Shown here one piece after another: positions 1 to 64,000 of a stretch of DNA of 64,000 bases (within the stretch, counting starts at the first letter, position 1; each line of letters opens with the position of its first letter). The notes beneath the pieces are model-generated. The model saw only the letters and a program-made list of their open reading frames with translations, searched no databases and was not told where the DNA came from. The translations under genes and the position numbers were made by a program. The stretch comes from Glaciecola sp. HTCC2999 (GTDB lineage Bacteria > Pseudomonadota > Gammaproteobacteria > Enterobacterales > Alteromonadaceae): positions 102,265 to 166,264 of the forward strand of contig NZ_DS989814.1 in NCBI RefSeq assembly GCF_000155775.1. The letters run 5' to 3'.

Positions 1-345
1 TTGAATGCAGAAGGTATTCCATTTGTTGGAAGTGTTGCTGGAGCTCAGCTCCCATTGCTTTTCGGTCCTAATGGCGCTGAAAAAACAGCATTATCAGGCT
101 ATCAAGCTATGCAAATGATCTTATCTACAGGAACACTGACGGTAAAGAATTTAGTGTTGAGTGAACGTTTTGCTTGGCAGGTACAATTAAATAATGGGAT
201 TAAATTAAATTTAGGACGACAAGAGTTTATTAATCGATTACAACGTTTTATTAATTTATACCCATTACTGCAACAGGATGAGCGCGATATTAATTACGTG
301 GATCTACGCTATGATACAGGTATGGCAGTAGGTTGGCAGGCATAA
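1..345 (+). CDS. ftsQ: Cell division protein FtsQ (C-terminal part, cut by window edge)
   Basis: Only the last 114 residues are present; the frame is open at base 1, so the TTG there is an internal codon and not the start. FtsQ is a bitopic inner-membrane protein of the divisome that links FtsA/FtsZ-side proteins to the FtsL/FtsB and FtsW/FtsI septal wall machinery. What is visible is the periplasmic beta domain, ending in the family's typical VDLRYDTGMAVGW segment. The gene is followed 37 bp later by ftsA and then ftsZ, the canonical dcw-cluster order, which makes the assignment firm despite the truncation. Confidence 0.93.
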   Translation: MNAEGIPFVGSVAGAQLPLLFGPNGAEKTALSGYQAMQMILSTGTLTVKNLVLSERFAWQVQLNNGIKLNLGRQEFINRLQRFINLYPLLQQDERDINYVDLRYDTGMAVGWQA

Positions 346-382
346 ATAATGATGAATAATACCCAATTTATAGGAACAAACC

Positions 383-1609
383 ATGTCTAAAATAGACGAG
401 TCTAATTTGGTAGTTGGATTAGATATAGGGACAAGTAATATTAAAGCCGTCATCGGTGAGATGTTGGATAATCATTTTGTCAGTATAGTAGGTGTTGGTA
501 CCTATCCTGCAAAAGGGATGGATAAAGGCGGTGTTAATGATTTGAATCTCGTTACCCAGTCAATTCAACGTGCTGTTAATGAAATGGAATTGATGGCAGA
601 TTGTAAAGCATCTTCGGTCCTTATGGCGATAACAGGCAGACACGTACAGTGTCAAAATGAGACTGGTATGGTAGCGATAAATAATGCCGAAGTGGATCAA
701 GAAGATATTGATAATGTAATCCATACCGCCCGTTCTGTTCCGATTCCAGCTGAACGTAGAATGCTACATGTACTTCCTCAAGAATACACAGTTGATGTGC
801 AAGAAGGGGTTAAAAACCCGATCGGCATGTCAGGTGTCCGAATGAATGCGAATATCCATATCATTACTTGTGCTGAAGATATGGCAAAAAATTATATTAA
901 ATGTACTGATCGTGCTGAATTAGTCGTGGATACTATGGTGTTTTCCGCATTGGCGGCGAGTTATTCCGTATTGACAGATGATGAACGTGAATTAGGCGTG
1001 TGTGTCGTTGATATTGGTGCAGGCACGATGGACCTAGTGATATATTCTAATGGTGCCATTCGTCACTCAGCGGTCATACCGGTAGCAGGCAATCAAATTA
1101 CTGGTGATATAGCTAAAATATTTAGAACACCTGTGAATAATGCTGAAGCATTGAAGGTCCGTCATGCTTGTGCTTTAAAAGATATGGTCAGTATTGAAGA
1201 TACAATTAACGTTCCTAGTGTAGGTGGGCGTCCAGCGCGAACGATGTCACGACACACGTTAGCTGAAGTGATAGAACCAAGATATCAAGAACTCTTTGAG
1301 TTAATTCATGAAGAAATTAAAGCAAGCGGTTTAGAAGAGCAGATTGCCGCAGGGATAGTCCTCACTGGCGGGACGGTTAAAATGGAAGGCGCGGTAGAGT
1401 TTGCCGAGGAAATTTTTCAAATGCCTGTACGAATAGGTACACCAAATAATATCAAAGGACTAACGGATTATGTCAATGACCCAAGTTTCGCGGTAGCGAT
1501 TGGGTTATTACAATATGGACGACAATCAATAGAAGAACAAGTGTCACAAAAATTACCGACAGAAAGTATATTTAATCGCATAAAATCGTGGTTTAAAGGC
1601 GAATTTTAA
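383..1609 (+). CDS. ftsA: Cell division protein FtsA (actin-like FtsZ membrane anchor)
   Basis: 408 residues, normal length for FtsA. The actin-fold phosphate-1 loop is visible near residues 12-22 (GLDIGTSNIKA), the phosphate-2 region near 212-220 (DIGAGTMD) and the adenosine motif near 330 (LTGGT). The last 13 residues (IFNRIKSWFKGEF) form the amphipathic helix that binds the inner membrane. FtsA polymerises with ATP, tethers FtsZ to the membrane and recruits later divisome proteins. It lies between ftsQ and ftsZ on the same strand with short gaps, so it is very likely co-transcribed with both. Confidence 0.98.
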   Translation: MSKIDESNLVVGLDIGTSNIKAVIGEMLDNHFVSIVGVGTYPAKGMDKGGVNDLNLVTQSIQRAVNEMELMADCKASSVLMAITGRHVQCQNETGMVAINNAEVDQEDIDNVIHTARSVPIPAERRMLHVLPQEYTVDVQEGVKNPIGMSGVRMNANIHIITCAEDMAKNYIKCTDRAELVVDTMVFSALAASYSVLTDDERELGVCVVDIGAGTMDLVIYSNGAIRHSAVIPVAGNQITGDIAKIFRTPVNNAEALKVRHACALKDMVSIEDTINVPSVGGRPARTMSRHTLAEVIEPRYQELFELIHEEIKASGLEEQIAAGIVLTGGTVKMEGAVEFAEEIFQMPVRIGTPNNIKGLTDYVNDPSFAVAIGLLQYGRQSIEEQVSQKLPTESIFNRIKSWFKGEF

Positions 1610-1651
1610 TATATTAACCTGTATAATAACAAACATAACCGGAGAACAAAT

Positions 1652-2809
1652 ATGTTTGAATTAATGGATGATAACAGTGCAGAAGCAGTCATCAAAGTCG
1701 TCGGCGTTGGCGGTGGTGGTGGTAACGCGATTGAGCACATGGTCGTTAACAAAATTGAAGGTGTTGAGTTTATTACTATCAACACGGACGCGCAGGTCTT
1801 AAAGAAGTCACAAGCCGATACTATTTTACAGATCGGCAATAATGTGACTAAAGGTTTAGGTGCAGGTGCAGATCCTAATGTTGGTCGTGAAGCTGCTCAT
1901 GAGGACCGTGAAACGATCCGTCAGAGTATTGATGGTGCTGATATGATCTTTATCACTGCCGGAATGGGTGGTGGCACAGGCACTGGGGCAGCACCTGAAG
2001 TCGCAAAAATTGCGCGTGAAATGGGAATTTTAAGTGTTGCTGTTGTGACCAGACCCTTTGGTTTTGAAGGTAAAAAACGACTCTCATATGCAAGTCAAGG
2101 TATCGATGAGTTAGCGAAACATGTTGATTCATTAATCACGATCCCCAATGACAAATTATTAAAAGTGCTTGGTAAAGGTACGCCGTTACTAAAAGCATTT
2201 GAATCGGCTAACGATGTATTACTTGGTTCCGTTAGAGGCATTGCTGAGCTAATTACTAACCCTGGTCTGATCAACGTAGATTTCGCCGATGTGAAAACCG
2301 TTATGTCAGAAATGGGAACAGCGATGATGGGAACCGGCGTAGCCTCTGGTGAAGATCGTGCTGAAGAAGCAGCAGAACAAGCCATTGCTTGCCCATTATT
2401 AGAAGACATCGATTTATCTGGTGCTCGAGGTATTCTAGTGAATATTACAGCAGGCCCTGATTTTGCAATTGATGAGTATGAAACAGTTGGTAACGCTGTA
2501 CGTGCTTTCTCTTCTGAGAACGCAACCGTGGTTGTCGGTACTGTTATTGACATGGAAATGCAAGATGAGTTGCGAGTGACTGTTGTAGCAACTGGTATTG
2601 GCACTGATAAGCCAGATATTTCTTTAGTCAAAGGCGATACCGCTCATACTACATCTGCTGTAAGTCAAACTCAGTCGAATCGTGCTTCGGTTGGCGCTAG
2701 TGGCGGAATGAGTTCTGGTGCTGCGATGGCCGCAACCAAAGTAGATGAAGAAGAAAGTGGGTTGGAGTATATCGATATACCAACATTTTTACGCAAACAA
2801 GCTGATTAA
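1652..2809 (+). CDS. ftsZ: Cell division protein FtsZ (tubulin-like GTPase)
   Basis: 385 residues. The N-terminal Rossmann glycine loop is at about 18-25 (GVGGGGGN), and the tubulin signature GGGTGTG is at 106-112. A low-complexity Ser/Ala/Thr linker begins near residue 325. The C-terminal conserved peptide ([13 protein letters not shown]) binds FtsA, ZipA, ZapD and MinC. FtsZ assembles the cytokinetic Z ring using GTP. A GGAG ribosome-binding site lies just before the ATG. ZapD, a partner of the C-terminal tail, is encoded 6.3 kb downstream on the other strand. Confidence 0.99.
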
Positions 2810-2820
2810 GAAGACAGGAA

Positions 2821-2849
2821 TTGACTTTTAACTGGTACGACCATATAAT
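2821..2849 (+). promoter_or_regulatory. Consensus sigma-70 promoter for lpxC
   Basis: TTGACT at 2821-2826 and TATAAT at 2844-2849 are separated by exactly 17 bp. This is a near-perfect housekeeping promoter, only 11 bp past the ftsZ stop. Transcription should start around 2856, about 20 bp before the lpxC ATG. It gives lpxC transcription independent of the upstream division genes. The call rests on consensus match only. Confidence 0.85.
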
Positions 2850-2875
2850 GTGCGCCCAGTTTTCAAGGTGTTACC

Positions 2876-3793
2876 ATGATTAGACAGCGTACAATTAAAC
2901 ATTCAGTACAAGAAACCGGTATTGGCTTGCATAAAGGCGAGAAAGTGACGATGACACTTCGTCCAGCTCCAGCGAATACAGGTATCGTATTTAGACGTGT
3001 CGATTTAAATCCACATGTTGACATCCCATCGCGTGCGAATGCGGTGAAGGATACTGTTTTGTGTACATGTGTCAGTAACGATGATGGAGTAAGTGTTCAT
3101 ACTGTTGAGCATTTAGCATCTGCGCTAGCAGGTCTCGGTATTGATAACATTATTGTTGAAGTCAACAGCCATGAGCTGCCTATTATGGATGGTAGTGCTA
3201 GTCCGTTTATATTCTTACTACAGTCTGCAGGTATTGAAGAACTCAATGCGCCAAAACAATTCTTAAAACTCATCCAGACAGTCCGGGTCGAAGAGGGTGA
3301 TAAATGGGCAGAACTTAGCCCATTTAATGGTTTTAAGGTTGATTTTGAAATTGATTTTGATCACCCTGTTATCAGTCAGACACGTCAAAGTATGCAATTA
3401 GATTTTAGCTCTGATTCATATATTGATCATGTTTCTAGAGCGCGTACGTTTGGTTTTATGCGTGATTTAGAGATGATGAATTCCATGGATTTAGCCCTTG
3501 GCGGTAGTATGAATAATGCTGTTGCATTAGATGAATATCGTGTCTTGAACCCTGAAGGCTTACGTTATGAAGACGAATTTTTAAAACATAAAGTGCTTGA
3601 TGCTGTCGGTGATTTATATCTCGGTGGCCATAGTATTATTGGTTTATTAAAAGCTTATAAGACAGGGCATGGCTTGAATAATAAATTACTCAATGCTGTT
3701 TTAGAAAATACTGATGCGTGGGAATATGTCACCTTTGATGATGATAAAACGGCGCCCATTCAATATATTAGCCCCGTGATGGCAATGAGTTAG
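2876..3793 (+). CDS. lpxC: UDP-3-O-acyl-N-acetylglucosamine deacetylase LpxC
   Basis: 305 residues, full length. LpxC removes the acetyl group from UDP-3-O-acyl-GlcNAc, the committed step of lipid A synthesis, using a catalytic zinc in the cytoplasm. Zinc and catalytic motifs are visible: the first histidine in [16 protein letters not shown] (about residue 79), and [15 protein letters not shown] near 237-251, which supplies the further His and Asp. An AAGGTG ribosome-binding site precedes the ATG. It has its own strong promoter and a terminator directly behind it, so it is probably largely monocistronic. Confidence 0.99.
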
Positions 3794-3812
3794 AAGCACA
3801 TATAAGTATATG

Positions 3813-3850
3813 GCCCTTTACGATAATTATCGAAAAGGGCTTTTTCGTTT
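3813..3850 (+). terminator. Intrinsic terminator after lpxC
   Basis: GCCCTTT and AAAGGGC arms enclose an inner palindrome CGATAATTATCG, followed by TTTTT. The hairpin lies 20 bp after the lpxC stop and separates lpxC from the M23 peptidase and secA. Confidence 0.85.
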
Positions 3851-3907
3851 TTTAATAGGTAGAAATAGTTTATTATCTAACGCCATAACCATAAGTAAAT
3901 TAAGATA

Positions 3908-4795
3908 ATGAAGTTAACAATCACTTTTTCACATAATACACGTTTGATTGAACGTTCAGTGAGTGTGAGAAAGCTATTAAGTTTGTTAGTACTTACTTCA
4001 TTATTGTTTTTGATCTCCAGCCGTTCTACCCATTCCGTTGATGATAATATTCAACGCGTACAGCTTGTCAAACAAGGTCTGCTGGCACAACAAGAAATCA
4101 TCTTTGCATTGCAAGAGAAAAGTAAAATAGACGCGTCTGCCATCATAGATCAAGTTGCGCAATTAGAATATAAGCTCTCTCAGCTAGCGTCACAACAACA
4201 GCAATTAGCCCTAAATAACAGTGATAAACTTGTGTTTACGGATAATTCGTCATACGCAACAGTTAAACAAAAGCAAAATATTAATATCGCTATTTCCATT
4301 GAAGATAAGCTGGGTGAAATAGAACACAAAATTGCTCATCAAGTAAAACAACTTGAAGCGCTTGAAAAAATATATCAGAACACCCATATAGATAATGAGC
4401 AGCATATTTCTGGCCGTCCCATTACGTCAGGCTGGCTATCATCTTATTATGGTATGCGAGATGATCCCTTCACCGACAAAGTTGCCATGCATAAAGGTAT
4501 TGACTTTGCTGCTGCTGAAGGCGATAAAGTTATCGCAACGGCCGCGGGAGTAATCACCTGGTCAGGTGAGCGTTTTGGTTATGGGAATCTTGTAGAAATC
4601 GATCATGGAAATGGGTTAGTTACTCGCTATGGTCATAATCAATTATTATTAGTCAATGTAGGTGAAGTCGTTACAAAAGGTCAGCAAATTGCCCAAGTTG
4701 GGAATACTGGTCGTTCAACCGGACCGCACGTACATTATGAAATCATTAAGAACGGTACTCAGATAGACCCGTTGCCATTTGTCTATCGTCAATAA
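3908..4795 (+). CDS. M23-family (LytM) peptidoglycan endopeptidase, membrane anchored
   Basis: 295 residues with one N-terminal membrane segment at about 22-38 ([16 protein letters not shown]), a coiled-coil-prone region at 45-155 and a C-terminal LytM domain at about 185-290. The M23 zinc ligands are intact: HKGID with the downstream D, and the closing HVHYE motif. These enzymes cleave peptide cross-links of murein in the periplasm. Because the active-site residues are present it is probably a hydrolase and not merely an amidase activator. It occupies the lpxC-secA interval, the place where enterics carry the secretion monitor secM, and ends 20 bp before secA. Its substrate bond is not readable from sequence. 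Confidence 0.9.
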
Positions 4796-4815
4796 TTAAC
4801 GGAATCAACACACCC

Positions 4816-7494
4816 ATGTTCACATCTTTAGCTCGTAAAGTTTTCGGAAGTCGCAACGATCGTATCCTAAAAAAAATTAATAAAGCCAATAAACATATCA
4901 ATGCGCTTGAAACTGAATTACAGGCATTATCAGATGCCGAGATACAGGCTAAAACTGCAGAGCTTAAGAATAAATTAGCGACTGGCAGTACCCTTGATTC
5001 ATTGCTGTCAGAAGCATTTGCTGTAGTAAGAGAAGCGAGTGTGCGTGTTTATGGTATGCGACCTTTTGACGTGCAATTAACAGGTGCCACGGTACTTCAC
5101 CAAGGTAAAATTGCAGAGATGAGGACGGGTGAGGGTAAAACATTAACATCGACACTCGCTACCTATCTCAACGCAATAACCGGGCGTGGAGTACATGTCA
5201 TTACAGTGAATGATTACCTAGCAAAACGAGATGCTGATTGGAGCCGAGAACTATTTTCATTCTTAGGATTAACGGTAGGCTGCAACATTCCAGGTTTAAG
5301 TCATGAGGAAAAACGTGCGGCATATGCTTGTGATATTACTTATGGTACTAATAATGAATTTGGCTTCGATTATTTGCGCGACAATATGGCGTTTAGCCCT
5401 GAAGACCGAGTGCAGCGCGAATTACATTATGCTGTTATTGATGAAGTTGATTCCATCTTAATTGACGAAGCTCGTACACCATTAATCATCTCTGGTGCTG
5501 CTGATGACAGCTCGGCACTTTATAAACAGATTAATGCTCTGGTGCCGAAATTAGCACAACAAGATAAAGAAGATGAAGAAGGTGTTGAAGGCGATGGGCA
5601 CTTTACTATTGATGAAAAAGGCAAGCAGGTTTACTTAACTGAAAAAGGCCAAATATTTGTTGAAGAATTACTGATCCAAGCAGGGATATTAGCACCTGAG
5701 CAATCGTTATTTTCATCTGCCAACATTGCGCTATTACAACATGTCAATTCAGCATTAAAAGCCCATAAATTATTTACCAAAGATGTCGATTATATTGTTA
5801 AAGACGGTGAAATAGTTATCGTTGATGAGCATACTGGACGAACAATGGAAGGACGTCGTTGGTCAGAAGGGCTGCATCAAGCAGTGGAAGCCAAAGAAGG
5901 TGTTAAAATTCAGAATGAAAATCAGACGCTGGCATCGATTACTTTCCAAAACTACTTTCGATTATATGAAAAATTAGGCGGAATGACTGGTACTGCAGAT
6001 ACCGAAGCATTTGAATTTCAGCATATATATGGTCTGGAAACGGTAGTAATACCTACTAACCGAGGTATGGTTAGAAAAGATATGCCTGATTTGATTTATA
6101 TGACTGTCGAAGAAAAATACGACGCGATCATTCAAGATATACTCGGCTGCGTAGAACGCGGTCAGCCAGTATTGGTAGGGACAGTTTCGATTGAAAACTC
6201 TGAACTATTATCTAATGTTTTAAAGAAACAAAAGATTAAGCATAAAGTACTTAATGCGAAATTCCATGAACAAGAAGCGGAAATCATTGCTCAAGCAGGC
6301 CTTCCTAGTGCAGTTACGATTGCAACAAATATGGCTGGACGTGGGACTGACATCGTCTTAGGGGGGAACCTTCAAGTTGAACTCGCTGGTGTTGAAGATG
6401 AAGCTAAAATTCAAACTATTACTGCTGCATGGCAAACCCGTCACGATGCAGTGATTGCTTCTGGTGGTTTACACATCATTGGTACCGAACGTCACGAATC
6501 TCGACGTATCGATAATCAATTGCGCGGGCGAGCAGGTCGTCAAGGAGATGCCGGTTCTTCACGTTTTTATCTGTCACTAGATGATGCGTTAATGCGCATT
6601 TTTGCCTCAGAAAAAATGGGTAATATGATGAAACGCCTGGGTATGGAAAAAGGCGAAGCCATTGAGCATCCTTGGGTATCGCGAGCTATAGAGAATGCTC
6701 AGCGTAAAGTAGAAGGGCGCAACTTTGATATTCGTAAACAATTACTAGAATATGATGATGTGGCAAATGATCAACGTAAAGTTATTTATGAACAAAGAAA
6801 TGAGTTACTGGATGAAGGTGATATTGGTGAAACAATAACGGCTATTCGCTCCGATGTAATAGATGAAGTTATTAGTCAATATATACCCCCGCAATCACTT
6901 GAAGAAATGTGGGATGTACCTGGACTAGAGGAGCGCTTGAAGGGCGACTTCCATGTGGAATTACCTATCCAGCAATGGTTAGATGAAGACGATAAATTAT
7001 TTGAAGAAAAGCTACGTGATAAAATTCATGATGCGATAAATGCCGCTTATCAAGCAAAAATAGATGTAGTTGGCGAGAGTGTTATTCGTCAATTTGAAAA
7101 AGCAGTGATGTTACAGTCTCTTGATTCACATTGGAAAGAGCACCTAGCGGCAATGGATTATCTACGTCAAGGGATCCATTTACGAGGCTATGCGCAGAAA
7201 AATCCAAAACAAGAATATAAACGAGAGTCTTTTGAGCTATTTTCTGAAATGCTTGAAAACTTAAAAATAGAAGTCATTAGCTTATTAAGTAAGGTACAAG
7301 TTAAAGCAGAGTCTGATGTAGAAGAAGTGGAGCGTCAACGTCAAGAAACGGCTGCTCAGCCTACTCAAACAAATCAACAAGATCAAGAGTCATCTGTGCA
7401 AATTGGACATCGCCAAGGACCTAAGGTGGGACGAAATGACCCTTGTCCTTGTGGTTCAGGTAAAAAATATAAGCAATGTCATGGCAAGCTATAG
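4816..7494 (+). CDS. secA: Preprotein translocase ATPase SecA
   Basis: 892 residues, normal length. SecA is the ATP-driven motor that pushes unfolded preproteins through SecYEG. The Walker A loop MRTGEGKT is at 102-109, a DEAD-like Walker B ([11 protein letters not shown]) follows near 208-218, and the second nucleotide domain contains [10 protein letters not shown] and [11 protein letters not shown]. The C-terminal SecB/lipid-binding zinc tail is complete, with Cys877, Cys879, Cys888 and His889. Its partners secD and secF are also in this window, at 48-51 kb. No secM-like arrest peptide is encoded upstream. Confidence 0.99.
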
Positions 7495-7499
7495 CTCTG

Positions 7500-7919
7500 A
7501 TGTCCGATAAAATAGTACATGTTGCGGTGGGGGTAATTCTCCGCTGTGTGGATGATGATGTAATCCCAAAAGTGTATTTAACACGACGTGCTGCTAATGT
7601 TCACCAAGGAGGGAAATGGGAATTTCCTGGTGGTAAAGTCGAGGAGAGTGAATCAGCAGAGTCGGCATTGATCAGAGAGCTGTCTGAAGAAGTCGGTATT
7701 GTTGTCACAGCCAGCGAACATTTAATGGACGTGAAACATGACTATGTTGATAAACATGTTTGGCTGGATATTCATTTAGTGTTAGGTTTTGAGAATGAAC
7801 CCTTTGGTCAAGAAGGGCAAATAGGACAGTGGTATCCAATCAACACACTTCGTACATTAGATTTTCCTGACGCGAATAACGCCATCATTTCTGCACTTGA
7901 ACATCGTTACCTAGCCTAA
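7500..7919 (+). CDS. mutT: 8-oxo-dGTP diphosphatase MutT (Nudix hydrolase)
   Basis: 139 residues from the ATG at 7500. MutT hydrolyses 8-oxo-dGTP to the monophosphate and prevents A:T to C:G transversions. The Nudix box G-x5-E-x7-REL-x-EE-x-G-I is complete at about residues 38-60. A longer in-frame start at 7476 lies inside secA; I prefer 7500 because the protein then begins MSDKIVHVAVGVI, in line with family N-termini. Neither start has a strong ribosome-binding site, so translational coupling to secA (stop at 7494) is likely. Confidence 0.93.
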   Translation: MSDKIVHVAVGVILRCVDDDVIPKVYLTRRAANVHQGGKWEFPGGKVEESESAESALIRELSEEVGIVVTASEHLMDVKHDYVDKHVWLDIHLVLGFENEPFGQEGQIGQWYPINTLRTLDFPDANNAIISALEHRYLA

Positions 7920-7940
7920 CTATATTGGGCTAGGTATTTG
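7908..7940 (+). terminator. Terminator-like hairpin at the end of mutT
   Basis: TACCTAGCC (7908-7916) pairs with GGCTAGGTA (7928-7936), followed by TTTG. The stem includes the last mutT codons and stands between two convergent genes, so it may act in both directions. The T tract is short, hence moderate confidence. Confidence 0.6.
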
Positions 7941-7945
7941 TTCAG

Positions 7946-8821
7946 TTACCACTTAAACTTAGTTGCAGTTGCGAACGCAACTTTGCTATTACGATATGCG
8001 GCTTCGTTAATAAAATGTGGATATACAGTGTGTGTTCCCGTCAAGAAAATCTCGGTACCATCAAATAACCGAAAAATAGGATCTCCAACCTCTACTGCAC
8101 AAAAATCTCTATCAAGTAATGTTTCATGCACAAGCCCTGTTACCTCCTCTTCCTCATTTAACGGAAACTGAACATTTTCAATTAAACGATAAGCATCAAA
8201 TGTTGGCTGCTCAGGCATCGCGTCACGATTATATAAATCACAATACTCAAAGACGCTTTGTAACATAGTCTCACATTGCAAGAATATATCCATTCTGGAT
8301 ACGCCATGAGGCTGACAACCTAGTTCAAGCATAATTCCGCGTTTGCCTGTCGTACATAAATATGGATGTTCAAGATATGATATTTCGTCTTCCAAAAGAA
8401 TATTCACATCAGGCATACGAGCTTTGAGATAACCAGCCATGTTCCGGTAAAAGGGCGAATCCTCTAAAAGAATAAGGGTAGCACCCATAGCAGAAGTGGT
8501 GTTGTGTATATCAATGACAAGATCGGTTCTAGGTGAATGTTTAGGACCCAGTTTTTGGTCTAGTACTTTCGCGATATTCAATTCGTATAATCGGCTATTA
8601 CTACACGATAAATTGTGGATGCCAAACTGGCGATTTAAATCAACATCAATAAAACGTACATTAGCAGCAACTGCTGAGGGGTTTGCAATGATGTATTCAA
8701 ATTTAAATACATCATCAAATTGATTGGTGAGACCCTTATCTAACGCTTTAACTATATTTATTCCGGTGAGTTCATTGCCATGTGTTCCACCGACGATTGC
8801 GATAGATTTAATTGTAGACAT
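7946..8821 (-). CDS. Aspartoacylase (N-acetyl-aspartate deacetylase family, zinc amidohydrolase)
   Basis: 291 residues of the succinylglutamate desuccinylase/aspartoacylase family. The zinc-binding GGTHGNE motif gives His14 and Glu17, and VIDIHNT gives His106. The substrate-binding set Arg56, Asn63 and Arg64 (NVRFIDVDLNRQF) matches the animal aspartoacylase pattern, and a catalytic Glu is in MLELG near 168. The family cleaves N-acyl-aspartate or related N-acyl amino acids to the free amino acid and acetate. It is the last gene of a yacG-zapD-coaE-pil run, an unusual neighbour for these genes. N-acetylaspartate as substrate is inferred from the residue pattern only; an AstE-type succinylglutamate role is less likely because no other ast genes are near. 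Confidence 0.85.
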   Translation of the reverse strand: MSTIKSIAIVGGTHGNELTGINIVKALDKGLTNQFDDVFKFEYIIANPSAVAANVRFIDVDLNRQFGIHNLSCSNSRLYELNIAKVLDQKLGPKHSPRTDLVIDIHNTTSAMGATLILLEDSPFYRNMAGYLKARMPDVNILLEDEISYLEHPYLCTTGKRGIMLELGCQPHGVSRMDIFLQCETMLQSVFEYCDLYNRDAMPEQPTFDAYRLIENVQFPLNEEEEVTGLVHETLLDRDFCAVEVGDPIFRLFDGTEIFLTGTHTVYPHFINEAAYRNSKVAFATATKFKW

Positions 8822-8833
8822 AGTGGGCCTGTA

Positions 8834-9061
8834 TTATTTAAAGAATGAATCAGATTGTTGGGAAAGTAATGCTTCGATATCTTCAATATCGGGTAATTCA
8901 GCTGGTTGTGTATTATGACTACTGCCACATGGGATCGCTTTTTCTTCATCAGCCCATTCACCAAGATCAATGAGTTGACATTTTTTACAACAAAAAGGAC
9001 GAAATATATTAGTGCTCACCCAATTTACTGGTTTTTTACATGTAGGACAATTAACGTTCAT
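8834..9061 (-). CDS. yacG: DNA gyrase inhibitor YacG (small zinc protein)
   Basis: 75 residues with the Cys4 zinc knuckle CPTC-x16-CCKKC and the [11 protein letters not shown] segment typical of YacG. The protein binds GyrB and inhibits gyrase in E. coli. I start it at the ATG at 9061, which overlaps the zapD stop as TAATG and implies coupled translation; a TTG two codons upstream is possible but less attractive. The gene order coaE-zapD-yacG is conserved in gammaproteobacteria. Confidence 0.93.
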
Positions 9062-9813
9062 TAACAACTCGCCATCAAGAAAGAAATGGTATCATCAACA
9101 GCAACACTTTCATTGTTTTTTTCAGAAAACGCCATAAAACGCACAGCATAACGATATTTATTACCACTTAACGTTGGATAATACGGGGTTGAATTAGTTG
9201 ACTGTACTCGGATAAGTTCAACCTTACTATCAGCTATACCTTGATAAAATCCGTTTTTTGCTGATACCTCAGTTAGTTCATCACGATTTCTAATAAACTG
9301 TAAGGCAGTACCAACAGCGTCTTTTAACACCATCATGGGTGCGAGCCATTGATTCAGGTGTTGTTGTTTGGTGTTTTTATCCAAGGATAACCAATAATGT
9401 AATTTAGGCAGGTCAAAACTACATGTTGCTCCTGGGATAGAAAAACGTTGCCTAATAGCAGTCAGAAAGCGATCAGATTTAAATTCATGTCCAATACGTT
9501 TTGATGCTTTTAATTTTTCTGATACGGATAAGACCATCGCGATTATCAACTCAATGCGCTTAACATCTATGTTAGGGTAGGATAACCAAGAGTTAAGGGT
9601 GGTTGAGTAACTACTTAAATCGCGTAAAAGTTCAGTGCGTAAATCGATGCGCTCAATCAAATCAAGTAACGTAAAAAAATCACGAAAAAACTGGATTTCA
9701 TTGTGTTGGTCACATGTTTTATCTGGATGGCTCAGCAAGGTTAAGAGGTGTTCAACGCGCAGGTAATTTCGCACTTTTTCATTAAGTGGAAATTCATATA
9801 TTACTTGCGTCAT
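9061..9813 (-). CDS. zapD: Cell division protein ZapD (FtsZ bundling factor)
   Basis: 250 residues, full length, beginning with the family signature [19 protein letters not shown]. ZapD is an all-alpha/beta cytoplasmic dimer that cross-links FtsZ filaments by binding the FtsZ C-terminal peptide, which is encoded intact at 2.8 kb here. It lies between coaE and yacG in the conserved order; 68 bp separate it from coaE. Confidence 0.95.
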
Positions 9814-9881
9814 GTCACACTCCTATTTGCTATATGCAATAAACTATAAAACAGCATGATTTTCAAGGTAATTTTTAATTT

Positions 9882-10490
9882 TCAGACACATTTTGTCAAT
9901 TTTGTGTAAATTTCATGTAATTTAAGTACTTTGTTAACGCTATTTTTTTGAGGCCCTGAATTATCAATAATATCGTCGGCTAAAGCGAGTCGCTCATGTC
10001 TGTCAATTTGTGCCGCGATAATGCTTTCAATGGTTTGTCTGTCACTCTGATCTCGTGCTTGGACACGTTGAATTTGTTGTTCAGGTAGAATGTCAACGAC
10101 AATGACACGGTTGCATAAATGTTGTAGCTTATTTTCAAAGAGCAGTGGTATTGATAAGATAGTGTATGAGGATGGTGAGTCCGCGATATCAGCTAACATT
10201 TTGGCCCTTATTTTAGGATGTAACAGAGCATTAAGCCATTCTGTATATTTAGGATCTGCAAAGACGATACGACGTAACTTTGCTCTATTCAAATGACCAT
10301 CAGATTGAAGGATATCGTTACCAAATTTATTTTCAATAGCACCTAAGCATTCACTGCCAGGAGCTACAATCTCTCGGGCTATTTCATCGGCATCAACAAT
10401 GGTGATCCCAAGTCGTTTAAATTCATTACTAATGGTTGTCTTGCCACAACCAATTCCACCGGTTAAGCCAACCACAAATGGTGTACTCAT
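9882..10490 (-). CDS. coaE: Dephospho-CoA kinase CoaE
   Basis: 202 residues from the ATG at 10490. CoaE phosphorylates the 3-prime hydroxyl of dephospho-CoA, the last step of coenzyme A synthesis. The P-loop GLTGGIGCGKTT is at the N-terminus, and DADEIAREIV follows as the conserved substrate-site motif. The chosen start overlaps the pilD stop in an ATGA arrangement, indicating translational coupling; an in-frame ATG five codons upstream has no ribosome-binding site. Confidence 0.96.
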   Translation of the reverse strand: MSTPFVVGLTGGIGCGKTTISNEFKRLGITIVDADEIAREIVAPGSECLGAIENKFGNDILQSDGHLNRAKLRRIVFADPKYTEWLNALLHPKIRAKMLADIADSPSSYTILSIPLLFENKLQHLCNRVIVVDILPEQQIQRVQARDQSDRQTIESIIAAQIDRHERLALADDIIDNSGPQKNSVNKVLKLHEIYTKLTKCV

Positions 10491-11422
10491 GATCCTAATA
10501 GCCATTGCAAATAAATTCGTTGAATAGTGTCACCATAAAATATAGTTAACCATCCAGCTATCCCTAAAAATGGACCAAAAGGTACAGCTTGGTTAATTGA
10601 GCCATTATTTGAGGGCAGTTTTCGGGTGATTTGAGGAATTAGCAATCCCAACACTAAGCCAACGATGGAAGCCAACAAAATAACAATAATTAAATGGTAC
10701 CAACCGACAAAAGCACCTAGGGCCGCCAGCAGTTTAAAATCACCATAGCCCATTCCGTCTTTGCCGGTCACTAACTTAAAGCCCCAGTAAATTGACCATA
10801 ATATTAAATATCCTAGCATAGCGCCTATGATGGCATCAGGCAGTGGAATAAAGACATCCCAAATAGCCACTAATAATCCAAGCCATAATAAGCCTAAAGT
10901 CAAATCATCAGGAAGTAGCAGATGTTTACAATCAATCATTATCATACTAATGAGAAAAAAACTGACAACGATAAGTACCAACGTTTGGATACTCACACCA
11001 AAGTGCGAAGCAGTCCATAGGCCAACAAATCCAGTCGCAAGCTCAATTAATGGGTAACGTATGCTAATGGCAGTCCGACATTGACTACATTTACCCTTTA
11101 GAAAGAGATAACTTAATACTGGTATATTTTCCCACGCTCTGATGTGGTGCTGACACTGTGGACAAGTAGAATCTGGTTTAACGAGATTAAATGTACCGCG
11201 AGGTGTGTATTTTTTGATAAAAGATGGCGGTAATTCTTGTTTAAAAAAATCAATGGTTTGCTGCTGCCAATCACGTTGCATCATGATGGGTAAACGATAA
11301 ATCACGACATTTAAAAAACTCCCTACCAGTACACAAAATATAAACACACTGATATAAAAGGCTATTGGGAATTGGGTAAATAAATCAATTATTTGCTGTA
11401 ACCCACTAAATATATTCGACAC
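10487..11422 (-). CDS. pilD: Type IV prepilin peptidase / N-methyltransferase PilD
   Basis: 311 residues with about eight membrane segments. The cytoplasmic loop carries the two Cys pairs CPQC and CSQC of full bifunctional enzymes, and the aspartyl-protease motif GMGYGDFKLL supplies the second catalytic Asp; the first is in the MIMIDCKHLLLPD region. PilD cleaves the leader of type IV pilins and type II secretion pseudopilins and N-methylates the new Phe1. Its substrate pilin is encoded 1.4 kb upstream in the same run. Confidence 0.96.
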   Translation of the reverse strand: MSNIFSGLQQIIDLFTQFPIAFYISVFIFCVLVGSFLNVVIYRLPIMMQRDWQQQTIDFFKQELPPSFIKKYTPRGTFNLVKPDSTCPQCQHHIRAWENIPVLSYLFLKGKCSQCRTAISIRYPLIELATGFVGLWTASHFGVSIQTLVLIVVSFFLISMIMIDCKHLLLPDDLTLGLLWLGLLVAIWDVFIPLPDAIIGAMLGYLILWSIYWGFKLVTGKDGMGYGDFKLLAALGAFVGWYHLIIVILLASIVGLVLGLLIPQITRKLPSNNGSINQAVPFGPFLGIAGWLTIFYGDTIQRIYLQWLLGS

Positions 11423-11458
11423 TAAAAACGCCCTATAAAAAATAACATGAGAATCTTA

Positions 11459-12670
11459 TCACACTACATTCCCCATTTGAAAAATAGGTAGATACATTGC
11501 TGTGATAAGCCCACCAATCACTAGCCCTAACACCGTCATAATAAGCGGTTCAAGTAAACTGGTGAGGCCATCGATCATGTCATCAACTTGGGCTTCATAA
11601 ATTGTTGTTACTTTCAATAACATGTCATCGATTGCACCAGACTCTTCTCCAATTGCGATCATCTGTACCACCATATCAGGGAATACGTTGGTTGCACCCA
11701 TAGCGACAAACATAGGTATGCCTGAGCTAACCTCTTTTCGCATGGAACCAATAGCATCTCGATAAACGGCGTTTCCAGAGGCATTTGCTGCTGAGTCAAG
11801 CGCGGTAATTAAGGGAACGCCCGCCGTCATTGTCGTTGCCAGTGTACGAGTAAATCGAGCGATAGCTGCTTTGTGTAAAATCAGACCGAGAATAGGCACT
11901 TTTAATAATTGTCTATCCAAATGGTGACGAATTGCTATAGAGCGTTTATATGCATGAATATATAAACCCATTGCAGTAGCCGTCCCGACGCTTATCAACA
12001 TAGCATAATCTTGTATCACTTCAGATAGATTTAAAATCATTTGTGTCAAGACGGGTAATTCAGCACCAAAACTGTTGAAAATCATTTGAAATTGAGGGAC
12101 TACAAATACCAATAAGGTGACGGTCACCATCAGTGCAACGATAACGACTGCCAATGGATAAAACATCGCTTTTTTAATTTTAGATTTCAACGCTTCTGCT
12201 TTTTCTTTGTATATTGATAGTTGCTCAAAGATAGTGTCTAGTCTTCCTGATTGTTCCCCGGTATCCACTAAATCACAGTATAGGGTATCAAATTGAGAGG
12301 GATATTTTCTGAGCGACTGAGCAATAGGGTTACCAGCCCTAACATCATCTGCAATCTCGCTGAGCATTTTTTTGACTGAAGGTTTAGTTTGCCCAGCTGC
12401 GATCATTTCGAAAGTTTTTAGAATATTCACACCAGCACAAAGCATAGTCGCAATTTGCCGAGTAATGATGGCTATATCTGTTGGTGATATTTTGTCTTGT
12501 TTAAAATTAAACAAAGAGGTGGGGGCTTTTTTAATCTTGTGGATCGAGCACCCTTGACGTCGTAATCGATATTTTATTTCACTGATGTTCTTTGCTGTCA
12601 TTTCACCTTTAACGGTTTGTCCTTGGCGATTGGTTCCCTGCCAAGAGAATTTACTCATGGAGTGAGTCAT
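11459..12670 (-). CDS. pilC: Type IV pilus inner-membrane platform protein PilC
   Basis: 403 residues with two T2SSF (GspF-like) domains at about 70-195 and 270-395, each with hydrophobic helices such as FYPLAVVIVALMVTVTLLVFVVP. PilC is the platform on which the extension ATPase PilB and retraction ATPase PilT act. It sits between the pilin gene and pilD, but the expected pilB is not there: only 106 bp separate the pilin stop from this start. Confidence 0.96.
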   Translation of the reverse strand: MTHSMSKFSWQGTNRQGQTVKGEMTAKNISEIKYRLRRQGCSIHKIKKAPTSLFNFKQDKISPTDIAIITRQIATMLCAGVNILKTFEMIAAGQTKPSVKKMLSEIADDVRAGNPIAQSLRKYPSQFDTLYCDLVDTGEQSGRLDTIFEQLSIYKEKAEALKSKIKKAMFYPLAVVIVALMVTVTLLVFVVPQFQMIFNSFGAELPVLTQMILNLSEVIQDYAMLISVGTATAMGLYIHAYKRSIAIRHHLDRQLLKVPILGLILHKAAIARFTRTLATTMTAGVPLITALDSAANASGNAVYRDAIGSMRKEVSSGIPMFVAMGATNVFPDMVVQMIAIGEESGAIDDMLLKVTTIYEAQVDDMIDGLTSLLEPLIMTVLGLVIGGLITAMYLPIFQMGNVV

Positions 12671-12711
12671 AAAACACCTTTAAGATTACAAACGATTATG
12701 GATATTTAGAA

Positions 12712-12738
12712 CAATAATCAGCCCAGAGCATTGGGCTG
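12712..12738 (-). terminator. Hairpin between pilin gene and pilC
   Basis: CAGCCCA (12719-12725) pairs with TGGGCTG (12732-12738). On the minus strand the stem is followed by an AT-rich stretch without a clean T run. It is positioned to reduce read-through from the highly expressed pilin gene into pilC. Confidence 0.5.
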
Positions 12739-12775
12739 GTGTATTAATCTATGTTGGCTCAACATAAGAAGTGTA

Positions 12776-13195
12776 TTAACACAATGTTGCAGGTACACAT
12801 GTGGCGGTCCAAGATATCTTACCGCCAGTTAACGCAGGGTCTGGGGTTAACGTAAATGTGCCAGAACCTGTGATTGAGCTGTCACTCGCCTTTGACGTAG
12901 TAATGATGCCATTAGTAGTGTTTAATCCTACAATCCCATCTGCAGCTTCGATGTTCATGGGGATCCCTGCTGATCCCCCATCACAGGTTTCTAATCCACC
13001 GGTGACTTGAGCACATACTTCGACGGCTGATTTAGCAGCCGCGGATGCATTTGTTATTTCGGTAAATTTCGCTTTCTGGGTATAGTTTTGATATGCCGGT
13101 AATGATGTTGCGGCTAAGATGCCGATAATTGCAACAACGATCATCAGTTCAATTAAAGTAAAGCCTTGGTGGTTATTCGGTTTAGAGTGTTCCAA
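12776..13195 (-). CDS. pilA: Type IV pilin (PilA-like major prepilin)
   Basis: 139 residues from a TTG start at 13195. The 11-residue leader ends HQG, followed by [18 protein letters not shown], the type III prepilin cleavage site and hydrophobic N-helix with Glu5. Four Cys residues are present, two near residues 60-71 and two at the C-terminus (TCVPATLC), which may form disulfides. Start choice: a GGAGA ribosome-binding site at 13202-13206 lies 6 bp before the TTG, whereas the ATG eight codons upstream has none and would give an over-long leader. PilD, encoded nearby, should process it. Confidence 0.93.
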
Positions 13196-13323
13196 ATTAT
13201 TTCTCCGTAGTGAATGCATTGTTGAAATAACATAAGCTATGTTAAATCGGTTGACTGGCTATGGTCGTCATTACATGCGAATCAGTGCTTGGAGAAAAGC
13301 GATGTTATCAGAGATACTGGATA

Positions 13324-13364
13324 ATCACCTATGACTAGTGAAATATTGTTTAGACATAGGTGAT
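13324..13364 (-). terminator. Stem-loop downstream of nadC
   Basis: Ten-base arms ATCACCTATG (13324-13333) and CATAGGTGAT (13355-13364) are perfectly complementary around a 21-base loop, directly after the nadC stop and before the pilin promoter region. There is no T tract, so it could instead be an mRNA-stabilising stem or an operator. Confidence 0.45.
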
Positions 13365-13369
13365 AACGT

Positions 13370-14299
13370 TTAATCAATTATTCTTAACGATAAATCGACC
13401 GCGTGTATATTTTTAGTTAGTGCGCCACTAGAAATAAAATCAACTCCGGTATCTTTCAACTCTGCAATTCTTGCATCAGTAATGTTTCCAGATACTTCTA
13501 GTTTACTTTTTCCAGCATTGATAGCTACTGCCTCATGGATCTGTTTAGTAGAAAAGTTATCCAACATAATCACATCAGCACCACCTTGAATGGCTTGTTG
13601 CAATTCGTCTATATTTTCTACCTCAACTTCTATCAGTGTATTAGGTGAAATGATTTTGGCTTGTGTAATCGCTTTATCTATCCCACCACAAGCAAAAATA
13701 TGATTTTCTTTAATTAAAAAAGCGTCGAATAACCCAATACGGTGGTTCTGGCCCTGTCCACATTGCACTGCGTATTTTTGAGCGAACCTCATTTTAGGTA
13801 GAGTTTTGCGTGTATCCAATAGCGTGATTCCCGAGCCTTCTAGCTTACGGACATAGGACTTAGTCACGGTCGCTGTAGCGCTGAGAGTTTGTAAAAAATT
13901 AAGTGCTACACGTTCTGCGGTTAATATTGCACGCCCGTTTCCCGTTATTGTGGCAAGACGCGTATCAGGTGGCACAGTTTGGCCATCTTTAACATGCCAT
14001 TGAACGGTCAACTCGTTATGACAGCGTTCAAAGGCATAGGAGGCCCAAGCAATACCGGCAATCACAGCATCATCTCGGCAGATGATCTGTGCGGTGACCA
14101 AGGTATCATGGGCAATTAACTGAGCAGTGAGATCTTGTGAGCCAATACTGTCGTTATTTAAGCTCATGATGCCAAGGTCTTCGGCTAACGCGGTATCGAC
14201 ATCTTGTTGGATGATAGAACGTGAAATAAGCCGATCAGAAGTGAGGTGTTGAGGATAAATAGACATCGCTAATGGGCTACTTGGATCAATATTACTCAT
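13370..14299 (-). CDS. nadC: Quinolinate phosphoribosyltransferase NadC
   Basis: 309 residues. NadC converts quinolinate and PRPP to nicotinate mononucleotide in de novo NAD synthesis. Visible family motifs include ALAEDLG near 36-42, ERVALNFLQTLSATAT (about 135-150), LLDTRKTLPKMR (about 163-174), and near the C-terminus the IEVEVEN and DVIMLDNFS strands. It is translated through an ATGA overlap with the preceding aspartic protease gene. nadC beside a pilin gene is a conserved gammaproteobacterial arrangement. Confidence 0.98.
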   Translation of the reverse strand: MSNIDPSSPLAMSIYPQHLTSDRLISRSIIQQDVDTALAEDLGIMSLNNDSIGSQDLTAQLIAHDTLVTAQIICRDDAVIAGIAWASYAFERCHNELTVQWHVKDGQTVPPDTRLATITGNGRAILTAERVALNFLQTLSATATVTKSYVRKLEGSGITLLDTRKTLPKMRFAQKYAVQCGQGQNHRIGLFDAFLIKENHIFACGGIDKAITQAKIISPNTLIEVEVENIDELQQAIQGGADVIMLDNFSTKQIHEAVAINAGKSKLEVSGNITDARIAELKDTGVDFISSGALTKNIHAVDLSLRIID

Positions 14300-14823
14300 A
14301 ATGTAGGCACTTTTATAGTGAGTTGGTTATTCAATTGGGTTAATTCTAAATCTTTTAAGACATTCATGCCTAATAAAATTTTGTCTGATTGCATACCCGG
14401 ATTGATGTTAGCGCGTATGTTTTGTAATTCAATAGGACCTATAGATAATGAGTTGAGTTGTGTATCAGTGACAAATACCGAACCATTAGCGGTTTGAACA
14501 GGATAACGTTGGCCTTTAGGTAAATGTAAACGCTCGGCGATATGTTCAGGTATTGACACGGTTGTTGCACCGGTATCTAGTAAAAACAGTACAGACTGTT
14601 GGTTAATTTGACCGTTCAGTAAGTAATGACCTTGTTGATTCTGTTCCAAAGTAATGACGGTGCCAGCGCGAGTAACATCATAATTAATATGTTGGTTTGG
14701 GTTATATTGATCGTCCAACAAATGATTAAAAACAGTTACTAATAACCATAGAACACATAACCATGCTGCAAATACCATCCACTTGGCATAGCGATGCGGT
14801 TGATGATTATCTTCTGTTGCCAT
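14296..14823 (-). CDS. Membrane-anchored retropepsin-like aspartic protease
   Basis: 175 residues: an N-terminal membrane segment at about 15-32 (VFAAWLCVLWLLVTVF), then a single retropepsin-type domain. The catalytic motif FLLDTGATTVSIP is at about 81-93, and a typical ILLGMNVLKDLEL flap/hydrophobic segment is near the end. Such single-domain clan AA proteins work as dimers; topology suggests the domain is periplasmic. Substrates are unknown. It starts 53 bp from the divergent ampD and is coupled to nadC by ATGA. Confidence 0.85.
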   Translation of the reverse strand: MATEDNHQPHRYAKWMVFAAWLCVLWLLVTVFNHLLDDQYNPNQHINYDVTRAGTVITLEQNQQGHYLLNGQINQQSVLFLLDTGATTVSIPEHIAERLHLPKGQRYPVQTANGSVFVTDTQLNSLSIGPIELQNIRANINPGMQSDKILLGMNVLKDLELTQLNNQLTIKVPTL

Positions 14824-14876
14824 TTTTAAATCCTTGATTTAATGTGATGTAATGTACTATACCATAGGATAACTAC

Positions 14877-15416
14877 TTGAAACTCTACTATCCAAACGCC
14901 ATAAAGATGCCTTGTCCGCATTATAATGCACGCCCAAATGGACCTAAAGGGGTCGTTTCATTGTTGGTGATCCATAATATTTCCCTGCCTGCGGGTTTTT
15001 TTGGTGGTAACTATATTAGTGAGCTGTTCGCAGGGACATTAGATTGTGAAGCGCATGAAAGTTTTGATGAGTTAAATGGATTAAAAGTGTCCGCTCACGT
15101 TTGTATAAGACGAGATGGAAAGATTTTACAATATGTCGATTTTGCACAACGTGCTTGGCATGCAGGGGTTTCTGTGTTTGAGGGCGTGGCAGGGTGTAAT
15201 GATTACTCTGTTGGGATCGAACTAGAAGGGACTGACAATCATGCTTATACCGACGCTCAATATGCATCGCTTCAAGACGTGACATGTTATTTATTTTCAC
15301 AATTTCCGATGATGACAAGCGATCGAATTGTCGGGCATAATACTATCGCTCCTGGACGAAAAACCGATCCAGGTGATGCATTTGATTGGCCTCGATACTT
15401 ATCTGCGTTGGCTTAA
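14877..15416 (+). CDS. ampD: 1,6-anhydro-N-acetylmuramyl-L-alanine amidase AmpD
   Basis: 179 residues, full length. AmpD cleaves the peptide from cytosolic anhydromuropeptides in murein recycling and thereby keeps AmpR-type inducers low. The zinc site is intact with His33, His154 and Asp164; Lys162 is also present in HNTIAPGRKTDPGDAFDW. No signal peptide, as expected for the cytoplasmic enzyme. It is followed 55 bp later by ampE. Confidence 0.97.
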   Translation: MKLYYPNAIKMPCPHYNARPNGPKGVVSLLVIHNISLPAGFFGGNYISELFAGTLDCEAHESFDELNGLKVSAHVCIRRDGKILQYVDFAQRAWHAGVSVFEGVAGCNDYSVGIELEGTDNHAYTDAQYASLQDVTCYLFSQFPMMTSDRIVGHNTIAPGRKTDPGDAFDWPRYLSALA

Positions 15417-15471
15417 TAGAATATATCTATTTGTACTAAGATGATTTTTTAATTATAAAGTTGAGCAAAAC

Positions 15472-16296
15472 ATGACACTAATTTACTTGTTATTAGCCTT
15501 ATTTGCAGAGCGTATGCTCAGTAAACCCGATCATTGTCATAGTAATTTTTATATTGATAAATATATTGATTGGCTTAACAAAAAATCTTACTTAACACAA
15601 TCTGTCTCTTCATCAGTGCTATCCTTAATGTGGTTATTACCCGGCTTACTATTAGTCGCAGCATTAACGCTTGTTAATGTGAGTATTATTGATTTTGCGG
15701 TAACATTATTTGTACTGTATATGGCAATTGGTTGTCCAGAGCTAAGAAATACATATAAATGTTATCTGCAAGCCGCTAACCAAGGCGATATCGATACCTG
15801 TAATATCTATACTCAGCAACTCGGTTTGGGGCAGTTAGAGCCAAGAACATTTGGTCAGCATCTTATTTGGCTGAATTACCAGCGTTACGCTGCACCGATG
15901 ATCATGTTTGTCGTCTTTGGGTTATTTGGAGTGGTTGCTTATGGGTGTTTACGCACGTTGCATGGTTATAGCCAAGCAAATAACATTCATGCTCAATCAT
16001 CATTAGCTAAGGTGTTGCATGTCTTAGATTGGTTGCCAATTCGAATTACGGCATTTGGGTTTTTATTAGTTGGCCATTTTTCTAATGCTTTACCAAAATG
16101 GGTTGGCTTTTTATTTGATACTTCTACTCATGCGAAACTTGTACTTGCGGAAGTGGCAGTCGCTGCAGAAGACGTTACATCTCAAGATGGCGATATTACC
16201 ACTGAACCAACGACTTTAGTTCAATTAGCAAAGCGCAATGTATTATTTATTGTCGCGATTGTTGCTGTTTTAACCTTATCAGGCGTTATCACATAA
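15472..16296 (+). CDS. ampE: AmpE family inner-membrane protein
   Basis: 274 residues with four to five predicted membrane segments, including about 44-70, 134-158 and the C-terminal NVLFIVAIVAVLTLSGVIT. The N-terminus (MTLIYLLLALFAERML) and RTFGQHLIWLNYQRYAAPM are recognisable AmpE features. AmpE resembles CobD/CbiB proteins; its biochemical role beside AmpD is unresolved. It shares the ampD operon. Confidence 0.93.
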   Translation: MTLIYLLLALFAERMLSKPDHCHSNFYIDKYIDWLNKKSYLTQSVSSSVLSLMWLLPGLLLVAALTLVNVSIIDFAVTLFVLYMAIGCPELRNTYKCYLQAANQGDIDTCNIYTQQLGLGQLEPRTFGQHLIWLNYQRYAAPMIMFVVFGLFGVVAYGCLRTLHGYSQANNIHAQSSLAKVLHVLDWLPIRITAFGFLLVGHFSNALPKWVGFLFDTSTHAKLVLAEVAVAAEDVTSQDGDITTEPTTLVQLAKRNVLFIVAIVAVLTLSGVIT

Positions 16297-16481
16297 CTTT
16301 TTATTAACACTTCTGTATGACTCACGGTATAGATTAGAGTCGATTTTTATTGGCCTTGAGAAACATGTAATCAAGTTGATGACATGTTGCGTTGTTTTTT
16401 ACACATAATTTTGATTAAAAATTGTTCGATAAACTTGTTCTTAGTTTTATCTTCAAGTAAACTTGCCAAATTACAATGGTA

Positions 16482-16498
16482 AAATGGTATTACCAATT
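16482..16498. promoter_or_regulatory. Candidate PdhR operator upstream of pdhR-aceEF-lpd
   Basis: The 17-bp element AAATGGTATTACCAATT differs at one position from the perfect dyad AATTGGT-N3-ACCAATT known for E. coli PdhR. It lies 55 bp before the pdhR start, so PdhR probably represses its own gene and the downstream dehydrogenase genes until pyruvate accumulates. Site identity is from consensus only. Confidence 0.8.
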
Positions 16499-16553
16499 AA
16501 GATTAAACGTTAATTTTAATTAACATGTGCCATCATAATGACAGCGTATACAT

Positions 16554-17312
16554 ATGAGTAGTATCAAACAACAAAAACTATCAGACGTCATCACTGACAG
16601 ACTTGAGGCTATGATTTTAGACGGTAGTTTTGTGGCTGGAGTTAAATTACCTGCAGAGCGAGTCTTAGCAACTCAGTTTAATGTATCCCGTCCATCTTTA
16701 CGTGAAGCGATACAGAACTTACAAGCCAAAGGTTTAGTTGAGCGTAAGCAAGGTGGTGGCACATTTGTTAGCGCTAAACTTAACGCTAACATGACAGAGC
16801 CCTTACTTGCATTAATTGCCCAACGACCAGAGACTCAATTTGATTTATTGGAGTTTCGTCATGCGTTAGAAGGCATGGCTGCGTTTTACTCTGCGTTACG
16901 TGGACAACCCGAAGATTATAAACAATTACAAGCAGCATTGTCTGGACTAGACGCCATGGTGCCGACAGCGGATAAAGCTGAAGAAGCACAAGTGTTAGGA
17001 GAGTTTTATCTCATTATGGCTCAAGCTTCTCATAATATTGTATTGCAACATGTGATGCGCAGTATGAAGGGAATGCTAATTGAAAATATTCAGCGTAACC
17101 TGCAGATGTTGGCAGTAAACCCAGAAGCATGTAATGAAATAGCATTACAACGAGCAAGTATTGTAGCTGCGATAGTACAGCAGAACCCACAACAAGCAAG
17201 GCGAGCAAGTAATATACATCTCGCTTTTATAGAAGAAACATTATTGAATATAAATCAACGTGATTCACGTGTTCAACGCGTTTTACGAAGAATTGAAACC
17301 AACCCGAGCTAA
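16554..17312 (+). CDS. pdhR: Pyruvate-sensing GntR-family repressor PdhR
   Basis: 252 residues. A winged helix-turn-helix of the FadR/GntR class occupies about 8-75 (LPAERVLATQFNVSRPSLREAIQNLQAKGLVERKQ is the recognition part), and an all-helical FCD effector domain occupies about 90-235. In E. coli PdhR represses pdhR-aceEF-lpd and is released by pyruvate. Position 34 bp before aceE and the operator just upstream support the same role here. Confidence 0.95.
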   Translation: MSSIKQQKLSDVITDRLEAMILDGSFVAGVKLPAERVLATQFNVSRPSLREAIQNLQAKGLVERKQGGGTFVSAKLNANMTEPLLALIAQRPETQFDLLEFRHALEGMAAFYSALRGQPEDYKQLQAALSGLDAMVPTADKAEEAQVLGEFYLIMAQASHNIVLQHVMRSMKGMLIENIQRNLQMLAVNPEACNEIALQRASIVAAIVQQNPQQARRASNIHLAFIEETLLNINQRDSRVQRVLRRIETNPS

Positions 17313-17345
17313 GGCTTGGCATTAGCAAATAATAAGGAATAATGC

Positions 17346-20015
17346 ATGACTGACCAAAAGCATGTTGATCTCGACCCTACAGAAACGCAGGAATGGCTTG
17401 ATTCTTTAGAATCAGTACTAGAAGCGGAAGGGGTAGAACGTGCTCACTATTTATTAGAGAGTATGATTGAAAAAGCGCGCCGTAATGGTGCCCACTTACC
17501 TTATGATGCAACGACAGCATATTTAAACACTATCCCTGCTGGTCAAGAGCCAACCATGCCTGGTGATCAAACGCTTGAAACTAAGATCCGTCATGCCATT
17601 CGTTGGAATGCAATGATGATGGTACTGCGTGGTTCGAAAAAAGATTTAGAACTTGGTGGCCATATTTCATCATTTGCATCATCAGCAATGCTATACGATG
17701 TCGGCTTTAACCATTTTTTCCGTGCACCAAATGAAAAAGATGGTGGTGATTATTTATTTGTTCAAGGTCACGTTTCTCCAGGTATTTATTCTCGTGCATT
17801 TATTGAAGGGCGTTTATCTGCTGGACAATTAGATAATTTCCGTCAGGAAGTTGATGGCGAAGGTATTTCGTCTTATCCCCATCCAAAATTAATGCCTGAT
17901 TTTTGGCAGTTCCCGACAGTATCTATGGGCTTAGGTCCGATGCAAGCTATCTATTTAGCGCGTTTCTTAAAATATTTGACTAACCGTGGTTTGAAAGATT
18001 GTTCAGATCAACGTGTATGGTGTTTTATGGGTGATGGCGAAGTCGATGAGCCGGAATCATTAGGTGCCATTGGTCTTGCTTCACGTGAAGGCCTTGATAA
18101 CTTAACATTCGTTATCAACTGTAATTTACAGCGACTGGATGGTCCAGTACGTGGTAATGGTAAAATTATCCAAGAGCTTGAAGGAACATTCCGTGGCGCT
18201 GGTTGGGAAGTCTTTAAAGTTATCTGGGGACGTTATTGGGATCCTCTGATCGCGCGTGATACGACCGGTAAATTACTCGAGTTAATGAACGAGACCGTAG
18301 ATGGTGAGTATCAAAACTTTAAAGCTAACGGCGGTAAATACACGCGTGAAAACTTCTTTGGTAAATATCCAGAATTGAAAGAAATGGTTTCCAATATGTC
18401 TGACGATGACATTTGGCGTTTAAACCGTGGCGGACATGACCCTGTTAAAGTTTATGCTGCTTATAAGAAAGCAACAGAAACAAAAGGTCGCCCTCAAGTC
18501 ATCTTAGCTAAAACGGTTAAAGGTTATGGTATGGGTGAAGCCGGTGAAGGAAAGAACATCGCGCACAATGTGAAGAAGATGGATATCGAATCTGTTAAAC
18601 ATTACCGTGATCGTTTCAATATTCCGGTATCGGATGAAGAGATTGGTGATTTACCATATTACAAATTTGAAGAAGATAGCCCTGAAATGCAATATTTGCG
18701 TGCCAAGCGTGAAGCATTACATGGTTATATGCCAGTTCGTTTGGCACAAAGTACCCATGATTTACCAGCACCACCTTTAAAAGCATTTGAAGCGGTAACT
18801 AAAGGCTCTGGTGAACGGGAAATTTCAACGACGATGGCGTTTGTTCGAGTCTTAACCGTGTTGTTGAAAGATAAGCAAATGGGTAAGAATGTTGTTCCTA
18901 TTATCCCTGATGAAGCGCGTACCTTTGGTATGGAAGGTTTATTCCGTCAAGTGGGCATTTATGCTAACCAAGGTCAAAAATATGTGCCTCAAGATGCTGA
19001 TCAAGTCGCATTCTATCGTGAAGATAAGAAAGGTCAGGTATTGCAAGAAGGTATCAATGAGCTAGGTGCAATGGCGTCATTCGTGGCCGCTGGTACGTCT
19101 TACTCAACCAATGATTTACCGATGCTACCAGTATACATCTATTACTCGATGTTTGGTTTCCAACGTGTTGGTGATATGGCATGGGCGGCAGGTGATAGCC
19201 AATGTCGTGGTTTCTTAATCGGTGGTACTGCTGGTCGTACAACGCTTAATGGTGAAGGTCTTCAGCATCAGGATGGTCATTCACACGTCCAAGCTGGCTT
19301 GATTCCAAACTGTGTGTCATATGACCCGACCTACGGTTATGAAGTCGCTGTGATCACGCGTGACGGTACTCGTCGCATGCTAGAAGAACAAGAAAACGTC
19401 TTCTATTACCTGACAGTCATGAACGAAAACTACGTGCAACCAGCTATGCCAGAAGGTTCTGAAGAAGGCATTATCCGTGGTATCTATCAATTAGATACAG
19501 TGGGTAAATCTAAAGCGAAAGTAAATCTTTTAGGTTCTGGTACTATTTTGGTTCAAGTACGTGAAGCAGCGAAGATTTTGGCTGAGAAATATGACGTTGA
19601 ATCATTAGTGTTCTCTGCGACCTCGTTTAACGAGTTAGGTCGTGATGGTATTGATGCAGACCGTTTCAATATGCTTCACCCTGATGGTGAGCAGAAAGTG
19701 CCTTATATCACTAAGATACTATCTGAAACAGGTCATGAAGGCCCAACAATTGCTACGACGGATTATATTAAAGCCTATGCCGATCAGGTTCGTGCATTTG
19801 TCCCTGGTCAATACCGTGTATTAGGTACTGACGGATTTGGTCGCTCAGACAGCCGTGAAAATTTACGTCGTCACTTTGAAGTGGATGCAAACTACATTAC
19901 TTTCGCTGCGCTATATGAATTATCCAAGCAAGGTCAATTTGATAAGAAAGCATTGGCAAAAGCGATTGATGATCTTGGCATTGATGCTGATAAAATTAAC
20001 CCACTTTACGCATAA
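17346..20015 (+). CDS. aceE: Pyruvate dehydrogenase E1 component AceE
   Basis: 889 residues, normal for the homodimeric E1. It decarboxylates pyruvate with thiamine diphosphate and acetylates the lipoyl arm of AceF. The ThDP/Mg motif [10 protein letters not shown] is near 229-238 with [16 protein letters not shown] following at about 258-273. The mobile loop region near 400 and the pyrimidine-binding domain from about 480 are present. No interruption was found. It is followed 11 bp later by aceF. Confidence 0.99.
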
Positions 20016-20026
20016 GGAAGCTGGAC

Positions 20027-21978
20027 ATGTCTGATATTAAAGAAGTATTAGTCCCTGATTTGGGTGAAGATTCTGTTGAAGTTATTGAAATTTGTGTATC
20101 GGTTGGTGATTCATTAGATGCAGAAGATTCTATTATTACGGTTGAAAGTGACAAAGCCTCTATGGATATCCCGGCCCCTTTTGCGGGTGATATCGCAGAA
20201 ATTTGTGTTGCTGTGGGTGACAAGATTTCAGAAGGGGCATTATTAGCTAAAATGAAAACTGCAAGTGCTGCTGAAGCAGCACCAGCCGTTGAGGAAACTG
20301 TATCGTCTGCACCTACTGCCACACCTGCACCTGCAGCGGTTGAAACCGCGCCAGCACCAGCAGCTGCAGCATCCACTACTATAGAAGTCACTGTGCCAGA
20401 TATTGGTGGTGATGAAAATGTCGATGTGATTGAAATTTTAGTGGCGGTTGGAGACAGCGTAGAAGTAGAAGATGGTTTAGTGACGTTAGAAACGGATAAG
20501 GCTTCTATGGATGTACCTAGCCCACAGGCAGGTACGATCACTGCCATGCACTTGAATGTAGGTGATAAAGTATCCGAAGGTTCGCTAGTCGTGACATTAG
20601 CTACAGCCTCTGCTGAAGCACCAACTGCAGAAGCGCCAGTAACAGAAACACCAGCACCTGCTGCAGCGCCAGCAACTGCTTCTATAATTGAAGTGACGGT
20701 GCCTGATATTGGTGGTGATGAAAATGTCGATGTTATCGATGTATTAGTCGCTGCCGGTGATACGGTTGAAGCTGAAGATGGACTTATTACCTTAGAAACC
20801 GATAAAGCATCAATGGATGTGCCATCGCCACAGGCTGGTACGATTAAGTCAGTTCACATTAATGTGGGCGATAAAGTATCCCAAGGTAGCTTGGTTGTGC
20901 ATTTGGAAGTGGCCGGTAATGCGCCAGTCGAAGCGACGCCTGTGTCTGCCCCTGCACCTGCTGCGGCACCAGCCCCAGCTGCGCCAGCGCCTTCACCTAA
21001 AGCACCACCAGTACCACATCACCCATCCGCTGCAGCGATTAAACCTACGGGTAAAGTACATGCTTCTCCGTCAGTACGTCGTTTAGCACGTGAGTTTGGT
21101 GTTGATTTAACCCAAGTTAATGGGTCGGGAAATAAAGGTCGAATTATTAAAGAAGACGTCCAATCCTATGTGAAATATGAGTTATCTCGTCCTAAGCTTA
21201 CTGCAGCTACTGCAACGGCTTCGGGTGAAGGGGGCTTACAAGTACTAGCCGCTCCGAAGGTAGACTTTAGTAAATTTGGTGAGATTGAAGAAAAGCCGTT
21301 AACGCGTATTCAGAAAATTTCTGGTCCAAATTTACATCGCAATTGGGTGACAATTCCACACGTCACACAGTTTGAAGAAGCCGATATCACTGATATGGAA
21401 TCGTTCCGAAAAGAACAAAATGTCGTGTGTGAAAAACGTAAGCTTGGTTTCAAAATTACCCCGCTTGTATTTATGATGAAAGCAGTTGCTGATGCGCTTC
21501 AAGCTTACCCTACATTTAACTCTTCATTATCTGCTGATGGTGAGAGTTTGATATTGAAAAAATATTTCCATATCGGAATTGCAGTTGATACACCGAACGG
21601 GTTAGTTGTGCCGGTGGTTCGCGATGTCGATCAAAAAGGCGTTCATGAGCTATCAAAAGAGTTAATGGATATTAGCGTTAAAGCACGTGATGGTAAGTTA
21701 AAAGCGGCTGATATGCAGGGTAGTTGTTTTACTATCTCTAGTTTAGGTGGCATTGGTGGTACAGCATTTACACCAATAGTGAATGCTCCGGATGTTGCTA
21801 TTTTGGGTGTGTCTAAATCCGAGATAAAACCAAAGTGGAATGGTAAAGACTTGAACCAAGGTTAATGTTGCCATTATCATTATCATACGACCATCGTGTG
21901 ATTGATGGGGCGCTAGCCGCACGCTTTGCAGTACATATTAAGAATGTGTTGGGTGATTTACGTCAGATTATTCTGTAA
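20027..21978 (+). CDS. aceF: Pyruvate dehydrogenase E2 (dihydrolipoamide acetyltransferase) AceF, frameshifted near the 3-prime end
   Basis: The first frame gives 612 residues and stops at 21863-21865. It contains three lipoyl domains (about 3-78, 118-192 and 218-292, each with a DKASMD lipoyl-lysine motif), Ala/Pro linkers, an E1/E3-binding domain (about 342-380) and most of the acetyltransferase core. The conserved end of the core continues in the -1 frame: from 21859 it reads [18 protein letters not shown] and on to LRQIIL with stop TAA at 21976-21978. The catalytic His of DHRxxDG therefore lies beyond the stop. A single-base deletion near 21854-21862 would explain this. Either the assembly has an error, the gene is broken, or ribosomes shift; no canonical slippery heptamer is present. 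aceE and lpd on either side look intact. Confidence 0.93.
20399..20733 (+). repeat. In-frame direct repeat of lipoyl domains 2 and 3 in aceF
   Basis: A 29-base block is identical at 20399-20427 and 20705-20733, inside longer, highly similar copies. The spacing is 306 bp, exactly 102 codons, so recombination between copies would remove or add one lipoyl domain without changing frame. The first lipoyl domain (from 20033) is more divergent. Confidence 0.8.
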
Positions 21979-22030
21979 AATACTTAACGTTAAATAAACC
22001 TTAACTAAATTTAAAGATTTTGAGGTCAAA

Positions 22031-23452
22031 ATGAGCGAAATTAAAACGCAACTAGTTGTTTTAGGAGCCGGTCCTGGCGGTTACTCTGCCGCGTTCCGTG
22101 CTGCCGATTTAGGGATTGATACTGTACTAGTTGATGCCCGCGCTAACTTAGGTGGTGTATGTCTTAACGTGGGTTGTATTCCATCAAAAGCATTACTGCA
22201 CGTAGCGAAAGTTATCAAAGAAGCGAAGCATTTATCTAGCCATGGTGTGTCATTTGGCGAACCAAAGATTGATTTAGATAAAGTACGCGACTGGAAAGAT
22301 AGCGTAGTAAGCCAGTTAACCAAGGGGTTAAGTGGTATGTCAAAAATGCGCAAAGTAGAATTTGTGCAAGGTTTAGGTAAATTTACCGGCAGTAACACAC
22401 TTGAAGTGACTGGCGATAAAGGTACGACAACTATTTCTTTTGACAACGCGATTATTGCTGCCGGCTCTGAGCCAGTTTCTTTACCGTTCATTCCTGAAGA
22501 TGATCGTGTCATTGACTCTACTGGCGCGTTAGAGATGAAAGATATCCCTGGCAAAATGCTTGTATTAGGTGGTGGTATTATTGGTCTAGAAATGGGTACT
22601 GTATATAATGCACTAGGCTCACAGATTGATGTGGTTGAGTTCTTAGATCAGTTAATTCCAGCTGCCGATAAAGACATTGTTAAGGTGTATAACAAAACGA
22701 TCAAAGACACCTTTAACGTCATGCTAGAAACTAAAGTGACAGGCGTTGAAGCGAAAAAAGACGGTTTATATGTCAGCTTTGAAGGTAAAAAAGCGCCAGC
22801 TAAGCCAGTGCGTTATGACAAAGTCCTTGTTGCTGTTGGTCGTAAGCCGAATGGTAAATTGGTAGGTGCAGACGTTGCCGGCGTAACAGTTGATGAGCGT
22901 GGGTTTATCAATGTCGATAAACAAATGCGTACTAACGTGCCACATATCTTCGCAATTGGTGACTTAGTCGGTCAACCAATGCTTGCACATAAAGCGGTTC
23001 ATGAAGGTCATGTCGCTGCAGAAGTGGTTGCAGGTAAGAAACATTACTTCGATCCTAAGTGTATTCCTTCTGTTGCTTATACTGAGCCAGAGTTAGCATG
23101 GGTTGGTTTAACTGAGAAAGAAGCCAAAGAGCAAGGTATCAATTACGAAGCCGCATCATTCCCATGGGCAGCTTCTGGTCGCGCTATCGCTTCTGATGCC
23201 ACAGATGGTCTCACTAAGTTAATCTTTGACAAAGATACTGACCGTATTATCGGTGGTGCAATGGTAGGTACCAATGCAGGTGAAATGCTGGGTGAAATTG
23301 GTTTAGCGATTGAGATGGGTGCAGATGCAGAAGATATTGCATTGACAATCCATGCTCATCCAACACTGAATGAATCTATTGGCCTTGCTGCTGAGATTTA
23401 TGAAGGCAGCATTACTGATTTACCGAATCCAAAAGCGAAAAAGAAAAAGTAA
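22031..23452 (+). CDS. lpd: Dihydrolipoamide dehydrogenase Lpd (E3)
   Basis: 473 residues. This FAD disulfide oxidoreductase reoxidises dihydrolipoamide of the pyruvate and 2-oxoglutarate dehydrogenases with NAD+. The FAD loop GAGPGGYSAA is near 11-20, the redox disulfide in GGVCLNVGCIPSK near 41-53, the NAD loop GGGIIGLEMG near 181-190, and the C-terminal His-Glu pair in HAHPTLNES near 446-454. It closes the pdhR-aceEF-lpd operon and is followed by an intrinsic terminator. Confidence 0.99.
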   Translation: MSEIKTQLVVLGAGPGGYSAAFRAADLGIDTVLVDARANLGGVCLNVGCIPSKALLHVAKVIKEAKHLSSHGVSFGEPKIDLDKVRDWKDSVVSQLTKGLSGMSKMRKVEFVQGLGKFTGSNTLEVTGDKGTTTISFDNAIIAAGSEPVSLPFIPEDDRVIDSTGALEMKDIPGKMLVLGGGIIGLEMGTVYNALGSQIDVVEFLDQLIPAADKDIVKVYNKTIKDTFNVMLETKVTGVEAKKDGLYVSFEGKKAPAKPVRYDKVLVAVGRKPNGKLVGADVAGVTVDERGFINVDKQMRTNVPHIFAIGDLVGQPMLAHKAVHEGHVAAEVVAGKKHYFDPKCIPSVAYTEPELAWVGLTEKEAKEQGINYEAASFPWAASGRAIASDATDGLTKLIFDKDTDRIIGGAMVGTNAGEMLGEIGLAIEMGADAEDIALTIHAHPTLNESIGLAAEIYEGSITDLPNPKAKKKK

Positions 23453-23484
23453 GATTTTCGTAAACATTGGTAAAACAGATAAAC

Positions 23485-23521
23485 AATCCCTATTACTGGC
23501 AACAGTTTAGGGATTTTTTTT
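23485..23521 (+). terminator. Intrinsic terminator after lpd
   Basis: AATCCCTA (23485-23492) pairs with TAGGGATT (23508-23515), followed by an uninterrupted T run. It closes the pyruvate dehydrogenase operon. Confidence 0.85.
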
Positions 23522-23558
23522 GGTATCATGACATGATTAATAATTGTTAAAGTGCTAT

Positions 23559-23825
23559 ATGCGTCAGATTGAATTGTTTGAAGTGCCTAGTCCATGTATT
23601 GGTATTTGCCAATCTGGTCCAAAAGGCTATTGTCGTGGCTGTTATCGCTCACGTGATGAGCGACTTAATTGGCTCAAAGTTGACGATAATACAAAGAAGA
23701 TCATCAATGATGCATGCATGCGTCGTAAACAAGCTTATTTACGAAGACAACAAACACAGACTTTAAAAATCAAAGAGCCTTTACCTGTAACACCTACAAC
23801 AGGACCTCAAAAAGATCTATTTTAA
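23559..23825 (+). CDS. DUF1289 family small cysteine-rich protein
   Basis: 88 residues from the ATG at 23559; the longer frame begins at a TTG five codons earlier and lacks support. The N-terminal half carries CIGIC-x8-CRGCYRSRDE, the DUF1289 cysteine pattern that suggests a bound metal ion. The rest is basic and probably disordered. Function unknown. It stands alone between the lpd terminator and a DUF481 gene. Confidence 0.85.
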   Translation: MRQIELFEVPSPCIGICQSGPKGYCRGCYRSRDERLNWLKVDDNTKKIINDACMRRKQAYLRRQQTQTLKIKEPLPVTPTTGPQKDLF

Positions 23826-23922
23826 TAGAGACTGAAGCAAAATAACGTTAGAATATACGCTGTTTTTAACGCTATAAAAATTCTAAATTTGCTATATCAA
23901 GCTAATATCAATAAGGAAAATT

Positions 23923-24669
23923 ATGTCGATGACTAAGGTGCCAGTCGCCCTTGTTTTATGCGCATTATTCGCAGCCGCGCCGAGTGTTGCTCAAAAAGAT
24001 AAATCCATCTCTATGGATGGAGAGTTCGGTTTAATTATTACCACTGGTAATACCGAAGCGACATCGTTAAGTGCCGGTTTAGCAGGGACTCAAGAGTTAA
24101 CAGATTGGAGTAATGAATATAAGTTTGATGCTTTATACAAGCAAGATAAAGTCAATCGTGCTGGTAATGAAGTGACTGAGACGACAGCTCAAAAATATTT
24201 TTTATCAGGACAAGCTAACTACAAGCTAACCCAAGAAAATCAACGTTTATTCGTATTTGGTTCCTATGAAGATGATCGTTTCTCTGATTTTAAATATCAA
24301 TCGACTGTGGCATTAGGTTGGAACCAGGAAGTATTTTCCAATGAAAAATCTAAGTTCAGTTATTCAGTAGGTCCGGGTTATAGTTTTTCAGAAAGCCAAG
24401 ATGGTAAGAATTTAGACAGTATAATTGTTCGTGCGGCGTTGCAATATTCATTAAGACTATCTGACTCGGCAAAAATCACCCAATCATTATCTTCGGAATT
24501 TGGTGGAGATAATACGAAATCACGCTCTGTAACAGCCGTTTCAGCGACATTAAAAAATGCGTTATCGATGAAAGTATCTTTAAAACTGGATCATAACACG
24601 GATGTCGAGGGTGACAGTAAGAAGTTAGATACTGAGACCGCTGTGACACTCGTCTATACCTTTTTCTAA
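23923..24669 (+). CDS. DUF481 family (YdiY-like) outer-membrane protein
   Basis: 248 residues. A signal peptide (VPVALVLCALFAAAPSVAQ) spans about 6-24. The mature part alternates hydrophobic and polar residues in repeated beta strands and ends with an aromatic C-terminus (VTLVYTFF), the hallmark of outer-membrane beta barrels. It belongs to the DUF481 family, called salt-induced outer membrane protein in some species; the transported or bound ligand is unknown. It is monocistronic, followed by a bidirectional terminator. Confidence 0.87.
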   Translation: MSMTKVPVALVLCALFAAAPSVAQKDKSISMDGEFGLIITTGNTEATSLSAGLAGTQELTDWSNEYKFDALYKQDKVNRAGNEVTETTAQKYFLSGQANYKLTQENQRLFVFGSYEDDRFSDFKYQSTVALGWNQEVFSNEKSKFSYSVGPGYSFSESQDGKNLDSIIVRAALQYSLRLSDSAKITQSLSSEFGGDNTKSRSVTAVSATLKNALSMKVSLKLDHNTDVEGDSKKLDTETAVTLVYTFF

Positions 24670-24686
24670 ATCATTTATCCCATTCA

Positions 24687-24755
24687 TAAAAAAGGCTTAG
24701 TTGCATTGAAGTGTTATATTAATATCCACTTCAAATCGCGTCTAAGCCTTTTTGG
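24687..24755. terminator. Bidirectional terminator between DUF481 gene and serA
   Basis: AAAAAGGCTTAG and CTAAGCCTTTTT form the outer arms, and GAAGTG/CACTTC form an inner stem around an AT-rich loop. A T run follows the outer stem in both orientations, fitting the convergent genes on each side. Confidence 0.85.
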
Positions 24756-24787
24756 TATCTTATTAGTACTAAGCTGTACTTTAATCT

Positions 24788-26017
24788 TTAATGTAGTATA
24801 CGAGTCTTAATTGTGCCATCAATTTGAGTCAATTGTGCAAACGCATCATCGGCTCTATCGGTTTCAACATCGATAACTACATAACCAATATTTTCGTTGG
24901 TTTGTAGGTACTGTGCGGCGATATTAATGTTTTGTGATGCAAACGCTTGGTTGATTTGCGTGAGTACACCGGGTGCATTTTTATGGATGTGCAATAAACG
25001 AGAGTGTTTATTATGACCTGGTAATGACACTTCAGGGAAGTTGACTGCCGAAAGAGTGGAGCCATTATCCGAATATTTCGCCATTTTACCTGCGACTTCT
25101 ATGCCGATATTTTCTTGTGCTTCCTGAGTACTGCCACCAACATGAGGTGTCAGGATCACATTATCAAAACGACGTAAAGGCGATTCAAATTCTTCATGAT
25201 TAGATTTAGGTTCAACTGGGAATACGTCAATTGCAGCACCATTTAACTTACCTGATTCTAAGGCGGTTTCTAATGCTGGGATATCAATCACAGTACCGCG
25301 AGCCGCATTAATTAAGATGGAGCCGTCTTTCATCTGAGCAATTTCTTCAGCGCCAATCATATTCTGAGTCTCAGCGGTTTCTGGAACATGCAGACTCACC
25401 ACATCAGAGGTGTTAAGGAGCTGTTTCATCGTTTTAATTTGAGTAGCATTACCAAGAACAAGTTTATCTTCGATGTCAAAGAACTGGACGCGCATACCTA
25501 AATGTTCAGCGAGGATACTTAATTGAGTACCGATATGACCATAACCAATGATACCGAGTGTTTTACCACGAGCTTCATAAGAGCCATTGGCGCTTTTATC
25601 CCATTCACCGCGATGGGCTTTTGCATTTTTTGCTGGGATACCGCGTAGTAATAGGATCAAAGTACCAAGTACTAATTCTGCAACAGAACGCGTATTAGAA
25701 AACGGTGCATTAAAAACCGGAATACCACGGATTTGGGTGGCGGTAAGATCAACTTGGTTAGTGCCAATACAAAAGCAACCTATAGCAACAAGTTTTTTTG
25801 CGCTTTCAACCACACGTTCAGTAATTTGCGTGCGTGAACGTAATCCAATAAAGTGGACATCTTTCACTTTTTCTACTAACTCATCCTCGGGTAATGAGGT
25901 CTTGAGATACTCTATATTACTGTAACCATTATTTTTTAATGTTTCTAACGCACTTTCGTGAACGCCTTCAAGTAATAATATTTTAATCTTGTCTTTTGGA
26001 AGTGAAACCTTGCTCAT
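24788..26017 (-). CDS. serA: D-3-phosphoglycerate dehydrogenase SerA
   Basis: 409 residues from the ATG at 26017 (MSKVSLPKDKIK), which matches the family N-terminus; an ATG 12 codons upstream adds a non-conserved extension. SerA oxidises 3-phosphoglycerate with NAD+, the first step of serine synthesis. The NAD loop GIIGYGHIGTQL is near 156-167, the catalytic His is in ILTPHVGGST near 288-297, and a C-terminal ACT domain (about 335-409) provides serine feedback inhibition. rpiA lies upstream on the same strand, as in E. coli. Confidence 0.97.
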   Translation of the reverse strand: MSKVSLPKDKIKILLLEGVHESALETLKNNGYSNIEYLKTSLPEDELVEKVKDVHFIGLRSRTQITERVVESAKKLVAIGCFCIGTNQVDLTATQIRGIPVFNAPFSNTRSVAELVLGTLILLLRGIPAKNAKAHRGEWDKSANGSYEARGKTLGIIGYGHIGTQLSILAEHLGMRVQFFDIEDKLVLGNATQIKTMKQLLNTSDVVSLHVPETAETQNMIGAEEIAQMKDGSILINAARGTVIDIPALETALESGKLNGAAIDVFPVEPKSNHEEFESPLRRFDNVILTPHVGGSTQEAQENIGIEVAGKMAKYSDNGSTLSAVNFPEVSLPGHNKHSRLLHIHKNAPGVLTQINQAFASQNINIAAQYLQTNENIGYVVIDVETDRADDAFAQLTQIDGTIKTRILH

Positions 26018-26130
26018 GGAATGTAAACCTGTAGAAAAAAAATAAAAAGACATCTAGACGTCTAAATGCTTAATTTATCAAATTGCGACCTTGCTGAATA
26101 GTTTTTTTTAGTCTTAGACGGATAATGTTG

Positions 26131-26784
26131 TTATAAAGTTTTAACTCCGTCTTCCCCTCCGACGATTAATATATCGGCGCCTCGATGGGCAAATAATCCA
26201 TTCGTGACCACACCTACAATTTGATTGATTTTTGTTTCTAGTGCGCGAGGATCAAGAATGGTTAAATTATGGACATCTAAAATAACATTGCCATTATCGG
26301 TGATGACACCCTGGCGGTAGACAGGGTCACCACCAAGTTTGACTAATTCTCTAGCCACATAACTGCGTGCCATAGGAATGACTTCAACTGGTAATGGAAA
26401 ATCACCTAACATGCCGACTTGTTTTGTGTCATCAATAATACACACAAAGGTTTTAGCAACGGCAGATACGATTTTCTCTCGAGTTAATGCGGCACCACCA
26501 CCTTTGATCATGTGTTTGTGTTCAGTGATTTCATCGGCCCCATCGATGTAAATATCAAATTGGTCCACACTGTTTAAATCAAATACTTCAATACCAAGAG
26601 CTTTAAGTTGTTGAGTGGAAGCATCAGAACTAGAGACGGCACCTTCGATGAGATCTTTTTTGGCAGCTAACGCTTCGATAAAATAATTCACCGTAGAGCC
26701 TGTACCAACACCAACAATATCGTCAGGTTTTACATAAGCAAGAGCCGCTTGAGCTGCTGCACGTTTTTTGTCATCTTGGGTCAT
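26131..26784 (-). CDS. rpiA: Ribose-5-phosphate isomerase A
   Basis: 217 residues, full length. RpiA interconverts ribose 5-phosphate and ribulose 5-phosphate in the pentose phosphate pathway. The motifs [13 protein letters not shown] (about 20-32), SSDAST, DGADEI (about 81-86) and [11 protein letters not shown] (about 94-104) with the catalytic Glu103-type residue are present. It sits downstream of nucleoside hydrolase, ribokinase and fau, so ribose 5-phosphate made by the upstream kinase feeds directly into it. Confidence 0.98.
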
Positions 26785-26858
26785 GAGTCTGATCTCTTAA
26801 GGTCAAAAATTAATAAAATAACTATCAGTTAGTGTAGCTTAAATCGTATAAGAGTGAG

Positions 26859-27494
26859 CTAACAATCTGTCATTGTGATGCATTTTTGTGGGGTGAGGAT
26901 ATGCGACATCGGTATATCCCATTGTGCACATGGTATAGAATCGAGCATTTGAACATCATGGGCAAGGCCTATTAGAGTTGGCGGTGTCGAAATTTTGAAC
27001 GATACATATCCTACCTGATGAGACTCGGTAATCGGTGCTAACGTGCGATCATAGAATCCACCCCCCATCCCCATACGGTTACCTTGGTCATCAAAACCGA
27101 CTAACGGGACGAATATCCTATTAATAGTATGTATTGGAATGATGTCTTGAGTAGTCAGTTGCGGTTCAGGGATCCCGAACTTATTCTTTGTCATATTACT
27201 TTGTGATGTGTAGCGAACAAATAACAACGTTTGTGGGTGGAACGGATGAAGGACGGGTAATGCCACCGTTTTATTATGTGCCCAAGCGTAATCAATTAAT
27301 GTCTGTGGTGATATTTCCCCATCGTTGGGTAAATAAGCGGCAATGATATCAGCATTGTGAATGAAATCAGACGCCTGAGTGAGTAACTGTTGTTGTGCAT
27401 GGCATTGTTCCTGCTCAGATAAAGCACGCCGTTTAGCACGTAACTCGGCGCGCAATGCTTGGCGAGCAGACATAATAAGCGGGTCTGTGTTCAC
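26859..27494 (-). CDS. fau: 5-formyltetrahydrofolate cyclo-ligase family protein (YgfA/Fau)
   Basis: 211 residues from a GTG at 27494, preceded by GGAAG six bases upstream inside the end of the nucleoside hydrolase gene. An in-frame ATG seven codons later has no such site. The enzyme converts 5-formyltetrahydrofolate to 5,10-methenyltetrahydrofolate with ATP. Family features are the N-terminal RAELRAKRRAL helix and the GMGGGFYDRTLA motif near 140-151. In enterics this gene directly follows 6S RNA; here two ribose-salvage genes intervene. Confidence 0.93.
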   Translation of the reverse strand: MNTDPLIMSARQALRAELRAKRRALSEQEQCHAQQQLLTQASDFIHNADIIAAYLPNDGEISPQTLIDYAWAHNKTVALPVLHPFHPQTLLFVRYTSQSNMTKNKFGIPEPQLTTQDIIPIHTINRIFVPLVGFDDQGNRMGMGGGFYDRTLAPITESHQVGYVSFKISTPPTLIGLAHDVQMLDSIPCAQWDIPMSHILTPQKCITMTDC

Positions 27495-27497
27495 AAA

Positions 27498-28460
27498 TTA
27501 CTTCCCATAGGTCTCGATAAAGAGCGTCGTTAATTCACTATGATTAACCTTAGTCGCTACTTTTACAGTGCTTGCTTGTGTCCATAAAGGACTCATGGTA
27601 TCACCTAGTGCAGCGAACATCGTCTGACCTCGATCTAATTCGGAGGTACCGATTCGCATATGACCTTCAGTCAGCTCAAATAAATCAGGCTGAATCAAAT
27701 AAGCTAGCGGGAAAGCATCATGGAAATAACACACTCGTTGGTCTAAACCTTGAGAATAAAAGTCCATATAAAATTGTGAAGAGTCTCTGACAAATCCACC
27801 TAATATCGGATGTTGCTGCGCTAAAATATCGACGAAGTCCGGTGCAAACGGAATATCATAAGTAACGTCTAAGCCAAACATTACAAGTGGCCACCCTGCA
27901 GCAAATACAATTTGGGCTGCATGAGCATCATTCCAAATATTCGCCTCAGCTACTGGCGTGACATTGCCTTTTACATAAGCTGCACCGCCCATAATGGCCA
28001 CTTGCTTGACTAATTGAGGTAACTCCGGACATAAACGTAATGCTAAGGCAAGATTACCCAAAGGTCCGACAGCGACTATGGTCACTTCACCTGGGTGGGC
28101 TTTAACGGTATCGACAATAAATTGTGCAGATGAACGTGGATCGCATTCTCGTGATGGTGGATTGACCGGGATATCACCAAAACCATTATCACCATGCACA
28201 AAATGGGCATACGAAGATTCAGGACCTACCCATGGCATACCGACACCTTGTGTGACGGGAACATCATGTTGTTGAGCAATATCGCAAAGGCGGATAGCAT
28301 TTTGTGCAGACATAGCCACAGGTACATTACCAAAGACAGTCGTTAATCCAAGCACATCAATTTGTGGGGCTTGGAATGCAAAAAATATAGCCATAGCGTC
28401 ATCGATACCTGGATCTGTATCAAGAATAATTTTATGGCGGGTTTCGTTATTATTAACCAT
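27498..28460 (-). CDS. Inosine-uridine preferring nucleoside hydrolase family protein
   Basis: 320 residues. The calcium/ribose-binding signature ILDTDPGIDDAMAI is at about 12-25, and the C-terminal part carries the HDAFP motif (near 239) of the family. These enzymes hydrolyse the N-glycosidic bond of ribonucleosides to a base and ribose. I start at the ATG at 28460, six bases after AAGGA; the ATG at 28466 would leave no spacing. It is 12 bp downstream of ribokinase and 3 bp before fau. Base preference cannot be read from the sequence. Confidence 0.92.
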   Translation of the reverse strand: MVNNNETRHKIILDTDPGIDDAMAIFFAFQAPQIDVLGLTTVFGNVPVAMSAQNAIRLCDIAQQHDVPVTQGVGMPWVGPESSYAHFVHGDNGFGDIPVNPPSRECDPRSSAQFIVDTVKAHPGEVTIVAVGPLGNLALALRLCPELPQLVKQVAIMGGAAYVKGNVTPVAEANIWNDAHAAQIVFAAGWPLVMFGLDVTYDIPFAPDFVDILAQQHPILGGFVRDSSQFYMDFYSQGLDQRVCYFHDAFPLAYLIQPDLFELTEGHMRIGTSELDRGQTMFAALGDTMSPLWTQASTVKVATKVNHSELTTLFIETYGK

Positions 28461-28472
28461 CTGCATTCCTTG

Positions 28473-29387
28473 TTATTTGGCTTGGTTGTGTTGTGCTAAG
28501 AACATTTCAACATCATCAGCATGAGGTATAGATTGCGCTGCCCCAGATTTTGTTACCGCCAATGCAGACGCTGCACAAGCAAATTTCAACGCTTGTTGGG
28601 GTATTTTGTGTTGTTGGTAATGAGCCATAAAGAAACCGATAAATGTATCGCCTGCTGCCGTAGTATCAGTAGCCTCAACGACAAATGCTGGGATAACAAT
28701 GTCACCTTTATCAGTGTGTCGAGCATGGATAAATTTCGCGCCTTGTTTTCCCAAGGTAATAATGACTTCTGCATGGGCAAAATGTGTATGGAAAAACGCT
28801 TCAATATCATCCATTTGAGAACAATCAGACAGCTCAGCTGCTTCAACTTCATTGACAATTAATAAATCAATATGTGTGAAATTTAATGATTTAATGTCAT
28901 TGGTCATTGGCGCAGGATTAAATGCGACTTTCAGTCCCTTTGCTTTGGCTGCAGCAAGCACATCCGCAGTGCCAGAGGTTTCATTTTGTAGTAATACCCA
29001 GTCACCCGACTGTGTATCAGCTAGAGCTGCTTGTATATCTTGTGTGGATATTTCTTGATTAGCGCCACCAAATAAAAATATCGCATTTTCACCACTGGGT
29101 GTAACTTGAATGATGGCATGCCCAGATGCGGTATCGGTACATCGAATAAAACGGCCATTGATACCATGTTTGATCATGGCTTGTTTAAAGTGGACATCAT
29201 TATGATTGATGCACCCAACATGAGAGACTTCAGCACCGGCATTGGCTAGTGCAATAGATTGATTAGCGCCTTTCCCCCCAAGTAATACTTGATAGTCATT
29301 GGACGCTAACGTTTCACCGGGTTGAACAAAATGGTCTACTTGGTATACGTGGTCGATATTAATTGAACCAAAGTTAATCACTGCCAT
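28473..29387 (-). CDS. rbsK: Ribokinase (PfkB family)
   Basis: 304 residues. PfkB signatures are present: GGKGANQSIALANAG at about 37-51 and TTAAGDTFIGFF at about 240-251 with the catalytic Asp. Ribokinase makes ribose 5-phosphate from ribose and ATP. Its position immediately upstream of nucleoside hydrolase, on a transcript that can continue to rpiA, supports ribose as substrate. Specificity is inferred from family and context; another pentose or nucleoside is possible. Confidence 0.92.
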   Translation of the reverse strand: MAVINFGSINIDHVYQVDHFVQPGETLASNDYQVLLGGKGANQSIALANAGAEVSHVGCINHNDVHFKQAMIKHGINGRFIRCTDTASGHAIIQVTPSGENAIFLFGGANQEISTQDIQAALADTQSGDWVLLQNETSGTADVLAAAKAKGLKVAFNPAPMTNDIKSLNFTHIDLLIVNEVEAAELSDCSQMDDIEAFFHTHFAHAEVIITLGKQGAKFIHARHTDKGDIVIPAFVVEATDTTAAGDTFIGFFMAHYQQHKIPQQALKFACAASALAVTKSGAAQSIPHADDVEMFLAQHNQAK

Positions 29388-29447
29388 AGGATAATTTACC
29401 GCGAGTTATTTGTTTAATTGAATAGCAGAATTATATAAGAGAATGAA

Positions 29448-29640
29448 GATAATGTCGCCCAAGATGCCGCAGGTCATAATTCGCCCGAACGCCGAAATGT
29501 TCAGGGCGGAGGTATCATCACTACCGCAGGCGTCTCAATACGGGTTGAGCTTGCGCAAAAGTAGTGGAATCAACTTCCTAGGTTTTAAGCATCGGCCAGG
29601 GACATGTATGAACATGCCAACATCCCAGGAGACTGTAATT
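29448..29640 (-). ncRNA. ssrS: 6S RNA (SsrS), RNA polymerase regulator
   Basis: Read on the minus strand, the closing stem pairs GTCTCCTGGGATG (29633-29621) with CATCTTGGGCGAC (29466-29454), 13 positions with one mismatch and a few G-U pairs. The 5-prime side continues into GTCCCTGGCCGATGCTTAAA and the 3-prime side contains ACCTGCGGCATCTTGGG, both close to conserved 6S blocks I recall from E. coli. Length of about 190 nt and location upstream of the fau cluster fit. 6S RNA mimics an open promoter and sequesters sigma-70 holoenzyme in stationary phase. Ends are approximate; a possible -10 (TATTCT) is at 29646-29641. Confidence 0.9.
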
Positions 29641-29824
29641 AGAATACAGAATATGAAAGAACTTGTATATGAGATTATATGAAATATATTGGCGCAGCAT
29701 ATTATGTGAACAATCAAATTGGTTCGGCTAAGTATTTATTGAATTAATTTGATATGCTATTACATTCATTTGAGGCCTAGACCTCGTTTTCAATCTATTT
29801 TGTTGCCTGATAAGAGATGCCTTT

Positions 29825-30400
29825 ATGAGTACCATTGCAAACTTTATAAATACCACCGAACTGTTAGCTAAACATGATGTATTAATCGATGGCGCCGAGG
29901 TGCATGGGATTATCTGTGGTATGTTATGCGGTGGTATGACATTAGATAATCAAGACTGGGTGTCTGTGTTAACGGATGTAGCAAATAACTCTCAACCATT
30001 TGCCCTACCTTTAGTGACTCATTTGCAACATCTTTACGGACAAACCGTCAATCAACTTACTGATGCTGAATTTGGTTTGGTGTTATGTTTACCCGATACT
30101 GATGCACCTTTAAGTGAGCAGGCACAAGGGATCATTCTATGGGTGCAAGGGTTTATGCTCGGATTTGGTTTGCATCAGCCTTCGTTAGATCAACGCTCTG
30201 ATGAAGTTAAAGAGGGGATTCAAGACTTCTCTGAAATTTCGCGTATGGAAAGTGTCGATGATCAAGACGAAAATGACGAAACCCAGGCACAACTGCTTAT
30301 CTTAATTGAACATGTGCGAGTGATTGCGATGAGTTGTTTTAATGAGTGTCAACCTGCTCATAAGCCTATGCCGATTGAGACTGATCCTACCGTGCATTAA
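29825..30400 (+). CDS. ygfB: UPF0149 family protein YgfB
   Basis: 191 residues, all-helical UPF0149 family. The GFMLGFGL segment and the Asp/Glu-rich EISRMESVDDQDENDETQ loop are typical. The protein is cytoplasmic; its mechanism is not established in most bacteria, although in Pseudomonas it is linked to control of ampD-family expression and so to murein recycling. It heads the conserved ygfB-pepP-ubiH order, 17 bp before pepP. Confidence 0.93.
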   Translation: MSTIANFINTTELLAKHDVLIDGAEVHGIICGMLCGGMTLDNQDWVSVLTDVANNSQPFALPLVTHLQHLYGQTVNQLTDAEFGLVLCLPDTDAPLSEQAQGIILWVQGFMLGFGLHQPSLDQRSDEVKEGIQDFSEISRMESVDDQDENDETQAQLLILIEHVRVIAMSCFNECQPAHKPMPIETDPTVH

Positions 30401-30417
30401 TTATTGGGATATGAGTT

Positions 30418-31737
30418 ATGAAAAAGATTGCGTTATCTGAACATCAAGCCCGTCGTGCTAAATTACTCAGCCTAATGGCAACCAATAGTATTTGTGTTAT
30501 CGGTGCCGCATCTGCCCAAACGCGCAGTAATGATACTGAATATAATTTTCGTCAAGACAGCTACTTTTGGTATTTAACCGGCTTTAATGAGCCTGATGCA
30601 ACCCTAATATTAATCAAAGACAGCGCTGGCCAAACGCATGTTGGTATTTCGGTGCAACCCAAAGACGAGCAAGCTGAAATTTGGCATGGTAGACGATTAG
30701 GTGCAGACGCTGCTATCAACAGCTTGGCGGTAGATAGTGCATTTGATAACACCCAGTTGACAGCACAACTGATTGATATGTTCTCAGGAAAGACGACAGT
30801 TTACAGTTTATTTATTCAATCCCACGTTAAACGAGCTGTTGATAAAACAATATTAGCGTTGAAACAGATCCCGAAAAAAGGCGTATTAGCCCCATCGAGC
30901 CATATCGATGTGCAGAGTTGGTTAGACGAGGCAAGGTTAATTAAATCACCTGCCGAAATAGCGCTGATGCAATCAGTGGCAGATATTTCAGCCCAAGCCC
31001 ACTGTCAGGCGATGCAGATATGTAAACCGGGTTTAAATGAATATCATTTAGAAGCTGAAATCCAATATGTATTTGCTCGCAATGGAGCACGTCATCCCGC
31101 CTATACGAGTATCGTTGGAGGAGGGGATAACGCTTGTATTTTGCATTACACCCAAAATAACCAACCGTTACAAAATGGCGATTTAGTCTTAATTGATGCC
31201 GGTGGTGAATTAGAAGGGTATGCTGCGGATATTACAAGAACATTTCCAGTTAGTGGGTACTTCACAACTGTACAGGCCAGTGTTTATAACATTGTTCTAG
31301 ATGCTCAGTTAGCCGCACTTGAGTTACTTAAACCCGATGCGCTCATACCAGAAGTGACTCAGGTTGTCGTGGAAATCATTACTCAAGGGTTACTCGATTT
31401 AGGTATTTTGACGGGTAATTTACACGATAATATTGAGCGGTTAACGTATCGCCAATACTTTATGCATGGGTTGGGGCACTATTTGGGGCTTGATGTACAT
31501 GATGTCGGTGAATACACACATCATGGTGAACCGCGTCCGTTATCTCCAGGAATGGTAATCACTGTTGAACCAGGAATTTATATCGCCCCAGGAAGTGATT
31601 GCCCTGAACAGTTTCACGGTATCGGCGTGAGAATTGAGGATGATATTGTGATCACTGAATCAGGGAATCACGTTTTAACCAGTGATGTTCCAAAAACGAT
31701 AGCGGATATTGAACAATTAATGAGTACAGGTGCTTAA
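30418..31737 (+). CDS. pepP: Xaa-Pro aminopeptidase PepP
   Basis: 439 residues. PepP removes an N-terminal residue preceding proline using two Mn ions. The pita-bread fold ligands are visible: LIDAGGELEGYAADITR (two Asp), HGLGHYLGLDVHDVGE (His), TVEPGIY (Glu) and GIGVRIEDDIVIT (Glu). The N-terminal creatinase-like domain occupies about 1-170. Its stop is immediately followed by the GTG of ubiH with no gap. Confidence 0.98.
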   Translation: MKKIALSEHQARRAKLLSLMATNSICVIGAASAQTRSNDTEYNFRQDSYFWYLTGFNEPDATLILIKDSAGQTHVGISVQPKDEQAEIWHGRRLGADAAINSLAVDSAFDNTQLTAQLIDMFSGKTTVYSLFIQSHVKRAVDKTILALKQIPKKGVLAPSSHIDVQSWLDEARLIKSPAEIALMQSVADISAQAHCQAMQICKPGLNEYHLEAEIQYVFARNGARHPAYTSIVGGGDNACILHYTQNNQPLQNGDLVLIDAGGELEGYAADITRTFPVSGYFTTVQASVYNIVLDAQLAALELLKPDALIPEVTQVVVEIITQGLLDLGILTGNLHDNIERLTYRQYFMHGLGHYLGLDVHDVGEYTHHGEPRPLSPGMVITVEPGIYIAPGSDCPEQFHGIGVRIEDDIVITESGNHVLTSDVPKTIADIEQLMSTGA

Positions 31738-32985
31738 GTGCAGAATGTGACAGCACAACAAGAGAATATTCATACCACCGACATCCTAGTTGTTGGAGGG
31801 GGAGTTGTGGGTTTAGCGCTTTGCCAAGGATTATTGCATGATAAATTAGGTCTCCACGTTACCTTAGTATCATCAGGTAGTATTCATCAATCTAATGTGT
31901 ATGCCGATGATGTTAGGGCTATTGCACTGGCTCATAGCACTGAGTGCCACTTGGCTGCAATGGGGATCCCTTTACCCGAGTGTCATGCACAAATTCAACA
32001 AATTCATATTAGTGATCGTGGGCATTTAGGACAAACACGGTTACGTGCGCAAGAACAAGGGGTATCGGCGTTAGGGTATGTGACTCAGCTAAGTGCTTTA
32101 GAAACGGTCATTACTCAACAGTTAAGCAAGCAAAGTGCAGACGATATCGCGTTATTCGAAAACACTCAATGCCGTGTTGTTGAGTTATCCGACGAAGGGG
32201 TGACTGCAAGGTTAGCAACGGGACAGGTTATCCATGCTAAAACGATAGTCTTTGCGGATGGTCAGGGAACGGATTTAAAAACTTCATTAGGCATAGTGCC
32301 AAATATGATTGATTATCAGCAACATGCCCTAGTGTCTATTGTTGGAGTCAGTCGTTCAGGTCCTGCACGTTACCAGACTGAATTAACCGCGTTTGAGCGC
32401 TTTACTGAAAACGGGCCATTGGCATTACTACCTATGCATCGCGATGCGTTACACGATACTCATTGTACTCAATATTATTCATTAGTTTGGTGTGGTACTG
32501 AGCAAGATATAACAACACTTTGTGCACTTGATGACAATCGTTTTCTGAATGCATTGCAACAGGCATTTGGTGATCGTGCCGGGCTATTTAGCTACGTATC
32601 TACCCGCCAACATTTTCCATTAAAGTTAACTTGTCACTCTGGTCGTGCCCAACGAGTATTCACCTTAGGTAATGCTGCACAAGCGTTGCACCCTATTGCG
32701 GGGCAAGGGTTTAACCTAGGTATCCGCGATGTCATCAGTTTTATTGCATCGATTAAAGAATTATCGAGTATTGAGATGCTAGGTGCTCACTCTCACCAAG
32801 ATCGATTTGCAGCGTTACGAGAAACTGATCGACAAATAGTGATCAATATGACGAGTTTGCTCGTGACGGTTTTCTCAAATGCTATCCCTGGGCTAGTGGT
32901 AGGCCGAAATAAAGCGTTGAATTTACTACATGCTATCCCTCCCATCAAAAAATGGTTCGCAAAAAAAGCAATGGGCTATCAATAA
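31738..32985 (+). CDS. ubiH: Ubiquinone biosynthesis FAD monooxygenase UbiH
   Basis: 415 residues from GTG, starting on the base after the pepP stop. UbiH hydroxylates the C4 position (E. coli scheme) of the ubiquinone ring precursor. The FAD loop VVGGGVVGLALCQGLL is at about 18-33, DDVRAIALA near 55-63, and GNAAQALHPIAGQGFNLGIRDV near 312-333 is the second FAD-binding motif. The paralogue ubiI, which often follows, is absent here; the next gene is a sugar transferase. Confidence 0.94.
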   Translation: MQNVTAQQENIHTTDILVVGGGVVGLALCQGLLHDKLGLHVTLVSSGSIHQSNVYADDVRAIALAHSTECHLAAMGIPLPECHAQIQQIHISDRGHLGQTRLRAQEQGVSALGYVTQLSALETVITQQLSKQSADDIALFENTQCRVVELSDEGVTARLATGQVIHAKTIVFADGQGTDLKTSLGIVPNMIDYQQHALVSIVGVSRSGPARYQTELTAFERFTENGPLALLPMHRDALHDTHCTQYYSLVWCGTEQDITTLCALDDNRFLNALQQAFGDRAGLFSYVSTRQHFPLKLTCHSGRAQRVFTLGNAAQALHPIAGQGFNLGIRDVISFIASIKELSSIEMLGAHSHQDRFAALRETDRQIVINMTSLLVTVFSNAIPGLVVGRNKALNLLHAIPPIKKWFAKKAMGYQ

Positions 32986-33071
32986 ACTTCAGTAATTTTT
33001 AATTTGGTCGATAACCTTTTAGAAGTCAATAATCAGTTGACCTAAAATTATCAAATTATTCTAGGAAGTAT

Positions 33072-34484
33072 ATGGGCCAGCATCAGAATTTTAAAAATAG
33101 AAGATTTAGTTCGTTAATCATATCTGAAGCGTTATTAATCTCTTATATTTTATACATTACATTTTATGTGGTTAAGTTTTTAGATCCTGCTGCTCCAGAT
33201 TTGGATACTTCATATATACCATTTATTGTCACATTTACTTTTTTTATTTTGATGAGCTCACTGTCTCTTGGTTTATATGAACCTAAATTGCGTGAGTCTA
33301 TTCGTGGTATTGTCCGACGTATTTTCGTGGCTAACGGTCTTGCTTTCTTTGCAATGTATGTCATCACGATTATCTTTTTCCGTGAGATTTTGATACATCC
33401 TTACTATTTTGTGGTGAGTATAGGGCTCTCGATTACTAGCGTTTCTGTATTTAGATTCTTTATGGTCCGCTATGGTTCATTGGGGTTAGCGAAGAGTCGC
33501 ATTGTCATTTTAGGTGCCGGGGAACGCGCGTCAACGATTGAGCAAAAAATGCGTCGTGCTTCAGATCGTCGAAGTTTTGACGTTGTCGGTTTTATCCCTG
33601 TTGCAGGAGATGATATGGAGAATGGGATTAAAAAAGAACCTGTTCTCGACATTGATATTGAGAATTCACTTAAGGCATTTGTGGTTGAAAATGAAATTAA
33701 TGAAGTGGTGATAGCAGCGGATCAACGCCGTGGCACATTACCGATTGAAGTCTTATTTGACTGTCGTATGCACGGAGTACAAATCTCTGATTTATTAGAC
33801 TTTATGGAACGTGAAACAGGTCAGATCATGGTCAATCTAATGTACCCGAGTTGGTTGATTTATTCTAAAGGATTTGAATCACAAAGCTATCTTAGACAAA
33901 TCAGAAATTATAGCTTTAATGTATTTTTAGCTACACTGGTATTGTTATTTGTGTGGCCTTTTATGTTACTTACCGCATTAATTATCTATGTTGATGATGG
34001 TCGTAAAACAGGGGCGTCAGTATTTTATAAACAAGTTCGCGTCGGTAAAAATGGTGAACCGTTTTCCATCTATAAGTTTCGTAGTATGGGTATTGATGCT
34101 GAAAAAAATGGTGCTCAATGGGCGGATAAAAACGATGTACGAGTGACACGTGTAGGTGGTTTTATACGTAAATACCGATTAGATGAGTTGCCTCAATTGT
34201 ATAATGTATTTAAAGGCGATATGTCTTTTGTCGGGCCTCGCCCAGAGAGACCTGAGTTTGTTGAACAATTAGAACAGGCAATCCCTTTTTACTCCAAACG
34301 TCATAATGTTAAACCAGGATTAGCTGGGTGGGCACAGTTAAATTACCCTTACGGTGCGAGTATTGAAGATGCTGAAGGAAAGTTAAAATATGATTTATAT
34401 TATGTCAAACATCAAAGCTTTTTACTCGATATTCTAGTCCTTATTAGAACTATTGAAGTGGTATTATTTGGTAAAGGTCAGTAA
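33072..34484 (+). CDS. Polyprenyl-phosphate sugar-1-phosphate transferase (exopolysaccharide initiating enzyme)
   Basis: 470 residues. Four N-terminal membrane segments (about 15-35, 50-72, 84-105, 110-130), a Rossmann-like cytosolic domain starting VILGAGERAS near 144, a fifth membrane segment near 280-308, then the catalytic domain with FYKQVRVGKNGEPFSIYKFRSM, DELPQLYNVFKGDMSFVGPRPERPEF and KPGLAGWAQ. The enzyme transfers a sugar phosphate from UDP-sugar to undecaprenyl phosphate. It most resembles the subgroup associated with PEP-CTERM/exosortase loci, though none is seen here. AGGAAG precedes the ATG. It stands alone, with no other polysaccharide genes and its own terminator. Confidence 0.9.
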   Translation: MGQHQNFKNRRFSSLIISEALLISYILYITFYVVKFLDPAAPDLDTSYIPFIVTFTFFILMSSLSLGLYEPKLRESIRGIVRRIFVANGLAFFAMYVITIIFFREILIHPYYFVVSIGLSITSVSVFRFFMVRYGSLGLAKSRIVILGAGERASTIEQKMRRASDRRSFDVVGFIPVAGDDMENGIKKEPVLDIDIENSLKAFVVENEINEVVIAADQRRGTLPIEVLFDCRMHGVQISDLLDFMERETGQIMVNLMYPSWLIYSKGFESQSYLRQIRNYSFNVFLATLVLLFVWPFMLLTALIIYVDDGRKTGASVFYKQVRVGKNGEPFSIYKFRSMGIDAEKNGAQWADKNDVRVTRVGGFIRKYRLDELPQLYNVFKGDMSFVGPRPERPEFVEQLEQAIPFYSKRHNVKPGLAGWAQLNYPYGASIEDAEGKLKYDLYYVKHQSFLLDILVLIRTIEVVLFGKGQ

Positions 34485-34520
34485 GTCGTTGACTGCAACG
34501 AGTTTTCTCATTACTACAAC

Positions 34521-34557
34521 AACTGGCATCAAATATGAGTTAATGATGCCAGTTTTT
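34521..34557 (+). terminator. Intrinsic terminator after the sugar transferase gene
   Basis: ACTGGCATCA (34522-34531) pairs with TGATGCCAGT (34544-34553), followed by TTTT. The T tract is on the plus strand only, so it serves the sugar transferase and not glcB. Confidence 0.85.
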
Positions 34558-34578
34558 AAATAAAACAATTACACTGAA

Positions 34579-36750
34579 TTATCTTAATCGGGCCTTCATT
34601 TCACGGCGACGTTCGTGTAAAAGTGGTTCGGTATATCCGCTAGGTTGTATGGTACCAAGTACGATTAAATCTCTTGCCGCTTGAAAGCCTACCGCATCAT
34701 GGTAATTGGGATACATAGGAATGTATTCATTATCATCGATATTTTGCTCATCGACTAATTTCGCCATACGAGCCAATGTTTCATCAATTTGTGTAAGCGT
34801 GACGACATCATGTGTTAGCCAGTTAGCAATATGTTGAGCTGAAATGCGTAACGTCGCACGGTCTTCCATCAAACCCACATTATTAATATCAGGAACTTTT
34901 GAACAGCCAACACCTTGATGCACCCAACGTACTACATAACCTAATATACCTTGTATATTATTATCGAGTTCCCATTGTATAGACTCTGGACTTAAGACTC
35001 GAGTAGGCTCTAATAGCGGTATATCTAAAATGGTATCGATGCCATCAAATTCACTATTGTCCAGGCTTGCTTGTACACCATACACATCAACTTGATGATA
35101 ATGCAGGGCGTGTAGAGTCGCAGCAGTAGGTGATGGAACCCAAGCGGTATTCGCACCTGATTGAGGATGACCAATCTTAGCTTCCATCATATTCGCCATT
35201 TGATCGGGAATGGGCCACATGCCTTTCCCTATCTGAGCTTTGCCTGACATACCAGCCCTTAAACCCGTGACGACATTCGCTGTTTCATATGCCGCGATCC
35301 ATGGGCGTTGTTTTAATTCTGCTTTGGGAGCAAATACGCCTTTATACATCGAAGTATGAATTTCATCTCCAGTGCGATCTAAGAATCCAGTATTAATAAA
35401 GACCACACGATGCTGAGCCTGTTCGATACAAGCTTTGAGATTAATCGATGTCCGACGTTCTTCATCCATGATCCCAATTTTAATGGTATGGCGGTTAAGA
35501 TGAAGTAAATCTTCAATCGCATTGAATAGGTCATCACTGAATTTAACTTCATCAGGTCCATGCATTTTGGGTTTTACGATATAAATGCTACCTGTTTGAG
35601 AGTTCGTAAATTGACTGTTACGCTGTAAATCATGTAATGCAATGAGTGATGTGATCACGCCATCCATGATCCCTTCAAAGATGGGCTGCTCATCAAACAA
35701 GATCGCATCATTCGTCATCAAATGACCCACATTACGAACAAACATTAAGCTACGCCCTTTTAGGGTGATTTCATCGCCATTAATCCCTGTGTATTGTCGG
35801 TCTGCATTCATCTTACGGGTAATGGTTTGACCATTTTTAGTCATTGTTAAATGCAATGACCCTTGCATCAAGCCTAACCAATTTTGATAAACGAGAGTTT
35901 TATCTTCTGCATCTACGGCTGCTACTGAGTCTTCACAATCCATGATGGTACTCAGTGCCGATTCTACTAATATATCTTTAATATTAGCTGGATCAACCGA
36001 TCCAATCGGGTGGTTTGCATCAATTTGTAATTCAATATGTAAACCGTTGTGCTGAATTAAAATAGCGGATGGTGAGCTAATGTCACCTTGGTAGCCTATG
36101 CATTGTTCAGGTGCTCGCAACTCAGTCGTATCGCCATCAGCGAGTGTAATAGACAAGCCAGTAGGTGATAAGGTATATGCGATTGCATCTAAATGAGAGC
36201 CAGTAGCTAGCGGTGCAATATCGTTAAGATAGATGCGAGCTTGTTTGATGACAGCTTGTCCTCGAACGGGGTTATATGTCGCTGTTTTTTCGGCACCATT
36301 CTCATCACTTAATACATCGGTGCCGTAGAGTGCATCATATAAACTGCCCCATCGAGCATTAGCAGCATTTAAGGCATATCGAGCATTATTGATAGGCACG
36401 ACTAGCTGTGGTCCTGCCATCGTCGCTAATTCAGGATCAACATTCGCTGTTGTGATCCTAAAATCATCTGGTTCGGGAACAAGATAACCGATAGTTTGAA
36501 GAAACGCTTTATATTCGGCAAAGGAATCCGTTTTGTGGTCTTGATGATACGCATCAATTTTAGCTTGAAGTTTGTCACGAGTATCTAATAACGCAATGTT
36601 TCTAGGGGTGAAATCGGCCAGTATGGCCTCAAATCCATGCCAAAATGCATCAGCGTCAATCCCTGTGTTTGGTAAAACGGATGTGTTAATAAATTGAGCC
36701 AGTGTGGTGTCAATATGTAATCGACTCTGCGTTAAATATGGCATCTTCAA
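34579..36750 (-). CDS. glcB: Malate synthase G
   Basis: 723 residues, the length of the monomeric G isoform (the A isoform is about 530). It condenses glyoxylate and acetyl-CoA to malate. Family motifs present include IMDCEDSVAAVDAEDK (about 265-280), IYIVKPKMHGPDEV (about 388-401) and FINTGFLDRTGDEIHTSM (about 446-463) with the catalytic Asp and metal ligands in this central barrel. It is the second enzyme of the glyoxylate shunt, encoded 1.25 kb downstream of isocitrate lyase with a LysR regulator between. Confidence 0.98.
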   Translation of the reverse strand: MKMPYLTQSRLHIDTTLAQFINTSVLPNTGIDADAFWHGFEAILADFTPRNIALLDTRDKLQAKIDAYHQDHKTDSFAEYKAFLQTIGYLVPEPDDFRITTANVDPELATMAGPQLVVPINNARYALNAANARWGSLYDALYGTDVLSDENGAEKTATYNPVRGQAVIKQARIYLNDIAPLATGSHLDAIAYTLSPTGLSITLADGDTTELRAPEQCIGYQGDISSPSAILIQHNGLHIELQIDANHPIGSVDPANIKDILVESALSTIMDCEDSVAAVDAEDKTLVYQNWLGLMQGSLHLTMTKNGQTITRKMNADRQYTGINGDEITLKGRSLMFVRNVGHLMTNDAILFDEQPIFEGIMDGVITSLIALHDLQRNSQFTNSQTGSIYIVKPKMHGPDEVKFSDDLFNAIEDLLHLNRHTIKIGIMDEERRTSINLKACIEQAQHRVVFINTGFLDRTGDEIHTSMYKGVFAPKAELKQRPWIAAYETANVVTGLRAGMSGKAQIGKGMWPIPDQMANMMEAKIGHPQSGANTAWVPSPTAATLHALHYHQVDVYGVQASLDNSEFDGIDTILDIPLLEPTRVLSPESIQWELDNNIQGILGYVVRWVHQGVGCSKVPDINNVGLMEDRATLRISAQHIANWLTHDVVTLTQIDETLARMAKLVDEQNIDDNEYIPMYPNYHDAVGFQAARDLIVLGTIQPSGYTEPLLHERRREMKARLR

Positions 36751-36775
36751 TATCCTATCAATGAGTTAAACTAAG

Positions 36776-36819
36776 GTTAGTATATTGAGAAAATTTGATA
36801 ATGTTTAGATTATACTAAC
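36776..36819. promoter_or_regulatory. Inverted repeat around the putative glcB promoter
   Basis: GTTAGTATA (36776-36784) and TATACTAAC (36811-36819) are perfect 9-base inverted copies whose centres are 35 bp apart. The right arm overlaps a minus-strand TATAAT (36814-36809) about 60 bp before the glcB start. A regulator bound at both arms could bridge the transcription start. Confidence 0.5.
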
Positions 36820-36828
36820 TATTCTAGC

Positions 36829-36845
36829 CATTCATGAGGTGAATG
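36829..36845. promoter_or_regulatory. CATTCA-N5-TGAATG dyad upstream of glcB
   Basis: The 17-bp dyad has six matched bases per arm and lies just upstream of the putative glcB -10. Its right half extends to GTGAATGAT, a nonamer also present upstream of aceA at 39627-39635. It may be an operator for the adjacent LysR protein. Confidence 0.4.
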
Positions 36846-36866
36846 ATATTTGCCGTTTTATTGGCA

Positions 36867-37811
36867 TTAAGATCCATTCATCCGCTCTGAAACATCAGCA
36901 ATTAATCGGCGTAACCAAATATGCCCTGCATCATGTTGTAATAATGCACTCCATGCCATTTTTAGGGCGATGGGCGGTATATCAAAAGGGGGTGGGAGCA
37001 CCACAATATCAGGATCATCTTTAAAAATTTTGGCTGCGCGACTGGGTAACGTTGCAATTAAATTTTGGGTTTTTGCTAGCTGCAATGCAGCATGATAATG
37101 TCGAGTAAATACTCTAATTTGGCGTTGCTTACCAATTTTTGTTAGTTCTGCATCAACCCAGCCTAGCTTTTGAACTTCATTCGGGTCAATACCTACACCA
37201 ATACCAAATCCTGTTTTACTGACCCATATATGCTGGCCTGATAGGTAATTGTCTAGGTTGAAATTCTCACAGCGCGGATTGTTTTTGTTAAGGACACAGG
37301 CAAATTGATCATACCAGATGACTTTTTGATGGAAGGAGAGGGGTAACTCATCAAAGCGGTTGATTGCCATGTCGACTTTACCTTGTTCGACATCGTGAAA
37401 TGTAACGTCTGATGGCGTAATTAAGTCCAAAGTAATATTCGGAGCCTTATAGCTAAGCTCTTCAATCAGTTCTAACAGTAACGTTGATTCGGCATAATCA
37501 GAAGCCATAATTCTGAAAGTGCGCGTAGATGTTTCTGGATTAAATTCAGTCTCAGGTTGAATGGATGACTCTAACTTACTCAATACATCGCGAATCGTTG
37601 GCTGTAATTCTAGCGCACGTTTAGTTGGGGTCATGCCATCACTGGTTCTGACTAATAATGGATCCTTAAATAAATCACGCAAACGTTTTAGTCCATTACT
37701 CATTGCAGGTTGGGTAATACTTAGTTGGTTAGCGGCTTTAGTTACACTGCCCTCGCGTAACAACACATCGAGGTATACCAATAAGTTTAAGTCAATTTTT
37801 GCAATATTCAT
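36867..37811 (-). CDS. LysR-family transcriptional regulator (glyoxylate cluster)
   Basis: 314 residues from the ATG at 37811 (MNIAKIDLNLLVYLDVLL); the ATG 11 codons upstream has no ribosome-binding site. The winged helix-turn-helix is at about 6-66 (SVTKAANQLSITQPAMSNGLKRLRDLF), followed by a periplasmic-binding-like effector domain at about 88-310. The N-terminus resembles the LeuO/NodD-like branch. It is encoded between aceA and glcB on the same strand, so control of the glyoxylate shunt is a reasonable inference; the effector is unknown. A terminator separates it from aceA. Confidence 0.88.
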   Translation of the reverse strand: MNIAKIDLNLLVYLDVLLREGSVTKAANQLSITQPAMSNGLKRLRDLFKDPLLVRTSDGMTPTKRALELQPTIRDVLSKLESSIQPETEFNPETSTRTFRIMASDYAESTLLLELIEELSYKAPNITLDLITPSDVTFHDVEQGKVDMAINRFDELPLSFHQKVIWYDQFACVLNKNNPRCENFNLDNYLSGQHIWVSKTGFGIGVGIDPNEVQKLGWVDAELTKIGKQRQIRVFTRHYHAALQLAKTQNLIATLPSRAAKIFKDDPDIVVLPPPFDIPPIALKMAWSALLQHDAGHIWLRRLIADVSERMNGS

Positions 37812-37864
37812 GGTTAAGTCGCCTATACGTCGTAGAAACACCATTATAAATTTATTTGATTATA

Positions 37865-37891
37865 ATTCATTACGATATTAGTCTAATGAAT
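37865..37891. promoter_or_regulatory. ATTCATTA-N11-TAATGAAT dyad upstream of the LysR gene
   Basis: Perfect 8-base inverted arms (37865-37872 and 37884-37891) lie 54 bp before the regulator's ATG. LysR proteins commonly bind interrupted dyads in their own promoter, so this is a candidate autoregulatory site. Based on symmetry only. Confidence 0.45.
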
Positions 37892-37949
37892 GTGGTTTTA
37901 TATTATTTTATCTTAACTATTTGTGTCTCATGTGTGACATCATCGACCA

Positions 37950-37977
37950 ATAAAAAACCCAGCCGAAGCTGGGTTTT
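37950..37977 (-). terminator. Intrinsic terminator after aceA
   Basis: Read on the minus strand, AAAACCCAGC and GCTGGGTTTT flank a TTCG tetraloop, followed by TTATT. This very stable hairpin ends the aceA transcript and implies separate promoters for the LysR gene and glcB. Confidence 0.9.
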
Positions 37978-38000
37978 GAGATGAATTGATGCGTTTGATA

Positions 38001-39593
38001 TTAGTCGAATTGATTCATTGTATTATCTTCACCAGATGCTTTTAATGCTTGGTCGCCAGAGAAGTATTCTTTATGAGTATCACCTAAATCAGAACCCGCC
38101 ATAGCTTGGTGTTTAACACACGCTAAACCTTGACGTAATTCTTGACGTTGAACGCCTTTCACATAAGCAAGCATACCTTGGTCACCGAAGTACCCTTTCG
38201 CTAAGTTATCTGTTGATAACGCCGCTGTGTGGTATGTCGGTAATGTAATTAAGTGATGGAAAATACCTGCTTCACGTGCTGCATCTGCTTGGAAAGTTCT
38301 AACTTTCTCATCAGCTTCCGCTGCTAGCTCTGTATCGTCATATTCTACAGACATCAAGTTTGCTCGGTCATATGCAGATACGTCTTTACCTGCTTCTGTC
38401 CATAAATCAAAGATTTGTTGACGGAAGTTTAATGTCCAGTTAAATGATGGAGAGTTGTTATATACCAGTTTGGCATTAGGCACTGTTTCGCGAATTGCGT
38501 TAACCATTTCTGCGATTTGACCTACGTGAGGCTTTTCTGTCTCAATCCACAATAGATCAGCACCGTTTTGTAAAGAAGTAACACAATCTAATACAACACG
38601 ATCAAAACCTGTATTGTCTTTAAACTTATATAAACCATTAGGTAAACGTACAGGTTTAACAATTTCGTTATTAAGTTTCATGACAGTATCGCCATTCGCA
38701 AGTGCATTTAAATCTTCTACGGGTGAAACTTCTAAGAATGCATTGTATTGTTCAGCCAAATCACCTTCGGTATTTGATACTGGGATTTTTTGTGTCAGAC
38801 CAGCACCTAGTGAATCGGTGCGTGCTACGATCACACCATCATCAACACCTAATTCAAGAAATGCATAACGAACAGCATTTATTTTTGCTAAGAAATCTTC
38901 ATGCGGTACAGTTACTTTACCGTCTTGGTGACCGCATTGCTTAGCGTCTGATACTTGGTTTTCAATTTGAATACAACATGCACCGGCTTCAATCATTTTC
39001 TTAGCTAATAAGTACGTCGCTTCTTCGTTACCAAATCCCGCATCGATATCAGCAATAATAGGTACAACATGAGTTTCAAAATTATCAATTTTTGCTTGTA
39101 CTGCAGCAACATCACCGCCGTTAGCTTTTGCTTTATCTAACTCGTTAAATAAGTTACCTAGTTCACGTGAATCTGCCTGGCGAAGGAATGTATATAGCTC
39201 TTCGATAAGTGCCGGCACTGAAGTTTTTTCATGCATTGATTGGTCAGGAAGTGGACCAAACTCAGAGCGAAGTGCTGCTACCATCCAACCTGAAAGGTAT
39301 AAATAAGACTTGTCAGTAGTACCTTGATGCTTTTTCACTGCAAGCATTTTTTGTTGGCCAACAAATCCATGCCAGCAACCTAAAGACTGTGTGTATTGTG
39401 CTGAATCGGCATCATAATCAGCCATGTCTTTACGCATAATACCTGCAGTATATTTAGCAATGTCTAAACCTGTTTTAAAACGATTCTGCGCCTTCATGCG
39501 AGCTGCATACTCTGGGCTGATCGCGTTCCAAGCACTACCTTGTTCTTTAATTAACGCAGCGAATGCCGCTTGGTCTTGTTGATATTGAGACAT
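38001..39593 (-). CDS. aceA: Isocitrate lyase AceA (long form)
   Basis: 530 residues, the longer isoform also found in Pseudomonas, compared with about 430 in E. coli. It splits isocitrate into succinate and glyoxylate. The family's catalytic loop is present as AKQCGHQDGK near 214-223, and the metal-binding region PIIADIDAGFGNEEATY is near 180-196. An AAAGGA ribosome-binding site precedes the ATG. glcB, 1.25 kb downstream, supplies the partner enzyme. A strong dyad in the leader suggests transcriptional control. Confidence 0.97.
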   Translation of the reverse strand: MSQYQQDQAAFAALIKEQGSAWNAISPEYAARMKAQNRFKTGLDIAKYTAGIMRKDMADYDADSAQYTQSLGCWHGFVGQQKMLAVKKHQGTTDKSYLYLSGWMVAALRSEFGPLPDQSMHEKTSVPALIEELYTFLRQADSRELGNLFNELDKAKANGGDVAAVQAKIDNFETHVVPIIADIDAGFGNEEATYLLAKKMIEAGACCIQIENQVSDAKQCGHQDGKVTVPHEDFLAKINAVRYAFLELGVDDGVIVARTDSLGAGLTQKIPVSNTEGDLAEQYNAFLEVSPVEDLNALANGDTVMKLNNEIVKPVRLPNGLYKFKDNTGFDRVVLDCVTSLQNGADLLWIETEKPHVGQIAEMVNAIRETVPNAKLVYNNSPSFNWTLNFRQQIFDLWTEAGKDVSAYDRANLMSVEYDDTELAAEADEKVRTFQADAAREAGIFHHLITLPTYHTAALSTDNLAKGYFGDQGMLAYVKGVQRQELRQGLACVKHQAMAGSDLGDTHKEYFSGDQALKASGEDNTMNQFD

Positions 39594-40036
39594 AGTCTTT
39601 ATCCTTTATGTTGTGTGTAGGGTGGCGTGAATGATGACAATGTCAACGTTCACTGCAGACAAATTCATATTAGGACGCAAAGAATAATAAATAAAATAAA
39701 TAATTACGATTACCTTTATTTCTCTCATGAATGAACTGTTGATATGTTTAGTATTTAACGAATTTAGGCTATTAAACGCTTTTATGTTGGGGTTTCACTT
39801 GGGATTTACATTGTATATAAGGCTATGGTCGTTCATCCCAAAGTTGTATTTTTTCAATTAATTAATTCATGCTATGAATGCTGAGGATGGTTTTCATTCA
39901 TAGTTATTTGTGTCGTTAACGTGTGTTTAACAATGTGACTAGAGAGCCATGTCATAAAAGCTTCTTATTTAAAGATTTGAACCCTTTGATTTAGCCGTTA
40001 CAATAGAATCTATTATTTTTCTTTTTTTCAGGATGT
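39594..40036. other. 443-bp intergenic region between aceA and the phosphatase gene
   Basis: This divergent intergenic region holds the aceA dyad described separately and, at 39872-39880 / 39895-39903, a second perfect 9-base inverted repeat CTATGAATG...CATTCATAG with a 14-base spacer. A GGA ribosome-binding site for the phosphatase lies at 40031-40033. I find no open frame with support, no tRNA and no terminator-like hairpin with a T run. The rest is AT-rich promoter-type DNA. Confidence 0.6.
39627..39653. promoter_or_regulatory. 27-bp dyad in the aceA upstream region
   Basis: A perfect 11-bp palindrome TGACAATGTCA (39635-39645) sits inside GTGAA/TTCAC arms (39627-39631 and 39649-39653) sharing the same centre, base 39640. 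Of 13 paired positions 11 match. It lies 34-60 bp before the aceA start, ideal for a repressor or activator operator. The binding protein is unknown; the adjacent LysR regulator or a GntR/FadR-type factor are candidates. Confidence 0.55.
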
Positions 40037-40042
40037 ATGCTG

Positions 40043-41398
40043 ATGAAATTTTTGCCTATGTTATCCCTTAGTATGAGCTCACTGTTATTGTCTGCATGTG
40101 TCATTGTGACGCCTGATATCGTCGTTAACAAAGACGATGTAATAGTGACAAGTGAACGTCCGAAAAATATTATTATGATTGTGTCCGATGGTATGGGGCC
40201 AGCTTATACTACGGCATATCGCTATTACGCCGATGATCCTGCGACAACACAGCTCGATAATACCATTTTCGATCAATGGCATATTGGAAACGCATCTACT
40301 TATCCTGCGGAAGTCTCGGGCTTAGTTACTGATTCTGCCGCTAGTGCGACAGCCTTATCTTCTGGTATAAAGAGTTATAATGGAGCGATTGGTCTAGACG
40401 CGAATAAACAACCGGTGAACACTGTCTTGCATCGCGCCAAATCAAAAGGAATGAAAACAGGTCTCGCGGTGACTTCACAAATTGTTCACGCCACACCGGC
40501 CGCTTATGTCGCGCATAATGAAAGTCGTCGCAACTACAATGAAATTGCTGATAGCTTTTTCGATGATCGCTTACATGGCAGTATCAAAGTTGATGTGATG
40601 CTAGGCGGCGGGACTGATTATTTTATCCGTGAAGACCGTGATTTAACTGCTGAGTTTGTTGCACAAGGCTATCAGTACATAGATGATTATGGACAACTTC
40701 CTCGTTTAAATACAAAAGGCGGAGCATTGGGCTTATTTGCCCCTTCAGGTTTACCTTGGGCACTGGATGATACCAATCCTACGCGTTTAAAAGATATGGC
40801 ACAGACAGCAGTACGTCTTCTGGAAAATGAACAAGGATATTTCTTATTACTAGAAGCCAGTCAAGTTGATTGGGCAGGGCATGGCCGTGATATCAATTCT
40901 GCGATGGCAGAGATGCATGATTTACATGTGATGCTCGAATGGTTAAGTGAATATCAACAAAAGCACCCTGACACTTTAGTGGTGATGACGGCTGATCATA
41001 GTACTGGAGGGCTGACTTTAGGGGCGAATGGTGATTATCGTTGGGAGCCAGAAATACTCCATAATATTGTTCAGTCAGTGCCGAGCATGATTGAATTTAT
41101 CAAAGCATCCGCTTTAACACCACAACAACGTCTTGCTTACATCCAGTCAGCGTTACAATTTGACCTGACCGAGGAAGAAATCCAAGCTGTATTTGCAATG
41201 GATATGAGTGCTGAAAATCGACCACTAGAGGCTGTCATTAAAGCATTCATTGACCGTAAAACGAATACGGGATGGACGACATGGGGTCACACCGCTGTCG
41301 ACGTACAAGTATTTGCCATAGGACCTGGTGCGAGTAAATTTGCAGGCCATCAAGATAATACGGATATCGCGAAGTCTATATTTGAATTGTTGGATTAG
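40043..41398 (+). CDS. Alkaline phosphatase family lipoprotein
   Basis: 451 residues from the ATG at 40043; the ATG two codons upstream is too close to GGA at 40031. The N-terminus is a lipoprotein signal with lipobox LLSAC, so the enzyme is probably anchored in the outer membrane facing the periplasm. PhoA-type motifs are clear: MIVSDGMGP (metal-binding Asp), VTDSAASATALSSG (nucleophile Ser), EASQVDWAGHG and MTADHST metal ligands, and the late WTTWGHTAVDV His. Substrate range is unknown. It ends exactly one base before the stop of the convergent neighbour. Confidence 0.93.
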   Translation: MKFLPMLSLSMSSLLLSACVIVTPDIVVNKDDVIVTSERPKNIIMIVSDGMGPAYTTAYRYYADDPATTQLDNTIFDQWHIGNASTYPAEVSGLVTDSAASATALSSGIKSYNGAIGLDANKQPVNTVLHRAKSKGMKTGLAVTSQIVHATPAAYVAHNESRRNYNEIADSFFDDRLHGSIKVDVMLGGGTDYFIREDRDLTAEFVAQGYQYIDDYGQLPRLNTKGGALGLFAPSGLPWALDDTNPTRLKDMAQTAVRLLENEQGYFLLLEASQVDWAGHGRDINSAMAEMHDLHVMLEWLSEYQQKHPDTLVVMTADHSTGGLTLGANGDYRWEPEILHNIVQSVPSMIEFIKASALTPQQRLAYIQSALQFDLTEEEIQAVFAMDMSAENRPLEAVIKAFIDRKTNTGWTTWGHTAVDVQVFAIGPGASKFAGHQDNTDIAKSIFELLD

Positions 41399-42103
41399 TT
41401 ATTGATTCAAGAAAGTATCAATTTCTTCACCGGTCAATTTTTTCATTTGCATAAAAATATACATGATTGCAGTGATGAGCATGATCATGCTGGGGATGAC
41501 AATAACAGGATAACTCAGTGCGGTCATGCGGCCCAGCTCTTCGGTGTAAGCTGTTGTGCCGGGCTCCGATACTAAAATCCATTTAGCTAATGCATAGTTC
41601 AGTGTCGCAGAAAGAAAGAACGACGCGGCGACAATATAGTTACTGATATCAATTTTCTTTTCAAATTCAGCTACTTTGTTGATGCTGACTAAACGTTCGT
41701 TTAGTTTTGGCCAATTAATTATGGCTTCATTAAGTACTAATACTTTGATCAATGGCTTTTTCATATAGCGGGTCACTAATACAGCGATACCGATTAGCGC
41801 TGGGATAGCTGCTTCTTTTATAGCGATATATTCTGCAGGTAATTTTAATAAGCTAATCCCACCAGTTAATAAAACACTCACAATTCCTAGGACAGAGAAA
41901 AAATTGACTTTTTTGGTTTGTAGCAACTCATACAAACCATAGCCAACAGGAAAAGCTAATGCTACCGCTATACTCCATAATGGGCCTAAATACTCTGGTT
42001 TACTCGCATAGGTCATGATCACAACGGGAATGATGATGTTAAATGCAAGATTCGCTAGCATATTCTGTTGTTGTGGTTTGGTATGAGGAGTTGAATTGGG
42101 CAC
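41399..42103 (-). CDS. VC0807-like multi-pass membrane protein
   Basis: 234 residues with about six membrane segments (around 20-38, 44-62, 70-86, 95-110, 155-175 and 197-220). I recognise it as similar to a family of uncharacterised proteins named after Vibrio VC0807; no enzymatic motif is visible. It lies 34 bp downstream of the ATP-grasp ligase on the same strand and could be the last gene of that operon. It has no intergenic space at its 3-prime end. Confidence 0.7.
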   Translation of the reverse strand: MPNSTPHTKPQQQNMLANLAFNIIIPVVIMTYASKPEYLGPLWSIAVALAFPVGYGLYELLQTKKVNFFSVLGIVSVLLTGGISLLKLPAEYIAIKEAAIPALIGIAVLVTRYMKKPLIKVLVLNEAIINWPKLNERLVSINKVAEFEKKIDISNYIVAASFFLSATLNYALAKWILVSEPGTTAYTEELGRMTALSYPVIVIPSMIMLITAIMYIFMQMKKLTGEEIDTFLNQ

Positions 42104-42137
42104 GAGATTAATTTCCTGTTGGATAATGGCGAGGAGT

Positions 42138-43307
42138 TTACCCTAAAATAATATGGGGAACAAACCGAGAACTGTCTTGGGTGATCAGGCTGTTATCTTC
42201 ACGGATGGACATACCTGCTGGCATATCATTGACGAGCCAAGAGCCTATTAATGTATAGTTATCGCCAAATTTTGGTAACGCATGAAATTGCTGAAATATA
42301 ACGCCTTCATCGCCATATTGACCACCGGTTTGGGCTACCACCTCATTATTATCAATAATCATGATGTTAGCTCCTTCTCTTGAAAAAATAGGCTTTTTGA
42401 CCCATTTCCCAGATTTATCTACCTTGTCTAAATCTTTGTGCAAAAAACTGGGCAACAAGTTAGGATGTCCGGTGAAACGAGACCATAATAATGGCATCAG
42501 CGCTTTATTCGACAGCACACTTTTCCATAAAGGCTCAACCCATTTAGTCGATGAGTAGGCAGCAATTTCACCAAACTCTTCGCTCAACATAAATTCCCAA
42601 GGGTAGAGTTTGAATGCACTGTGAATGGGTAAATCATCCAGATCGAGAAATCGATGGGTCTCAGTGACACCTATATCATCAATGAAAATAAATGGTGTCT
42701 CTAGTCCAGCTTGTGCTGCGCAGTCTTGTAAATATTGAACAGTGCCTCTATCTTCAGCAGAATCTTGAGCACAACTAAAGTGCATGACTTTTTGCTGATG
42801 GATATTTGCGATATCACGAAAACGCATAATGAGTTTTTCTTGGAGTGAATTAAATTGGTCGGCAGATTGCGGTAATGTGCCACCATCTACACACTGTTCT
42901 AACCAAAGCCATTGCCAAAAACCAGATTCATAAAGGCTTGTCGGCGTATCTGCATTATTTTCAAGTAACTTAGCGGGTCCTTTTCCGTCATACACTAAAT
43001 CAAGGCGTGAATATAATGAGGGGTGGCGTTGTAACCAGGCGTCATGAACCGCTTCATGAAAGGCTTCAGGGATACAAAAATCAGTCAATAACGCTGGTGA
43101 TTGCACGACTTCATCGACGACATGTAAGCACATCTCGTGAAGCTCTTGGGTAGGATCTTCTATGTCACGTTCCACTTGTTCAAGCGTGAACTGATAATAT
43201 GCACTTTCATCCCAATAAGGCTCGCCGTTAATGGTATGAAAATTAAAGCCGTACTCTTGGGCGAGTGCTTGCCAATGCTGACGGGGAGCAATATCTCGCC
43301 TTAACAT
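42138..43307 (-). CDS. Glutathionylspermidine synthase-like ATP-grasp ligase (YgiC/YjfC family)
   Basis: 389 residues, corresponding to the synthetase half of glutathionylspermidine synthase without its amidase domain. The N-terminal pre-ATP-grasp region contains WDESAYYQFTLEQVE and LVYDGKGPAKLLENNADTPTSLYE; the C-terminal ATP-grasp part contains the VKKPIFSREGANIMI lysine motif and GSWLVNDMPAGMSIRED. The founding enzyme joins spermidine to the glycine carboxylate of glutathione. In YgiC/YjfC the substrate is unknown. It starts 3 bp after a DUF1190 lipoprotein ending in Gly-Gly, a possible C-terminal substrate. Confidence 0.9.
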   Translation of the reverse strand: MLRRDIAPRQHWQALAQEYGFNFHTINGEPYWDESAYYQFTLEQVERDIEDPTQELHEMCLHVVDEVVQSPALLTDFCIPEAFHEAVHDAWLQRHPSLYSRLDLVYDGKGPAKLLENNADTPTSLYESGFWQWLWLEQCVDGGTLPQSADQFNSLQEKLIMRFRDIANIHQQKVMHFSCAQDSAEDRGTVQYLQDCAAQAGLETPFIFIDDIGVTETHRFLDLDDLPIHSAFKLYPWEFMLSEEFGEIAAYSSTKWVEPLWKSVLSNKALMPLLWSRFTGHPNLLPSFLHKDLDKVDKSGKWVKKPIFSREGANIMIIDNNEVVAQTGGQYGDEGVIFQQFHALPKFGDNYTLIGSWLVNDMPAGMSIREDNSLITQDSSRFVPHIILG

Positions 43308-43310
43308 AAC

Positions 43311-43940
43311 CTATCCACCGAAACTTCTGGAGCTGGAAGAGCGTGCTACACTTTTACCAAAGCCACCGCGTTTCACGGTGCGGTTGACCGTGGGTTTCTT
43401 TTTAAAATCAGATTGATAGACTTTTACATCACGACGTCCCAAACTACCAAAGTCTTTACCACTAGCATTAAACCAACGACCACGTAAAGATGACCGGCGC
43501 GAGTATGAAGTGAACATGGGTTGCATATAGTAGCGGCGTTTTTTCTTCTTTTTACCCAGCGCATCACCGACTTCATCAATGACTTCACTCATCAAATAAC
43601 CGGCCATGAAAGGCATAAAGAAACTACTGCCTTGGTTTGACACGTATTCACAATTATCCTGACCAAACTCAAATTCACAGTCGCCTTCGCTCAAAAACTT
43701 AGGCCCCGTGCGCAGTGCTTCATCTTTTGCCTCTTTATAAGCACTGGTGCATTCTTCCATGTAATTTGGATTATCACTGGCACATTCATCAATACTGGTG
43801 TAAATCGAAGCAAGCTCGGGTTCTTCACCACAGCCACTTAGAAAAATAGCACTGATACCGACAGCGAGCGGTTTTACGGCGAACCACTTGCGCATTTGAG
43901 GTAAGGCAATTGAAGCAGTACGTTTTGATTCATTCATCAT
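43311..43940 (-). CDS. DUF1190 family lipoprotein (YgiB/YjfM-like) with Gly-Gly C-terminus
   Basis: 209 residues. A lipobox LSGC places the lipidated Cys at residue 37, after a long basic leader. Four further Cys occur in the ECASDNPNYMEECTSAYKEA and DCEFEFGQDNC segments. A hydrophobic FFMPFMAGYLM stretch follows near 105, a Lys cluster near 128-133, and an Arg/Ser-rich tail ending SSSSRSFGG. E. coli YgiB, as I recall, has the same RGGFG...SSRSxGG tail. GGAG lies 3 and 6 bp before two tandem ATGs, so the start may be one codon in. Function unknown; pairing with a GspS-like ligase is conserved in E. coli (ygiBC, yjfMC). Confidence 0.88.
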   Translation of the reverse strand: MMNESKRTASIALPQMRKWFAVKPLAVGISAIFLSGCGEEPELASIYTSIDECASDNPNYMEECTSAYKEAKDEALRTGPKFLSEGDCEFEFGQDNCEYVSNQGSSFFMPFMAGYLMSEVIDEVGDALGKKKKKRRYYMQPMFTSYSRRSSLRGRWFNASGKDFGSLGRRDVKVYQSDFKKKPTVNRTVKRGGFGKSVARSSSSRSFGG

Positions 43941-43953
43941 GGACTCCCTCTAC

Positions 43954-44370
43954 TTAATAGGTCATACAAGCTGCGTTGAGTAAACCCACTGCAATAGATA
44001 AGGCTGCCAGCATGATGCCAGCCGACACTTCATTTTGTTCGATACGTTCAGCAATTTTAGGCATAAAAGTGAAGCGTAATAGTAAAAACGCCAAACACTG
44101 TGCGAGTAAAGCAACAACGGCCCAAATAATAAAGTCAGTAAATGAGACTGCGTTTGCTGCAGCACCAGATAATGCCAATGCAAAGCCTATCAGTGCGCCA
44201 CCAAAGGCAATGGCCGCTGCAGTCGATTGCTTTTCCTTAATCAGAACCCACTCATCATGGGGCGTGACTTTGCTATAAATGACTTTAAAAACAAAGAGTA
44301 ATGCGATGGCTGCTGCAAAATATAAAATAAAACCGCCTAGGCCTGATAAAGAAGTGACAAGTGTGTCCAT
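43954..44370 (-). CDS. DUF350 family inner-membrane protein (YjfL-like)
   Basis: 138 residues with four membrane segments at about 9-30, 50-72, 80-102 and 115-136, the two-repeat layout of DUF350. No catalytic motif is visible. DUF350 proteins typically accompany DUF1190 and GspS-like genes, as yjfL does in E. coli. Gaps of 12 and 13 bp to its neighbours indicate one operon with the channel upstream and the lipoprotein downstream. Confidence 0.9.
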   Translation of the reverse strand: MDTLVTSLSGLGGFILYFAAAIALLFVFKVIYSKVTPHDEWVLIKEKQSTAAAIAFGGALIGFALALSGAAANAVSFTDFIIWAVVALLAQCLAFLLLRFTFMPKIAERIEQNEVSAGIMLAALSIAVGLLNAACMTY

Positions 44371-44382
44371 TATTAAGGTTCC

Positions 44383-45432
44383 TTATTGAAATGATGACCA
44401 ATTAAATTCATTGATTCGTCGTGCTGCGATATAAAAAATACGATCACCCGGGTTCACTTGTTCATTAAAATCCGGATTCACATGAATATTATGATCATCA
44501 TGATCCGTTGCAAAACCAACGAATATGGCATTATGGTGTCTTTTTAATCCTAAGAATAAATGCTCAACCGACATGGTCGAGGCCGTGTCAGGTACTAAAA
44601 CAGAGTATTGTTCCTGGCCGGCATCAACGCTGAGTAAATCATGGTGCAATAAGCTAGAACCTGGATCAAATGCCGATTTCACCAGTAATTCTACTGCTAC
44701 ACTAGGGGTGCATTCCACATTTGGACAATGGTCTTTGAGTAACCCCACTAAACTTTCATCGTTAAAATACGCCACTATGTGTGCATCTGGATTACGCTTG
44801 GCACAATACAACGCACTCGTCATCGTAATGTCGTCATCCGGGTTATCAATCAAAATCGTCTTAGCCTCAGCGACATTTGCCCGATCCATATCTTCGTCAC
44901 GATTAAATGAGCTGACTTTAACAAATTCAATTTGTCCTGGAAGTGGGTTGGTAATGTCTTTTCTGACACACAACATGATTTCGGACTTGACCGAATTTTG
45001 GTCGTTTTCTTTGATTAAAAGATTAAGTAACTGCAAGGTACGCTCACCATTCCAGCCCATAATCAATATGTGTTGTTCAGTCATGTGATTATTTAACCCT
45101 TTATTATTTTTGTGCCATTTAAATGATATCCACGTCGCAATACGACCTACAATGAGGGCAAAAATACTCAGCCCTACAGGTATGATATACAGTGCGACCA
45201 CTAATTTACCAGCAAATGTCGATGGTGAATAATCGCCATATCCGACAGTCGATCCGGTGACAATCAACCAATAAACAAAGTCGATTGGATGGGTCAGGGC
45301 AGTTTCCCCTGTAGCAAGTAGTAAGCCCCATGACGATATTCCATAGAGAAATAACAGAACGACTATTGTGTACCAATGGGTGTCTGAAAAATAATGAAGT
45401 AGCTTTTTTTTCAGCTTTTGCCAAGTCAACAT
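44383..45432 (-). CDS. Two-TM potassium channel with cytosolic RCK (TrkA-N) domain
   Basis: 349 residues. Two transmembrane helices (about 21-41 and 78-105) flank a pore loop with the selectivity filter TVGYGD at 62-67. A Rossmann-type RCK domain starts at ILIMGWNGERT near 122, with the nucleotide-loop glycines altered compared with GxGxxG, and a C-terminal RCK_C-like part runs to the end (NPGDRIFYIAARR). It should form a ligand-gated K+ channel in the inner membrane. It is first in an operon with DUF350, DUF1190 and ATP-grasp ligase genes and divergent from queA. Confidence 0.92.
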   Translation of the reverse strand: MLTWQKLKKKLLHYFSDTHWYTIVVLLFLYGISSWGLLLATGETALTHPIDFVYWLIVTGSTVGYGDYSPSTFAGKLVVALYIIPVGLSIFALIVGRIATWISFKWHKNNKGLNNHMTEQHILIMGWNGERTLQLLNLLIKENDQNSVKSEIMLCVRKDITNPLPGQIEFVKVSSFNRDEDMDRANVAEAKTILIDNPDDDITMTSALYCAKRNPDAHIVAYFNDESLVGLLKDHCPNVECTPSVAVELLVKSAFDPGSSLLHHDLLSVDAGQEQYSVLVPDTASTMSVEHLFLGLKRHHNAIFVGFATDHDDHNIHVNPDFNEQVNPGDRIFYIAARRINEFNWSSFQ

Positions 45433-45591
45433 TCAGGATCCTATAGAGTATTATTGTGATTATTAAGGGATAATAGAGATAGAAAATCAAGGGATTTAAT
45501 ATTTTGAAACAAAATAGTGTGTAAAATTTGTCACGCTATTTAGCAATTATGTACAATGTTCACATCAACGCTATTTACACATACCATATTT

Positions 45592-46632
45592 ATGAAAACT
45601 TCTGATTTTGGCTTCACTTTACCTGAGCATTTGATTGCGAAATATCCAACACAACAACGCTCAGCATCCCGTTTATTGCATTTAGATGGTAAGACTGGAG
45701 CCATCGCTCATCATCAATTTAAGAATATGCTGCAGTTTGTTGAAGCTGGTGATTTGTTGATATTCAATAATACCCGTGTCATTCCTGCTCGGTTACTTGG
45801 TCAAAAATCCACCGGAGGGAAAATAGAAGTATTGGTTGAAAGAATGCTTGATGATCATCGAGTGTTAGCGCATGTTAAATCAAGTAAATCACCTAAACCG
45901 GGTGCTCAACTCATATTGGAAGAGGTGATTGAAGCGACAATGTTAGGTCGTCATGGGGCATTATTTGAGCTTGAGTTTAGCGGTAATGAAAGTGTATTGG
46001 ATTTACTTGAGGCACATGGTCATATGCCATTGCCACCTTATATTGACCGTCCTGATGAAGACGGTGATAAAGAGCGTTATCAAACGGTGTATAATGAAAA
46101 GCCTGGCGCGGTCGCAGCACCGACTGCTGGCTTACATTTTGATGATGAAATTTTGGCACAAATCAAAGACAAAGGCGTGCAAATTGAGTTTGTGACCTTG
46201 CATGTGGGAGCGGGGACGTTTCAACCAGTCAAAGTTGATAATGTAGAAGAGCATGTGATGCATGCTGAATACGCGGAAGTGCCAGATGCGGTGGTAGCGG
46301 CGATAAAAGCGACAAAAGCAGCAGGTAAACGGGTCATTGCTGTTGGCACCACCTCTATGCGTTCATTAGAATCGGCGGCGAAAAAAGCTGACGCCACGAA
46401 TGAATTGATAGTGCCATTTTATGAAGACACCGAAATCTTCATCTATCCAGGGTTTGAATTTAAGGTGGTAGACGCCATGTTCACCAATTTTCATTTACCA
46501 GAGTCGACATTGATGATGTTAATCAGTGCGCTTGCGGGTAAAGAAAATGTCATGCAGGCATATGCTGAAGCCATCGCTCACGAATACCGATTTTTTAGCT
46601 ATGGTGACTCAATGTTCATCGAAAAATCATAG
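45592..46632 (+). CDS. queA: S-adenosylmethionine:tRNA ribosyltransferase-isomerase QueA
   Basis: 346 residues from the ATG at 45592 ([19 protein letters not shown]), matching family N-termini; the ATG 12 codons upstream is less likely. QueA builds epoxyqueuosine from preQ1 at the tRNA wobble position using the ribosyl group of SAM. Motifs include [10 protein letters not shown] near 58-67, [12 protein letters not shown] near 170-181 and [10 protein letters not shown] near 202-211. tgt, which inserts preQ1, follows 63 bp downstream with its own promoter. Confidence 0.97.
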
Positions 46633-46654
46633 GGTGTGCAACCGTTTTTAGTTT

Positions 46655-46662
46655 GCTATAAT
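46655..46662 (+). promoter_or_regulatory. Extended -10 promoter element upstream of tgt
   Basis: TGCTATAAT (TG at 46654-46655, TATAAT at 46657-46662) is a perfect extended -10; no good -35 is seen at 17 bp, as expected for this promoter class. It lies 34 bp before the tgt GTG and can drive tgt-yajC-secDF separately from queA. Confidence 0.7.
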
Positions 46663-46680
46663 GCGCGCCATTATTGATAA

Positions 46681-47823
<1,143 letters not shown>

Positions 47824-47849
47824 AATTAACTTACCATTAAGGAAAACTT

Positions 47850-48188
47850 ATGAGCTTATTTATTTCAACAGCACACGCCCAAACAGCCGGTGGCAGCGCC
47901 CAAGGTGGCGGCATCGAGATGCTAATTATGTTAGCCGTTTTCGGTTTAATATTTTATTTCTTACTTTATCGCCCGCAAGCGAAACGTGTTAAAGAGCATA
48001 AAAATCTTGTTGCTTCTTTATCAAAAGGTGACGAAGTACTGACGCAAGGTGGTTTAGTAGGTAAAATTACGAAAGTAACAGACGAAAAAGATTTTATTGA
48101 AATTGCGTTAAATGAAACCAACGATATTATCGTACAGAAAGCATCTGTCACAGCAGTGTTGCCAAAAGGCACAATGAAAGCGGTATAA
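47850..48188 (+). CDS. yajC: Sec translocon accessory protein YajC
   Basis: 112 residues with one membrane segment at about 24-42 (MLIMLAVFGLIFYFLLYRP), followed by the conserved QAKRVKEHKNLVASLSKGDEVLTQGGLVGKI. YajC binds SecDF and SecYEG in the inner membrane and is dispensable in E. coli. A strong terminator-like hairpin directly follows, before secD. Confidence 0.97.
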   Translation: MSLFISTAHAQTAGGSAQGGGIEMLIMLAVFGLIFYFLLYRPQAKRVKEHKNLVASLSKGDEVLTQGGLVGKITKVTDEKDFIEIALNETNDIIVQKASVTAVLPKGTMKAV

Positions 48189-48197
48189 CTACCCAAT

Positions 48198-48224
48198 ATG
48201 GCTCGCTAGGCGGGCCATTTTTTT
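48198..48224 (+). terminator. Intrinsic terminator or attenuator between yajC and secD
   Basis: ATGGCTCGC (48198-48206) pairs with GCGGGCCAT (48210-48218) through nine base pairs (one T-G) around a three-base loop, followed by T tract to 48224. secD begins only 23 bp later, leaving no room for another promoter, so secDF must rely on read-through or a promoter upstream of the hairpin. Confidence 0.8.
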
Positions 48225-48246
48225 GTATTCAAAGTAGGAATGAGTT

Positions 48247-50091
48247 GTGTTAAATCAAACTCCGATTTGGAAATATTTCTTAGTATTGTTAGTGATTGGC
48301 GCCTCGGCGTTATATGCACTTCCTAATATTTATGGCGAAGATCATGCGATCCAAATTTCCGCAGGTCGAAACGCCCAAGTCACAGAAAATATGATACCGA
48401 GTATTCAATCATTATTGACTAATAATGAGATTGAGACAAAACGTATTGAATTTGCAGATGATAAAATTTTGGTCCGTGTGAATGATTCAGATACCCAGTT
48501 AGTAGCACGTGAAGTGTTAGAAAAACAACTCGGTGATGAATACTTTGTGGCCATGAATCTTGCGCCTGACACGCCTCAATGGCTTGCTGCATTAGGTGGT
48601 AGTCCAATGAAGTTAGGATTGGATTTACGCGGTGGTGTACACTTTCTAATGGAAGTGGATATGAATTCTGCGATCGGTAAAGCGACTGAAGATATGGTCG
48701 GCGATTTCAGAACCGCCTTACGAGAAGAAAATATTCGTTATCGCTCAGTTAAACAAGTGGGTGACGCGGTGAATATCCAATTCCGTGACCAAGACACCCT
48801 TGATTCTGCTCGTTTTTTCTTGCGTAACCGTAATCCTGATTTAGTGTTTACCGAGCGTGATGGTCTGATTATCCGTGCCACGTTTTCTGAAAATCGCTTA
48901 GTGCAAATTCGCGATTATGCGGTGAAACAAAATATTACCATTATCCGCAATCGTGTTAATCAGTTAGGTGTGGCCGAACCTTTGGTTCAAAAGCAAGGTG
49001 CGGAACGCATCGTTGTGCAATTACCAGGTATTCAAGATACTGCAAAAGCCAAAGAAATATTAAATGCGACTGCGACGCTTGAATTTAGAATGGTTGATCA
49101 AGATAACGACGTCCGTGACGCCGTAAATGGTCGTATTCCACCATCCTCTATCTTAGTTAATGATCGTAGTGGTATCCCTCAATTATTGAAAAAGCGTGTC
49201 ATGCTTACAGGTAATCATATTATCGATGCTAACAGTGGTGCCGATGAGTATGGGATCCCTCAAGTCAATATTTCGCTTGATTCCAAAGGTGGCACTAAGA
49301 TGTCACAAGGCACGAAAGATAATATCGGTAACCCGATGGCGACTGTGTTTATTGAATATAAAGCCACAGGTGAACGTGATAGTAATGACAAACTCATTTT
49401 TGAGAAAAAAGAAGAAGTTATTTCAATTGCAACGATTCAAGCTCGTCTTGGTAGTAACTTCAGGATCACTGGATTAGATTCGCCTAAAGAAGCGCGTGAT
49501 TTAGCATTACTACTTAGAGCCGGCGCGTTAATTGCGCCGATTACTATTGTTGAAGAACGTACGGTAGGGCCTAGCTTGGGTGCGGAAAATATTGAATTAG
49601 GGATGAAAGCAATACAAGGTGGTTTGATCTTAGTGCTTATCTTCATGCTTATCTATTACAAAGCCTTTGGTATGGTGGCGAATATCGCATTGATTGCCAA
49701 TTTGGTTATGATAGTGGGTGTGATGTCGATGATCCCCGGTGCGACGTTAACCTTGCCTGGTATGGCAGGGATAGTCCTGACTGTAGGTATGGCAGTGGAC
49801 GCGAATGTGCTAATATTTGAGCGGATCCGTGAAGAGCTCCGCGATGGACGCTCACCTCAACAAGCCATTCATCATGGTTACGATAGCGCTTTTTCAACCA
49901 TCTTAGATGCGAACATCACTACGTTTCTTGCGGGTCTAATTTTGTTTGCAGTAGGTACCGGTCCAATCAAAGGGTTTTCGATTACGTTGATGATAGGTAT
50001 CGCCACCTCAATGTTTACCGCGATTGTATTAACGCGCGTGTTAGTTAACTTAATTTGGGGCGGTCGTCGCCTTGAATCGTTATCGATTTAA
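48247..50091 (+). CDS. secD: Protein translocase subunit SecD
   Basis: 614 residues from a GTG, with AGGA seven bases upstream. SecD has a first membrane helix at about 9-26, a large periplasmic domain (about 30-445) and five C-terminal helices in an RND fold. The D1-type motif [17 protein letters not shown] is near 123-139, and [17 protein letters not shown] in the membrane domain carries the proton-relay Asp. SecDF uses the proton gradient to pull secreted proteins into the periplasm. secF follows 12 bp later. Confidence 0.98.
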
Positions 50092-50103
50092 GGAGATTTG
50101 AAT

Positions 50104-51045
50104 ATGCGTTTATTAAAAATTAATAGTACCGTAAAATTCATGCGTTTGCGGGTCCCTGCGCTAGTGTTTTCAACGATTCTGATTATTGCCTCGTTGGGTT
50201 CTTTAGCTGTGAATCAGTTGAATTGGGGCTTGGACTTTACCGGTGGAACCCTAATTGAAGTAGGTTATCCTGATGCGGCTAACTTAGATGAAATACGACG
50301 TGAATTGGATGCCGCTTCATTTGGTGATGCAATTGTACAAAACTTTGGCTCGAGCCAAGATGTGTTGATCCGTCTTGCACCGCGCGAAGGTGTGAAGTCA
50401 GCCGAAGTGGGTGACCAAGTGATGCTTGCGTTGCGTGCGACGGGGAAAAATGTAGACATGCGCCGTATTGAGTTTGTCGGTCCTAATGTGGGTGAAGAAT
50501 TGACGGAGCAGGGCGGTTTAGCGATGCTGACCGCCCTTATTTGTATTTTGATTTATGTAGCAATGCGTTTTGAATGGCGTTTTGCTTTAGGATCAGTATC
50601 AGCTCTCGCCCATGATGTGATAATCACGCTTGGTTTATTTTCATTTTTACAGTTAGAATTTGATTTAACTATTTTAGCGGCAGTACTAGCCGTTATTGGT
50701 TATTCGTTGAATGATACGATTGTTGTATCGGACCGTATCCGTGAAAACTTTCGTAAAATCCGTAAAGCTGAATCTGAAGAAATCATTAATATTTCACTTA
50801 CCCAGACATTGAATCGAACTATCATTACCTCTGTGACGACAATATTGGTATTGCTTGCACTATTCTTTGTGGGCGGAGCGTTAATTCATGGTTTCTCTAC
50901 TGCATTATTGTTTGGTGTCGTGATCGGAACATACTCTTCTATTTATATATCTAGCTCAGTGGCGTTACTACTAGGTATAAGTAAAGAAGACTTAATTCCT
51001 GAAGTGATTGAGAAAGAAGGTGAAGATTTAGATCCGATGATTTAA
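50104..51045 (+). CDS. secF: Protein translocase subunit SecF
   Basis: 313 residues from the ATG at 50104, eight bases after GGAG (50092-50095); an in-frame TTG two codons earlier is too close to that site. SecF has six membrane helices with a short periplasmic domain. Motifs: GLDFTGGTLIEV near 41-52 and VIGYSLNDTIVVSDRIREN in the membrane part. It forms the SecDF complex with the product of the preceding gene. Confidence 0.98.
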   Translation: MRLLKINSTVKFMRLRVPALVFSTILIIASLGSLAVNQLNWGLDFTGGTLIEVGYPDAANLDEIRRELDAASFGDAIVQNFGSSQDVLIRLAPREGVKSAEVGDQVMLALRATGKNVDMRRIEFVGPNVGEELTEQGGLAMLTALICILIYVAMRFEWRFALGSVSALAHDVIITLGLFSFLQLEFDLTILAAVLAVIGYSLNDTIVVSDRIRENFRKIRKAESEEIINISLTQTLNRTIITSVTTILVLLALFFVGGALIHGFSTALLFGVVIGTYSSIYISSSVALLLGISKEDLIPEVIEKEGEDLDPMI

Positions 51046-51090
51046 GTTTTCCGGTAGTTTAAATCATCAATCTTATATTGATACCCATAA

Positions 51091-51125
51091 AAAAACCTAG
51101 GTGTTAATTCCACCTAGGTTTTTAT
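51091..51125. terminator. Bidirectional terminator between secF and suhB
   Basis: AACCTAGGTG (51094-51103) pairs perfectly with CACCTAGGTT (51111-51120), with an A run before and a T run after. It suits both convergent genes. Confidence 0.9.
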
Positions 51126-51180
51126 GTTTATGAGCTGTGAGTATATACCCGTTAATCAGCCTATATCTGGATCATGAGTG

Positions 51181-51954
51181 TTATTTTAATTGTTTAACAA
51201 TTTGTTGGACGACTCTTGGGTTACCGGCAACGATTTCCCCTTTTTGCATCGGATCATTACCACCAGCAAAATCAGTGACTAGACCTCCTGCTTCTCGAAC
51301 AATCAGTTCACCTGCAGCCATATCCCATGGTTTTAAACCACTTTCAAAATAACCATCTAATTTACCAGAAGCAACATAGGCTAAATCTAAGGCTGCAGAG
51401 CCAGTACGACGCACATCACCAGATTGGGCAAATATACGTGTAAATTTCGGCATAAATTCAGTTAATTGAGTTTTATCTTTAAATGGGAATGCGGTGGCAA
51501 AAACACCATTATTTAGGTCTTTTTGTTTGCCAACACGAATACGGTAACCATTCAGTTGAGCACCTGCACCACGAGATGCAGTAAATAAATCACCACGGAT
51601 AGGATCAAAAATAACAGCTTGGTCAAGGCGACCTTTATACATTAGCGCAATGGATACACAGAAATGAGGGATGCCTTTGATAAAATTAGTAGTGCCATCA
51701 AGCGGATCGATTACCCACTTAAATGTATCATCGCCTTGTACAACACCGCCTTCTTCACCAATGAACGTATGTTCAGGGTAGGATTGCTTGATTTTTTCGA
51801 TAATAGCTTGTTCAGCATCCTTGTCTATTTTTGTCACATAATCATGGTCGCGTTTCGCAGTCACCACAAGGTCGTCACGGTTTTCAAAACCGCGTGTAAT
51901 TACAGAACCAGCACTGCGGGCAGCACGAATGGCAATATTTAGCATAGGATGCAT
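51181..51954 (-). CDS. suhB: Inositol-1-monophosphatase family protein SuhB
   Basis: 257 residues. The N-terminus MHPMLNIAIRAARSAG is nearly that of E. coli SuhB. Metal sites are visible: GEEGG near 66-70, DPLDGTTNFIKGIPHFCVSIAL near 82-103 and LKPWDMAAGELIVREAGG near 211-228. Besides phosphatase activity, SuhB binds RNA polymerase/NusA and supports ribosomal RNA antitermination complexes. It is monocistronic, divergent from trmJ. Confidence 0.97.
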   Translation of the reverse strand: MHPMLNIAIRAARSAGSVITRGFENRDDLVVTAKRDHDYVTKIDKDAEQAIIEKIKQSYPEHTFIGEEGGVVQGDDTFKWVIDPLDGTTNFIKGIPHFCVSIALMYKGRLDQAVIFDPIRGDLFTASRGAGAQLNGYRIRVGKQKDLNNGVFATAFPFKDKTQLTEFMPKFTRIFAQSGDVRRTGSAALDLAYVASGKLDGYFESGLKPWDMAAGELIVREAGGLVTDFAGGNDPMQKGEIVAGNPRVVQQIVKQLK

Positions 51955-52179
51955 ATCAAAGTCTCACTACTTAAATTGTCAAAGAACATTTTTCGCAAGT
52001 GATGTCGAATTTAATTCGATTTAAACACCATCACCTGAAAATTCAGGGTGATAGTATAGCAAATCTATTCTGTATATCCTAACGTATATTAAAAGAAGAA
52101 AAATTTGCGGCATATCGCTTCTGTTAAATCACCGATGCAATGCGTATAATATGCAAAAATTTATCAGGCATTATCAATT

Positions 52180-52896
52180 ATGTTAGACAATATCCGCATC
52201 GTATTAGTAAATACATCCCACACGGGCAATATAGGCTCTACAGCTCGGGCAATGAAAACTATGGGATTAAGTGATCTATATTTGGTTGATCCTGTGTCTG
52301 CACCTGATGGCAAGTCAAGTGCACTCGCTGCCGGAGCTGGAGATGTATTAGCGAATGCTACGATCGTGTCTGACTTATCAGAAGCAGTGAAAGATTGTTC
52401 ATTGATTGTGGGGACATCAGCGCGTTCACGCACTTTACCTTGGCCAATGTTAACACCTCGAGAATGTGGTGTAAAAATGGTCCAAGAAGGGCAAAAAGGC
52501 CCCGTAGCATTGGTATTTGGTCGTGAAAACAATGGCTTATCTAACGAAGAATTACAATTATGTCATTTTCACGTTTGTATTCCAGCTAATCCAGAATATA
52601 GTTCATTGAATTTAGCCGCGGCAGTACAAACACTTTGTTATGAAATTCGCATGGGCTATTTAAATTTAGACAGTTATCCAGACATGGAGTCTGATTATCC
52701 GTTAAGTGAAGATTTGGAAAGGTTTTATGTGCATTTAGAAAACACGCTAACGGAAACCGGATTTATTGTTAAAAACCATCCAGGGGTAGTGATGACAAAG
52801 TTACGACGTCTTGTGAATCGTGCCAGACCTGAATCTCAAGAACTGAATATCCTACGCGGTATATTATCAGCGATAGATAAAAAGAATAAACAATAG
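52180..52896 (+). CDS. trmJ: tRNA (cytidine/uridine-2'-O-)-methyltransferase TrmJ
   Basis: 238 residues of the SPOUT (SpoU) class. Motif 1 is [20 protein letters not shown] at about 11-30, motif 2 [17 protein letters not shown] near 108-124, and motif 3 [22 protein letters not shown] near 131-152, which make the SAM-binding trefoil knot. TrmJ 2-prime-O-methylates position 32 of tRNAs. A C-terminal helical extension of about 70 residues follows. The order suhB/trmJ/cysE/iscR is conserved. Confidence 0.96.
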
Positions 52897-52918
52897 CGTA
52901 TATCGTTAAAGGGTACTC

Positions 52919-53728
52919 ATGTTTAAATATTTACAAGAAGATATAAAGAGCGTTTTTCACCGCGACCCAGCAGCTCGAACGACATTAGAAGTGTTAACCA
53001 ACTATCCAGGATTGCATGCCATTTGGGTGCATCGTATAAGTCATCGACTTTGGCATTGGGGCTTAAAATGGTTAGCACGTTCCTTATCGACAGTAACACG
53101 CTTTCTTACTGGCATTGAAATTCATCCTGGCGCCAAGTTAGGTCGCCGGGTATTTATTGACCATGGTATGGGCGTCGTCATTGGTGAAACAGCTATCATA
53201 GGTAATGATGTGACCTTATATCATGGGGTCACATTAGGTGGAACCAGTTGGAAGGCGGGTAAACGTCATCCCACTCTAGATGATGGTGTTGTTGTCGGTG
53301 CTGGAGCAAAAGTGCTTGGACCTATTACCATGGGAAAAGGTGCTAAAGTGGGCAGTAATTCAGTCGTAGTTAAAGACGTTCCTGAAAATGCTACTGTCGT
53401 GGGTATTCCCGGTCGCATTATCCTATCAACAGCTGAGTCTCTAGACACCCAAAATGGCAAACGTGCAAAAATTGCTAAAAAATATGGTTTTGATGCCTAT
53501 GCTGTTGCGGTTGATAACCCCGATCCAGTCGCCAATGCAATGGGCATGTTACTAGAGCATGTGCACTTGATGGATAATAAAATCCAAGAAATGTGTAATG
53601 TAATCCAATCAATGGGAGGCGACGTGTGCACGGACTCATTGCCTAAAATGGATATGGAAGAGTTTGCAGCGACGGGTCTTGACCCACAAAAAAACGTATC
53701 AGGCGACGATGACGATTCTAGCAATTAA
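52919..53728 (+). CDS. cysE: Serine O-acetyltransferase CysE
   Basis: 269 residues. CysE acetylates serine to O-acetylserine, the entry to cysteine synthesis. A helical N-terminal region precedes a left-handed beta-helix of hexapeptide repeats from about 70 to 175, with the catalytic [12 protein letters not shown] and [10 protein letters not shown] segments and the WKAGKRHP loop. The C-terminal part beyond 190 is longer than the core and acidic at the end (SGDDDDSSN). Cysteine made here supplies sulfur to IscS, encoded 600 bp downstream. Confidence 0.95.
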
Positions 53729-53757
53729 ACAATGAAGTTGTTTACGTATCGTTTACA

Positions 53758-53807
53758 ATACTTGACTAAATTAGTCGGTTAAATACTTGACTAATTTAGT
53801 CGGGTAA
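53758..53807. promoter_or_regulatory. Two abutting type 1 IscR binding sites upstream of iscR
   Basis: Sites at 53758-53782 and 53783-53807 are each 25 bp and directly adjoin. Both fit the E. coli type 1 consensus ATASYYGACTRWWWYAGTCRRSTAT except at the last positions, and differ from each other at only two bases. Holo-IscR bound here would repress the isc operon when clusters are plentiful. Confidence 0.9.
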
Positions 53808-53814
53808 GTAAAAT
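53787..53814 (+). promoter_or_regulatory. Probable iscR promoter overlapping the second IscR site
   Basis: TTGACT at 53787-53792 and TAAAAT at 53809-53814 are 16 bp apart. The -35 lies inside the second IscR box, explaining repression by occlusion. The expected start is near 53821, about 24 bp before iscR. Confidence 0.7.
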
Positions 53815-53844
53815 ACCCAGCAACAAAAGAAATGAGTCAGGATT

Positions 53845-54327
53845 ATGAAATTAACATCTAAAGGTCGATACGCAGTCACTGCTATGCTCGATGTGGCTTT
53901 GCATTCTCAGCAAGGTCCAGTATCCCTTTATGATATTTCGATGCGCCAAGAAATTTCGTTATCGTATCTTGAACAATTATTCTCAAAGTTACGTAAACAA
54001 CACCTGGTTGAAAGTATTCGTGGTCCTGGTGGCGGTTATCGCTTAGGGAAACCTGCTAATGAGATTGCGGTAGGCGAAGTTATTGCAGCAGTGAATGAAT
54101 CGATTGATGCCACAAAATGTAATGGTAAGGCTGATTGTCAAGGTGGTGAAAAATGCTTAACGCATAACCTGTGGCAAGACTTATCAGACCGTATTAGTAA
54201 ATTTTTAGACAATATTACGCTGGGTGAATTGATGGCTAAACAAGATATAAAAGCCATTTCATCTCGTCAGGATGGACAGCAAATAGATGCTGCCATTGAT
54301 AAAATTAACGTTAGTTTTCAAATGTAA
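53845..54327 (+). CDS. iscR: Iron-sulfur cluster regulator IscR
   Basis: 160 residues, Rrf2 family. A winged helix occupies about 1-65, and the [2Fe-2S] ligands Cys92, Cys98, Cys104 and His107 are all present ([17 protein letters not shown]). With cluster bound, IscR represses the isc operon through type 1 sites such as the pair upstream; the apo form acts on type 2 sites. It is the first gene of the isc operon and ends 13 bp before iscS. Confidence 0.98.
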
Positions 54328-54340
54328 CCGGAGCGCACGA

Positions 54341-55564
54341 ATGAGCGATTTGCACTTACCAATTTATTTAGACTATTCATCTACTACACCTGTCGACCCG
54401 CGTGTAGCCAAAAAAATGACAGAGTGCCTTGAGATGGAAGGTAACTTCGGTAATCCGGCGTCACGCTCTCACCGTTTTGGTTGGGTAGCAGAAGAGGCTG
54501 TTGATATTGCCCGTAATCAAATTGCCGATTTAGTCAATGCTGATCCTCGAGAGATCGTGTTTACCTCTGGTGCTACTGAGTCAAACAACTTGGCTATCAA
54601 AGGTGCTGCGAATTTTTATCATAAGCGTGGTAAGCATGTCATCACTTTAAAAACCGAACATAAAGCTGTATTAGATACTTGCCGCCAGTTAGAGCGTGAA
54701 GGCTATGAATTAACTTATCTACAACCAGAACCAAGTGGTTTAGTTGACTTAGGTAAGCTTGAAGCGGCGATGCGAGAAGATACTGTGTTAGTGTCAATCA
54801 TGCATGTAAATAATGAGATCGGTGTTATCCAAGATATCGAAGCCATTGGTGAAATGTGTCGTGCTCGTAAAATTTTATTTCATGTCGATGCGGCTCAATC
54901 TACAGGCAAAATCGAAATTGACTTACAAAAATTAAAAGTCGACTTGATGTCTTTTTCTGGCCATAAAACTTATGGTCCAAAGGGAATTGGCGCATTATAT
55001 GTTCGTCGTAAACCGCGTGTGCGCATTGAAGCACAAATTCATGGCGGTGGTCATGAGCGAGGCATGCGTTCTGGTACTCTAGCGACGCACCAAATCGTTG
55101 GTATGGGCGAAGCCTTCGCGCTAGCCAAACAAGAAATGGCATCTGAGAATGAACGTATTCGGTTGTTACGTGATCGTTTATGGAATGGTATTAAAGATAT
55201 GGAAGCCGTATACCTTAATGGCGACTTAGACCAGCGTGTTGTGCATAACTTAAATGTATCATTTGCATACGTAGAGGGTGAGTCACTCATTATGGCATTA
55301 AAAGATATGGCAGTGTCCTCAGGTTCTGCATGTACTTCGGCATCTCTTGAGCCAAGTTACGTATTGCGTGCTTTAGGGCTAAATGACGAATTAGCGCATA
55401 GCTCTATTCGCTTTAGTTTCGGACGCTTTACCACAGAAGCCGAAATCGATTATGTTATCGGTGTTATAAACAATGCCATCGGTAAACTGCGAGAGATGTC
55501 GCCGCTTTGGGATATGTACAAAGATGGTGTTGATTTAGCTAGTGTTGAATGGGTTCACCACTAA
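54341..55564 (+). CDS. iscS: Cysteine desulfurase IscS
   Basis: 407 residues from the ATG at 54341, preceded by GGAG; the longer frame overlaps iscR and adds a non-conserved extension. IscS removes sulfur from cysteine through PLP and a Cys persulfide and passes it to IscU, TusA and ThiI. The PLP lysine is in [12 protein letters not shown] near 203-214 and the mobile-loop catalytic Cys in [17 protein letters not shown] near 327-343. Three residues (SDL) precede the usual HLPIYLDYS start. Confidence 0.98.
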
Positions 55565-55627
55565 GTATTATTGAAACAATGTGTGCGTTAGGTACAATAC
55601 CCCGCCACAAATATAGAGGTAACAACA

Positions 55628-56008
55628 ATGGCTTACAGCGAAAAAGTAATTGATCACTATGAAAACCCTCGTAATGTAGGTGGGTTTGATAAAGACGACA
55701 AAAATATTGCAACGGGTATGGTTGGCGCACCTGCATGTGGTGACGTGATGAAGCTACAATTAAAAGTAGGTGAAAACGGTGTGATTGAAGATGCTAAGTT
55801 TAAGACCTATGGCTGTGGTTCAGCAATTGCGTCTAGTTCACTTGTCACCGAATGGGTCAAAGGCAAAACATTAGACGAAGCAACGACAATCAAAAATACG
55901 GATATTGCTGAAGAATTAGCATTACCGCCAGTGAAAATACATTGTTCAATTTTGGCAGAAGATGCAATCAAAGCAGCTGTTGCTGATTACAAAGCCAAAA
56001 ACGCATAA
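55628..56008 (+). CDS. iscU: Iron-sulfur cluster scaffold IscU
   Basis: 126 residues. The three cluster cysteines are at about 37 (GAPACGD), 63 (YGCGSA) and 106 (IHCSILA), with Asp39 present. The LPPVK motif recognised by the chaperone HscA directly precedes the last Cys. IscU assembles [2Fe-2S] clusters with sulfur from IscS and electrons from Fdx, all encoded beside it. Confidence 0.99.
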   Translation: MAYSEKVIDHYENPRNVGGFDKDDKNIATGMVGAPACGDVMKLQLKVGENGVIEDAKFKTYGCGSAIASSSLVTEWVKGKTLDEATTIKNTDIAEELALPPVKIHCSILAEDAIKAAVADYKAKNA

Positions 56009-56036
56009 CCGCTAGTAAAATAATTAAGGAGACCTT

Positions 56037-56360
56037 GTGGGAATTTCAGTATCAGATGCCGCCGCTAAACGTGCTCGTGACTTTTTAGTCAATCGAGGCT
56101 CGGGAATTGGTCTGCGCTTAGGTGTGAAAACTACAGGGTGTTCCGGATTAGCATATGTCTTGGAGTTTGTTGATGAGCTGAATGAAGATGACACTGTTTT
56201 TGAAGATAATGGCGTGAAAATCATTATTGATGGCAAAAGCTTAGTTTATCTAGACGGCACTCAACTTGATTTTGCCAAAGAAGGTCTCAACGAAGGGTTT
56301 CAGTTCGTCAATCCAAACGCCAATGGTGAATGTGGTTGCGGTGAAAGTTTTAACGTTTAA
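56037..56360 (+). CDS. iscA: Iron-sulfur carrier protein IscA
   Basis: 107 residues from a GTG with AAGGAG seven bases upstream. The three conserved cysteines are in [12 protein letters not shown] (Cys35) and the C-terminal ECGCGESF (Cys99 and Cys101). A-type carriers pass clusters to apo-proteins and help build [4Fe-4S] clusters. It lies between iscU and hscB in the standard order. Confidence 0.98.
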
Positions 56361-56405
56361 TTTTATACATTTTTATCTTTTTTATTGAAGTGAATGGGCA
56401 AAGCG

Positions 56406-56924
56406 ATGAACTATTTTCAGTTGTTTAATTTACCTGTATCACTTAACCTAGATAAAGCGCAACTTAGTCGTGCTTATCAAGCGTTACAACAACTCACCCA
56501 TCCAGATAAATTTGCGTCTGGTTCCGATCAAGAAAAGCGTATCGCGCTACAAAAAAATGCCCAAATCAATGACGCTTACACGACCTTAAAACATCCCTTA
56601 TCTAGAGCTCAGCATATGCTAGCATTGCGTGGAATGGAAATTAATGGTGAGCAACAGACGATGCAAGATACTGCTTTTCTAATGCAACAGATGGAGTTAC
56701 GTGAAGCGCTGGAAGATGCTCGTGATAATGAAGATGCGCTGTTAAAATTTTCAGATGAATTATCCCTCGAGATAAAACAAAAAATAGGCCAATTAGAAGC
56801 ATTATTTGACGCTCCTGAGACATCAAAACAGAACGAAGAAATTGCACACGAAATTAGAAAACTCACCTTTATTTATAAGTTCCAATCTCAAGTGGAACAT
56901 CACCTAGAATTATTAGAAGAGTAA
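56406..56924 (+). CDS. hscB: Co-chaperone HscB (J-domain protein)
   Basis: 172 residues from the ATG at 56406 (MNYFQLFNLP), matching family starts; an ATG four codons earlier is equally weak in ribosome-binding sequence. The J domain at about 1-75 contains the essential HPD motif (LTHPDKF). The C-terminal three-helix bundle binds IscU and delivers it to HscA. The gene ends 3 bp before hscA. Confidence 0.95.
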   Translation: MNYFQLFNLPVSLNLDKAQLSRAYQALQQLTHPDKFASGSDQEKRIALQKNAQINDAYTTLKHPLSRAQHMLALRGMEINGEQQTMQDTAFLMQQMELREALEDARDNEDALLKFSDELSLEIKQKIGQLEALFDAPETSKQNEEIAHEIRKLTFIYKFQSQVEHHLELLEE

Positions 56925-56927
56925 GCA

Positions 56928-58793
56928 ATGGCATTATTACAAATTGCAGAGCCTGGACAAGCTGCAGCACCTCATCAACGAAGATTGGCCATTGGTATTG
57001 ATTTAGGCACCACTAATTCATTAGTGGCTTCTGTCCGCAGTGGCCAGGCACAAACATTACCCGATGAACAAGGTCGAGCTTTATTGCCTTCTGTTGTACA
57101 TTATGATCAAGATAAGGTTACTGTTGGCTACACTGCGCAAGCGCTTGCCGACAAGGATCCTAGTAACACCATTGTTTCGGTTAAACGTTTCATGGGACAA
57201 GCCCTTTGTGATGTGACCGCGAAATGGCAACATCTTCCTTACCAATTTGCTCCTCAAGAAAATCAACAAGTCGCGATCATGGCCGGTGGCCAAGCTCGTA
57301 ACCCTATTGGTGTTTCTGCTGATATACTGCGCACCCTTAAAAACAGAGCTGAAGCTTCTTTAGGTGATCAGTTAACCGGTGCCGTGGTGACTGTACCCGC
57401 TTATTTTGATGATGCTCAACGTCAAGGTACCAAAGATGCCGCTCAACTCGCTGGATTGAACGTGTTACGTTTATTAAACGAACCTACAGCGGCGGCGATT
57501 GCTTACGGCTTAGATACCGGGCAAGAGGGTGTGATTGCGGTCTATGACTTAGGCGGTGGTACCTTTGATATCTCAATACTACGTTTGCATAAAGGCATAT
57601 TTGAAGTGCTAGCAACGGGGGGAGATGCGGCTTTAGGAGGCGATGATTTTGACCATGCTATTGCCAATTACTGGATCACTCAATGGTCATTAAATGATGA
57701 CCAAAAAACGTTAGCTTACCGCAGGCTAATTACATTAGCGAAAGCAACTAAACAAGCATTGTCAGATACTGCAAATATCACACAAACATTTGATTTAGAC
57801 GGTCAAATATTCGATGCATCCCTGTCTAAAGATATATTTGAAGCATGTGTTTCTGGGTTAGTTAAACAAACTATTAAAGCGTGTCGTCGCAGCTTAAAAG
57901 ATGCTGACGTTGAAAAAGATGATATCGTTGAAGTGGTGATGGTAGGCGGCTCTACTCGAGTGCCTTTAGTACGCGAACAAGTCGGTGAATTTTTTGGCCG
58001 CACTCCTCTGACTTCAATTGATCCTGACCAAGTCGTCGCGATTGGTGCAGCAACGCAAGCAGATATCTTAGCGGGTAATAAACCTGATTCAGATATGTTG
58101 TTATTAGACGTATTGCCTTTATCGCTAGGGTTAGAAACCATGGGTGGATTAGTGGAAAAAGTGATCCCACGTAATACGACGATCCCAGTAGCAAAAGCCC
58201 AAGAGTTTACGACATTTAAAGATGGTCAAACGGCCATGATGATCCACGTATTGCAAGGTGAACGCGAATTAGTCGATGATTGTCGCTCTTTAGCTCGTTT
58301 CAACTTAACCGGTATTCCGCCAATGACCGCCGGAGCTGCTCACATCCGAGTGACTTTCCAAGTCGATGCAGATGGGTTGCTGAACGTTACAGCAATGGAA
58401 AAATCTACTGGAGTACAAGCAGAAATCCAAGTGAAACCATCGTTTGGTTTAGCCGAAAATCAAATCACAGAAATGTTAAGTGCTTCTATGAGTCACGCCA
58501 AAGAGGATATGCAAGCGCGCATGTTGAGAGAGCAACAAGTGGAAGCTGATCGTGTACTTGAGGCACTGATTGCGGCTTTAACACCGGATGCGAAACAATT
58601 ACTCAGCACTGATGAGTTAACTCACTTAGAAAACACAATGTTGGCACTTGCAAACATTGCTAAAGGTGATGATACTCAAGCGATAAAAGATGCGATAGCA
58701 AAAGTCGATCAAGCATCTCAGGATTTTGCGGCTCGCCGTATGGATCAATCAATTCAACAAGCATTAGCCGGTCAGTCGGTTAATGATATTTAA
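56928..58793 (+). CDS. hscA: Hsp70-type chaperone HscA
   Basis: 621 residues. The nucleotide-binding domain has phosphate-1 [11 protein letters not shown] near 24-34, phosphate-2 [13 protein letters not shown] near 205-217 and the adenosine motif [13 protein letters not shown] near 335-347. The substrate-binding domain from about 390 recognises the LPPVK peptide of IscU. HscA uses ATP to release clusters from IscU. Length and motifs are typical; HscB and IscU are encoded immediately upstream. Confidence 0.98.
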
Positions 58794-58811
58794 ATAGGCA
58801 GAGAAGACCTT

Positions 58812-59150
58812 ATGACTCAGATAATATTTTTACCTCATGAAGAATTATGTCCAGATGGTGCAGTACTAGAAGCGAACAAGGGTGATTCTGTATTAGATGT
58901 AGCGTTAAAAAACGGTATCGGTATAGAACATGCCTGTGAAAAATCATGTGCGTGCACGACTTGTCATATTATTGTACGTGAAGGATTTGATTCACTTGCG
59001 GAAAGTGATGAGTTAGAAGATGATTTATTAGATAAAGCGTGGGGTCTAGAGCCTGAATCTCGTTTAGGCTGTCAGGCATTCGTCAATGATCAAGATCTGG
59101 TTGTGGAAATTCCGAAGTACACACTCAATCATGCTAGTGAAGATCACTAG
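58812..59150 (+). CDS. fdx: [2Fe-2S] ferredoxin Fdx (isc type)
   Basis: 112 residues of the adrenodoxin-like class. The cluster ligands are CEKSCACTTC (three Cys near 43, 48/49 and 51 region) and GCQ near 88. It donates electrons to cluster assembly on IscU. It is the last isc gene present: iscX, which follows fdx in E. coli, is missing, and ndk begins 98 bp later. Confidence 0.97.
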   Translation: MTQIIFLPHEELCPDGAVLEANKGDSVLDVALKNGIGIEHACEKSCACTTCHIIVREGFDSLAESDELEDDLLDKAWGLEPESRLGCQAFVNDQDLVVEIPKYTLNHASEDH

Positions 59151-59248
59151 CGTAAAAATAATAAATCATTAGTGTTTTTATGTAGTTTTGCATATAATCA
59201 CGCAAAATTTAGAGTCAAACGACACAAACTATTTAATTGGAGCCCATC

Positions 59249-59680
59249 ATGGCATTGGAAAGAACTTTTTCTATTATTAAACCTGACGCAGTTGCTAAAA
59301 ACGTAATCGGCGCTATCTACAACCGTTTTGAATCAGCAGGTCTTCGTATTGTTGCTTCTAAAATGGTACATTTGAGCAAAGAGCAAGCGGAAGGTTTTTA
59401 TGCAGAGCATAAAGAGCGTCCTTTCTTTGGTGCATTAGTCTCTTTCATGACTTCTGGTCCTGTCATGGTTCAAGTACTTGAAGGTGAAAATGCAGTGGTT
59501 AAGAACCGTGAGATTATGGGTGCAACTAACCCAGCAGAAGCGGCAGCAGGCACACTCCGTGCTGACTACGCTGAGTCAATTGACGAAAATGCCGTTCACG
59601 GTTCAGATGCACCTGAGTCTGCAGCTCGCGAAATTGCATATTTCTTCTCTGACGAAGAAGTTTGCCCACGCACTCGCTAA
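59249..59680 (+). CDS. ndk: Nucleoside diphosphate kinase Ndk
   Basis: 143 residues from the ATG at 59249, preceded by GGAG; an ATG four codons upstream falls before that site. Ndk moves the gamma phosphate of ATP to other nucleoside diphosphates through a phosphohistidine. The active-site His is in [12 protein letters not shown] near 117. The phosphate-binding N-terminus [12 protein letters not shown] is intact. A TATAAT at 59193-59198 may be its -10. A terminator follows. Confidence 0.98.
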
Positions 59681-59698
59681 GCGCTCAAAAATTGTTGT

Positions 59699-59725
59699 AA
59701 AGGGAGCTTAATGCTCCCTTTTTCG
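59699..59725 (+). terminator. Intrinsic terminator after ndk
   Basis: AAAGGGAGC and GCTCCCTTT form a GC-rich stem with a short TTAAT loop, followed by further T residues. It separates ndk from rlmN. Confidence 0.88.
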
Positions 59726-59773
59726 TTTGTTACATTGTGACTATTTTATTGTTTACTTAATTAGGCCAACCAT

Positions 59774-60943
59774 ATGACTACGGTTACCGTTACTCCCGAT
59801 AATAATGCTTCGCAAGCACCTACCAAGAAAACCAACTTGTTGGATTTGACTCGCTCTGGTATGCGTGAATTTTTATCATCAATTGGAGAGAAGCCGTTTC
59901 GTGCGGACCAAATTATGCAATGGATTTATCACCATGGCGTAAGCTCTGTTGATGAAATGTCGAATATTAACAAACAGCTTAAAGCTAAACTGAACACTCA
60001 TGCAGAAATTGTCGCACCTGAGATTGCTTACCAACAAAATGCGACGGATGGCACGATCAAATTTGCGTTAACTTTAAACGGTGGCCAAGAAGTTGAAGCG
60101 GTATGGATCCCTGAGACAGACCGAGCCACTTTATGTGTTTCATCGCAAGTCGGTTGTGCCTTAGAGTGCACATTTTGTTCTACTGCACAGCAAGGTTTCA
60201 ACCGTAACTTATCGGTAAGTGAAATTATTGGTCAAGTCTGGCGTGTCGCAACGACAATCGGCTTATCAAAAGATACAGCAAAACGACCCATTACCAACGT
60301 AGTCATGATGGGAATGGGCGAGCCGTTATTGAATCTTAAAAATGTCGTACCCGCGATGGAATTAATGATGGATGATTATGGCTTTGGTTTATCTAAACGC
60401 CGAGTCACTTTATCAACATCGGGTGTAGTGCCAGCATTAGATATGCTAGGTGACCAAATTGATGTGGCACTTGCTATATCACTGCACGCACCGAATGACA
60501 CATTGCGTGATGAAATCGTACCGGTGAATAAAAAGTACAATATTGAAACTTTTTTAGCCGGTGTTCGTCGATATTTAGACAAATCCAAAGCGAATCAAGG
60601 TAAGGTCACAGTCGAATATGTCATGCTATCGCACATTAATGACAGTACGGATCAAGCCCATGAGTTAGCAAAAGTGCTATCAGGCACCCCGTGTAAGATT
60701 AATTTAATTCCATTTAATCCATACCCAGGATCACCCTATACATGTTCGAGTAACTCTCGTATTGACCGTTTTTCTAAAGTATTGATGGCGGCAGGATATA
60801 CCGTTATGGTCCGTAAAACTCGTGGTGATGATATTGATGCAGCGTGCGGACAGTTAGTCGGTGATGTTGTTGACCGCACAAAACGTATGCTTAAAAAACA
60901 GTTAAAAGGTCAACCAATTTCAGTTAAAGTAGAAAAAGAATAA
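59774..60943 (+). CDS. rlmN: 23S rRNA/tRNA C2-adenine methyltransferase RlmN
   Basis: 389 residues. RlmN is a radical SAM enzyme that methylates C2 of A2503 in 23S rRNA and A37 in some tRNAs. The cluster cysteines are Cys128, Cys132 and Cys135 in [15 protein letters not shown]; the second catalytic Cys is in DIDAACGQL near 363. The N-terminal helical RNA-binding domain is at about 20-90. rlmN-pilW-rodZ-ispG is a conserved gammaproteobacterial order. Confidence 0.98.
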
Positions 60944-60979
60944 GCCATTGAAGGCATTTTGTTTAAGGTAGAACAAAGT

Positions 60980-61987
60980 ATGTGGAAAGCTGTCAACGTT
61001 ATTGTGCTAATGAGCATCTTATGTGGTTGTATGAGCATTCAAACAGGAAACTCCAACACGGTACCTGATCCTTTAGCTGCTGCGAAAAATCGCTTAACAT
61101 TAGGTTTGACCTATTTACGGTCCAACAATTTCCAACAAGCAAAATTTAACATTGATAAAGCGTTGGATTTTGCTCCTCGATATGCAGAGGCCCATTATGG
61201 TCTGGCCTATTACTATCAAAAAGTAGATGAAAATAAACTGGCTGATGAAAGCTACCTAGTGGCGATAAATTTAGACCCTAACAATGCAGAGATAGCGAAC
61301 TCATACGGTGCCTTTTTGTGTACACAAACACGTTACTCTGAGGCGCAAGCGTATTTCAATTTAGCGATTAATAACCCAAGTTATTTATCGACTTCTCAAA
61401 GCTATGAAAATTTAGCGATTTGTAGTCAGTCTCAAGGTGATATTACGGCTGCGATTGATTACTTAAATAGAGCGTTAAACTTTGAACCTACTCGTCAAAC
61501 AAGTTTATATTTATTGGCGGAATTATATGCATCGAAAAATCAGCATGAAAAGGCCCTGGCGACGATTACTACTTATGAGCGTATCTTAGGGCCTAACCCC
61601 GATTCCATGTTTTTAAGTTTTGAAATAGAGCTATCACAAGGTGATCAACGAAAAGCCCAACAAATCCTTGATACTTTGGCGTCTGGATATCCTGAACATC
61701 CCAATACTATTTTAGCCAAACAACAACTAGCAGCATTCGTTAAGCACATGGTAAAACAGAGGTCATCAGCGGTTTCTAGCATAGTTCCAGATGATCTTGA
61801 TAATGCAAGTTTGAATCATCAAGAAACAAATGCTACTCCCAGTATTCATACCTTAGCGAAAGGTGAAACACTCTATCGTTTATCACGTGTTTATAATGTA
61901 TCTGTGTCTGATATCATGTCATGGAATAATATTAAACAAACAGATACTTTATCCATTGGTATAAAACTCATTGTTGGTTACAATTAA
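60980..61987 (+). CDS. pilW: Type IV pilus biogenesis lipoprotein PilW/PilF with C-terminal LysM domain
   Basis: 335 residues from the ATG at 60980; a TTG seven codons earlier lacks support. A lipoprotein signal ends in lipobox LCGC (Cys near 17). TPR repeats run from about 38 to 240 (SNNFQQAKFNIDKALDFAPRYAEAHYGLAYYY is the first, split over helices). A Ser/Asn-rich linker leads to a LysM domain at about 290-333 (HTLAKGETLYRLSR...LSIGIKLIV). PilW/PilF is the outer-membrane pilotin needed for PilQ secretin assembly. Most members I know end after the TPRs at about 250 residues, so the murein-binding LysM is an addition. Confidence 0.88.
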   Translation: MWKAVNVIVLMSILCGCMSIQTGNSNTVPDPLAAAKNRLTLGLTYLRSNNFQQAKFNIDKALDFAPRYAEAHYGLAYYYQKVDENKLADESYLVAINLDPNNAEIANSYGAFLCTQTRYSEAQAYFNLAINNPSYLSTSQSYENLAICSQSQGDITAAIDYLNRALNFEPTRQTSLYLLAELYASKNQHEKALATITTYERILGPNPDSMFLSFEIELSQGDQRKAQQILDTLASGYPEHPNTILAKQQLAAFVKHMVKQRSSAVSSIVPDDLDNASLNHQETNATPSIHTLAKGETLYRLSRVYNVSVSDIMSWNNIKQTDTLSIGIKLIVGYN

Positions 61988-62033
61988 CTCAACTTTATAG
62001 CGTCGTTATTATTGAAAGGAAATATCAATCCTC

Positions 62034-63164
62034 ATGACAGAATCCAGCCAAATGGAAACACCATTAGATTCACCTGGCTTATTACTGGCTGAAGCTCGTC
62101 GAGCTAAACAGTTATCTACTGATGACGTTGCAAAACGATTGTGCTTAAAAGTGAATATCATTGAAGCGTTAGAAAAAGATGAATTACTTCCCAGTATTTC
62201 GTTAACGTTCATTAAAGGGTATACACGCTCATATGCGAAATTATTAGGCTTAGATGAAGTACATATCATTACATTATTTAATGATTTTCACGCGAGTGAA
62301 ACACTAATAGCTCCTAAAAAAATGCAAAGCTTTTCCCGTAAAGTTGCCAAAGAAAATAACGATTCTCGTTGGATGTTGGTCACTTATAGTTTAATTGCAG
62401 TTGTACTGATTTTGATTGTCATTTGGTGGAGCCAACAAAATTCTGAAAACTTCTTTGCATCACCTAGTTCTGTTCCTGCGTTGAATAGCAGTGAGGCCGA
62501 CCTTCCTGTCGCATCGACAACTGAGCAGCTTCAAAATACCAGTACAATACCGTCTAATTTAAATGAGAAGCAAACAACAAATTCTCTAGACTCTGTTGAT
62601 TCCATCTCTTCTAATGGTGATTTAGCTGGCAACCTTCCAGAGGAGTCAATTCTGACCGAGTCACTTCTGACGGAGACACTTCCGACGGAGACATCCTCAC
62701 TCGAAGAACCATCGGTTGCAATGTTAACTGAACAGAATAATTCTCTAGAATCTAATGATTTAAATCAGGTTGAACAAGAAACGATCCCTGATTTTGTCCC
62801 AGACAAGGTCCAAGGGAATATTGCACAAGTACTCGACTTACTTGAAAATGATGCTCCTGACGTGGAATCTGAATTACGTTTATTTGATGATGATATGTCA
62901 GCATCAAATGATGTGGAGATTGTCGAATTAATGTTTACTTTTAGTAATGATTGTTGGATAAAAATTACCGACGCAACCGGCAATGACATTGCTTATGGCG
63001 TGAAAAAACAAGGACGCGTTATGCCAGTGAGTGGGCAGCCTCCTTTTTCAGTCATTCTTGGCGCTCCTGCCTCTGTAAAAGTTAACTATGCTGGTGAGCC
63101 AGTGGATATCTCATTTTTACCATCAGACCGTACCGGTCGTTTTGTGTTACCGTTACAGGAATAA
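62034..63164 (+). CDS. rodZ: Cytoskeletal shape protein RodZ
   Basis: 376 residues. A helix-turn-helix XRE-type cytosolic domain at about 12-80 binds MreB, one membrane helix lies at about 115-133 ([18 protein letters not shown]), followed by a long Ser/Thr/Glu-rich periplasmic linker and a C-terminal DUF4115 beta domain at about 295-375 ([19 protein letters not shown]). RodZ couples MreB filaments to the wall elongation machinery. The linker contains four pentapeptide repeats encoded by a 15-bp tandem repeat. It ends 5 bp before ispG. Confidence 0.95.
62636..62695 (+). repeat. 15-bp tandem repeat in the rodZ linker
   Basis: Four imperfect 15-base units (62636-62650, 62651-62665, 62666-62680, 62681-62695) encode [15 protein letters not shown] and LPTET approximately. 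The first unit is the most diverged. The unit is a multiple of three, so copy changes alter linker length without frameshift. Confidence 0.75.
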
Positions 63165-63169
63165 CGATT

Positions 63170-64000
63170 ATGTTTGCAGAATCCCCCATCACTCGTCGTA
63201 AGTCTCTACGGATCAATGTTGGTAATGTCCCTATTGGGGATGGTGCGCCAATCGCGGTGCAATCGATGACCAATACACCGACGACCGATGTCGCCGCAAC
63301 TGTTGATCAAATTAATCGTATCGTAGCAGTAGGTGGCGATATTGTTCGAGTATCTGTGCCGACGATGGAAGCGGCTGAAGCGTTTAAATTAATTAAACAA
63401 CAAGTGTCTGTCCCTTTAGTCGCAGATATTCATTTCGATTATCGTATTGCCTTAAAAGTAGCCGAATATGGGGTGGATTGCTTACGTATTAATCCTGGTA
63501 ATATTGGCAATATGGATCGTGTCCGTTCAGTGGTGGATTGTGCCAAAGATAAAAATATTCCAATTAGGATTGGGGTGAATGGCGGTTCATTAGAAAAAGA
63601 CCTTCAGGAAAAATATGGGGAGCCGACGCCTGCCGCACTGGTAGAGTCAGCTATGCGTCATGTTGATATTCTCGACAAATTAAACTTTGATCAATTCAAA
63701 ATCTCGGTTAAAGCATCTGATGTTTTTTTAGCCGTTGGGGCATATCGTGAATTAGCCAAACAAATCATCCAACCATTGCATCTAGGCATCACTGAAGCTG
63801 GCGGAATGCGTTCAGGTTCTGTCAAAAGTGCGGTTGGTTTGGGGATGTTATTGGCTGAAGGGATTGGTGACACATTACGCGTGTCGTTGGCAGCGGATCC
63901 CGTTGAAGAAATTAAAGTAGGTTTTGACATTTTAAAATCGTTGCGAATTCGTTCTCGTGGGATTAATTTTATTGCTTGTCCGAGTTGTTCTCGTCAAGAA
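63170..64000 (+). CDS. ispG: 4-hydroxy-3-methylbut-2-enyl diphosphate synthase IspG (cut by window edge)
   Basis: The first 277 residues are present and the frame is open to the last base. IspG reduces methylerythritol cyclodiphosphate to HMBPP with a [4Fe-4S] cluster in the MEP isoprenoid pathway. Visible motifs are [21 protein letters not shown] at the start, VADIHFDY near 85-92, [10 protein letters not shown] near 107-116, [10 protein letters not shown] near 142-151 and the first two cluster cysteines in ACPSCSRQE at the edge. The catalytic C-terminal residues lie outside the window. Its cluster depends on the isc genes just upstream. Confidence 0.97.

Follow-up and report, generated by a model that had tools for sequence, protein, structure and literature searches.

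A conserved Gly-Gly tail on DUF1190 lipoproteins as the predicted acceptor of YgiC/YjfC-type peptide–spermidine ligases

The 64,000-nucleotide stretch of Glaciecola sp. HTCC2999 DNA analysed here (the window) carries an operon in which a DUF1190 lipoprotein ending in Gly-Gly precedes a single-domain ATP-grasp ligase. We propose, with a probability of roughly 0.6, that ligases of the YjfLMC/YgiBC type amidate the C-terminal glycine of DUF1190 proteins with a primary amine before export. Five observations form the basis of this proposal: the linkage of ligase and partner, a tail that is kept where the DUF1190 profile fails, the loss of this tail in ligase-free genomes, its absence around genes for glutathionylspermidine synthetase (GspSA), and the carboxylate-site residues of the ligase. 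From these we infer covalent modification of the tail before export, the amine that is attached, and a role in the envelope.

A four-gene operon of the yjfLMC/ygiBC type

Genes for a K+ channel-like protein, a DUF350 membrane protein, the lipoprotein, and the ligase follow one another head to tail on the minus strand of the window, in this order (Table 1). The gaps of 12, 13, and 3 nt match the tight packing given in a preliminary description of this DNA, whose DUF350 and DUF1190 assignments are likewise borne out by Pfam scores over cut-off (157.4 against 22 bits for DUF1190, PF06693). The lipoprotein scores 195.3 bits with the NCBIfam equivalog of DUF1190, PRK11653, below its cut-off of 223. 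The operon is a variant of E. coli yjfLMC/ygiBC. A sigma-54 promoter, as reported in a passage of PMC10948618 for the P. aeruginosa bac operon, was sought before the channel gene without yielding a convincing site, and sigma-70-like sites occur at background level (15 versus 12.2).

Table 1 Features of the operon in window coordinates
Feature	Position	Strand	Basis
K+ channel-like gene, two-TM, TVGYG filter; optional member	44383..45432	-	349 aa; Ion_trans_2, weak TrkA_N
DUF350 (YjfL-like) membrane protein	43954..44370	-	138 aa; Pfam 130.3 bits; AF2 all helical
DUF1190 lipoprotein, predicted acceptor	43311..43940	-	209 aa; Pfam 157.4 bits; 47-sequence alignment; AF2 model
Lipobox LSGC, residues 34-37, then Gly	43830..43841	-	sequence; C37 invariant in 47 sequences
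RGGFG motif, residues 191-195, C-terminal tail	43356..43370	-	invariant in 47 aligned relatives
Gly208-Gly209 C-terminus, predicted amide site	43314..43319	-	G208 invariant, G209 at least 90% in 47 rows
Single-domain ATP-grasp ligase (YgiC/YjfC type), without amidase domain	42138..43307	-	389 aa; Pfam; 7uk8, 7uk6
Predicted carboxylate-activating site, R101, D103, E116, N118 to T123	42939..43007	-	conservation; motif spacing versus TryS

The lipoprotein ends in SRSFGG, as first described, and the likeness to YgiB given there proved correct: YgiB ends in SRSMGG and ygiB lies directly before ygiC. YjfM, encoded directly before yjfC, ends in GHWGG. Four cysteines (C53, C64, C88, and C97) and the RGGFG motif are invariant in a 47-row alignment of the window protein with 46 of the 61 non-redundant DUF1190 genes of loci L008-L087, a selection that omits three proteins not ending in GG (L010, L020, and L033) and includes two such proteins (L035 and L048). 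In the AF2 model, the final six residues are disordered. Foldseek returned no match for DUF1190 at E ≤0.001 (best 3.7), and the best VIA-align superposition has a Z score of 2.9 over 89 residues with an rmsd of 7.0. The all-helical AF2 model of DUF350 (pLDDT 89.7) likewise found no Foldseek match at E ≤0.001; these absences do not show new folds. DUF350 has a well-conserved C-terminus of its own, NAACMTY, and was considered as the acceptor. It was rejected because ygiBC-type and several other ligase loci have no DUF350 match and its end is not Gly.

The channel is an optional member

The upstream gene was first described as an RCK-type K+ channel. The channel assignment stands (Ion_trans_2, 45.3 bits, over cut-off), and the RCK part is weakly supported, with the RCK-like TrkA_N profile just under its cut-off at 22 versus 23.8 bits. 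The preliminary description named co-occurrence of the channel with the other three genes as a check and, polyamines being known K+ channel blockers, raised a link to gating or envelope potential. In its strongest form, polyamine conjugation by the system would modify or block the channel, with gating as its purpose. Co-occurrence holds from the side of the channel, as 20 of its 21 close homologues (at least 54% identity) in 59 family genomes lie within ~3.5 kb of a single-domain ligase. From the side of the ligase it does not: no channel match was found, over at least 4.3 kb upstream, in 28 of 74 ligase loci from the best 80 of 567 relatives (79 with a complete ligase ORF) or in 73 of 94 ligase loci in whole genomes, including all ygiBC-type pairs. 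The window layout itself recurs in 9 of those 74 loci. Moreover, one family member (G446) retains the channel at a site where DUF350, DUF1190, and ligase are lost. Because the channel is optional, the link to gating is weak and this explanation is extremely unlikely; a channel-centred core function was rejected, since the channel is separable from ligase and lipoprotein.

The ligase belongs to the YgiC/YjfC class

GSP_synth (PF03738) is the sole Pfam domain of the window ligase (positions 1-371, 508.8 bits, over cut-off), and to this extent the earlier label 'ligase half of glutathionylspermidine synthase' is apt. Its closest solved structures, however, are YgiC (7uk8, 3.4e-150; 57% identity) and YjfC (7uk6, 2.3e-134; 52%), both carrying the RefSeq product name 'peptide--spermidine ligase', with GspSA far weaker at only 1.9e-32. 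The GspSA equivalog profile scores 157.6 bits against a cut-off of 882, and its best matching stretch covers only positions 487-616 of 619. The protein is therefore placed with the YgiC/YjfC peptide–spermidine ligases, its catalysis being predicted from sequence.

Residues R101, D103, E116, and N118 are kept in both the single-domain and the fused ligase classes, and T123 is replaced by Ser in the fused class. Motif spacing pairs this site with R328, D330, E344, N346, and S351 of trypanothione synthetase (TryS). A section of PMC3581523 describes a molecular-dynamics model of TryS in which Arg328 and Ser351 lie in contact with glutathione at its glycyl carboxylate. By eye, no signal sequence is evident in the window ligase, which looks cytosolic. 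Since the partner is exported, modification would have to precede export, a requirement that counts against the proposal.

Ligase and tailed partner are tightly linked

A partner ORF, defined by a DUF1190 match or by the same tail, lies on the examined stretch for 217 of 226 distinct single-domain ligases (distinct over the last 330 aa of the ligase and the last 80 aa of the partner, among related species; six further loci are not among the 226). The other nine comprise six with a DUF1190 gene elsewhere in the genome and three for which no partner was found. The partner rule failed for 12 of the 226, three of which were resolved by eye: L183 (in a longer stretch of the same genome, L259) has a tail ORF ending in GGS 2.3 kb upstream, L204 has one 5.2 kb upstream, and L210 has one directly downstream across a 3 nt gap. 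Neither the rule nor inspection found a partner for L214, L217, and L220. Six Photobacterium ligase loci without DUF1190 nearby are not orphans, as all six genomes carry a DUF1190 protein elsewhere, ending in WGG.

The linkage also holds from the side of DUF1190. Across 394 genomes of the order, among the 96 ligase matches listed (at least 443 bits, with the weakest matches below this listing), the ligase lies directly downstream at 85 of 86 DUF1190 places and is adjacent but divergent at the remaining one. At the level of the phylum (398 genomes), both genes occur together in 61, a single-domain ligase without a Pfam DUF1190 match in 24, DUF1190 only in 2, and neither gene in 311; Fisher's test gives p = 2.5e-49, which is not a true probability because the species are related. 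In 22 of the 24 genomes with ligase but without Pfam DUF1190, a tail ORF lies nearby.

The tail is conserved beside the ligase

Of 209 distinct partners, a set that leaves out the three found by eye, 183 end in Gly-Gly and 16 in Gly-Ser, and 196 carry RGG[FWY] near the end. Taken without the tail rule, the 188 partners identified by the DUF1190 HMM include 166 ending in GG and 179 with RGG[FWY]. This HMM was built from full-length proteins, tail included, so the tail may account for part of the score in the eight lowest matches given by intact lipoproteins (19-30 bits). A further 21 distinct ligases have a partner with the tail but no DUF1190 profile match; as these came from the motif, under a rule that also required G, S, T, or A as the last residue, the evidence they provide is limited to their GG ends (17 of 21).

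The terminal Gly-Gly stands far above background, GG making up 60 of 2885 linker dipeptides and ending 17 of 2600 other ORFs of at least 150 aa. None of the 709 ORFs in the neighborhoods of 20 fused GspSA genes has the strict tail. In 248 ligase loci, with DUF1190 and ligase ORFs set aside, it is found in 20 of 10547 ORFs, and all 20 are presumed partners of 15 distinct ligases, one at 5.2 kb. A looser motif matches by chance in 6 of 709 control-locus and 136 of 10547 ligase-locus ORFs. DUF1190 without a ligase was sampled in just two genomes (G652 and G887), and both have lost the tail, G652 retaining only KKGGVGG and a C-terminus of APSEGS. Split by presence of the ligase, the C-termini thus behave as the preliminary description had anticipated.

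That description also proposed that the ligase may target the glycine at the C-terminus and that non-GG ends beside a ligase would speak against this. Comparison supports the first point well, and such ends do occur in a minority (26 of 209, of which 16 are GS). Ten distinct partners end in neither GG nor GS, all but one beside a same-strand ligase: four end in SS (L239, L240, L248, and L251) and the others in AAGT (L228), AHS (L216), STAS (L213), NHAAT (L134), SVRA (L129), and STLA (L033). The last residue is therefore not strictly Gly.

The RGGFG motif is stricter than the end itself, a sequence pattern that fits docking as well. The tail could serve the ligase for docking or regulation and itself stay unmodified, with a small peptide as the true substrate; the higher count of RGG[FWY] than of the last two residues (196 versus 183 of 209) and the four SS-ending tails with a ligase nearby agree with this. 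Docking alone, however, gives no reason for a small residue at the carboxyl end when the linker before it varies in length (2 to 46 residues), or for a terminal GG so far above linker background, and we regard this explanation as unlikely. Alternatively, a Gly/Ser/Arg-rich tail might be conserved for a structural or surface role, with the ligase linked for another reason. The last 30 residues of 142 of the 209 partners lack Asp and Glu, and the median net charge of the last 50 is +7, as a binder of anionic surfaces might show. But the tail persists beside the ligase where the DUF1190 profile fails and is missing from both ligase-free genomes, which makes this role very unlikely. A crude lipobox pattern is present in 179 of the 209 partners; among the other 30, inspection by eye showed lipoboxes that the pattern had missed, anchors at the N-terminus, and wrongly called starts.

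Proposed mechanism and identity of the amine

Under the favored reading, amidation of the tail, the lipoprotein precursor, still in the cytosol, would have the carboxylate of its C-terminal glycine phosphorylated by the ATP-grasp ligase. The activated glycine would then be coupled to a primary amine, for which spermidine or a closely related polyamine is the likeliest candidate, followed by export. RGGFG, a flexible Ser-rich linker, and the terminal Gly-Gly would together be what the ligase recognizes and modifies. This would yield an envelope lipoprotein with extra positive charge, in place of a carboxylate, at its C-terminus, and it may serve envelope homeostasis with DUF350 and, in many relatives, also with PspA-family proteins.

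What the enzyme joins to the terminal glycine is probably a small amine, with a polyamine such as spermidine the likeliest choice. The names of YgiC and YjfC point to spermidine, as does the use of spermidine by the homologous GspS and TryS described in part of PMC3581523, and the carboxynorspermidine decarboxylase gene nspC is present in the window genome. Nothing in the present data fixes the amine. A search of this genome (82% complete) gave no member of the spermidine synthase or AdoMet decarboxylase families, so norspermidine or some other amine may be used. That the tail is the acceptor but receives an amino acid, a peptide, or another envelope amine instead of a polyamine is improbable in view of the names, homologs, and nspC.

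At about even odds, we extend the proposal to a widespread bacterial system in which the tail, and not the DUF1190 domain, is the defining feature that marks envelope proteins for polyamine amidation by a dedicated ligase before export, even on proteins that have drifted beyond reach of the DUF1190 profile. The tail rule gives YgiC and YjfC a candidate substrate in E. coli and specifies both the residue and the mass shift to expect, PMC12270671 listing +127.147 Da for spermidine on Gly. If true, it would also provide a function for DUF1190 and a handle on DUF350 and PspA-family operons. The 2009 work of Iyer et al. on amidoligases reportedly may already predict peptide modification here.

Comparison with known systems

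Among literature titles and abstract openings, with subscription literature mostly outside this scope, none names DUF1190, YgiB, or YjfM as a substrate, and no physiological substrate of YgiC/YjfC was found in titles, abstract openings, or available passages. The parts of PMC6272389 and PMC13340087 covered yielded nothing on the substrate question; PMC5343319 mentions YgiB.

Both E. coli ligases, from yjfIJKLMC and ygiBC, have solved structures (PDB 7uk6, 7uk7, 7uk8, and 7uka). The window operon shares with yjfLMC and ygiBC a DUF1190 gene with a Gly-Gly end directly upstream of the ligase, and with yjfLMC the DUF350 gene, but unlike either E. coli operon it includes a K+ channel gene. As the preliminary description noted, parts of this neighborhood have been seen before; the neighborhood and the ligase activity are both already published. 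The third group of PSP-associated operons in the relevant section of PMC11237479 shares with the window the ATP-grasp ligase, K+ channel, DUF350, and DUF1190, but adds a CesT/Tir-PspA dyad and DUF2491. No window ORF across the 64 kb matches HMMs for DUF2170 (CesT/Tir), PspA, or DUF2491, built from the E. coli genes and relatives, at 1e-3, which is a difference from the E. coli systems too. In that section of PMC11237479, DUF1190 is described as a lipoprotein that chelates metal, with no mention of a substrate or a tail.

GspSA and trypanothione synthetase share the PF03738 family and the R, D, E, and N of the carboxylate site with the window ligase, which differs from GspSA in lacking the amidase domain and in class-specific residues; a passage of PMC12506659 describes YgiC as without GspS activity. 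A tailed partner lies beside the window ligase, whereas none with the strict tail was found around the 20 GspSA genes. A parallel to the proposed product is the spermidine conjugation of SUMO and ubiquitin described in part of PMC12270671, where a Gly-Gly protein end is amidated to spermidine, although by eukaryotic E1/E2 enzymes and on proteins unrelated to the window system. If our reading is true, bacteria would possess a system dedicated to polyaminating the C-termini of envelope proteins, a counterpart of the SUMO Gly-Gly spermidine conjugates.

Operon and ligase identity

Sequence and profile searches bore out the four-gene, minus-strand operon claimed in the preliminary description, with gaps of 12, 13 and 3 nt and profile matches to an ion channel (whose TrkA_N part scores just below its cut-off), DUF350, DUF1190 and GSP_synth. 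The ligase is 57% identical to YgiC and 52% to YjfC, and it matches the solved structures of YgiC, YjfC and the fused amidase-ligase GspSA with E-values of 3.4e-150, 2.3e-134 and 1.9e-32, respectively; on sequence grounds it is a YgiC/YjfC-type enzyme. The assembly of this genome, 82% complete, holds no second PF03738 match, and the nearest named relative of the ligase among the best 80 of 567 relatives is the Glaciecola sp. UBA983 ligase (83% identical).

The VC0807-family gene that follows the ligase is possibly part of the operon unit in the window's family. In two related loci (L031 and L050), strong sigma-54-like sites lie 55 nt past the called channel start (TGGCAC-N5-TTGC in one, with TCGC in the other), and that start is probably called too far upstream. 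The window holds no clear sigma-54-like site.

Features of the operon region and of related loci
Feature	Location	Strand	Observation
VC0807-family membrane gene	window 41399-42103	minus	34 nt after ligase; matched in 25 of 83 ligase loci scanned
DUF350 C-terminus (NAACMTY)	window 43954-43980		strongly conserved, like the DUF1190 tail (41 relatives)
Terminator-like sites	window 41300-45700		9 versus a background of 3.4 (sd 1.9); several within genes
Very divergent ligase (142 bits)	L308:3087-5056		lipoprotein directly upstream ends RSSSYSSGS and shows no clear RGGF
Channel and VC0807-family gene of genome G446	L307:5466-7399		neighbours like the window's

Ligase-DUF1190 linkage

We collected 226 distinct single-domain ligases (79 from contigs of the best 80 of 567 relatives, 145 from whole-genome surveys and two from E. 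coli). For 193, an ORF on the same stretch matches a DUF1190 HMM built in this analysis; 21 others have an upstream ORF that this HMM misses and that carries the tail, an RGG[FWY] motif followed by a linker and, mostly, a Gly-Gly end. These 214 partners lie directly upstream (201), directly downstream (5), farther away on the same strand (1) or on the opposite strand (7). Twelve ligases have no partner by this rule. Inspection found a tail-bearing ORF near three of them; six are Photobacterium ligases alone at their loci (L026, L038, L039, L044, L045 and L059), and all six genomes encode an unlinked DUF1190 partner elsewhere. No partner was found for the other three (L214, L217 and L220).

In the order (394 genomes surveyed), 81 genomes carry DUF1190, at 86 places in all. 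A single-domain ligase scoring 443 bits or more lies directly downstream on the same strand in 85 cases and adjoins divergently in the remaining one. Among the matches listed, such ligases occupy 96 places in 91 genomes, and ten more ligases that lack a Pfam DUF1190 match, all from one small-genome family, each have an upstream-adjacent lipoprotein ending RGGF..GG. A phylum-wide set of 398 genomes divides into 61 with both genes, 24 with a single-domain ligase and no Pfam DUF1190 match, two with DUF1190 and no ligase, and 311 with neither; a tail-bearing ORF lies near the ligase in 22 of the 24, and none was found there in G705 or G876.

Conservation of the tail

The Gly-Gly end expected of ligase partners is kept in 183 of 209 distinct partners (166 of the 188 detected by the HMM), but 26 depart from it (GS 16, SS 4, other 6). 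RGG[FWY] falls within the last 60 residues of 196 of the 209, the linker to the end spans 2 to 46 residues, and the residue preceding the final pair is most often Trp (93) or Met (34). For comparison, GG makes up 60 of 2885 linker dipeptides and ends 17 of 2600 other ORFs of at least 150 aa, spurious ORFs counted. A 47-row DUF1190 alignment has RGGFG and Gly208 invariant and Gly209 at least 90% conserved. Given the SS tails (L239, L240, L248 and L251) and the ends AAGT (L228), AHS (L216), STAS (L213), NHAAT (L134), SVRA (L129) and STLA (L033, a contig from an uncultured genome), the last residue is therefore not strictly Gly. L134 and L129 encode DUF1190 paralogues in which RGGYG or RGGFG survives and the Gly-Gly end is lost; their genomes hold another DUF1190-ligase pair elsewhere.

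Splitting DUF1190 C-termini by ligase presence upheld the expected pattern: the tail is mostly kept with a ligase and is missing from the two DUF1190-bearing genomes without one, G652, where a decayed KKGGVGG remains and the end is APSEGS, and G887, which has no remnant. Four weak partial DUF1190 matches in genomes with a ligase elsewhere also lack it. The short Burkholderia-like and Pseudomonas-like partners directly upstream of the ligase (ends such as VSRGGFGSFGHGFSGGG and VTRGGFGHSGARFSGGG) are missed by the HMM; such partners are probably divergent DUF1190 relatives rather than unrelated proteins, because some show, by eye, a DUF1190-like Y...C....C pattern. Around fused GspSA (20 control loci), none of 709 ORFs bears a strict tail. 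At 248 ligase loci, with DUF1190 and ligase ORFs set aside, 20 of 10547 ORFs bear one, and all 20 are presumed partners.

The potassium channel

Among ligase loci whose sequence extends 4.3 kb or more upstream, a channel match is present on 46 of 74 stretches among contigs of the best 80 of 567 relatives (37 also with DUF2170, PspA and DUF2491, nine in the window's form) and on 21 of 94 whole-genome loci. In the family (59 genomes), a single-domain ligase of 483 bits or more occurs in 24 genomes and a close channel, at least 54% identical, in 21; the two lie within about 3.5 kb of each other in 20. G446 keeps the channel and lacks the DUF350-DUF1190-ligase block as one unit at a window-like site. 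The trio is the unit and the channel an accessory, and the suggested link to channel gating is weak.

Catalytic site and predicted substrate

We aligned 79 single-domain ligases (the window's, YgiC, YjfC and one in three of the distinct set) with 20 fused enzymes. Both classes conserve R101, D103, E116 and N118, while the positions that differ by class include T121-P122-T123 (Ser-Ala-Ser in the fused class), K262 and E311. A molecular dynamics study of trypanothione synthetase (PMC3581523) has Mg held by Asp330, Glu344 and Asn346, and places Arg328 and Ser351 in contact with the glycyl carboxylate of glutathione; we matched these residues to the window ligase by motif spacing. Since the four shared residues have class-specific neighbours, the predicted site activating a terminal glycine carboxylate appears to be kept in altered surroundings. 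The predicted DUF1190 model is confident at residues 41-120 and 141-200 and matched no fold (Foldseek, E <=0.001; VIA-align); its disordered last six residues are consistent with a free C-terminal end.

The best available explanation is that the tail C-terminus is the predicted substrate of the ligase. The tail comparison lends quantitative support to the earlier proposal that the ligase acts on the lipoprotein C-terminus, although a minority of partners lack the Gly-Gly end. The ligase shows no evident signal whereas its partner is an exported protein, so tail modification would have to precede export, an unusual order. The genome encodes nspC, but neither the spermidine synthase family nor the AdoMet decarboxylase family was matched in its incomplete assembly. 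The amine may therefore be norspermidine, or else spermidine produced through the carboxy route.

Relation to known systems

The naming of YgiC and YjfC as peptide--spermidine ligases reportedly stems from Pederick et al. 2023. The accessible portions of the literature searched named no physiological substrate for either enzyme. RefSeq annotates both as 'peptide--spermidine ligase', with ygiB preceding ygiC and yjfLM preceding yjfC. PMC11237479 describes an operon that unites an ATP-grasp ligase with DUF350, DUF2491, a CesT/Tir-PspA dyad, a K+ channel that senses intracellular ligands, and DUF1190, which is termed there a metal-chelating lipoprotein. Neither the gene neighbourhood nor the enzyme class is therefore new, and the ligase activity is prior art.
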